In this document: positions 1 through 30,759 of the stretch, piece by piece
Position numbering within the stretch: the stretch's first letter is position 1
Layout of the letters: each line of letters opens with the position of its first letter
Source of the DNA: a virus
Length of the DNA: 30,759 nucleotides
Virus record (IMG/VR): IMGVR_UViG_3300029893_000047
Coordinates: 1 to 30,759 of that record
Strand: one strand, 5' to 3'
The notes under the pieces: model-generated
Told to the model about the DNA's origin: nothing
Databases searched by the model: none
What the model saw: the letters and a program-made list of their open reading frames with translations, nothing else
Program-made: the position numbers and the translations under genes

Positions 1-104
1 TTCCAGTCTGCCTCGTGGTCCACCTTGCCACAGCGCCTGCAAAAAGCATTGTCGGGATCACCGTGTGGGTCGGTCCACGCAATATCATGTCCGCGATTAG
101 GCAT
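1..104 (-). CDS. Partial small protein with a CxxC motif (runs off the left end)
   Basis: The ATG lies at 104 on the minus strand and follows a GGGAG ribosome-binding site about 6 bases upstream. The 34 visible residues begin MPNRGHDIAWTDPHGDPDN and then contain C-R-R-C followed by a His a few residues later, which could be the first half of a zinc-binding finger. The rest lies outside the window, so size and function are unknown. It is the last visible gene of the leftward small-gene run and has the same orientation and tight spacing as its neighbours. Confidence 0.6.
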   Translation of the reverse strand, partial: MPNRGHDIAWTDPHGDPDNAFCRRCGKVDHEADW

Positions 105-117
105 CTCTGGCTCCCAG

Positions 118-396
118 TTATTCCAGCTTGAGTTCGGCGAGGGCGTGAAGGGCGTGCGGCAACTCCCGTTCAAAGGCGAGCGCATCCGCCTCGGCTTCGA
201 TAACCTTGTCGCGCGAGAACTCGCCCGCGTGAACTTCACGCTCACGCTGTAGTGCGAAACAATGATTGATCGCCGCCTTCACCACGGCGTCTTGCGCTTC
301 GATGAGTTTGAGCGCCTTAGCACACCATGAGCCGGACTCGGCGGCAGCGCACATAGCGCGAAGCACTTTGACATACTCTTTCCATTGGTCATTCAT
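118..396 (-). CDS. Small hypothetical protein, 92 aa, helical
   Basis: I do not recognise this protein. It is predicted soluble, rich in Ala, Glu and Lys, with long helix-forming stretches and no membrane segment. I chose the ATG at 396 because it follows GGGAG at good spacing; a GTG one codon earlier is possible. The start overlaps the end of the upstream gene by 8 bases, which is typical of translational coupling in a phage small-gene operon. It contains three Cys residues (two near residues 16 and 25, one near 46) without a clear metal-binding pattern. Position suggests an early accessory protein, which is inference only. Confidence 0.6.
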   Translation of the reverse strand: MNDQWKEYVKVLRAMCAAAESGSWCAKALKLIEAQDAVVKAAINHCFALQREREVHAGEFSRDKVIEAEADALAFERELPHALHALAELKLE

Positions 397-691
397 CACG
401 GGCTCCCGTCTTGAGATATCGCAGTAGTTCCTCGCGCGTCAGGGCAGATTCATTCGGCCCCGCTCGATTGCTTGCAATCAGATCGTCAACCGTGGTGCCG
501 TCGCGCGCGCTACAACCCGTAGCGTCAACTCGTGCAAGTCGCCGCGCCAATTCTGCGTCCGCCGATACCCCGTATTCTTCGCGGTGGTATTCCTCCATTT
601 CCTCGCGCGTCATCCCAAACGTGGTGGGCGCGTCAACAATCGTGCTCCACTCGAAATATTGGTCATCCAGCTTGCACAGATACCTGGGCAT
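389..691 (-). CDS. Small hypothetical acidic protein, 100 aa
   Basis: This is an unrecognised soluble protein. It starts MPRYLCKLDDQYFEWSTIVD and has an acidic middle section (M-T-R-E-E-M-E-E-Y-H-R-E-E-Y). The N-terminal pattern resembles small phage proteins of unknown function that begin with a short beta hairpin. The ATG at 691 overlaps the stop of the upstream gene (TGATG), and a GGGAG sits upstream; a GTG at 694 is an alternative start. It forms part of the leftward operon and no function can be assigned. Confidence 0.62.
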   Translation of the reverse strand: MPRYLCKLDDQYFEWSTIVDAPTTFGMTREEMEEYHREEYGVSADAELARRLARVDATGCSARDGTTVDDLIASNRAGPNESALTREELLRYLKTGARDE

Positions 692-1038
692 CACTTTTCT
701 CCCTTGGTTCCCAGCGCCTCGGCGGCGAGGGTGTTGAGGTGGGCGACAATCTGGTCGCTCATGCCCGCCAAGTGGTGCGTGCGCAGTTCTTTCAGCCCCT
801 CAATCGCCGCCTTGAGCATGGCGATCACGGTTGGGTTGGAGTTCTTGAGGTGGGCGATGCCGCTGAGATTATCCGGCGACCACGCTTCGATAAGACTCGG
901 CTCCGACGCCGTGCCCGCGTTGATGAAGTGCGCGGTAAGGCCCATCGCGCCCGTAAGCGCCTCCGCGCGCCACTTCCCCCCGGTCATGGTGCGCTCAAGT
1001 TCTTCGAGCTTTGCGATGAATTGTTCGAGTTCGGTCAT
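691..1038 (-). CDS. Small hypothetical protein, 115 aa, coiled-coil-like
   Basis: This is an unrecognised soluble protein. The N-terminus (MTELEQFIAKLEELERTM) is a strongly amphipathic helix with heptad-like Leu spacing. The centre has a W-S-P-D-N patch, and the C-terminal half is again helical. Small phage proteins with this pattern are common and usually uncharacterised. The ATG at 1038 is preceded by GGGGAG at a long spacing of about 11 bases. It starts 6 bases after the end of the GlyRS-like gene and overlaps the next gene, so all three are probably one transcript. Confidence 0.62.
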   Translation of the reverse strand: MTELEQFIAKLEELERTMTGGKWRAEALTGAMGLTAHFINAGTASEPSLIEAWSPDNLSGIAHLKNSNPTVIAMLKAAIEGLKELRTHHLAGMSDQIVAHLNTLAAEALGTKGEK

Positions 1039-1044
1039 GGCGCG

Positions 1045-1704
1045 TCAGCTCCCCCTCATTGCAACGAGTCTGTCCAGGCCAAGCGCAATCTCCGTGACCT
1101 CCAGGCCGGGGAAGTCTGTCCGCAGTGAACACCCCGCGACTTCGAGGTCGCCCATGTGCCAGTCAACGGTGCGGCGCGAATAGTGCGGAAGCTCCGCAGC
1201 GTCACGCGCCTCGCCGCCATAGCGCGCAACGAGGGCCTGCACGGCTTCGCCCAGAAAGTCGGCCTTTGTGCCCGGGAGACAAAACAACTGAAATTCCATC
1301 TGCCAGAACTCGCGAAGCCGCAGCTTCGTGGCGCGCATCGTCTCGGCGTTCTTCTCGTTGCGGAAACTCTTACCGGCCTGCCAATAGCACAGCGGCAGAA
1401 TCTTGTGCCACTGGTTCTGCTGCGGCCAGTCGTGGCGGAACGCCTCGAACGTGCCGACCGTGGTCTCGGGGCGCAGGAACATCGTCTCGGACACCGGCAT
1501 CAGGTCGAACCCCGTCTCGACATGACTCTTGAGCATCTCGGCTGGCGTCAGGATTGGAGTCTCTACACGCTCCAAGCGAACGCGGGGATTCAGCGCCCTC
1601 CATGCGACTCCAAGCAGGGCCGGAATCTCTCGAATAAGCGCCTCGCGGGCCTCAATCTCAGCCTCGGTCCAGCGAACGGTGGCATTGGTGAATAGTGGAT
1701 GCAT
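1045..1704 (-). CDS. Class II aminoacyl-tRNA synthetase core, glycyl type, without anticodon-binding domain
   Basis: The 219 residues match the catalytic core of glycyl-tRNA synthetase. A motif 1-like segment ends E-T-P-I-L near residues 48-52. L-R-P-E-T at 77-81 corresponds to the GlyRS signature that recognises glycine. Motif 2 is F-R-N-E at 114-117, followed by R-L-R-E-F-W-Q-M-E at 129-137. G-D-L-E at 185-188 and R-T-D-F at 195-198 match the GlyRS segment before motif 3, which is G-L-D-R-L at 209-213. The motif 2 and motif 3 arginines that bind ATP are present. Full GlyRS proteins are more than twice as long; insertions and the C-terminal anticodon-binding domain are missing, so normal tRNA charging is doubtful. 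It could adenylate glycine or another small amino acid for a different acceptor, or act as a polymerase accessory factor (see findings). It follows the 71-aa gene by 5 bases, with only a weak G-rich ribosome-binding site. Confidence 0.85.
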   Translation of the reverse strand: MHPLFTNATVRWTEAEIEAREALIREIPALLGVAWRALNPRVRLERVETPILTPAEMLKSHVETGFDLMPVSETMFLRPETTVGTFEAFRHDWPQQNQWHKILPLCYWQAGKSFRNEKNAETMRATKLRLREFWQMEFQLFCLPGTKADFLGEAVQALVARYGGEARDAAELPHYSRRTVDWHMGDLEVAGCSLRTDFPGLEVTEIALGLDRLVAMRGS

Positions 1705-1709
1705 TGGCG

Positions 1710-1925
1710 TTAGGCCCCCAACTTTTGCACGGTCCAGTCTGAGGTGGCATAGGCGGCCCAGATCTCACGGCTGGTGGCGGTAGGTGGACCAACGTTCCAT
1801 CGGAGCATGACGGCCTCCGCGTCCACGAACCTGACCTCCATTGTCATGCCGATCTTGCCAATCACGTCCCCGGGCTTGGGGTCCGTGAAGACGTTGACCC
1901 ACTCAATAGGAATGTAGATGTTCAT
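1710..1925 (-). CDS. Small hypothetical protein, 71 aa, beta-rich
   Basis: This is an unrecognised protein starting MNIYIPIEWVNVFTDPKPGD, probably a small beta-rich fold and soluble. I chose the ATG at 1925 because GAGGA sits 5 bases upstream. A longer reading from an upstream start would run through a promoter-like sequence and is less likely. It is the first gene after the promoter at 1946-1973 and lies just before the GlyRS-like gene, so it may be functionally linked to it; this is inference. Confidence 0.6.
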   Translation of the reverse strand: MNIYIPIEWVNVFTDPKPGDVIGKIGMTMEVRFVDAEAVMLRWNVGPPTATSREIWAAYATSDWTVQKLGA

Positions 1926-1945
1926 CGTTCGTCCTCGCTGGAAAG

Positions 1946-1973
1946 AGCATACCCCATCCAAAGGGACCGTCAA
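1946..1973 (-). promoter_or_regulatory. Sigma70-like promoter for the GlyRS-like operon
   Basis: On the minus strand, TTGACG is followed after 16 bases by TATGCT. The -35 hexamer overlaps the stop codon of the 59-aa gene. The predicted start of transcription is about 20 bases ahead of the ATG at 1925. Similarity to consensus is moderate and the promoter lacks the TCAATTTG extension seen at other phage promoters here. Confidence 0.5.
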
Positions 1974-2149
1974 GAAGATTTCCGATATTTCTTCAAAGAT
2001 TCCAGTCGGGCTTTCTTGGCGGCCTCAATTTCGGCAATACGCTCTTCGGACAGATTCTTGATACGACCGTACTTCACGGCTTGGGACATGGCCTCTTCAA
2101 AGGACGTTCCGCGAGGGCGGCAGCGTTTACACGGGCAGTAGTTAGGCAT
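1970..2149 (-). CDS. Short protein with CPCKRC motif, 59 aa
   Basis: This complete reading frame runs from ATG at 2149 to TGA at 1970. The N-terminus is MPNYCPCKRCRPRG, with three Cys in C-x-C-x-x-C spacing, possibly half of a metal site. The remainder is one long charged helix (E-E-R-I-A-E-I-E-A-A-K-K-A-R) ending in a basic tail. The design (Cys cluster plus basic helix) would suit a small nucleic-acid or protein adaptor, but no family is recognised. A weak AGGA lies upstream at long spacing, which lowers certainty. It shares its first three residues (M-P-N) with the partial Cys-motif protein at the left end. Confidence 0.6.
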   Translation of the reverse strand: MPNYCPCKRCRPRGTSFEEAMSQAVKYGRIKNLSEERIAEIEAAKKARLESLKKYRKSS

Positions 2150-2190
2150 TGTGTGTTGGCTTTCCTACGTATTCGTGGGCGTAACAGACC

Positions 2191-2382
2191 CTAAAATCCA
2201 GCTTCCAAGACTTTCCGCTCTTTGCGGATTGCCCGTCGTGCGATTTCGATTAGCTCAATGCAGTCACCGCAATGGACTTTGCCCAGCCATTGCTCTAGGG
2301 CGCTTTCAGGAACGCGAGCGACCGCCGCTGTAAGCAGGGCGTCCATTGTCGCGTTCACTTTGAGTGTGGCGTCTTTGCTCAT
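2191..2382 (-). CDS. Small hypothetical protein, 63 aa
   Basis: The ATG at 2382 overlaps the polymerase stop codon (ATGA), so translation is probably coupled to the polymerase, and a GGGAG lies about 10 bases upstream. The product is mostly helical and soluble, with C-G-D-C in the middle and a basic C-terminal helix (R-R-A-I-R-K-E-R-K). It is not recognised. A role near replication is inferred only from the overlap with the DNA polymerase gene. The stretch 2150-2190 between this gene and the next contains no clear terminator or promoter. Confidence 0.6.
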   Translation of the reverse strand: MSKDATLKVNATMDALLTAAVARVPESALEQWLGKVHCGDCIELIEIARRAIRKERKVLEAGF

Positions 2383-4262
2383 TTCTTCGGCTCCCAAGGA
2401 ATCAGTTTCCCGTTAGCGTCGTACACGGGTTCAGCATTCTTGTAGATTCGCGCCATAATCAGCGGCTCTGCCTTGACCGGAACATCGGTAACGTACCGCT
2501 GCATAGAGTGTACCATAACTTCGCCTAGTCGGCAAGCGGCTTCTGAAGCGCGCTCGATGGGGGCTTCTCCGATGATTTCATCATGCACAAACGCCGACAA
2601 GTAGCACCCGTACAAGGGGGAAGTCTTGCACACGCGCATCTCGCGGGCTACGTTCCACAAAGCTTCTTTGGCCCCATCGGCAGCGAGACCTTGAAAGAGC
2701 GTGTTGGCACCGTCGCAAAAGCCGCATCCGCCGCGCAGTCGCTTCGACACCATCTGGCAGACTTGCCAAGGGCCTTCGGCAGTATTCTCCGCAACGTAAT
2801 TGAAGTAGCGCCGCATCTCCGGGTAGGCCAGCAGCCAAGCGTTCTTGAGCGCTTGCGATTGCTCCAGAGTAATCGTAAGCCCGTAGCTGGCGCGAGCATA
2901 GGCAACGAACTTGGATGGACCCATTCCGCCGGGGTAGCCGAAGTTAGCAGCCTTGGACAATTGGCGCGCACCCTTTACTTCTGGAGAACTCTTGTTGCGG
3001 TACAAGTCCGCGTAGGGCCGATTGAGCAGCGCGGATGCCGTAACCAAGTGCAGGTCTTTGCCGGACTTGATAGCATCGGCCATCGCCGACTCGCCAAACA
3101 AATTCAACAGCACTTGCGACAGCGCACACAGTTCGATTTGCGAGTAGTCCGCTTCAATGAAGACATAGCCCTTGCGAGGAATGAAACACTCGCGAACACC
3201 CCCGCTCCTTGGCAATTGCTGGATGTTGGGGTTGGAGCAAGATGTCCTGCCGGTAGCTTTCAAGATGTCGTATCGTGGATGGATGCGCCCTGACACTCCA
3301 AGCCGAAGCACAGGCAAGAACGAAGTCAGCAATTTCTTTGTTTGGGCCATCTCGACCAACGCTTGGATAGCCGGGTCATCAATCAGCGACAGGGTATCCA
3401 CATCCGTGCGAACACATCCGGCAGGGTGGGCGTCCGTAGGAGCAGTACGCGGCGCGGCGCTACCCAAGAAACGCTCAACATCCCGCCGCAACAGAGTGGT
3501 ATATTGGGAGTCAGGGTCAGGTGCAGCATCGGCACCGAATAGCGTCTTGGTCTGACTGGCGCGGGAGACAAAATACTTGGACGCCGTTTTCTGCCAACTC
3601 TCGACGTCATTCTTCCATTTCTGGCCCAATTGGTTGACCATCTCGCCATCAGTCGTAAGTCCGTCCTCTGACATGAGTTGCAACGCCAGCGCCGCACGGA
3701 CTTGCTCATGCTCATTGACAAAGAATCCATTAGGCCCAACCGGAGCGCCTTGCTCTTCAGCTTGCGCCTGACGCACACGGAAAGGAACCATGACGTCCGC
3801 CGTGCAGTATTCGATTGCCGCTTTGGGCCATTGTTCCAGCGGAATGTTCTCGACTTCGTGAAACCGAAGCTGCCACGACTCCACGCCCTTCTGCATGGAT
3901 TCGTGAAGGTACTTCTGCGCCAGTGCCGACAGTCCGAACTTCGTATCGTCGGAATCCAAAGTACCCTTGGCGCAACGAAGAAGCTTCTCGCGCACAAAGG
4001 TATCGCTGACACGGTTATCTTGATACAACTGCCAGATTGGCAGTTTGAGCGGTTCAATGTTCTCGCTCAAGCACGCAAAGTCATACGAAATGTAATGCCC
4101 TACAAAAACAACGTCCTTCTGATGCAAAAGTCTCAAGAGGGTATCATAATTGGAACGCCCGACTTGGAGCAACTCAACCGCCCCTTCCGGCGTGCGCAAC
4201 GCGATGACCACGGGTTTCTTGGTGTGGATGTTTGACTCGATGTCAAGGACGCAGATTCTCAT
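2379..4262 (-). CDS. Family A DNA polymerase with 3'-5' exonuclease domain
   Basis: This replicative-type polymerase (627 aa from the ATG at 4262) synthesises phage DNA. The N-terminal DnaQ-like exonuclease shows D7-I-E9, a Y60-D61 pair and Y-C-T-A-D ending at D156. The polymerase domain has T-G-R-T-S-C near 337, motif A E-A-D-Y-S-Q-I-E with catalytic D372, motif B R433-x3-K437-x3-F441, and motif C H-D-E at 560-562. There is no 5'-nuclease domain, and the length fits phage polymerases. Phe at 441 is the residue type linked to discrimination against dideoxynucleotides in this family. Motif B continues G-Y-P-G-G instead of the usual G-x-x-Y-G, and motif A has I-E-L-C rather than I-E-L-R. A TTG three codons upstream is a possible alternative start, but the ATG lies where a leaderless transcript from 4270-4297 would begin. 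Small genes follow on the same strand. Confidence 0.96.
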   Translation of the reverse strand: MRICVLDIESNIHTKKPVVIALRTPEGAVELLQVGRSNYDTLLRLLHQKDVVFVGHYISYDFACLSENIEPLKLPIWQLYQDNRVSDTFVREKLLRCAKGTLDSDDTKFGLSALAQKYLHESMQKGVESWQLRFHEVENIPLEQWPKAAIEYCTADVMVPFRVRQAQAEEQGAPVGPNGFFVNEHEQVRAALALQLMSEDGLTTDGEMVNQLGQKWKNDVESWQKTASKYFVSRASQTKTLFGADAAPDPDSQYTTLLRRDVERFLGSAAPRTAPTDAHPAGCVRTDVDTLSLIDDPAIQALVEMAQTKKLLTSFLPVLRLGVSGRIHPRYDILKATGRTSCSNPNIQQLPRSGGVRECFIPRKGYVFIEADYSQIELCALSQVLLNLFGESAMADAIKSGKDLHLVTASALLNRPYADLYRNKSSPEVKGARQLSKAANFGYPGGMGPSKFVAYARASYGLTITLEQSQALKNAWLLAYPEMRRYFNYVAENTAEGPWQVCQMVSKRLRGGCGFCDGANTLFQGLAADGAKEALWNVAREMRVCKTSPLYGCYLSAFVHDEIIGEAPIERASEAACRLGEVMVHSMQRYVTDVPVKAEPLIMARIYKNAEPVYDANGKLIPWEPKK

Positions 4263-4269
4263 GCCGCCC

Positions 4270-4297
4270 AAGATACCATGCCGGTCAATCGTGTCAA
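4270..4297 (-). promoter_or_regulatory. Promoter of the DNA polymerase gene, probably leaderless
   Basis: On the minus strand, TTGACA is followed after 16 bases by TATCTT. The -10 ends 7 bases before the ATG at 4262, so the transcript should begin at or next to the start codon. No Shine-Dalgarno sequence fits between them. The -35 is a perfect consensus. Confidence 0.6.
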
Positions 4298-4309
4298 GAA
4301 AATTCGGTC

Positions 4310-4353
4310 AAAAGACAATTGGGGTCTTTGAAATACTAGCCGCCGCCCCAATT
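4310..4353 (-). terminator. Possible intrinsic terminator after the structured RNA
   Basis: The perfect 8-base arms AATTGGGG and CCCCAATT (4346-4353 and 4317-4324 on plus) are followed on the minus strand by GTCTTTT. The loop is about 21 bases and the T tract is short and interrupted, so this is a weak candidate. Its place between the RNA and the polymerase promoter is what makes it attractive. Confidence 0.4.
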
Positions 4354-4454
4354 ACTATCTATCTAGTAGATTACAAGTCTAACTCGAATCTGGACGGTAG
4401 CGGCGTCGATGTGCAGTTCGCCGTCCGGCAAACTAGCCAGAATAGCGAACACAG

Positions 4455-4766
4455 CCGCTTATCTGCTGGAGAATTGGCGCGTGACTGGTCGAACCTGGCG
4501 TCGAATCCGTCCGTATAGCGGGCCGGATGGCATACAAGTAGCAGGGTCTCGTGTGTGGTCGGGTGTACCACTACGTCGGCTACATCTGCCTGCCGACATC
4601 CCTGAGGTTCGCGGCCCGAAGGCCCCCGGCGCTTCGCCTACCACTTTTGACGGCGCGCACTTGTACGCGGAGGCCGTTATCAGTGGTGTGTCCGGTCTTT
4701 AGGACCGGGTTGCGGCACGTCTTCACGTTTACATCTGAAAAGACCAGTCACTTCTCCAACAGCCGT
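4455..4766 (-). ncRNA. Candidate large structured noncoding RNA, about 300 nt
   Basis: The region between the leftward promoter and the polymerase has no convincing gene but folds strongly as a minus-strand RNA. Its ends pair: 4742-4751 with 4481-4490 (10 bp perfect) and 4752-4762 with 4463-4473 (11 bp with one wobble), separated by a 7-base bulge. Inside are hairpins at 4692-4708 (6 bp), 4650-4677 (ACGG/CCGT around CGCG/CGCG), 4628-4638, 4613-4624 (GGCC arms with a C-UUCG-G tetraloop), 4575-4597 (6 bp) and 4555-4571 (5 bp). A longer-range pairing, 4638-4646 with 4536-4544, competes with 4641-4645/4682-4686. Wobble pairs in the closing stem, in the long-range helix and at 4654-4669 are G-U only if minus is transcribed, and the UUCG loop also exists only on minus. 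It matches no tRNA, tmRNA, RNase P or 6S pattern that I know. A primary transcript could extend to about 4310. Confidence 0.72.
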
Positions 4767-4772
4767 GCATAA

Positions 4773-4801
4773 ATTATAGCACGCCCCAAACCCCTTGTCA
4801 A
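4773..4801 (-). promoter_or_regulatory. Strong leftward promoter driving the structured RNA
   Basis: On the minus strand, TTGACA and TATAAT are separated by 17 bases, a perfect sigma70 consensus. The -35 is preceded by TCAAT, giving the TCAATTTG extension shared with other promoters in the window. The predicted transcription start is near 4766, 4 bases before the first paired base of the RNA closing stem. Confidence 0.85.
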
Positions 4802-4830
4802 ATTGACCCTTTCCCCCTTGGGTCAATTTG
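4799..4830. promoter_or_regulatory. Palindromic operator-like element between divergent promoters
   Basis: Two perfect 11-base arms, CAAATTGACCC (4799-4809) and GGGTCAATTTG (4820-4830), are separated by 10 bases, so their centres are 21 bp (two helical turns) apart. Each arm overlaps the -35 region of one of two divergent promoters. This is the arrangement expected for a dimeric regulator controlling both directions, or for paired upstream elements. Confidence 0.65.
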
Positions 4831-4856
4831 TGAGCGGAAACGAATCATGGTACAAT
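4828..4856 (+). promoter_or_regulatory. Rightward promoter for the packaging and head operon
   Basis: TTGTGA is followed after 17 bases by TACAAT. The upstream GGGTCAA extension is shared with 7808. The -10 ends 6 bases before the ATG at 4863, implying a leaderless message. Confidence 0.75.
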
Positions 4857-4862
4857 GGTGCC

Positions 4863-5123
4863 ATGTTGAGTCCAGCGCAATGTGTTGAAATCGCACGCAA
4901 GTCCGTGTCTGCCGGAGACTGGGCGGACATTGTAGTGGCTGCTGTGAAGGAAGCCAAGGCCGGGGACAAGGCAGCCAGAGATTTTCTTTGCCGGTTCTGC
5001 TTGCCGGAAAAGATTGACGAAAACGTCGGGGAAGAATTGGCGCGAGTGCTGATTTTCCGCGAGGCTACCCAAGAAGATTTTGACCGCGCCAAGAAGGCAG
5101 ACGCCAGTGCTAAAGCCGGTTGA
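4863..5123 (+). CDS. Probable small terminase subunit, 86 aa
   Basis: The assignment rests on position directly before the large terminase gene, small size and a helical, charged composition; no helix-turn-helix is obvious. Small terminases recognise phage DNA for packaging. The sequence starts MLSPAQCVEIARKSVSAGDW and includes C-R-F-C near the middle and a Lys/Ala-rich tail. The ATG at 4863 lies 6 bases past a -10 element with no Shine-Dalgarno site, so it is probably translated from a leaderless transcript; an upstream TTG would place the start within the promoter and was rejected. Its 3' end overlaps the large terminase gene by 17 bases. It could instead be an unrelated small protein. Confidence 0.6.
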   Translation: MLSPAQCVEIARKSVSAGDWADIVVAAVKEAKAGDKAARDFLCRFCLPEKIDENVGEELARVLIFREATQEDFDRAKKADASAKAG

Positions 5124-6324
5124 ACAGGTTCTCTTGCCGACGCAGATGAGTGTGTGGCGGGACAAGTCTCCCGTCGTTTGCTATATTGGGGGTATCGGTA
5201 CGGGGAAATCGCACCTGCTCTCGATGTACGCGGCACGCGAGTCTCTGCAATACAAGAACAACCTTGGCATTATCGCGGCGGCTACGGCTCCCCAATTGAA
5301 GCTGTCCACCATTCCCACTTGCCGCAAAGTTTGGGACTCTGTCGGCCTTTGGTACTCCTACAAAGAATACAAGGCCACCGTAGAGTTTGCAAACGGCTCT
5401 TGGCTCAAGTTTCAATCACTGGACATTCCTGCCGGTGAACTGAAGGGTTCGGAACTGGGTTGGCTTGCCATTGACGAAGTGGATACTTGCGGCGAAGAGC
5501 ATGTGGAACGTCTTTGGGGCCGCGTGCGGCGTACCGGAGCCAGCCGTACCCAGCGGTACTTCGGAAACTCTCCGCCGCCCATGCACTGGGTCGAGAAGTG
5601 GTTTGCTCCGACAGAGATTGGGCGCAGGCCGATGGGCAAGCTGTATCAGGCCGCAACCTACGAAAACAAGTTCTTGCCCGATGACTACATTGCAGGGCTT
5701 GAACTGAAACACCCGCCCGGAACCCCAGGCCATGACCGCTTTCTGATGGGCAAGCTTGGCGTTGCTTTGGAAGGGGCCATCTACTTTGAGTTTGACCCCA
5801 AGACACACTTGATTCGTCGGGACCAAGTGCCGGAAGACGCCTGCTTGTTTGCTTACGGTCTTGACCTTGGACACCATCACCCGACCGTGTTTCTTGTCGG
5901 GGCGCTTTCTACGGACGATACCCTGTATATCGTTGCGGAACACTGCTCTTCGACAATGCTCTTGCGTGACCACGCGGAGCGCATCAAAGCTCTTTATCGC
6001 GGCGGCCCCATATTCAGTGACCACGACGCGCAGGACCGTTTTGAATTGCAAGCTCTTGGCATCACGACGATTCCGGCGAACAAGGATGTTGCCGAAGGAA
6101 TCCAGAACGTCAAGACTCGGTTGCGTAGTGGAAAGCTGAAGATTGTCGGGGAAGCTTGCCCCAGGCTCGTTTCAGAGTTTCCTTTCTACCGTTGGGGCAA
6201 GGACGAAGCTCCGGTGAAGATAAACGACGATGCTTTGGACAGTCTCCGGTACTTGATAAACGGTTTGGATGCTACCAGTGCAACGGATGATTTGGTCATC
6301 GCTGCGCTTAAGGAGAACGTATGA
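5107..6324 (+). CDS. terL: Large terminase subunit (packaging ATPase and nuclease)
   Basis: This motor pumps DNA into the prohead and cuts concatemers. From GTG 5107 (405 aa), the ATPase shows Walker A G-G-I-G-T-G-K-S at 28-35 and Walker B W-L-A-I-D-E-V-D near 119-126. The C-terminal RNase H-like nuclease shows G-L-D-L-G with Asp 253, F-S-D-H-D-A-Q-D near 303-310 and N-D-D-A-L-D near 373-378, supplying the acidic metal ligands. The length is normal. I chose GTG 5107 because AAGG lies about 8 bases upstream; TTG 5080 and ATG 5146 are alternatives. It overlaps the preceding gene and its stop overlaps the portal start (ATGA), so the three are translationally linked. Confidence 0.93.
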   Translation: MLKPVEQVLLPTQMSVWRDKSPVVCYIGGIGTGKSHLLSMYAARESLQYKNNLGIIAAATAPQLKLSTIPTCRKVWDSVGLWYSYKEYKATVEFANGSWLKFQSLDIPAGELKGSELGWLAIDEVDTCGEEHVERLWGRVRRTGASRTQRYFGNSPPPMHWVEKWFAPTEIGRRPMGKLYQAATYENKFLPDDYIAGLELKHPPGTPGHDRFLMGKLGVALEGAIYFEFDPKTHLIRRDQVPEDACLFAYGLDLGHHHPTVFLVGALSTDDTLYIVAEHCSSTMLLRDHAERIKALYRGGPIFSDHDAQDRFELQALGITTIPANKDVAEGIQNVKTRLRSGKLKIVGEACPRLVSEFPFYRWGKDEAPVKINDDALDSLRYLINGLDATSATDDLVIAALKENV

Positions 6325-7763
6325 ACATCAATCCTTTTTCGTGGTTTCGCTCCAAGCCTGCTACGGACAAAACTTCATCGTTGCGCGAGGCTCCAGACCT
6401 TCCTCCGCGCAGGGGCAGTCTGTATCTGTCCGGTGCTTACAGCTTCCCGTCTTTTCCTGACCCCATCGTTACGCTGGATGCTCGCGCCTACGAAAACATC
6501 CGGCGCACTGACGTTGTTGCCCAGCCCGTGAACAAGCTTGCGCGCAAAGTGGGCATGTTCCATCTTGTGGCTGTCGGTAAAGGCAAGCGCAGGGATGCTA
6601 TCCAGAACATCTGCAATCATGTTCGCGGACTGGGGGACATTCTGGAGTTCATGACTTGGGCCATTGTGGAAGGCGTGCGCTTCTCTTGGGTCAAGGGTTA
6701 CTGGACGGGCACGTTTTACGCCCCGGACCTTCGCGGCTGCGGGCGCTTGAAGAAGAATGCCGGAGGGGCCTATTCGTGGAATGGCTTTGACTACAGCGAG
6801 TCCGGCGAGGGCGACGTGGTCAAAGTCGAAGAGTCCTACATGTCCTATGGCGAGTCCGAACAAGCCAAGCGTCAAGCCAAGACTCTTGACCGCTCTCGCG
6901 TGATTGTGTTTCGTCCGGGCGCAGGCCACAATCCCGAAGGTGACTTGGACATCGGATACCAGTTGTTTCTGGTTGCCGAAGCGGCACGGGAACTGGACCA
7001 TGCCCAGCGAACTTACACTGACCGTCACGCTCTGCCCAAGCAAGTCATTCGCAAGATGATGGACAAGCTGCGTCCTGACGAAGTGGACAATGTGCTGGCT
7101 ACGGCTGCTGACCGTATGCGGGTAGCCAATGCTCGCCAAGTCATGGCAATGAGTTCCGGTGACTTGCTGGAGTATCTGGAGCCCAAGGGCACCACGTTTG
7201 ACTTCCTGCTTCAGTACCGTCGCCAGTTGGAAGAGCGTGCCAGCAAGATTGTTACGGACGAATTTATCACGACGATGGGCAGTCAGTCCCCGTCCCAGTC
7301 TTCCAAGTCGGGCGAAGACTTGTTCAACGTGGCGGCGTTTACCGTGGCACGCAAGCTTTCGGAGCCCATCTCTGACACCCTGCTGGCACTGATGGAACGT
7401 TGGAACCCCCACTACTTGCCTGCCTACGAAGCGGGCGAGCCGCCGATTTATCTGGAGCTTCGCCCCATTTCTGCCCGTACCAAGCTGTCTGTGGGTGAGA
7501 TGGTTCAAGTCATGGACCGGGAGTACCCGCTGCCTACGGATTGGATTTGTGAGAACTTGGGTTGTGAGCGTGACCCTTCGCTGCCGGATTTCTTTGTTGG
7601 AAAGAAGCCTTCGGGGTTCGACTCTTTCGGCAAGAATCCGTCGCAAGTACCGCCTACTACGGAGCAGGGTGGTCAAGGCCGCGTAGACAGGCACGGGGAA
7701 GAGTCTGGCGCTCAACCTCCACGGAATCCGGCAGAGGACGCAAGAAACCTGCCAAAGCCGTAA
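6321..7763 (+). CDS. Portal protein
   Basis: The portal is the dodecameric ring at the capsid vertex through which DNA enters and leaves. The identification rests on order (immediately after the large terminase and before protease/scaffold), size (480 aa) and composition: a mixed alpha/beta body with a long helix-rich region near residues 220-350 (R-Q-L-E-E-R-A-S-K-I-V and neighbours) and a Pro/Gly/Gln-rich disordered tail. Segments such as L-D-R-S-R-V-I-V-F-R-P-G and L-A-L-M-E-R-W-N-P fit phage portals of the DUF935/SPP1-like range, but I cannot name the subfamily. Its ATG at 6321 overlaps the terminase stop. Confidence 0.8.
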   Translation: MNINPFSWFRSKPATDKTSSLREAPDLPPRRGSLYLSGAYSFPSFPDPIVTLDARAYENIRRTDVVAQPVNKLARKVGMFHLVAVGKGKRRDAIQNICNHVRGLGDILEFMTWAIVEGVRFSWVKGYWTGTFYAPDLRGCGRLKKNAGGAYSWNGFDYSESGEGDVVKVEESYMSYGESEQAKRQAKTLDRSRVIVFRPGAGHNPEGDLDIGYQLFLVAEAARELDHAQRTYTDRHALPKQVIRKMMDKLRPDEVDNVLATAADRMRVANARQVMAMSSGDLLEYLEPKGTTFDFLLQYRRQLEERASKIVTDEFITTMGSQSPSQSSKSGEDLFNVAAFTVARKLSEPISDTLLALMERWNPHYLPAYEAGEPPIYLELRPISARTKLSVGEMVQVMDREYPLPTDWICENLGCERDPSLPDFFVGKKPSGFDSFGKNPSQVPPTTEQGGQGRVDRHGEESGAQPPRNPAEDARNLPKP

Positions 7764-7766
7764 ACT

Positions 7767-7781
7767 CCGCTTGCCAAGCGG
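7767..7781 (+). terminator. Hairpin after the portal gene, weak terminator candidate
   Basis: CCGCTT and AAGCGG pair around a 3-base loop just after the portal stop codon and before the promoter at 7808. No T tract follows, so it may only pause transcription or protect the message end. Confidence 0.3.
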
Positions 7782-7807
7782 GTTACAAGCCGTTTGAAGG
7801 GGTCAAT

Positions 7808-7836
7808 TTGCACGCTGTTTGCAGTTCTGGTACAAT
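7808..7836 (+). promoter_or_regulatory. Promoter for the capsid operon
   Basis: TTGCAC and TACAAT are separated by 17 bases, preceded by GGGGTCAA as at 4823-4830. The predicted start near 7843 leaves a leader of about 30 bases with a GGAG before GTG 7876. Confidence 0.75.
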
Positions 7837-7875
7837 TATAGCACGCAAAAGTTCGATGTCAAGCCCGGAGTCATT

Positions 7876-9096
7876 GTGGGATACAAATCCGAACAGATTG
7901 CCGAGGGGTTGCTTGTAAAGGACGTTGAACTGATGTCCTACATGCTTCCCCCGGAAAAGGGTCTTACCGAACCCGTAGATGAGGGTTGGTTCGATGCTGC
8001 GGTCAAGCTGTTCAATGAGCGCAAAGCCAACGGAAAGCTGGCACGGGTAAAACTTGGTCATAAGGCAGAAGCTCCGGTAATTGGACGTGTTGTGCGGCTT
8101 GAGTTCCGCAAACCGTGGTTGCGTGGCGACCTCTTGCTTACCGAACCTTCTGCCATCGAAGCCTACAAGCGCGGAGAGTTTCCTTCGCTTTCTTCGGAGT
8201 TTGTGGCGCTGAAGTCCTATCCGCTGTTTTGGGGCGTGGCGCTGATTGGCGGCGATGCTGGGCACTTTGACGAAGAGCGCCCTGATTTCGTCCCGGAGGA
8301 ATTGTCCGAAAAGCTGAAGTCGTTGAGCGCATCGCTCCGGCGCTGCGCGGTTACTCCCGTTCAGGAAGATACCGCAGAGCAGTCCGGCGTGGAACAGACC
8401 AGGAAGCGGCTTGAAGAGGCTCTCCTGCGCATTGCCAATCTGGAGGAGGCTTTGCAGCAGCAGGCTGCCAAAGAGATGTCCGAAGAGGCGGGTGAGTACG
8501 AAGAACCCGCTGACAAACAAGCTAAGGAGAAATCAATGGTTGAAGAGTCCAAGCAGGAATCGTCCGCTTCAGGCGAGAAGATTGAGAACGAGAAGAAGGA
8601 ACTGGCGGCTGAGGTGCTGGCGGAAGGCGAGCATCGGCTGGTAAAGCTGGGTTCCGAATTTCAGGTTTTGACCAAGAAGGGTGAAGTCAAGATTTCGTTC
8701 CCGCTTGACAAGGAAAGCACGGCTCGCGAATACTTCACGATTCTTGAGAACCGTACTGCGCAGCAGAAGCTTCTGGACACGGTCAAGTCGCTGAAGGACA
8801 GCGGTTGCCCGGTTCAGGTAAGCGAGATTCTGACTCGCCTGACTGCGGCAAAGAATGAGGCGGAGTTTGAGACTGCCGTGACTGCTCTGAAGAGCATCCC
8901 TCGCTGGCAGGACTTGGCGAAGGCTGACGGTGTTAAGGTGGACGCCAACGGCAAGGCTTTGACGGCCAATGAGCAGGTCAAGGTGTTTCTGTCGAAGTGT
9001 GATTCCGAGGGCTTGCCTCGCAACAAGGCGGTTCTCAAGCTGGCAAAGGAAAATCCGGAACTTTTCAAGGCTTGGACGGGGCACGCGCCGCGCTAG
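7876..9096 (+). CDS. Capsid maturation protease with C-terminal scaffold domain
   Basis: The 406-aa product resembles Mu gpI-like head maturation proteases in its first half: a segment R-L-E-F-R-K-P-W-L-R-G-D-L-L-L followed by I-E-A-Y-K-R-G-E-F-P-S-L-S-S-E-F, the usual arrangement around the catalytic Ser, and G-H-K-A-E-A-P-V-I-G-R upstream, which may carry the His. From about residue 155 the protein turns highly charged, Glu/Lys-rich and coiled-coil-like, typical of scaffold. The GTG at 7876 is chosen because GGAG lies 5 bases upstream; a longer frame from a TTG at 7819 would begin inside the promoter. The protease would cleave scaffold and capsid proteins during maturation. A nested start at 8536 is annotated separately. 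Confidence 0.75.
   Translation: MGYKSEQIAEGLLVKDVELMSYMLPPEKGLTEPVDEGWFDAAVKLFNERKANGKLARVKLGHKAEAPVIGRVVRLEFRKPWLRGDLLLTEPSAIEAYKRGEFPSLSSEFVALKSYPLFWGVALIGGDAGHFDEERPDFVPEELSEKLKSLSASLRRCAVTPVQEDTAEQSGVEQTRKRLEEALLRIANLEEALQQQAAKEMSEEAGEYEEPADKQAKEKSMVEESKQESSASGEKIENEKKELAAEVLAEGEHRLVKLGSEFQVLTKKGEVKISFPLDKESTAREYFTILENRTAQQKLLDTVKSLKDSGCPVQVSEILTRLTAAKNEAEFETAVTALKSIPRWQDLAKADGVKVDANGKALTANEQVKVFLSKCDSEGLPRNKAVLKLAKENPELFKAWTGHAPR
8536..9096 (+). CDS. Nested in-frame scaffold protein
   Basis: Within the protease gene, AAGGAG stands 6 bases ahead of an in-frame ATG at 8536, a much stronger ribosome-binding site than the gene's own start has. The 186-aa product would be the charged scaffold part only (MVEESKQESSASGEK onward, ending in a Lys/Ala-rich helical region). 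This is the lambda C/Nu3 arrangement, in which an internal start makes extra scaffold over protease-scaffold fusion. Internal initiation is inferred from the site; no separate promoter is seen. Confidence 0.6.
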   Translation: MVEESKQESSASGEKIENEKKELAAEVLAEGEHRLVKLGSEFQVLTKKGEVKISFPLDKESTAREYFTILENRTAQQKLLDTVKSLKDSGCPVQVSEILTRLTAAKNEAEFETAVTALKSIPRWQDLAKADGVKVDANGKALTANEQVKVFLSKCDSEGLPRNKAVLKLAKENPELFKAWTGHAPR

Positions 9097-9139
9097 TCCG
9101 GCTGGGCAACGCAAGCACTTTTCATAAAGGGAGAGAAAC

Positions 9140-9811
9140 ATGGGACAGAAGGTTGACAGCCTGTACCGTACTTACACGGCGAGCGTGGCAATTGCTGCTC
9201 ACTTGCTGGTGAAGACCGCCGGTAGCACGGCTAATTCCGTGGCTATCGCTACGGCTGGTTCTGACGTTATCGGCTGCTCGACCGAAAACGCGATTGCAAG
9301 CGGTGCCAAGGGTGCTATCCGCTTGTTCAACGGCGGGGGTACGGTCAAGCTGACGGCGGCTGGCGCGATTGCCGTCAACGCGCTGGTGTACGTTGCCGGG
9401 TCGGCGGGCAAGATTGATGACGCTGTGAACGGTCGCCCCCTCGGCATTGCGATGGAAGCGGCTACCGCTGACGGTGACATCATCGAAGTCATGCCCTTCG
9501 TCTCGCGCAGCACCGACGTCAAGGGTGTGGCGGCTGACTACGCCATCGCTCGCGGCCAGCACACCACGGTTGCGGCTTCGGACACTGTGGTTACCGGCTT
9601 GGCTACTGTGGTTTCGGTTGTGGCCTCGATGGAAAGTGACCCGGTCGATGACCCGTTCATGTGCTCTGCGGCCAAAGGTGACCAGGCTGGCGCTCCTGCG
9701 GCGGGCAGCGTCTACATCAAGACGTGGAAGACCGACGGTACTGACCCGACGCCTGCGGCTGCCACGACTTTCAGCAAACTTGTCAATTGGATTGCCGTTG
9801 GCACGCTCTAG
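9140..9811 (+). CDS. Capsid cement/decoration protein, DUF2190-like
   Basis: The 223-aa protein is rich in Ala, Val, Gly and Thr, with alternating strand patterns such as A-G-A-I-A-V-N-A-L-V-Y-V-A-G-S-A-G-K-I-D-D-A and G-R-P-L-G-I-A-M-E-A-A-T-A-D-G-D. This is the recurrent pattern of DUF2190 capsid cement proteins, which bind the outside of mature heads and stabilise them; here it seems duplicated, with a second similar block from about residue 130. It sits between scaffold and major capsid genes, the usual place. GGGAGAG stands 6 bases before the ATG. Family assignment is by pattern, not by search. Confidence 0.68.
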   Translation: MGQKVDSLYRTYTASVAIAAHLLVKTAGSTANSVAIATAGSDVIGCSTENAIASGAKGAIRLFNGGGTVKLTAAGAIAVNALVYVAGSAGKIDDAVNGRPLGIAMEAATADGDIIEVMPFVSRSTDVKGVAADYAIARGQHTTVAASDTVVTGLATVVSVVASMESDPVDDPFMCSAAKGDQAGAPAAGSVYIKTWKTDGTDPTPAAATTFSKLVNWIAVGTL

Positions 9812-9848
9812 CGGCTGGGCAAACCGAACTCGAAAAGGAGATTGAAAC

Positions 9849-10829
9849 ATGGCCGTTGCTGCCAACACGACTGTTCAAGCCCAGCTTCGTCCCGAACTGG
9901 GTGCGTCACTGATGGAGTGGGACAATGAGGCCGCAGAACGCGGCATGGTGGGGTCGCTGCTCCTGCGTCCCAAAGCCGTGCCCGTCCAGAGTGGCGTCAT
10001 CGGCGTGGTGTCTCTCGAAGAGATGATGAAGGACAGCGTGGTGACTGACCGTGCCAGCAACGGCGGGTATGGCCGCTCTGACACGAAGTTCACCAACTTC
10101 TCCTTCTCGACCCAGGAGTTCGGTCATGAAGAAGTCATCTCTGACCGCGATGCCCGACTCTACGCGATGTATCTGGATGCGGAGATTGCGGCTGCCAGCC
10201 GTATCCGTGGCATCCTGATGCGTCGGCTGGAGAAGGAGATTCTGGACGCGCTGGGTAACACCGGCACCTTTGCCAACACTGGCGCGGGTGCCGTGTGGAC
10301 GGCGGCTGGTACGGACGTGCTGACGGACGTTCGGACGCAGTCCCTTGCGGTGCGCGATGCTTGCGGTATGGAACCCGACACGCTGCTGATTGGCATGAAG
10401 GTGTTCCGTGCCCTGCTCCAGAACACGGCTATCATCGACCGCATGAAGTATTGGGGCGGGGATGACCCCAAGGTCGGCTCGATGAAGGCGAACGCCGGTC
10501 TGCTGGCTCGCGCTTTGGGCATTGACCGCGTGGTGGTTGCGGGCATGATGCGCAATTCCGCCAAGGAAGGTCAGAGCCGCTCTCTGGCGAGCATTTGGGA
10601 CGAAACCAAGGCTGGCTTCTACGTCACGGCGAAGACCGATGACATCAAGGAGCCCTGCGTTGGTCGTAACTTCGTCTGGACGCTGGATGGGGCCAACCCT
10701 GACGGCTCTGTGGTGTTCGAGTCCTACCGTGAAGAGCGTGAGCGCGGCACGGTGATTCGCGGTCGCCACGAATCCGGCATCAAGATTTTCTACGCAAGCT
10801 GCGGTCGGATTCTCACGTCGGTCAGCTAG
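9849..10829 (+). CDS. Major capsid protein
   Basis: The 326-aa product is the probable shell subunit. Evidence is position after protease/scaffold and cement genes, size, absence of membrane or enzymatic motifs, a strong AAAAGGAG ribosome-binding site and optimal-looking codons as expected for the most abundant protein. The sequence has an N-terminal helix-rich arm, an E-F-G-H-E-E-V-I-S-D-R-D-A-R segment near residues 90-103, a long helix (A-S-R-I-R-G-I-L-M-R-R-L-E-K-E-I-L-D-A-L) near 115-134 and a beta-rich end with C-G-R-I-L-T. This pattern fits the HK97-fold capsid group, but the subfamily is not recognised. Confidence 0.8.
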   Translation: MAVAANTTVQAQLRPELGASLMEWDNEAAERGMVGSLLLRPKAVPVQSGVIGVVSLEEMMKDSVVTDRASNGGYGRSDTKFTNFSFSTQEFGHEEVISDRDARLYAMYLDAEIAAASRIRGILMRRLEKEILDALGNTGTFANTGAGAVWTAAGTDVLTDVRTQSLAVRDACGMEPDTLLIGMKVFRALLQNTAIIDRMKYWGGDDPKVGSMKANAGLLARALGIDRVVVAGMMRNSAKEGQSRSLASIWDETKAGFYVTAKTDDIKEPCVGRNFVWTLDGANPDGSVVFESYREERERGTVIRGRHESGIKIFYASCGRILTSVS

Positions 10830-10869
10830 CAGCAAAAGCTGACTGCCGTAAACAGCGGGGGTGGGGAAG

Positions 10870-10908
10870 GGCGGTGTTGGCGAAAGCCGCATCGCCTTTC
10901 TTCCTTTT
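10870..10908 (+). terminator. Intrinsic terminator after the major capsid gene
   Basis: A hairpin with GGCG/CGCC outer pairs, an internal loop and a GGC-GAAA-GCC tip is followed by TTTCTTCCTTTT. It lies 40 bases after the capsid stop. Since no promoter follows, some readthrough into 10918 is expected, giving less of the next protein than of capsid. Confidence 0.6.
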
Positions 10909-10917
10909 GGAGACAGC

Positions 10918-12288
10918 ATGGCCTACAAGACTGAAAACGAAACGCTGACAATGGTTCAGGCGTTCGGTGCGCTTGAACTGGACGCGCGTACCTGGCTCGC
11001 GGGCACCTTCACTACGGACATGAAGGCGTGCGCTGACCAGATTACGGTTGGGGATGAAACCCCTGAACAGTTTGTGCAGAAGGATGCTTTGCGCCGCGTG
11101 TGGGCGGCTGCCAACGGGCTCTACGAAGCCATTGACGCGGCTTGCCGCACGTTGCATCCTACGCTGGGTCGTTTGGCTTCAAGCCAGAACCTTGCGGACG
11201 AAGTGACGAACCTGGCTGCGTTCAACGATTACCTGATTGCCAATTCGCGCAAGGTGAAGTCTCGCGGCCTGACCAAGAACGCTTGGGCTGCGGGCGGCAG
11301 TAACACCGGCACCGGCACAGTGCTTGCGCTCAATACGGACCCGCTTGGCGACGAAGCGGACATCTCCCACGTCGGTACGCTTCAGTTGCTCTGCCGTCAG
11401 GATTCGCAGACTCCGGGCATTACTGCCGGTAACGAAGAGTTTGAAGTGTACGGAACCAAGGCTGGCGACTTCTCTTGGGAAGAAGGTGGTCCGGGCTCCA
11501 ACGGGGAAAGCTACGGTTACAGCTACGGTCGTGGTACTAACGAGTACGGAGCGGGTTACGACAGCATCTTTACCGGCTCGCGGATTCGTGCCGTCTCTGC
11601 CGGAAACACGGCGGCCAATCTTCTGACGAACGGGGATTTCGAGAGCAGCCTTTCAGGCACCGACGTTGACAAGATTGAAGGATGCACCATTACCGGCACC
11701 GCCAGCCATTTCTCGCTGGTTACGTCGGCGGCTACCGGACTCATTCGCGGCACAAACTCGCTGAAGAATGAGACAGGCGGCGATGTGCTGACGTACATGA
11801 TTGACAGCGGCTTGAAGCCTCGCGTTCCGTATGCTTACACCTTGCTGCTCAAGACGATGAACGGCGGCAGCGGTACGGTTACGGGCTCGATGACCTTGGT
11901 CCTGAAAGATGACAGCACTACTTTCCAGACTTTGACCATCGACCTTTCAACGCTGACTCCGGGCACACTGTACCGTCAGACCAAGACGTTCATTGCACCG
12001 CAGAATGTAACTTCTAATCTGCGGCTTGAAGTGACCTATCCCACCTATGGCGGAACGGGCTCTTCAAAGATTGTGGTCATCGACGAACTGGTTCTTACGG
12101 AACTGCGGCAGATTGACGGCGGGCGTGCAATCTCTCTGGTGGCGGGCGCTACGGACTTCCGGTACAACGACGTCTTTACCGCAAGCACCACGGATGCAGC
12201 TACCGGCAAGATGCAGGGATTCTTCAACCGTGTGTTTGGGCGTTACTTCAAGCACGACGCTACCCCTGCGTTGTGGCTCGATTGGTAG
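10918..12288 (+). CDS. Virion protein with a jelly-roll (carbohydrate-binding-like) domain
   Basis: The 456-aa protein has an N-terminal helical part of about 120 residues (A-D-Q-I-T-V-G-D-E-T-P-E-Q-F and a following helix), a Gly/Tyr/Ser-rich linker near residues 185-205, and a beta domain beginning N-L-L-T-N-G-D-F-E-S near 230. That opening, with the later L-R-L-E-V-T-Y and I-D-E-L-V-L-T-E-L, is characteristic of galactose-binding-like carbohydrate-binding modules such as CBM4_9. It may be a capsid-vertex or head fibre protein that binds glycans; the ligand is unknown. GGAGA lies 4 bases ahead of the ATG at 10918. It is separated from capsid by a terminator. Confidence 0.6.
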   Translation: MAYKTENETLTMVQAFGALELDARTWLAGTFTTDMKACADQITVGDETPEQFVQKDALRRVWAAANGLYEAIDAACRTLHPTLGRLASSQNLADEVTNLAAFNDYLIANSRKVKSRGLTKNAWAAGGSNTGTGTVLALNTDPLGDEADISHVGTLQLLCRQDSQTPGITAGNEEFEVYGTKAGDFSWEEGGPGSNGESYGYSYGRGTNEYGAGYDSIFTGSRIRAVSAGNTAANLLTNGDFESSLSGTDVDKIEGCTITGTASHFSLVTSAATGLIRGTNSLKNETGGDVLTYMIDSGLKPRVPYAYTLLLKTMNGGSGTVTGSMTLVLKDDSTTFQTLTIDLSTLTPGTLYRQTKTFIAPQNVTSNLRLEVTYPTYGGTGSSKIVVIDELVLTELRQIDGGRAISLVAGATDFRYNDVFTASTTDAATGKMQGFFNRVFGRYFKHDATPALWLDW

Positions 12289-12307
12289 CATGTAGTGGTC
12301 TAGTCTT

Positions 12308-12350
12308 ACAGGGAATGGGGGCGGCTGGATTTGCGCCCCTGTTCTCTTTG
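12308..12350 (+). terminator. Terminator-like hairpin overlapping the next promoter
   Basis: GGGGCG (12318-12323) pairs with CGCCCC (12334-12339); alternatively ACAGGG (12308-12313) pairs with CCCTGT (12337-12342). TTCTCTTTG follows. The next promoter's -35 lies in the loop and 3' arm. Confidence 0.5.
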
Positions 12351-12359
12351 TGCTATAAT
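12331..12359 (+). promoter_or_regulatory. Promoter for the connector and tail operon
   Basis: TTGCGC and TATAAT are separated by 17 bases. The transcript would start near 12366, leaving about 20 bases with CGGAGA before GTG 12387. It has no TCAA extension. Confidence 0.65.
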
Positions 12360-12386
12360 AGACGGACACTTTTCGGAGACTGTCCT

Positions 12387-12659
12387 GTGGATACCCCCCC
12401 TGTTGAGCAGAAAGCCGTGAAGGCGCTGGATGCTATGGTTGCGCTTGGCCCTCATGTCGAGCGGCAACTTGCAAGCGAACTGATGCCGAACATCGTTGAA
12501 CTGAATGACATGCGTGCCATGCTTGGTGCACTGGAAGTGCTTCCCCGTGCGCTGCTTACGCTGCGTCGGCTGGTGGAGAAGTACGCTCCTTCGGAAGCGG
12601 ACCAAGGCCCCGTGGACCCTGTGAAGAAAATTCTGGACCCCGTGATAAAGTCGGAGTGA
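12387..12659 (+). CDS. Small hypothetical virion-operon protein, 90 aa
   Basis: This unrecognised protein is mostly helical, with a central amphipathic stretch (I-V-E-L-N-D-M-R-A-M-L-G-A-L-E-V-L-P-R-A-L) and a Pro-rich C-terminus. The start is GTG at 12387, 7 bases after GGAGA. It is first in the operon ahead of the connector genes; similar small proteins between capsid and connector genes are common and mostly uncharacterised. The upstream stretch resembles the leader of the gene at 24772. Confidence 0.55.
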   Translation: MDTPPVEQKAVKALDAMVALGPHVERQLASELMPNIVELNDMRAMLGALEVLPRALLTLRRLVEKYAPSEADQGPVDPVKKILDPVIKSE

Positions 12660-12691
12660 AGTTCGTCTTGCTCCGCGTGATGGAGAATTGA

Positions 12692-13138
12692 ATGTCTCTT
12701 GAGACGGCTGCCGAAACACGGTTGCGTTTGATGGTGCCTTCGGCCACTCTGATTGACTGGACCAACCAGCGCGATTCGGACGTGGCTGAAAACACGTCGA
12801 TTACGACTGCCGCGGTCGAGATGGCCTGTGCGGAAGTGAAGCGACACTTGGGCAGCACTGTTGATGAGACTGACACGTTTGCGCTGGACGTCTCTGTCCG
12901 GTTGACCATCTTGCGGTTGTCCAATTGGTGGAACGGGGCGTTCACTGAAGGCTACGCGGCCCCGATGCGGGAACTGATTGCGTCACTGGAGAAGGAAGCC
13001 GAAGCACGCCGTCAAGGCAAGAACGCGCAGCACAAGACGCCGGACACTTTGCAGACCCAGCGCCTTGACCAGCAGTATGACCATCAGTGGTCTGACGGAG
13101 CGCGGTCAGTGAGCTTGCCTTCCGACGATGACACCTGA
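12692..13138 (+). CDS. Probable head-tail connector (adaptor) protein
   Basis: The 148-aa protein is helical with a compact N-terminal bundle (T-R-L-R-L-M-V-P-S-A-T-L-I-D-W-T, then an E-M-A-C-A-E-V-K-R-H-L-G segment) and a polar C-terminal tail (H-Q-W-S-D-G-A-R-S-V-S-L-P). This is the pattern of gp6/DUF1320-like adaptors that sit under the portal. The position, right after the capsid block and before the gpG-like protein, agrees. GGAG lies 5 bases ahead of the ATG. No direct family hit can be claimed. Confidence 0.6.
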   Translation: MSLETAAETRLRLMVPSATLIDWTNQRDSDVAENTSITTAAVEMACAEVKRHLGSTVDETDTFALDVSVRLTILRLSNWWNGAFTEGYAAPMRELIASLEKEAEARRQGKNAQHKTPDTLQTQRLDQQYDHQWSDGARSVSLPSDDDT

Positions 13139-13149
13139 TTGGAGCGGTC

Positions 13150-13689
13150 GTGGGCGTGTACGTTACCGGACGCGGGCAATTGCTTCAGACGGGCACCAGA
13201 GTCGAGGACCGTCGCGCCGGTATGTTTCAAGCCGGAACAATGCGCGGTTCGGCCAAGCAGATTCAGCAGGCGCTTGGCGCAATTGAGCGCGTGGTATCCG
13301 ACGCGGCAAAGGAAATGGAGCAGCGTCAAGTACGGGCGTTTGACAGCGGCGGTCACGGTTTCCGTGGCGGCAAGCAATGGAATGAACTGGAGCCGTCCAC
13401 GCTGGAGCATAAGCGGAAGCACGGATGGCCTCCGGACATTCTTGTGCGGGATGGAACCCTTGCGTTGTCCCTCTCATCTACAGTGACGCTGCACAAGAGT
13501 TCGAGGGGCTTCCGGTACGCTATCCGCACAATCGCCAGTGCGCCGTGGGGCAGGTTCCACGCGACGGGCTTTGTTCATTATCGTTCCGGAAATTTTGTTG
13601 CGCCGCGTCCGCCTGTCGAGATTACAACGGATGACTTGAAGCATGTAGTGGGCAGGATTCGTAACGCTCTTTCAGCCGTGGGGCTCTAA
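13150..13689 (+). CDS. Phage virion morphogenesis (tail completion) protein, Mu gpG-like
   Basis: The 179-aa protein carries the family's landmarks: W-N-E-L-E-P-S-T-L-E-H-K-R-K-H-G-W near residues 77-93, followed by I-L-V-R-D-G-T-L-A-L-S-L near 97-108, and further on an A-P-W-G-R-F-H-A-T-G-F-V-H segment and a late R-P-P-V-E-I-T-T-D-D-L motif. Proteins of this family cap the tail or join it to the head. GTG 13150 is the start, with GGAG 5 bases upstream. The stop overlaps the next ATG (TAATG). Confidence 0.75.
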   Translation: MGVYVTGRGQLLQTGTRVEDRRAGMFQAGTMRGSAKQIQQALGAIERVVSDAAKEMEQRQVRAFDSGGHGFRGGKQWNELEPSTLEHKRKHGWPPDILVRDGTLALSLSSTVTLHKSSRGFRYAIRTIASAPWGRFHATGFVHYRSGNFVAPRPPVEITTDDLKHVVGRIRNALSAVGL

Positions 13690-14255
13690 TGGCTTACCAG
13701 ACCGGACTTCTGTCAATCCGTGGCAAGCTGTATAACATGGCAGGTGCCAGCGCGTACACCGGCGCAGGCTCCGGTACGGCAATCGGGCGCGTAGTGGAAA
13801 TCCTTGATGTCGAGATGCAGCGGGACATTGAAGTGATGTCGCGTTACGACGTCGGCAGTACCCCATTCTATGCCCGCATCGTGGGAGAAACTGCACGCAT
13901 CACGATTCAGCTTGCGGACTACGACGCGAACTGGATTGCCCTGATTTCGCAGCGCCGTCCGGTAACCGGACAGCCGTTGAACTACCACTTCGGGCTTGGC
14001 GCGAATTACAAGCTGGGGATGCTTCTCTCCGGTTCCGAACTGCTTCCGCTGATGATAAAGGACGATACGACCCCTGCTGATTATCCGGCGCTTTACTTGC
14101 CCAGCGCCATTGTAGAGAGCGTCGGTATCGTCAAGATGAGCATGGGTGCGCGCATGGTGGATATGGCGAGAGTTTCCATCCTGGCGTTGTACCACACGAC
14201 TTACGGTTCGGTCGGGGCTTTTGGCAACCTCGCTGACTTTCCGGCAATCATCTGA
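13689..14255 (+). CDS. Probable tail tube protein
   Basis: The 188-aa protein is beta-rich with little helix, and includes the strands V-E-I-L-D-V-E-M-Q-R-D-I-E-V-M-S and A-R-I-T-I-Q-L-A-D-Y-D-A-N-W-I-A-L. This pattern of polymerising beta-barrel with a D-Y-D-x-x-W-I-A-L segment, placed before tail-terminator and tape-measure-like genes, suggests the major tail subunit. A tail-adaptor role is possible. It overlaps the preceding stop by one base. Confidence 0.5.
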   Translation: MAYQTGLLSIRGKLYNMAGASAYTGAGSGTAIGRVVEILDVEMQRDIEVMSRYDVGSTPFYARIVGETARITIQLADYDANWIALISQRRPVTGQPLNYHFGLGANYKLGMLLSGSELLPLMIKDDTTPADYPALYLPSAIVESVGIVKMSMGARMVDMARVSILALYHTTYGSVGAFGNLADFPAII

Positions 14256-14256
14256 C

Positions 14257-14697
14257 ATGGCTACCACGACAGTCAAAGCTTTTCTGGCCGCCAAGCAAAC
14301 GCAGGTTGCTGCGTTGATGAATGGCGGAAGCAAGCTGTTCAATTCCGTGTGGGTTGGGCCAACGCTGGACATCGAGAAGACCTTGACTGTAAACCGTTGT
14401 CCGATGGCGCTGCTGTCAGACTTCGGCGGCTCGCTTCAACGGCCCAACGGCAAGATATGGGACCGGCGATTCAGCGTAACCGCAATCGTCTCCCGTCCAA
14501 GAGACTTTGTTGGGCAGAAAGCGGCTTTTGACCTGCTGGAGATTGGTGACGTGCTTGTTCCGGCTTTGACAAACGACCGGACGGACAGTGCGGTGTTCTG
14601 CTACGCGGAGTCTGAAGAATTGATGTTGCCGACTGAAACAGGAACCCAGTTCTTTGCCAAGTCGTGGCACTTTCAGTATTGCATCGAGATAGCATAA
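14257..14697 (+). CDS. Probable tail terminator or minor tail protein
   Basis: The 146-aa protein starts at ATG 14257, one base after the stop of the preceding gene, so translation is probably coupled. It is mixed alpha/beta (K-A-F-L-A-A-K-Q-T-Q-V-A-A-L-M-N-G helix, then strands F-S-V-T-A-I-V-S and F-H-F-Q-Y-C-I-E-I), the size and layout of lambda gpU-like terminators that cap the tail tube. The family cannot be confirmed. It directly precedes the tape-measure-like gene. Confidence 0.45.
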   Translation: MATTTVKAFLAAKQTQVAALMNGGSKLFNSVWVGPTLDIEKTLTVNRCPMALLSDFGGSLQRPNGKIWDRRFSVTAIVSRPRDFVGQKAAFDLLEIGDVLVPALTNDRTDSAVFCYAESEELMLPTETGTQFFAKSWHFQYCIEIA

Positions 14698-14698
14698 C

Positions 14699-15949
14699 GT
14701 GTCTGAGATCAACGTCAACATCAATGCAGATGGTGCTGAAGAAGCGGCTCGCCGTGCAGAGAAGGCCACGGAAGACGCTTTGGCCGCTGCTGCTGCGGCG
14801 GCTGCTGAACGCAGGCGTCTGTTGAACGAGCGCGGCGCAAGCTACATGCGTGGCGGCGATGTTTACTTGGACAAGCTGCGCTTCTACCAGTCCAGCCTGC
14901 GCACGGCAGGGGAAACAACGTTCCGCAATTTCTGGTCAGGGCATACTCAAGCCGCGAATAGCGGTGCGCGCTATCATTCGCCTGGGGCTGCTGCGCGTGT
15001 TGCGGCTGGGGGCGGTCGAGCGGGACGCACTCAAACGACTTCAGGCGGCGCTCCGCCCCAGCAAAGCGGCGGCTTCTTCAACAACTTGTTTACTCCATTC
15101 AGGCTGTTTGGAAACAGCGGCTACTCGAATAATCCTTTGTCCGGATGGCAGCAGGCTGGCATCGGAACGAACCACTGGAACGCTTCCGGCGGAACCGGCA
15201 TTGGCGGAAACTTCGGCAAGGCTGCGCTGAAGGACTCCGTCTCCAGCGCAAAAGCTCGGTCAGTTTGGAACCTTAGCACTTCACTGGGCAGCGGGACGAT
15301 GCCGGTAGTTTTCCGAACGGCTTTGAGCATGTTCTTGCTCCAGAAGTTTGCGCAGATTGGCAATTCCGCATACGAAACCGGAATGGCTAACACCAATGCC
15401 GCGATGTCGGATAACAACACCGCCATTCAATTCAGCGAGAACATTACCGGAGCCATGTGGCAAAAGGTTGTAGACACGGGAAAATCGGTCATGGGCGGCG
15501 TGACCGGCGTAGCAAAAGCGGCGACGCTTGGCCTTGCAGGCATGAGTTATGCGCTCAATTACGCATTGGGCGGCTTTGGTGCCGAAGGTGCGGAAACTGC
15601 AAACCGCCGTGCCGGACAGATTCTCAAGAACCTTGCCCAATACGAAGGTTACGTCAACAACTTGATGGGCAGAGAGTCTGCGTTTATCCAGCGCATGGGG
15701 GAGATGGCAAAGCAGGACCGTGCGCTGGTGGCGGCTGCGGAACAGGCCAAAGTGGAAGTAGCCAAGTATGCGCAGGAGTTTGCTTCGCGCAACGCCGACG
15801 AACTTGCGGCACTGGGCTTTGGCACCGGCACCACCATCAGGTCCATCGTGATGAGTTCAGATGCATACAAGAAGGTTGCCGAAAATGCTGCGGCCCGTGC
15901 TGCTGGCGGCGGAGACATTCACATCGAGCCTTCTGACGGTGACGATTAG
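14699..15949 (+). CDS. Putative short tape measure protein
   Basis: The 416-aa product starts at GTG 14699, just after the previous stop. It has an Ala-rich N-terminal helix (A-A-A-A-A-A-A-A near 31-38), a Gly/Ser-rich disordered middle (about 100-160), two hydrophobic stretches (around 200-217, V-V-F-R-T-A-L-S-M-F-L-L, and around 265-290, G-G-V-T-G-V-A-K-A-A-T-L-G-L-A-G) and a helical C-terminal third. Hydrophobic segments within a helical, Ala/Gly-rich protein at this genome position suggest a tape measure, which sets tail length and enters the host membrane. At 416 residues it would specify a short tail, and it could instead be an injected or membrane-piercing protein of a different tail type. 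Confidence 0.5.
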   Translation: MSEINVNINADGAEEAARRAEKATEDALAAAAAAAAERRRLLNERGASYMRGGDVYLDKLRFYQSSLRTAGETTFRNFWSGHTQAANSGARYHSPGAAARVAAGGGRAGRTQTTSGGAPPQQSGGFFNNLFTPFRLFGNSGYSNNPLSGWQQAGIGTNHWNASGGTGIGGNFGKAALKDSVSSAKARSVWNLSTSLGSGTMPVVFRTALSMFLLQKFAQIGNSAYETGMANTNAAMSDNNTAIQFSENITGAMWQKVVDTGKSVMGGVTGVAKAATLGLAGMSYALNYALGGFGAEGAETANRRAGQILKNLAQYEGYVNNLMGRESAFIQRMGEMAKQDRALVAAAEQAKVEVAKYAQEFASRNADELAALGFGTGTTIRSIVMSSDAYKKVAENAAARAAGGGDIHIEPSDGDD

Positions 15950-15957
15950 GAACGAAC

Positions 15958-17580
15958 ATGGGAAAGCCGAACATCTACGTTGATGGAACCGCGCTTGATA
16001 ATGCTGACTGGCGGCGTTTCATCGGCGCTCCTGCTCACTCTATTGACCCTTCCGGTGAAACGGAAGTGCTGGTGGTAGAGTTTGTCGTGCAGGCTACTTC
16101 GTCGGATACTCTGGTAACAAGGATTCAAGCGACGGAGACCGCCTTCGTCAAGAACGGCGCTCGCGTCCAGTTCAAGCCGGACGATGCCAGTTCGTCTGTG
16201 CTGTATGACTGGATGCCCGGTGACAGCAAGCACCCCAGCGTGGTTACCAGTCTGGAGTGGGTGGCGGAATCGACGCCTACGCTCTACAGCGTTATCATGC
16301 GCTTCTATTGCACGGCGGCTCGTTATCCGCAGAGCGGAAGCGGCGGAAGCGGCGGCGCTACCCCCACGATGCCGTTGTCCGGACAGACCACGGAAATACG
16401 GATTGTGGAAGAGTATGCCGAAGACGGCACCGTGAGCATCTCCGCATCCGGGCACTTTGGCCCAAGCATCGCCAATACAGGCTCTCCGTTTACCTTGACG
16501 GACGTGGAGAACGACGGCACCGGATTTGCCAAGTTCAAGATGACCGGGACATTGCCTGCGTATACTGCTGGTATGCGGCTGGTGGTTACCGGGACAGCGG
16601 GCTACAACGCAACCCATATCATCAATTCCATCTCCGGACAGTACGCTTTCTCTGGAACCGGCTTTGGTGCCGGAGAGTCCGGGCTTTCCGCGTCCGGGCA
16701 ATTCCAGTCCACCACTTCGGGCGAGACAAATTACCAGACCAATCGTGACACCATTCTGGCGGATTATCTTGGGGTGGATACGAACGGTCAGCCTGACGTT
16801 ACCACGGGTCGGGTACTGTTGCTGGAACATCTGGTCAAGAACGACCCCAGCGGAAACGACGTAGACTTCATTTTGACAGCGGGGCCGCAAAAGGTTATCA
16901 TCAGCGCAATGGTTTCCGGCGGTGAGAACGTAACCAGAGGCTTTGACCTTCAAGTGGCCGTGTCGGAACCCCCGGAGTGGTTTCCGGAAGCCGGTCCCAA
17001 GCCCAAGATGGTCAGCGCTACCGGAACGTTCACTGTTCACAAGGACTTCGCCGGAAGCCCGTCGCTGTACCAGTGGTATGTGCTGTCCAAGTCGGAACTG
17101 GCGGCTCGCGTAGCCAACGAAGCAAACGTAAACACGGGGGGAATGAAGCTCGTTTCGACACTGGTAACCATCAACCATGCCGCCAACCAGGTTCGGTTTA
17201 CCCACTTGTATCACTCGAACTGGAGTGGTGTTCTGACTTTCAGCCGTGAGTACGCCACATCGACGCGACTTGATTATACGGCATGGTCTGACGCGGACGG
17301 TTACGATGTCCTTCAGCGTCCCAACAGGGCGGTGCCGAAGACCGTTGTGATTACCACGACTCGCGTCGGCGAAGGCAAAGCGGACCTTACGCCCCCGTTG
17401 CCGACAGAGTCCGGGTACACCTACATCGAAGTAACACGCGACACGCAAGACCGTGGTCCTTACATTACGGAGTTCAGCACCAACACGTTCTACCAGTACG
17501 ATGTCCGGGGATACGCAAGATTCCGGCTGAAGGGCGTCGGCGGTTCGGCAGCTATCCAGCAGGTAAATCCAACGGTGTAA
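15958..17580 (+). CDS. Tail tip protein, distal-tail-like N-terminal domain
   Basis: The 540-aa protein has an N-terminal domain of about 120 residues (V-D-G-T-A-L-D-N-A-D-W-R-R-F, then L-V-V-E-F-V-V-Q-A-T strands), a flexible S-G-S-G-G-S-G-G linker near 124-131, and a large beta-rich, Thr/Gly-rich C-terminal part of immunoglobulin-like or jelly-roll character. The likely role is the tail tip between tape measure and hub. GAACGA precedes the ATG. The order (tape measure, this gene, hub-like, fibre) fits. There is no enzymatic motif. Confidence 0.5.
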   Translation: MGKPNIYVDGTALDNADWRRFIGAPAHSIDPSGETEVLVVEFVVQATSSDTLVTRIQATETAFVKNGARVQFKPDDASSSVLYDWMPGDSKHPSVVTSLEWVAESTPTLYSVIMRFYCTAARYPQSGSGGSGGATPTMPLSGQTTEIRIVEEYAEDGTVSISASGHFGPSIANTGSPFTLTDVENDGTGFAKFKMTGTLPAYTAGMRLVVTGTAGYNATHIINSISGQYAFSGTGFGAGESGLSASGQFQSTTSGETNYQTNRDTILADYLGVDTNGQPDVTTGRVLLLEHLVKNDPSGNDVDFILTAGPQKVIISAMVSGGENVTRGFDLQVAVSEPPEWFPEAGPKPKMVSATGTFTVHKDFAGSPSLYQWYVLSKSELAARVANEANVNTGGMKLVSTLVTINHAANQVRFTHLYHSNWSGVLTFSREYATSTRLDYTAWSDADGYDVLQRPNRAVPKTVVITTTRVGEGKADLTPPLPTESGYTYIEVTRDTQDRGPYITEFSTNTFYQYDVRGYARFRLKGVGGSAAIQQVNPTV

Positions 17581-17589
17581 GGAGCATAC

Positions 17590-19698
17590 ATGCCCCTTGA
17601 AGGTACGCAAGTCCACATTATTCCTGACAAGGGTCCGGTCATTGCCGTAGAGTTCATTGCCCCCTTCAGCATCGACATGTCCCGTGGGCCGGAGCCGCAG
17701 GACTTGAAGCTTCTTACTTCGCGGCCTGCGGAGTTTCAAGCCATTGGCGACGGTCCCTGCACGTTTCGTATCCGGTCTGCCAGCGGCGACTTGGGCAGCA
17801 GCGTTGATGAAGTTTACTGGAAGGGCTGGTACATGGCGTCCCTACAGCCCAACGCTTCGCAGCAGGGACTCTACACGGCGACGTTCTACGATTTCCGTCA
17901 CATCGCCATGCGCAAGCGTTTGACGCTCGCGTATAACGTCCAGTGGCCCGATGAGTTCTTTCGTGCGGAGAGCATGACTTCGGCGCAGTCGCGCTGGAAG
18001 TGCCTTGATGCTGCATGGGATGCGCTGGAGAAATTCGGTTTCGATGTTGACCGCGACACGTCAACGCTTACCAATTGGCAAAAGAACGAGATTCTTCCTT
18101 CCAACCTTGGCAACAGCCCCAACGGCGGGTTTGCCGGAGTTACTCACGCCGAAATCGTGCCGGTGTTGCTTGAGCAGATTCGGTGCGATTACACGATGAC
18201 CCCTGAAGGCAAGGTTCGGGTAGTGTCTCGCGGCACTGTGGACGAAAGCCCCAAGCTGGCGGCGTATCGGTTGATTGGCGGCGTTGTGGCGGAGCGCGAT
18301 ATTCGCTGGCAGCTGCCGCGCAGGGTAAATGTTCTGTTCGGAAGGCGCATGGAAGGCGGCTGGGATTATGTGTGCGATTCTTCGGGCCGCACAGCACCGC
18401 CGGGGCGTCCTGATGCGACGTTCAACTGGAACATTGAAAACGTAATGCCCAAGTTTGACCCGACTGGGCGCGCCGGAGATGACTTCACGGAAATGTCGCA
18501 GGAAGTGGCCCGCGTGCTTGGTATCGGCGGAACGGACGAAGCTCTGGCTGAATATATCCGCGGGCGATGGTTCAAGCCCACTTTGTTCCCGTACAAGAAG
18601 CGCGGCAAGGGTCTTGACCGTGTAGTGCTGGACTCTGCCGAAAAGATTCACACCAAACAGTGGATGGATGACCAGTGCCGCCGCTGCTGGCGCAGGGTAT
18701 TCCGTCCCACCAAGCGCACTCTGTCCGGTCCTTTTGCCTATGCGAAATACTTCACCGGAATCTCGCTGGGGCGGCTGGATGAGAACGGCGGAACCAAGTC
18801 CGGCGGCAACGTGTTCATGGACTACTGTCGGCATTTGAAGTGGGGGCGTCCGCGTCCGGGGGCCAAGGCTGACCCCTTGGCGCTGTGGTTCAGCGAGAAC
18901 TACATGGTCGTAAACAGTCAGACTCCGACATACGACAACGAGGGTTTCGAGATTCAGTCTTTCAGTCCGGCACCGTTTACTTCGCGCTGGATAAGCGCGG
19001 AGAAGCTGATTTTCGAGGTATCCCCGGAACGTCCTGCGGCTTTGAACAGCAAGGCATACTATCCGGCTGTAATGCAGCAGCACTTGAACTACGGGCCGCT
19101 GATTCAATTGGCAAGCGGTTCTGCGTTGCGCATTACGGAAGTGTCTGGAATCTTCAAGGTGAAGTGGCGGATGCGCCTGATTTGGAACGGTCATCTGTCA
19201 AGGGACTTGCCTGCTCTGGCGGCAACACACTTTACCGTGCAGACTCGCCAGAAGGGACGGCTTTGGGTTGAAGACCGCGATGCTTTCGCAAACGGCATGG
19301 TGGAGTCCGTCGATGTCCGCGTAGATGACGTGACGGCCAATTTCGCCTTTTCCGAAAAGCAATTGATTGAGACCCCGTTTGGCGAGATGGACAAGGTTGC
19401 GCCGGAGGTGCTGTTGAACCAGACGGAGATTGATGACATCGCTGACCATGTTGCCGAACAGATTATCAAGACCTATGAACAGAACCGCGCAGGCGTGGCG
19501 GTTGTCGCAGGCGTTGCTCCCGTGCGAGACAAGGTCTGGACCGGCGGGCTGATTTACAATCTCAGCGTGGTTATCGGCGACGCGGGAAGCCCCACCGGCG
19601 TCACGTCGCAATACTTTGTGCAGCCGGAAGTCAGGCCCCTTCAGGCCAAGCGCAGCCTGCTCAAAGGCGTGCAGCCCAAAACGGCACAGGACGAATAA
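17590..19698 (+). CDS. Probable central tail hub (baseplate hub-like) protein
   Basis: The 702-aa product is mixed beta/alpha without low-complexity. It opens with strands (G-T-Q-V-H-I-I-P-D-K-G-P-V-I-A-V-E-F) and includes a segment near residues 190-200 (V-L-L-E-Q-I-R-C-D-Y-T-M) preceding a V-R-V-V-S-R-G-T-V-D-E strand, the pattern of hub proteins with a phage tail-lysin-like ring. A C-terminal region includes V-D-V-R-V-D-D-V-T-A-N-F. Large size and position between tail tip and fibre genes support the call; no catalytic site is recognised. GGAG precedes the ATG by about 7 bases. Confidence 0.48.
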   Translation: MPLEGTQVHIIPDKGPVIAVEFIAPFSIDMSRGPEPQDLKLLTSRPAEFQAIGDGPCTFRIRSASGDLGSSVDEVYWKGWYMASLQPNASQQGLYTATFYDFRHIAMRKRLTLAYNVQWPDEFFRAESMTSAQSRWKCLDAAWDALEKFGFDVDRDTSTLTNWQKNEILPSNLGNSPNGGFAGVTHAEIVPVLLEQIRCDYTMTPEGKVRVVSRGTVDESPKLAAYRLIGGVVAERDIRWQLPRRVNVLFGRRMEGGWDYVCDSSGRTAPPGRPDATFNWNIENVMPKFDPTGRAGDDFTEMSQEVARVLGIGGTDEALAEYIRGRWFKPTLFPYKKRGKGLDRVVLDSAEKIHTKQWMDDQCRRCWRRVFRPTKRTLSGPFAYAKYFTGISLGRLDENGGTKSGGNVFMDYCRHLKWGRPRPGAKADPLALWFSENYMVVNSQTPTYDNEGFEIQSFSPAPFTSRWISAEKLIFEVSPERPAALNSKAYYPAVMQQHLNYGPLIQLASGSALRITEVSGIFKVKWRMRLIWNGHLSRDLPALAATHFTVQTRQKGRLWVEDRDAFANGMVESVDVRVDDVTANFAFSEKQLIETPFGEMDKVAPEVLLNQTEIDDIADHVAEQIIKTYEQNRAGVAVVAGVAPVRDKVWTGGLIYNLSVVIGDAGSPTGVTSQYFVQPEVRPLQAKRSLLKGVQPKTAQDE

Positions 19699-19700
19699 CC

Positions 19701-20909
19701 ATGCCCATTCAACCGCTGAATGTCGCCAATCTTGGTTTCATCGCCGTGGACGTGTCCGGAAGCATCGACAAGTCCCAGCGCGGGCACCAGAACATGCAAT
19801 TTGTGGAAGTGCTTCCGGAGCGCACTTTCGGGGAAGAGGATTGGGAAGTACGCAACCCCGGCGATTTCGAGAACATCTTCTTCTGGAAGCACGTCATCGC
19901 AAACGGCGCGGCAACGTCTGTACGCGGCGTGGTGGGCGCGTACTCGTTTGCAATTCCGGCACTGAATAACCGCAACAAGGGCGTGGCGGACTGGCGTCCC
20001 CTTGGCACAAGGACCACTCAAGACCTTGACTTTGAGCGGCTTGACGATACCGCTATCCAGCCCACCATGATGTCTTATGGCGGCACGCGCATCCCCGGCA
20101 GGGTAGAGACGGCTGTTCTGGCTACTACAGGACACGGTACGCGGGAACTGCTTGGCTTCATGTCAGGCGGTCCTATTGTCGCGCAGCACCGGGGGCCTGA
20201 CCGTCCGCAATACAGCCGCCACGTTTTCGACATCGACGCAGACGGCAATCTTGACGCCAAGATGCACGCCGGACTCCACGGCCCCTTCTATGTCGCGAAC
20301 TGGATTGACAGCTACTGCCAAGGTCAAACCGGCACCCCCAACACGGCTGTTGCGGTGTTGCTCAACGCCAGTTCTGCGCCGGATTCGTCCGGCTATTTGG
20401 GTGCGCACTACGCTGACGCCGAAGCGGTTCTGTCCAAAGAGCGCGGCGGCCCGTTGTGGCGTGCTACCAAGGACCATACGCACGGCGGCACACGCTCCGG
20501 TAAAGATGTCCGCGCAGGGTCAATCCAGATGGATGCGCTGTTTACCCATTCGGATAAATTCGACTTTCCGTGGCAATATGAACTGACGGACTACGTCCCT
20601 GCCAGTGACGGTGTATTTCCGTTGAAAGTTCACTTCCGCCCCAACCGCGACTTGTTCCATGATTGGTGCGGCAAGCGTTTGAAAGGGCGTTGGGATTGGG
20701 AAGTCTTCAGCCCCATCGGGCAGCTTCCGCCTTGCACGGCATCCAGAACCAAGCGCAAAGACGCCAACGGAAACCCTCGCGAGACGGCTCCGCCTGTTGC
20801 TCCCACTTACGCCGTGGGGGCTCACATGGCACCGGGCATCATCTTCCAGTCTCGCGCAGGCGTGTTGGCTGGCGCTCCCAAGCGTCCGCCTAACTATGTA
20901 GCGCCCTGA
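19701..20909 (+). CDS. Tail or virion structural protein, 402 aa
   Basis: I do not recognise the fold. It is a soluble, beta-rich protein with many His and Trp residues in the second half (H-T-H-G-G-T-R-S-G, W-R-A-T-K-D, F-H-D-W-C-G-K-R-L-K-G-R-W-D-W), and a Pro-rich C-terminus. Being between the hub-like gene and the fibre gene, with its ATG 2 bases after the preceding stop, it is probably a tail-tip or fibre-attachment component. It is the last gene of the 12331 operon before the fibre's own promoter. Confidence 0.4.
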   Translation: MPIQPLNVANLGFIAVDVSGSIDKSQRGHQNMQFVEVLPERTFGEEDWEVRNPGDFENIFFWKHVIANGAATSVRGVVGAYSFAIPALNNRNKGVADWRPLGTRTTQDLDFERLDDTAIQPTMMSYGGTRIPGRVETAVLATTGHGTRELLGFMSGGPIVAQHRGPDRPQYSRHVFDIDADGNLDAKMHAGLHGPFYVANWIDSYCQGQTGTPNTAVAVLLNASSAPDSSGYLGAHYADAEAVLSKERGGPLWRATKDHTHGGTRSGKDVRAGSIQMDALFTHSDKFDFPWQYELTDYVPASDGVFPLKVHFRPNRDLFHDWCGKRLKGRWDWEVFSPIGQLPPCTASRTKRKDANGNPRETAPPVAPTYAVGAHMAPGIIFQSRAGVLAGAPKRPPNYVAP

Positions 20910-20932
20910 GGTCAAGCGTCACAAGCATCAAT

Positions 20933-20960
20933 TTGTAAATCCGCCAGCCTGTGTTACAAT
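20933..20960 (+). promoter_or_regulatory. Promoter of the tail fibre gene, leaderless
   Basis: TTGTAA and TACAAT are 16 bases apart, with ATCAA before the -35. The -10 ends 7 bases before the ATG at 20968, leaving no room for a functional Shine-Dalgarno site. Confidence 0.65.
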
Positions 20961-20967
20961 AGGGGCT

Positions 20968-23550
20968 ATGACCAATCCGGTAGTTCCCAGCGGGACCGGC
21001 ATCCCGCCGCAAAACTACGGAAACCCTGTTCCTGGCAACTTTTACGTCGGCCAGTGGACGTGGTATGGCTCGCCCCATAATAACTGGTACTGGGCGGGCA
21101 ACGGTCCTGTCGGTTGGATTGGCGGGCCTTACTCGTTTACCCAAGTACCCAAGCCGACAAAAGACCCTTACGGCAATCCGATTCAGCCCCCGGCGACAAC
21201 GAGCCCCCCGACACCGGCTCCTGTTCCCCCTCCGCCTCCGCCGCCCCCTCCGGCTGCCGGAGTACCGCCTACGGAGACACCGCCCCAGCCTCCGGCTCCC
21301 CCCAGCGCATCGGCCCCCCCGGAAGAGGGGTGCGGGCAACCGTTGGCCGTAGCCGTTGGTCCGGTGCAGGACATGCTGGGCGGAAAGAAGCTGGATGAGC
21401 AGATGTCGGCTCCCGTGGTCGGGAACTTCCATTGCCTGCCCATCCATTCCCGTGACCGCTGGGTAAACTCCGCGACAAACGCAAACCAGTTCGTTCTTTA
21501 CGATGACCCCCCTTTCGTGAAGAAGGATGAGTTCGGTCGTTACACGTCGGTACATTCCGGGTATGGCGATGGCGTGGTTGCTTTCAGTCCGCCGCAGCTT
21601 TTCGACCATCACTTGTATGGTGACGGCTATCTGCTCGACAGCCTGTGGCCCAAAACGATTTCAGAACCCACGTTGATGCTGATAAACGGCGACCGTGGCA
21701 CGTCAGCGCACGGTGACCATGCTCGTTCGTATCTGGCGTTTGGTTTGCCGATACCGACAACGAACAAGCCCAAGAGCGGTGTCTACTTTGAGTATGACCC
21801 TGCAACGGGCGTGTTGAACATCCAGCACACTGATTCAACCGGTGGAGATACCACGGTTGCCAACGGTGTGACCATCGACGGCTCGCCCATTGGAAGCGGA
21901 AGCGTAACGTTCCCGCTTGAAGCCCCTGACAATGCCACGGGCGCGCAGTACGCCTTTGACGCTGGCACCGTCGTAGGCTCTGACCTTGCAGGCATGGGCT
22001 TTGACCATGAACGGCAAGAAGGTCCGGCGTTCTACGACATCAACGGCAACAACCAGCTTTACATCACGTCCGCTGGCGTCACCATTCCCGGCAAGCTCAC
22101 GGTAACTGGGTTGATTGACCCAACGGGCCTTGAACTGACTCCCGTGGCCGCCAACCCCGGCGGCACGGCGGCCAACACGCTCTGGCTGGACTCGGGCGCG
22201 GGCAACGCGCTCAAGCACGGCGCAAACCGCGTGATGACCGGCAATAACAACTTGAGCGAGGTGACAAACGCTGCCACGGCGCGCAGCAACATCGGCGCGG
22301 GTGTCAGCAATCTGATTATTTCCGGGCTCTATGCCGGGGGCAATCTGCTGAAGGTCAAGGCCACGGACGAGCTTGAGGATGCCGGGTTTTCAGCCGCAAG
22401 CGTCTACCGCTCAGGCGGAACGGATGTGGCTATCACTGACGGCGGCACGGGCGCGAGCACGGCGCAAGCGGCCCTCGACAATTTCACGGGCGCACGCCTC
22501 AACCTGACGGGCGTATACTCGGGCGCGGGCGGCAACGACGTCGCTATCGGCAACGTGTCCAAGGTCCGCCTTACAAGCGGCTCGACGCTGACAGGCATGG
22601 TCCCGGCTGGCGGCGGTTCGGCGGTCAATGGGCAGGTGGTGATTGTCGAGAACGCAACCGGCGGCACCGTGACCATTTCGCATCTGGCTACGTCAAGCGC
22701 CGCGAATCAGATTCAGCTGCCGGGCGGCGTGAACATGTCGCTGGACCGCTATGCAACGGCGGTGTTCGTCTACTCCACAACCGATGGCTTCTGGCGCTAC
22801 ATCGGGCAGGGCGTGAGCGACGGCGACAAGGGCGACATCACGGTGTCTGGCTCCGGCGCAACATGGACCATCGACAATGACGCCGTGACCTACGCCAAGA
22901 TTCAGAACGTGTCCGCCACTGACCGGCTGCTGGGCCGCTCTACGGCTGGCGCTGGCGACATTGAGGAAATCGCCTGCACTGCTGCGGGCCGCGCTATCCT
23001 CGATGATGCGGATGCGGCTGCGCAAAGAACCACGCTTGGCGCGGAAGCCCTAACTAGTATTGCGCGTGGCTCCGGCGCTGCGGTGTCAATCGCAAGCACC
23101 AGCGTTGTCAACATGGCGAGTGCGACCAACACGCTTGCAGCAGGTGACACGCTTTCGTTTTACCTTGCCGGTTACGTGCTCAATAACAGTGGCGCAACGC
23201 GGACATATACGGTTCGCATCACGATTGGTGCCACGACGTTTGACCTTGTGGTGAGTCCGACATATGCAACCAGCGCAAGCAGGGTCGGCTGGCTCAACGT
23301 CGTAGCAGACGTGGCCGTGATTTCGTCCAGCAGCATCGGATGCACAATCCAAGTGCGTGCTGGCGCAAGCGCGGCTGTCGGCACCGTGCAAAGCAACGTT
23401 CTGGCGCAGGACCGCAACGTCGTGCGCACAAGCACCAACAACGAGACCGGCAGCAAGACCATTGCCATCGGGATTCTGTCCAACGCCAACACGGCCACAC
23501 AGACGTTCACGTGCACGCGGGCAGAGATTCTCAAGGGCAGCGCAATCTAG
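20968..23550 (+). CDS. Tail fibre protein with polyproline hinge and tail-repeat motifs
   Basis: This 860-aa receptor-binding fibre has an N-terminal, aromatic-rich attachment segment (to about 65), a Pro-rich hinge at about 71-118 with nine consecutive Pro at 87-95, a body, and then canonical fibre repeats: N-N-L-S-E-V-T-N-A-A-T-A-R-S-N-I-G and D-G-G-T-G-A-S-T-A-Q-A-A-L-D-N-F. The C-terminal 170 residues are a Ser/Thr-rich beta domain, probably the receptor-binding tip. From about 22120 the base composition becomes richer in G and C and Gly/Ala/Arg codons are dominated by GGC, GCG and CGC, unlike upstream, which suggests that the distal part was exchanged from another phage. It has its own promoter. 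Confidence 0.8.
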   Translation: MTNPVVPSGTGIPPQNYGNPVPGNFYVGQWTWYGSPHNNWYWAGNGPVGWIGGPYSFTQVPKPTKDPYGNPIQPPATTSPPTPAPVPPPPPPPPPAAGVPPTETPPQPPAPPSASAPPEEGCGQPLAVAVGPVQDMLGGKKLDEQMSAPVVGNFHCLPIHSRDRWVNSATNANQFVLYDDPPFVKKDEFGRYTSVHSGYGDGVVAFSPPQLFDHHLYGDGYLLDSLWPKTISEPTLMLINGDRGTSAHGDHARSYLAFGLPIPTTNKPKSGVYFEYDPATGVLNIQHTDSTGGDTTVANGVTIDGSPIGSGSVTFPLEAPDNATGAQYAFDAGTVVGSDLAGMGFDHERQEGPAFYDINGNNQLYITSAGVTIPGKLTVTGLIDPTGLELTPVAANPGGTAANTLWLDSGAGNALKHGANRVMTGNNNLSEVTNAATARSNIGAGVSNLIISGLYAGGNLLKVKATDELEDAGFSAASVYRSGGTDVAITDGGTGASTAQAALDNFTGARLNLTGVYSGAGGNDVAIGNVSKVRLTSGSTLTGMVPAGGGSAVNGQVVIVENATGGTVTISHLATSSAANQIQLPGGVNMSLDRYATAVFVYSTTDGFWRYIGQGVSDGDKGDITVSGSGATWTIDNDAVTYAKIQNVSATDRLLGRSTAGAGDIEEIACTAAGRAILDDADAAAQRTTLGAEALTSIARGSGAAVSIASTSVVNMASATNTLAAGDTLSFYLAGYVLNNSGATRTYTVRITIGATTFDLVVSPTYATSASRVGWLNVVADVAVISSSSIGCTIQVRAGASAAVGTVQSNVLAQDRNVVRTSTNNETGSKTIAIGILSNANTATQTFTCTRAEILKGSAI

Positions 23551-23559
23551 GGGGACACT

Positions 23560-24333
23560 ATGCGCGGATACGGATATGGCTATCGAATGGGGCGGAAGCG
23601 CAAGAGTCGGGCCGTGGCCGCTCCCGGCACTTGGTCAGAGCAACTGCGGGAAATCGCGACATTCCCAGTCATCTGGTCCTTGGACGATGAGTCCATGCGC
23701 ACGGTGACCGGCAGCGACGTGGACACGCTCAAAGAGACCGGCGGCGACACCCGCTTTGACATGGCCTATGTCTCCGGTACCAAGCCGACTGTCGGGACCC
23801 GCGACGGCATCAGCGTGATTAAGGAGAACGCGGCATCGGTCGTTTTCCGCGCCGGGACCAGCGGAAAAATGAGCAACCTGTGGCCCTCGGGCAAGGGAAC
23901 GCTTTATGTCGCAGGCTGGTTCAAGTACGTGGCCTTTGGCGCAGTTTTCTTCCGCTCGGGCGACGGCGTCTCATGGGGCTATGAAGTGTCCACGGCCGGC
24001 CTGAGCAGCAACGTGCAGCCAAGAGCCTACCTGTGGGACGGCGGGGCCGGGCGCACGGCGCTGTCGCCGGACAATGCTGGAGAAGGCTGGCACCAGATGT
24101 GCGTCAAAGTCGACGCGACGAACCTGACGCTCTACGTCGATGGCGTGCAGAAAGCCCAGGTCAGCTCCGGCGGCGGCATCGGCTACCTGGACGGCGTCTT
24201 CCGACTGTTTTTTCAGAGCATCGGCCACGAAATCGCGGTGATGGCGTTTTCCGCCGACAACGCCGCGCACAACGACACGCTGCGGGGGCAGGTCGAGGAC
24301 AAGCTGCGCGAACTGATTGCGGCGCTGCCGTAA
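23560..24333 (+). CDS. LamG/concanavalin-like fold protein, probable fibre-tip lectin
   Basis: The 257-aa protein has a basic, Tyr/Gly-rich start (M-R-G-Y-G-Y-G-Y-R-M-G-R-K-R-K-S-R) and a C-terminal region typical of LamG/concanavalin A-like jelly rolls: G-T-L-Y-V-A-G-W-F-K-Y-V, then G-W-H-Q-M-C-V-K-V-D-A-T-N-L-T-L-Y-V-D-G-V-Q-K-A. It starts 9 bases after the fibre gene behind a GGGGGA site, so it is probably a co-expressed receptor-binding protein. It shares the GC-rich codon pattern of the distal fibre. No signal peptide is seen. Confidence 0.65.
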   Translation: MRGYGYGYRMGRKRKSRAVAAPGTWSEQLREIATFPVIWSLDDESMRTVTGSDVDTLKETGGDTRFDMAYVSGTKPTVGTRDGISVIKENAASVVFRAGTSGKMSNLWPSGKGTLYVAGWFKYVAFGAVFFRSGDGVSWGYEVSTAGLSSNVQPRAYLWDGGAGRTALSPDNAGEGWHQMCVKVDATNLTLYVDGVQKAQVSSGGGIGYLDGVFRLFFQSIGHEIAVMAFSADNAAHNDTLRGQVEDKLRELIAALP

Positions 24334-24340
24334 GCTCAAT

Positions 24341-24368
24341 TTGCACTGAATCTGTTCCGTGATACAAT
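24341..24368 (+). promoter_or_regulatory. Promoter for the 24393-28439 gene group
   Basis: TTGCAC and TACAAT are 16 bases apart, preceded by CTCAA of the TCAATTTG extension. It begins within 8 bases of the preceding stop. The transcript leader contains AAAGGATT ahead of the ATG at 24393. Confidence 0.65.
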
Positions 24369-24392
24369 ACTGGCGCAAAGAAAGGATTGAAC

Positions 24393-24743
24393 ATGGCTAC
24401 GCGAGACACGGTTGGAGCCGGATGGGCTACCAGCGGACTCACTCTGGCAGGCACCCACAAGTATTCCGCCGCGTCGAACCTCTTTTCCAGCAGCTTTCAG
24501 GCAATCGGGTTTGACCGGAGCAAGTGGCCCACTACTCTTCAGGGCGCGGAGCCCAAAGAGTTCTACTTCAAGTCCAACGTGGTGCTGACCTTCAGCCAGA
24601 ACTCTGACGGCACAGAAGGCGCTATCACGTTTGCCGCAGATGAGTGGCACGTTCTGCCTTTTGAGCTTGTGACCACTTACGGTTACGTCAAGGCGGCCAA
24701 CGCTACCAACACCAGCGAGTATTACTTCGTTGCTGGCAAGTAG
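24393..24743 (+). CDS. Small beta-rich hypothetical protein, 116 aa
   Basis: This unrecognised soluble protein (MATRDTVGAGWATSGL onward) is Gly/Ala/Thr-rich, with probable strands (K-S-N-V-V-L-T-F-S) and no membrane segment. A minor virion or decoration role is possible from composition and place just after the fibre genes, but it is equally possible that it belongs to the following non-structural group. GGATT lies 5 bases ahead of the ATG. Confidence 0.5.
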   Translation: MATRDTVGAGWATSGLTLAGTHKYSAASNLFSSSFQAIGFDRSKWPTTLQGAEPKEFYFKSNVVLTFSQNSDGTEGAITFAADEWHVLPFELVTTYGYVKAANATNTSEYYFVAGK

Positions 24744-24771
24744 TCTGAACAGAACACTTTCGGAGAGCGTC

Positions 24772-24990
24772 GTGTCTGACTCTAACGCCAACAGCTTTTC
24801 GTGGCTTGGGCTGCTCAAGGCTTTGGGTGTAGCCACGGCCGTTTACCTTGGCGGCGCAATCGGCAACTTTGTTTCAATGGAGCAAATGCGCAAGGACGAT
24901 GCCGAGTTCAAGTATGACGTTCGGCAAGAATTGCGCCAAATCACCAAGCGACTCGACCGGCTGGAAGACGCCGAAGGGCGCCGTCGCTAA
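24772..24990 (+). CDS. Small membrane protein with coiled coil, possible holin or lysis accessory
   Basis: The 72-aa product (start GTG 24772, after GGAGA at 5 bases) has one membrane segment near residues 12-33 (L-G-L-L-K-A-L-G-V-A-T-A-V-Y-L-G-G-A) followed by a charged coiled coil (D-D-A-E-F-K-Y-D-V-R-Q-E-L-R-Q-I-T-K-R-L-D-R-L-E-D). This is compatible with small lysis proteins or hemolysin XhlA-like proteins in reverse order, and with membrane anchors. It directly precedes a lipoprotein gene, which resembles the pairing of phage lysis genes, but no endolysin is found nearby, so the function is uncertain. Confidence 0.55.
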   Translation: MSDSNANSFSWLGLLKALGVATAVYLGGAIGNFVSMEQMRKDDAEFKYDVRQELRQITKRLDRLEDAEGRRR

Positions 24991-25010
24991 ACCATCGTTG
25001 AGAGCAAGTC

Positions 25011-25598
25011 ATGCGAAAGATTCTTCTGTGCGCGCTGATTTCTGTGACCGTGTTCCTGACGGCTTGCGCGACACTGGACAATGTCCTGCTGAAACGCGCC
25101 AAGACGCCGGAAGGCAAAGAACTCTTCATCGACAACATCACGCATGAACGCACCTCCAGCCCTGTTGACGCCACGGGGAAGCCAAACGAACCCGCGTTCG
25201 AGAGCGTACCGTCTGACGCCGTGGGGTCCGTCGCCACCCTGTTCAATCTGATTCCTGCGCCGTGGAACGGCGTGGCATTCGCGGGCCTGTCGCTCATGGT
25301 TTCGGGCTACGCAGCCGTCCGGTTCCGCAACAAAGCCGCGCTGCTCGCTGCTGCCAAGACCGCAGGAATGGCTGTCATTCAGCGTGTGTGGGACGATTAC
25401 AAGGCCGGAGCCATTGACGCTGACAAGGACGGCGTTGTGACACTGTCCGAAGCTGTGGAGTACCTGAAGGCAAGAGCCATCACGGCACTTTCACCGGACT
25501 CTTTGATGAAGATTGTCGAAATTGTGGCCGATGCTCTCTTGACGGAGCCGCAGCGACAAGCTAAACTTGAGGCCATTGCTGTTGCGCTGAAGAAGTAG
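25011..25598 (+). CDS. Lipoprotein with single EF-hand
   Basis: The 195-aa protein begins with a lipoprotein signal (basic start, hydrophobic stretch, lipobox L-T-A-C with Cys at 19) and a further hydrophobic segment near 86-104 (W-N-G-V-A-F-A-G-L-S-L-M-V-S-G). At 136-147 it carries a canonical 12-residue EF-hand loop, D-A-D-K-D-G-V-V-T-L-S-E, with Asp at positions 1, 3 and 5, Gly at 6 and Glu at 12, flanked by helices. This implies a membrane-linked, calcium-sensing or calcium-stabilised protein. It follows the membrane protein at 24772. A role in lysis (spanin-like) or in superinfection exclusion is possible; neither is proven. GAGAG lies a few bases ahead of the ATG. Confidence 0.7.
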   Translation: MRKILLCALISVTVFLTACATLDNVLLKRAKTPEGKELFIDNITHERTSSPVDATGKPNEPAFESVPSDAVGSVATLFNLIPAPWNGVAFAGLSLMVSGYAAVRFRNKAALLAAAKTAGMAVIQRVWDDYKAGAIDADKDGVVTLSEAVEYLKARAITALSPDSLMKIVEIVADALLTEPQRQAKLEAIAVALKK

Positions 25599-25617
25599 CG
25601 CACAAGCAGGAGCCCCG

Positions 25618-25818
25618 ATGCCTCTGTTGTCGCCAGACGATAAACTGTTTGACCACATCGAGGCTATCGAGAAGCTGCGCGAAGCGTTTTCTCTGCAAAA
25701 CAAGATGCGAGGATGCTCGCTGTTTGAACTCCGGTTGATGTCCGCACTTCTGTCAGTGTGTGCTGACCTGAAATCCTTGCAGCGAGACCTGGCAGACGGA
25801 TACACTGTCTCGCCATAG
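25618..25818 (+). CDS. Small hypothetical protein, 66 aa
   Basis: This unrecognised, soluble, helical and acidic/basic alternating protein (MPLLSPDDKLFDHIEAIEKL onward) contains two Cys (C-S-L-F-E-L-R-L and S-V-C-A-D). AGGAG stands 6 bases ahead of the ATG. It sits between the lipoprotein and exonuclease genes, 8 bases before the latter, so it may be co-translated. Confidence 0.6.
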   Translation: MPLLSPDDKLFDHIEAIEKLREAFSLQNKMRGCSLFELRLMSALLSVCADLKSLQRDLADGYTVSP

Positions 25819-25826
25819 GGAGACGC

Positions 25827-26549
25827 ATGGAACGTAAACGCCTGTTCCTTGACATTGAGACGGCCCCCAACCTAGGCTTGTTCTGGAGAGCTGGGCGAGA
25901 CTTGACAATCGACTACGGGAACATAGTCAAAGAGCGCGCAATCATCTGTGCATGTTGGAGTTGGTCAGGCCGTTACCCGATACACTCGGAGACGTGGAAC
26001 AAGTCACAGAACGACAGGCGTGTGGTCGAGGCGCTGGCTAAAGCGGTCAACGATGCCGACGAAGTCGTAACCCATAACGGTAACCGCTTTGACTTGAAGT
26101 GGTTGCGTGGGCGTTGCCTGTATTACTCAATCCCGCTTGTGCCCAACATCGTCTCCATTGACACTTGCCAGCTTGCACGGAAGTATTTTGACTTGAACTC
26201 CTACCGGCTGGACTACGTCGGTCAGTACCTTGGCGTAGGGCGTAAAATCGAAACCGGCGGCTTTGACTTGTGGAAACAAGTGGTCATGCGCAACGACCGC
26301 AAGGCTCTGGACAAGATGGTGCGGTACAACGCCAATGACGTTCGGTTGCTGGAAGACGTCTACAACAAGATGCAGAAGTATTTCCCCAACCGGACTCTGT
26401 TCTCCGGCACAGTCAGAGAGTGCCCTGAATGCAAGGGCAAGATGACGGTAAGCAAGCGCAGAGTGTCCGCCGCCGGACGCAAGACCGTCCAGATGTGCTG
26501 CGGTGATTGCGGCAAGTTCCACACCATCCCCGAAAGCAAGCTTGTATGA
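25827..26549 (+). CDS. DnaQ-like (RNase H fold) exonuclease with C-terminal zinc ribbon
   Basis: The 240-aa protein has exonuclease motifs: D-I-E at 9-11, H-N-G-N-R-F-D-L with Asp 89, and Y-N-A-N-D at 167-171. These are the acidic residues of 3'-5' exonucleases, of the YprB or polymerase-exonuclease type. At the C-terminus C-P-E-C (199-202) and C-C-G-D-C (224-228) form a probable zinc ribbon, an unusual addition that may bind DNA or a protein partner. It probably trims single-stranded ends for recombination, or acts in host DNA breakdown. GGGAGA is 4 bases before the ATG. It overlaps the next gene by ATGA. Confidence 0.85.
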   Translation: MERKRLFLDIETAPNLGLFWRAGRDLTIDYGNIVKERAIICACWSWSGRYPIHSETWNKSQNDRRVVEALAKAVNDADEVVTHNGNRFDLKWLRGRCLYYSIPLVPNIVSIDTCQLARKYFDLNSYRLDYVGQYLGVGRKIETGGFDLWKQVVMRNDRKALDKMVRYNANDVRLLEDVYNKMQKYFPNRTLFSGTVRECPECKGKMTVSKRRVSAAGRKTVQMCCGDCGKFHTIPESKLV

Positions 26550-26812
26550 ATCCCGTGTTTGATGCTGTTCTGGCAGCATGCCAGATTGCGCTGCTGATGG
26601 CACCCCTGTCAATGCTCCGCCCCAAAGTACCCTCACCGCCCAAAAGGGAGTGCATGTGGGTATCGGTGCCCTTGTTCATCATGGCCGGTACGCTGGGCAT
26701 GGCCGGAGCAGTCTTGGGCGGAGTAATTACCGGATTTTCTGCTTGCATCTGGACATTGCTGGCTGTAAAATCCATGTGGAAGAGCGATGAAACCCCCGAC
26801 GGAGGTGAATAG
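26546..26812 (+). CDS. Small multi-pass membrane protein, holin candidate
   Basis: The 88-aa protein starts at ATG 26546, overlapping the exonuclease stop. It has a membrane segment near residues 5-22 (F-D-A-V-L-A-A-C-Q-I-A-L-L-M-A-P-L) and a long hydrophobic region near 38-74 (W-V-S-V-P-L-F-I-M-A-G-T-L-G-M-A-G-A), which could be two segments, and a charged acidic C-terminus. This shape is compatible with class I holins, but also with other small phage membrane proteins. The N-terminal segment is separated by a basic loop (P-P-K-R-E). No endolysin is adjacent. Confidence 0.5.
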   Translation: MNPVFDAVLAACQIALLMAPLSMLRPKVPSPPKRECMWVSVPLFIMAGTLGMAGAVLGGVITGFSACIWTLLAVKSMWKSDETPDGGE

Positions 26813-26814
26813 CC

Positions 26815-27030
26815 ATGTCAAGCATAACAGACAAGATTTCGGAAGACATCGAAGAGTACGAAGATGGATGCGCTCGCCTTGGTGTAAAGGCTCGTTACAC
26901 TCAATGCACCAATGGAGCCTTCCCCGACTGCTACAGTAACCATGCAACGTGGGTAAAGCAGCGGCTTGAAAGCAAGTGGCTTCATATTCCAGAGCCCCCC
27001 TTGCTTCAAGGAATCCAATTCACTTACTAA
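26815..27030 (+). CDS. Small acidic hypothetical protein, 71 aa
   Basis: This unrecognised protein (MSSITDKISEDIEEYEDGCARL onward) has an acidic helical start and a Cys- and Trp-containing C-terminal half (C-T-N-G-A-F-P-D-C). GGAGGTGA, the full Shine-Dalgarno sequence, ends 6 bases before the ATG, so it should be well translated. It lies just before the ATPase gene in the recombination set. Confidence 0.6.
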   Translation: MSSITDKISEDIEEYEDGCARLGVKARYTQCTNGAFPDCYSNHATWVKQRLESKWLHIPEPPLLQGIQFTY

Positions 27031-27045
27031 CCCAAGGAGCCCCCG

Positions 27046-27801
27046 ATGAATCTGACGTTCACCACGACCAATGCCGTTGATGCAAAGTTTCTGTCGCTTC
27101 TGGTGGCAGGGCCGCCGAAAGTGGGCAAGACTACGCTCACCAAGACACTGCCGTACACCAGCGAAGACAAGGTGCTTGTGGTCGATGCTGACCGCGGCTC
27201 CCTTGCGCTGTCGGACAAGAATTACCGTCTGGTTCGCGGGCCGTTTGACGATGCCCAACGCCTCCAGCTTCTCCTGAAGATTGAGGCCGCTGTCGCTGCC
27301 GGACAACTGGAGTGGGTAGTCATCGACGGTCTGGATGAAATCGGCAAGACCATTCTTGAAGCCGAACAAGAGGCAGAGCGCAAGGAAAGCAAGCCCAACA
27401 GCTTTGCGCCCTATGACCGACTGGCGAACAAGACCCGCAGCTTCATCCGCCGTCTTCAGGCGATGCCGGTCAATTCCCTGTTCATCACCCACCAGTTCAT
27501 CGACACCGATAACCCCATCAAGTTCTGGCCCGACTTCCCCGGCATCAAGCTGTATAGGGAAATCCCCGGTCTGTTTGACACCGTGTTTGCCATGTACCAG
27601 CGCGACTTGGTGGTGAACGGAAAGCCGTCCAGCGAGCGCGTCATCCAGACTCGCCGCGACACCGGCCCAGACGGCATCTGCGGCAATACGCAGTACCAGA
27701 CGGGTGTGCGCGACCCCCACAACTGCATCAACGCCTACGAAAAGCCGGATTTGGGCGCAATTATCCGGAAAATGCTTGACGCAAGGACAGCCAAGAAGTA
27801 A
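27046..27801 (+). CDS. Sak4-like annealing ATPase (RecA fold)
   Basis: The 251-aa protein is a RecA-like ATPase of the phage AAA_24/Sak4 type, which promotes single-strand annealing in recombination or replication. Walker A is G-P-P-K-V-G-K-T-T at 22-30, with K28. Walker B is W-V-V-I-D-G-L-D at 90-97. F-I-T-H-Q at 146-150 is the sensor-like strand end. Size and sequence fit single-domain Sak4 proteins, which are shorter than RecA and lack its DNA-binding C-terminal domain. AGGAG lies 6 bases ahead of the ATG. The following gene resembles its usual SSB-like partner. Confidence 0.85.
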   Translation: MNLTFTTTNAVDAKFLSLLVAGPPKVGKTTLTKTLPYTSEDKVLVVDADRGSLALSDKNYRLVRGPFDDAQRLQLLLKIEAAVAAGQLEWVVIDGLDEIGKTILEAEQEAERKESKPNSFAPYDRLANKTRSFIRRLQAMPVNSLFITHQFIDTDNPIKFWPDFPGIKLYREIPGLFDTVFAMYQRDLVVNGKPSSERVIQTRRDTGPDGICGNTQYQTGVRDPHNCINAYEKPDLGAIIRKMLDARTAKK

Positions 27802-27825
27802 TCTCATCGGAGAGTAACCATCCGC

Positions 27826-27843
27826 GCCTGACGGTTTTCAGGC
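27826..27843 (+). other. Hairpin between the ATPase and SSB-like genes
   Basis: GCCTGA and TCAGGC form a perfect 6-bp stem with a 6-base loop. It is followed by mixed sequence with TTTT, too far from the stem for a good terminator. It may tune expression of the SSB-like gene. Confidence 0.3.
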
Positions 27844-27869
27844 AACCCCTGTTTTCCTGTGGAGTTCGC

Positions 27870-28439
27870 ATGAGCGAGTATACTGTCGAGCAGATGTATC
27901 AGGCCCCGCTGTACGAAGAGGTTGAGGCGGGCAACCACGTGTTTGAAGTCACCGGAGTAGAGTTCAAGTCGTTCACTTCGGAAGAGGGCGCTGTCGGCAA
28001 GAAGATTGTCGTGAAGACCAAGGTCACCGCTGGCAAGTCGAAGGGTCGCTCGATGCGCGCAGAGTTCCTGGTGGACATGACGGCTGCGCCGAACGCCACC
28101 GACGAAAAGCGCGCCAAGTCCATTCAGGCCGAAGAGATTGGCCGCAAGAACTGGGAGCGCCTTGTCCATGCTTGCGGTTGGGTTCGCCCCAATCCCAAGA
28201 CGGGCAAGCTGGAGAAGCGTGACGAAGAGGCTCTCAACAGCGGTCTTGCCAAGCTGATTGACCCGGCCAATGGCTGGACGTTCGAGAGCATCAAGGGCAG
28301 CACGTTCTACGGCATCGTCGGCAAGGACAAGAGCGGTGAGCGCATGGAGTTCAAGACGTACAAGCCTGTGAGCGCCGCCAATGTCGGGGACACCGCGCCT
28401 GCGAACGCCGCCGAAGTGCGCATCCTGCCGCCCTTCTAG
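27870..28439 (+). CDS. SSB-like protein (DUF669-like)
   Basis: The 189-aa protein has the organisation of phage DUF669-type single-stranded DNA-binding proteins encoded next to Sak4: an N-terminal beta region with K-I-V-V-K-T-K-V-T-A-G-K-S-K-G-R (DNA-contacting, Lys-rich), a central helix (N-W-E-R-L-V-H-A-C-G-W-V) and a final strand segment (Y-G-I-V-G-K-D-K-S-G-E-R-M-E-F-K). The end I-L-P-P-F resembles the C-terminal tip of SSBs that recruits partners, though the usual acidic residues are absent. It would coat single-stranded DNA for the annealing ATPase. GGAG precedes the ATG by about 6 bases. A terminator-like hairpin follows. Confidence 0.68.
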   Translation: MSEYTVEQMYQAPLYEEVEAGNHVFEVTGVEFKSFTSEEGAVGKKIVVKTKVTAGKSKGRSMRAEFLVDMTAAPNATDEKRAKSIQAEEIGRKNWERLVHACGWVRPNPKTGKLEKRDEEALNSGLAKLIDPANGWTFESIKGSTFYGIVGKDKSGERMEFKTYKPVSAANVGDTAPANAAEVRILPPF

Positions 28440-28468
28440 CACACGGATGCCGCTAGTAGGGTAGTGAA

Positions 28469-28510
28469 ACGGACGGGGAGAGTCGAGCCAGTACGGTCGG
28501 CTCTTCTTGT
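28469..28510 (+). repeat. First copy of a repeated terminator element
   Basis: Eighteen bases (28469-28486, beginning ACGGACGGGG) recur exactly at 28750-28767, and CTCTTCTTGT (28501-28510) recurs exactly at 28780-28789. The part in between differs but keeps the potential to pair. This is a repeated, structured unit, one copy before and one after the candidate RNA at 28599-28790. Confidence 0.8.
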
Positions 28511-28513
28511 TTT
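28485..28513 (+). terminator. Intrinsic terminator after the SSB-like gene
   Basis: GAGCC (28485-28489) pairs with GGCTC (28499-28503), followed directly by TTCTTGTTTT. The stem is short (5 bp) with extension possible, but the T-rich tail is good. It ends the 24341 transcript 46 bases after the last gene. Confidence 0.55.
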
Positions 28514-28564
28514 AGGTGCAAGTGTCGGCAGAGCAACGTGTTATGTTGCGGTAGCTGGGTCAAT

Positions 28565-28593
28565 TTGCAGCGCGTTCTGAAAAATGGTATAGT
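28565..28593 (+). promoter_or_regulatory. Promoter for the second candidate RNA
   Basis: TTGCAG and TATAGT are 17 bases apart, with GGTCAA completing the TCAATTTG extension shared by five other promoters. It lies in a stretch without protein genes. Confidence 0.68.
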
Positions 28594-28601
28594 GAGTGAC
28601 G

Positions 28602-28637
28602 GGGCGAGTATGGGCGAGTATGGGCGAGTATGGGCGC
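28602..28637 (+). repeat. Tandem 10-bp repeat at the RNA 5' end
   Basis: GGGCGAGTAT occurs three times in a row (28602-28611, 28612-28621, 28622-28631), followed by GGGCGC of a partial fourth copy. The repeat begins right at the predicted transcript start, suggesting a binding site for a protein or a copy-number variable region. Confidence 0.9.
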
Positions 28638-28759
28638 AAATAGCCACTACTTGCCGCTATTGCCACGCGCCGGGCCAGCTTTCGGCCCACTGCGCCGCTC
28701 CCCCGCTCTTTGGTGCCGCTGACGCGGCACAGCGGTCGGAGACGGCTGGACGGACGGGG

Positions 28760-28790
28760 AGAGTCGAACCTGCCGGTGACTCTTCTTGTG
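28760..28790 (+). terminator. Terminator at the end of the second candidate RNA
   Basis: AGAGTC (28760-28765) pairs with GACTCT (28778-28783), with an inner ACC/GGT pair and a TGCC loop, followed by TCTTGTG. It is the second copy of the element at 28469-28510. The T tract is interrupted, so efficiency may be moderate. Confidence 0.5.
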
Positions 28791-28808
28791 CATCGCGTAA
28801 GCGGGCAC

Positions 28809-28836
28809 TTGACACGCCCGTTGGGCGTGGTACAAT
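28809..28836 (+). promoter_or_regulatory. Promoter of the 28843-29852 group, leaderless
   Basis: TTGACA and TACAAT are 16 bases apart. The -10 ends 6 bases before the ATG at 28843, and no Shine-Dalgarno sequence lies between them. Confidence 0.8.
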
Positions 28837-28842
28837 ACGACC

Positions 28843-29046
28843 ATGATGAAGGTGACCTTCAAGCACGCTTCCCATCGTCCGGTACTTGCGCCGAACATTC
28901 CAGAGGCGCTGAAGATGGCCGAATTGAGCGATGTTCACTGGATGGCCGAGTTGACGGAGAGCGGAGATTTCGACGTCAAGGCACTGACGAAGGGCAAGGA
29001 ATGGGTAAGCATTGCGCACGCTTGCTTGGTAACTGCACCGGCATAG
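28843..29046 (+). CDS. Small hypothetical protein, 67 aa, leaderless
   Basis: This is an unrecognised, soluble protein (starting MMKVTFKHASHRPVLAPNIP). The ATG lies 6 bases after a -10 element, and a second ATG follows at once, so initiation from the very 5' end of the RNA is likely. It contains an E-A-L-K-M-A-E-L helix and a D-V-H-W-M-A-E-L-T-E-S-G-D-F strand segment. The last third overlaps the next gene in another frame, a dense arrangement suggesting compact early phage genes. Confidence 0.6.
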   Translation: MMKVTFKHASHRPVLAPNIPEALKMAELSDVHWMAELTESGDFDVKALTKGKEWVSIAHACLVTAPA

Positions 29047-29225
29047 CAGGAACCGGGCTGGCGCTGCTTGGGGTCAATCTGCTTGTGCTTGGACAGTACG
29101 CTGCTGCCTTGTTTGCCGTTGTCGCAGGGGCGTCGATTGCCTATATAGGGCACTGGTTGGTGGTTGCCGCCAGCGCATACGATTCCGATGACACGCAAGG
29201 ACAAGGACTCTTCGATGAGCGATAA
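29001..29225 (+). CDS. Small membrane protein, 74 aa
   Basis: The ATG at 29001 lies behind AAGGA inside the end of the preceding gene. The product has two hydrophobic segments (about 14-30, G-I-A-G-T-G-L-A-L-L-G-V-N-L-L-V-L, and 33-55, Y-A-A-A-L-F-A-V-V-A-G-A-S-I-A-Y-I) and an acidic C-terminus (D-S-D-D-T-Q-G-Q-G-L). It overlaps the RusA-like gene by 11 bases. A holin-like or membrane-anchored accessory role is possible; the function is unknown. Confidence 0.55.
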   Translation: MGKHCARLLGNCTGIAGTGLALLGVNLLVLGQYAAALFAVVAGASIAYIGHWLVVAASAYDSDDTQGQGLFDER

Positions 29226-29706
29226 CGACAGCCCCAATCCGGCAGACGCGCTGTGGATGATGGTCATGGCGGCGACGGAAGATGTCCCGACGATTCACTT
29301 TGACATTCGACCCAAGTCAAAAGCACGGCCAAGGGTGACACGTCGCGGCATTACCTACATGCCCAAGGACTATGTGCTGTATTGCAAGAGGCTCGCCGAG
29401 GTGTTCCACGCCGCAGGCGGCGAGACTCTCACCGGAGACGAAACAAGCCCACTGGTCATGGTGATGGAGTTCGGGCTGAAGGTTCCCCAAATGCTGAACA
29501 AGACCAAGCTGCGCGCTGTCGAGCGCAAGGCTCTGCTGGGCACCGCAGCCAATTGCTCACGCGCTGACGTTGACAATCTGGAAGGTGCCGTGCTGGATGC
29601 GCTGCTGCCCAAGGATGTAGGCGGCGACGGACGTGTGGTGATGACCGTGTCGCGCAAGATATGGTCGGCCTCTTACTACGTCAAGCTGAAGGTGATGACA
29701 TGTTGA
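29215..29706 (+). CDS. RusA-type Holliday junction resolvase
   Basis: The 163-aa endonuclease cuts branched DNA before packaging. It has the family hallmarks: I-R-P-K-S-K-A-R-P-R-V near 31-41, a Tyr/Lys-rich M-P-K-D-Y segment, and R-A-D-V-D-N-L-E-G-A-V-L-D-A-L at 116-130 with Asp 118 and Asp 120, and G-G-D-G near 136-139, the positions of the catalytic Asp residues in RusA. The length is typical for the phage form. I chose ATG 29215 because AAGGA lies 7 bases upstream. It overlaps both neighbours, so translation is coupled. Confidence 0.85.
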   Translation: MSDNDSPNPADALWMMVMAATEDVPTIHFDIRPKSKARPRVTRRGITYMPKDYVLYCKRLAEVFHAAGGETLTGDETSPLVMVMEFGLKVPQMLNKTKLRAVERKALLGTAANCSRADVDNLEGAVLDALLPKDVGGDGRVVMTVSRKIWSASYYVKLKVMTC

Positions 29707-29852
29707 ACTGCCAAAGTGATTTCCTGTACGTGGGCGGTGATGCGGAACAAGACGCTTGGCTGGCGGAATTTCCCCAGCAGGCATCGACCGACAAAGACAA
29801 AACCGAAGCTGACCCAATTTCGCAGAAAAGTGTATTTTTTCCGTGGACCTAG
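29700..29852 (+). CDS. Short acidic hypothetical protein, 50 aa
   Basis: The frame starts at ATG 29700, overlapping the RusA stop, with AAGGTG about 8 bases upstream. The sequence starts MLNCQSDFLYVGGDAEQDAW and becomes Asp/Glu/Lys-rich. Its last 12 codons lie in the first copy of the repeat at 29816-29938, so the end may have arisen by duplication. No function is known, and it could be non-functional. Confidence 0.45.
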   Translation: MLNCQSDFLYVGGDAEQDAWLAEFPQQASTDKDKTEADPISQKSVFFPWT

Positions 29853-29938
29853 CCAAAATCTCCTAGCTGGGGGATGTGCGGAATTTTCACACAAAAGTCT
29901 ATTTTTTCCAGCGAGTCAGCCAGAATCTCCTGTGGGGG
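29816..29938 (+). repeat. Imperfect direct repeat of about 58 bp
   Basis: Copies at 29816-29873 and 29882-29938 share AATTT, AAAAGT, TATTTTTTCC, AGCCA, AATCTCCT and GGGGG blocks in the same order with a few differences. An 8-base spacer separates them. The AT-rich T6 core stands out in a GC-rich genome. It may be a duplicated regulatory site or part of a replication or packaging region. Confidence 0.85.
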
Positions 29939-30235
29939 CCGGGCACCGCCAAGCTGATACTCCCCCTTACTAACTGGTTAGTTAGTTCCCTGCCATTTGG
30001 CAGTTACCGGATGGCGACGGTTGCCCGGTGGTAACCCCATGTTACCACATCGGTACCCGCACGGTAACATCGGCTCTTGGTGCATCGCCCATTATATAGG
30101 TAGGAACTAGCGTTCGCCCATTGGCACGTCCTTAGCTAGAGCGGCCTATGTGGCCACAAGGGCGGGTGAGGGTAACGTCAACGGGGCAATCCCACCTCAC
30201 CTGCCCAACGGCCACCTACGGTACGGGGACCAAAC
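29939..30235. other. Noncoding region with clustered GGTAAC/GTTACC boxes
   Basis: I find no good protein gene here. The hexamer GGTAAC or its complement GTTACC occurs at 30003-30008, 30030-30035, 30041-30046, 30063-30068 and 30171-30176. Two of these form the perfect 7-bp inverted repeat TGGTAAC/GTTACCA with a 5-base loop. ACTAAC/GTTAGT at 29969-29982 is another inverted repeat, and an AT-rich TTATATAGG lies near 30091-30100. Replication origin, partition site or multi-operator regulatory region are all possible. Confidence 0.55.
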
Positions 30236-30759
30236 ATGCTACCTCCCACAGGCGCACACGTCTGCATCCGATTCACACGGCTGGAGGAATACCTGAGCTC
30301 CGCCCTCGTCAAAGCGGCCGCCCTCGACACTATCGCCCCCGGTGAACAGTCGCTTGACGCCCTCGATGCGGCTTGGGATGCTTTCAAAGAGGCCCTTCGC
30401 GCCTACGTTGCGCAGCGGAACACTTTCGTGATTTATTACAACACCGTGTTGCGCGCCTCGATTGGAGGTCATGAGGTTGAGTTGCCCCTTATCAAGGGCA
30501 CGTGGCGCAGGGCTGGCGCCCTCGACAGGCGGCACGTCACCAAATGGGGCCTGAAGGCTGCCCTTGGCCTGCGCATGCGGCGCGGCGAAAGGACCATCAA
30601 GTATCTCGCCGTCGTCGCCCGCAAGGCGGCCAATAGCCCGGATTACGTCGCAGCGGTTGAACGCGCTAAGGCGCGCCTGCGCGGGCGGGTTCTAGACCGC
30701 GTGAACACGCTATGTAACGAGACGAGTCGTTTCGTTACGTGTGAGGAGCCTGGCTGCAT
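30236..30759 (+). CDS. Hypothetical protein, open at the window end (at least 174 aa)
   Basis: The ATG at 30236 follows GGGGA at 6 bases, and the frame stays open to the last base. The start reads MLPPTGAHVCIRFTRLEEYL. The protein is helical, rich in Ala, Arg and Leu, with a strongly basic middle (W-R-R-A-G-A-L-D-R-R-H-V-T-K-W) and C-x(7)-C-x(4)-C at the visible end (C-N-E-T-S-R-F-V-T-C-E-E-P-G-C), which could begin a metal site. It could bind nucleic acid. No family is recognised. It follows the GGTAAC box region, so it may be the product that those boxes control. Confidence 0.65.
   Translation, partial: MLPPTGAHVCIRFTRLEEYLSSALVKAAALDTIAPGEQSLDALDAAWDAFKEALRAYVAQRNTFVIYYNTVLRASIGGHEVELPLIKGTWRRAGALDRRHVTKWGLKAALGLRMRRGERTIKYLAVVARKAANSPDYVAAVERAKARLRGRVLDRVNTLCNETSRFVTCEEPGC

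Follow-up and report, generated by a model that had tools for sequence, protein, structure and literature searches.

A gene-free gap between polA and the terminase operon

Does the 600-nt gap between the family A DNA polymerase gene (polA) and the terminase operon, which is the largest stretch without genes in the annotated part of this genome, encode an RNA of its own? The gap lies in a 30,759-bp IMG/VR record, analyzed here in full (referred to below as the window), from a tailed phage whose relatives are all distant. With a probability that we put at roughly 0.5, the region encodes an independently transcribed phage noncoding RNA, here called RNA1. The second-largest gene-free gap (402 nt) has the same promoter type and another structured transcript candidate, called RNA2. 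The coordinates of both, together with the promoters and genes around them, are collected in Table 1.

Computed codon statistics reject all reading frames across the polA-terminase gap, in agreement with the preliminary description, which saw no convincing protein gene at 4455-4766. Open reading frames of the gap score from -0.13 to -0.58 bits/codon, versus +0.09 to +0.41 in real genes. A coding gene in 4371-4772 was likewise rejected, every open reading frame there being noncoding by codon score and without Pfam matches. ARAGORN found no tRNA or tmRNA in the 30.8-kb window. As a separate observation, positions 1045-1704 (minus strand), downstream of polA, encode a 219-amino-acid protein with a class II aminoacyl-tRNA synthetase core (Pfam tRNA-synt_2b, E value of 1e-8) and about 38% identity to Caulobacter jumbo phage proteins. 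The pairing of such a protein with polA recalls, speculatively, the accessory subunit of mitochondrial polymerase gamma.

Table 1. Genes, promoters and predicted RNA elements of the window
Feature	Position	Strand	Basis or remark
Family A DNA polymerase gene (polA), neighbor of RNA1	2379..4262	minus	
Weak terminator-like hairpin AAUUGGGG...CCCCAAUU, then GUCUUUUG	4309..4353	minus	sequence
polA promoter TTGACA-16-TATCTT	4270..4297	minus	leaderless geometry
RNA1, predicted noncoding transcript	4310..4766	minus	12/12 promoter; fold; no coding-like frame
Closing stem, 5' strand (11 + 10 nt)	4742..4762	minus	pair probability 0.99-1.0
Closing stem, 3' strand, including 7-nt bulge 4474-4480	4463..4490	minus	
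Hairpin CCGGUC-cuaaa-GACCGG	4692..4708	minus	probability 1.00
Long hairpin ACCACU...ACGGC...GCCGU...AGUGGU	4640..4687	minus	
Hairpin GGCG-aag-CGCC	4628..4638	minus	
Hairpin with C-UUCG-G tetraloop (tetraloop 4616-4621)	4611..4626	minus	
3' domain closed by GAACCU/AGGUUC, with inner hairpins	4491..4610	minus	probabilities 0.41-0.99
P-RNA1, GGGTCAATTTG-N20-TATAAT	4773..4809	minus	TTGACA -35; extended TG -10
P-ter, GGGTCAATTTG-N20-TACAAT	4820..4856	plus	-10 ends 6 nt before ATG 4863
Small gene (86 aa) in terminase small subunit position	begins 4863	plus	
Block of small gene and terminase large subunit (TerL)	4863..6324	plus	
Terminase	5110-6321	plus	
Portal-like gene	6321-7760	plus	
Third exact promoter copy	7800..7836	plus	before gene ending 9096
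Major capsid	9849-10826	plus	
Weaker promoter copy	20925..20960	plus	at ATG 20968 (860-aa gene); leaderless geometry
Weaker promoter copy	24333..24368	plus	ahead of 24.4-28.4 kb block (polymerase exonuclease subunit, Sak4-like annealing protein)
Polymerase exonuclease subunit and Sak4-like protein	25.8-27.8 kb		
Terminator-like hairpin copy 1, upstream of P-RNA2	28469..28512	plus	
P-RNA2, fourth exact promoter copy, GGGTCAATTTG-N20-TATAGT	28557..28593	plus	
RNA2, second gene-free structured transcript candidate	28599..28793	plus	fold z; noncoding
Terminator-like hairpin copy 2, RNA2 3' end	28750..28793	plus	

The RNA1 promoter is one of a phage-internal family

The core of P-RNA1, TTGACA-17-TATAAT (4801..4773, minus strand; also written GGGTCAATTTGACA-N17-TATAAT), is exact at 12/12 positions, which confirms the perfect promoter of the preliminary description. 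Its expected start, 4766, is 4 nt outside the stem that closes RNA1. P-RNA1 is not an isolated sigma70 match and belongs to a promoter family internal to the phage. The motif GGGTCAATTTG-N20-TAYART has four exact copies in the phage (P-RNA1, 4820+ at the terminase operon, 7800+ at the head gene block, and 28557+), compared with 0.08 expected even when 3 mismatches are allowed. Weaker members (24333+, 20925+, and possibly 12323+) each precede a gene block, and the six best members of the family have TCAATTTG and TGnTAyAaT (with the extended TG -10) in common. The other copies would serve the terminase, head, tail, and recombination genes as well as the RNA2 candidate. Because P-RNA1 is part of this common family, RNA1 is tied to the regulation of the virion operons and others. 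A further site, TTGACA-16-TATAAT at 7834-7862 (minus strand), is a second perfect promoter-like site of this strand; it has the 13-mer GCGTGCTATAATT in common with P-RNA1, overlaps the plus-strand promoter copy at 7800, and is directed into the portal gene in antisense orientation.

P-RNA1 and P-ter stand head-to-head, and a palindrome (4799-4830) straddles both -35 regions. We dropped this palindrome as a dedicated operator, as it consists of the two promoter elements placed head-to-head. More generally, the gap might act as DNA, with its hairpins or inverted repeats serving as a packaging start site, a single-strand origin, or an operator, and it does adjoin the terminase genes. However, the promoter elements that account for the palindrome also occur singly at 7800 and 28557, and the minus strand folds better than the plus strand (see below), which leaves a DNA-level element very unlikely.

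The cumulative GC-skew minimum, at 4817, also falls between the divergent promoters. Like ColE1 RNA II, RNA1 would be a structured transcript that starts where the GC skew switches, on a replicon with a gene for a PolA-type polymerase; the locus could then be a replication origin, with RNA1 as a primer or pre-primer that reads toward polA, either in the manner of RNA II or as in transcript-primed phage origins. In contrast to the ColE1 case, the skew switch here is also explained by the divergent genes, which by themselves give a minimum at this place in a contig that may be incomplete, and RNA1 has no Rfam match. We regard an origin or primer function as quite improbable.

Predicted fold of RNA1

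As an independent transcript, RNA1 would begin at about 4766 and end either at about 4455, soon past the closing stem, or at about 4310, at a weak terminator-like hairpin. Its fold, which was predicted from the single sequence, contains the 21-bp stem that had been proposed to join the ends of the region, here as an outer helix of 11 bp with one G-U (4752-4762 with 4463-4473) and an inner helix of 10 bp, all Watson-Crick (4742-4751 with 4481-4490), split by a 7-nt bulge. About six internal hairpins are present, as had been described, including the one with the C-UUCG-G tetraloop. The preliminary description had also placed G-U pairs in both the inner helices and the closing stem; the inner helices do carry them, but the closing stem has just one rather than several. 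Among the inner hairpins of the 3' domain, those at 4555-4571 and 4505-4528 are well supported and the others less so. The 5' closing strand, GUGACUGGUCUUU, can instead pair with AAAGACCGGACAC, located 38 nt downstream (4688-4751, minus strand), and it is possible that this alternative pairing constitutes a co-transcriptional switch.

On the minus strand, the fold of 4463-4762 is more stable than those of its shuffles (z = -4.7), none of 300 being as good, whereas the plus-strand fold of the same interval has a z of -2.45 and is matched by 4/300. The longer minus-strand region 4290-4767 has a z of -3.7. Among about 194 nonoverlapping 320-nt windows of the contig, the RNA1 region ranks fifth, with some coding windows ahead of it. 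Elsewhere in the phage, the interior of the capsid gene (9921-10240) has z values of -4.2 and -3.5 on the two strands, both well below shuffles.

Without its closing stem, the interior of RNA1 is marginal (z = -1.8; 9/300 shuffles as good), and the stability beyond shuffles stems mainly from that stem. Chance alone is expected to produce a split helix of 21 bp at some place in 30 kb (Markov maxima of 19 to 23). For these two reasons, the structural claim depends on the stem being anchored at the RNA start. When the start is fixed, the duplex of the 5' end is equalled in 11 of 3,000 shuffles and at 14 of 1,010 other genome positions (1.4%); thus, the start-anchored stem beats chance, though not overwhelmingly. 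The same numbers can be drawn on for a different account, in which the promoter is genuine but the structure reflects chance plus ordinary inverted repeats and the transcript has no structured function. The marginal interior and the chance level of split stems and of anchored complementarity speak for it, while the z value of the whole domain, the strand bias, the way the stem fits the start of the transcript, and the 600 nt without coding speak against it, and we consider it unlikely. With a dedicated promoter and a fold more stable than its shuffles, RNA1 has two of the features expected generically of a structured noncoding phage RNA.

Independence of RNA1 from polA

The next gene on the same strand as RNA1 is polA, and two terminator scans identified no strong terminator downstream of RNA1. 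The polA mRNA could begin with RNA1 as a long 5' leader that acts in cis as an attenuator, a stability element, or a protein-binding leader. A terminator-like hairpin had been described at this point, and one exists (8 bp, 4346-4353 with 4317-4324, with a 21-nt loop and the tail GUCUUUUG), but it is weak and was reported by neither scan. The separate polymerase promoter that had been placed after it is present at 4297..4270; it matches at 10/12 positions with a perfect TTGACA, and its -10 element, TATCTT, ends 7 nt ahead of the ATG at 4262.

The polA start shares this geometry with three other operon starts. At 4262, 4863, 20968, and 28843, the -10 element ends 6 to 7 nt before the ATG, which holds for 4/25 starts as against 1.4% of ATGs overall; Shine-Dalgarno sites precede many of the other genes. 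The arrangement suggests leaderless mRNAs at the four operon starts. No Shine-Dalgarno sequence was found before polA, and a long leader would therefore be of no help to its translation; polA probably has a leaderless mRNA of its own. The pattern resembles one described for Deinococcus-Thermus (PMC12340547), and by this likeness it may hint at the host.

Since polA has its own promoter in a leaderless position, RNA1 is more likely to be an independent RNA than a polA leader. RNA1 also differs from T-box and other leader riboswitches, having no match to an Rfam leader or riboswitch family, T-box included, and only the weak terminator-like hairpin. A cis-acting polA leader is thus an improbable account of the region. 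The earlier view of RNA1 as an independent minus-strand unit is backed by the strand bias of the fold, by a promoter type common to other units, and by the separate, leaderless-type promoter of polA.

A second candidate RNA

P-RNA2 faces the 402-nt gene-free gap (28440-28842), in which the RNA2 region is noncoding. The fold of 28599-28800 has a z of -3.43, or -2.6 when the last hairpin is left out. The order of the locus is hairpin, promoter, RNA, hairpin, and the two hairpins are copies that differ within the stem, where U-G in one is U-A in the other. Three 10-nt tandem repeats (28602-28636) are also found in this gap. Base pairing between RNA1 and RNA2 was considered and found unconvincing, with 11/300 simple shuffles as good.

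Search for relatives

An Rfam search, which the preliminary description had proposed as a check, gave no credible family match. With Rfam 15 there was no match in the window at the gathering threshold, and at E values of up to 10 nothing credible appeared, GOLLD, ROOL, and OLE being unmatched in 4250-4880. No homologue of RNA1 was found by blastn in phages and plasmids, nor by nhmmer, in GTDB, or in IMG/VR by protein, profile, RNA motif, and promoter motif scans, a result that is not proof of uniqueness. The terminase, polA, capsid, and exonuclease proteins have matches in IMG/VR, and polA in GTDB, that are only 25 to 48% identical, and none of these is accompanied by RNA1. The exact pattern of the RNA1 3' end has no match in IMG/VR.

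The promoter motif was found in 20 IMG/VR contigs, compared with about 28 by chance (a rough estimate), and kinship amounts to marginal terminase matches in two. In GTDB, the head-to-head promoter motif has five matches, which are without convincing protein kin and resemble inverted repeats belonging to other elements. When a covariance model made from the one RNA1 sequence was run over about 1.5 Mb of distant relatives, the only match was RNA1 itself. Upstream of a related polA there is a 667-nt gap, which is unstructured (z = +0.5) and was rejected as a counterpart of RNA1.

Comparison with known phage RNAs

GOLLD and ROOL are commonly located near tRNA islands, whereas the 30.8-kb window around RNA1 has none. 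RNA1 is also smaller than GOLLD (over 800 nt) and is without an Rfam match; judged by Rfam, it does not appear to be a member of either family. The likeness is in kind only, GOLLD and ROOL being large, noncoding, structured RNAs borne by phages or prophages, with functions that are unexplained (PMC12286853). GOLLD expression goes up during lysis (PMC12286853).

A packaging RNA (pRNA) as in phi29 was among the roles first suggested, and RNA1 does resemble pRNA in lying near the packaging genes, here adjoining the terminase genes, and in having their promoter type. In phi29 pRNA systems, the packaging ATPase has a vestigial nuclease domain. In contrast, TerL here keeps this domain (Terminase_6N plus Terminase_6C), with the aspartates of the RNase H-like C-terminal part conserved (D252, D304/D306, and D377), and the phage, with its family A polymerase, is not phi29-like. 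RNA1 would be 300 to 457 nt, versus 174 nt for pRNA, and has no Rfam pRNA match; furthermore, pRNA has been described as occurring only in phi29-like phages (PMC11476376). Above all because TerL keeps its nuclease aspartates, a phi29-type packaging function is extremely unlikely.

Proposed mode of action and implications

For RNA1 as an independent noncoding RNA, the computations show the promoter family, the fold bias, and the lack of coding; we infer that it is transcribed, stable, separate from polA, and active in trans, and we propose the following course of events. Host RNA polymerase would initiate on the minus strand near 4766, and a factor from the phage or the host would probably assist it by recognizing GGGTCAATTTG, which lies immediately upstream of the -35 element and overlaps it. 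In the resulting transcript of 300 to 457 nt, the 5' end would pair with sequence about 280 nt downstream to give a closed, multihairpin molecule that is presumably exonuclease resistant. The same promoter type would drive the terminase, head, tail, and recombination operons and RNA2, so that RNA1 levels would rise together with expression of the virion genes, and the folded RNA would act in trans. The likeliest mode of action would be binding to a host or phage protein or ribonucleoprotein.

More tentatively, and at well below even odds, RNA1 and RNA2 may be the founding members of two new families of phage noncoding RNAs that belong to the phage's own promoter regulon, beside the terminase and capsid genes; RNA1, from the best-matching promoter, would then be made abundantly in the lytic cycle, as a structural RNA or as one directed at the host.

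If real, RNA1 would be an addition to the few large structured RNAs known from phages, most of which are of unclear function. It is unusually testable: with a defined promoter family in a compact genome, one can predict when RNA1 should appear in relation to terminase and capsid. In addition, the motif of this family has led to a second RNA candidate and offers a route to further units in related phages.
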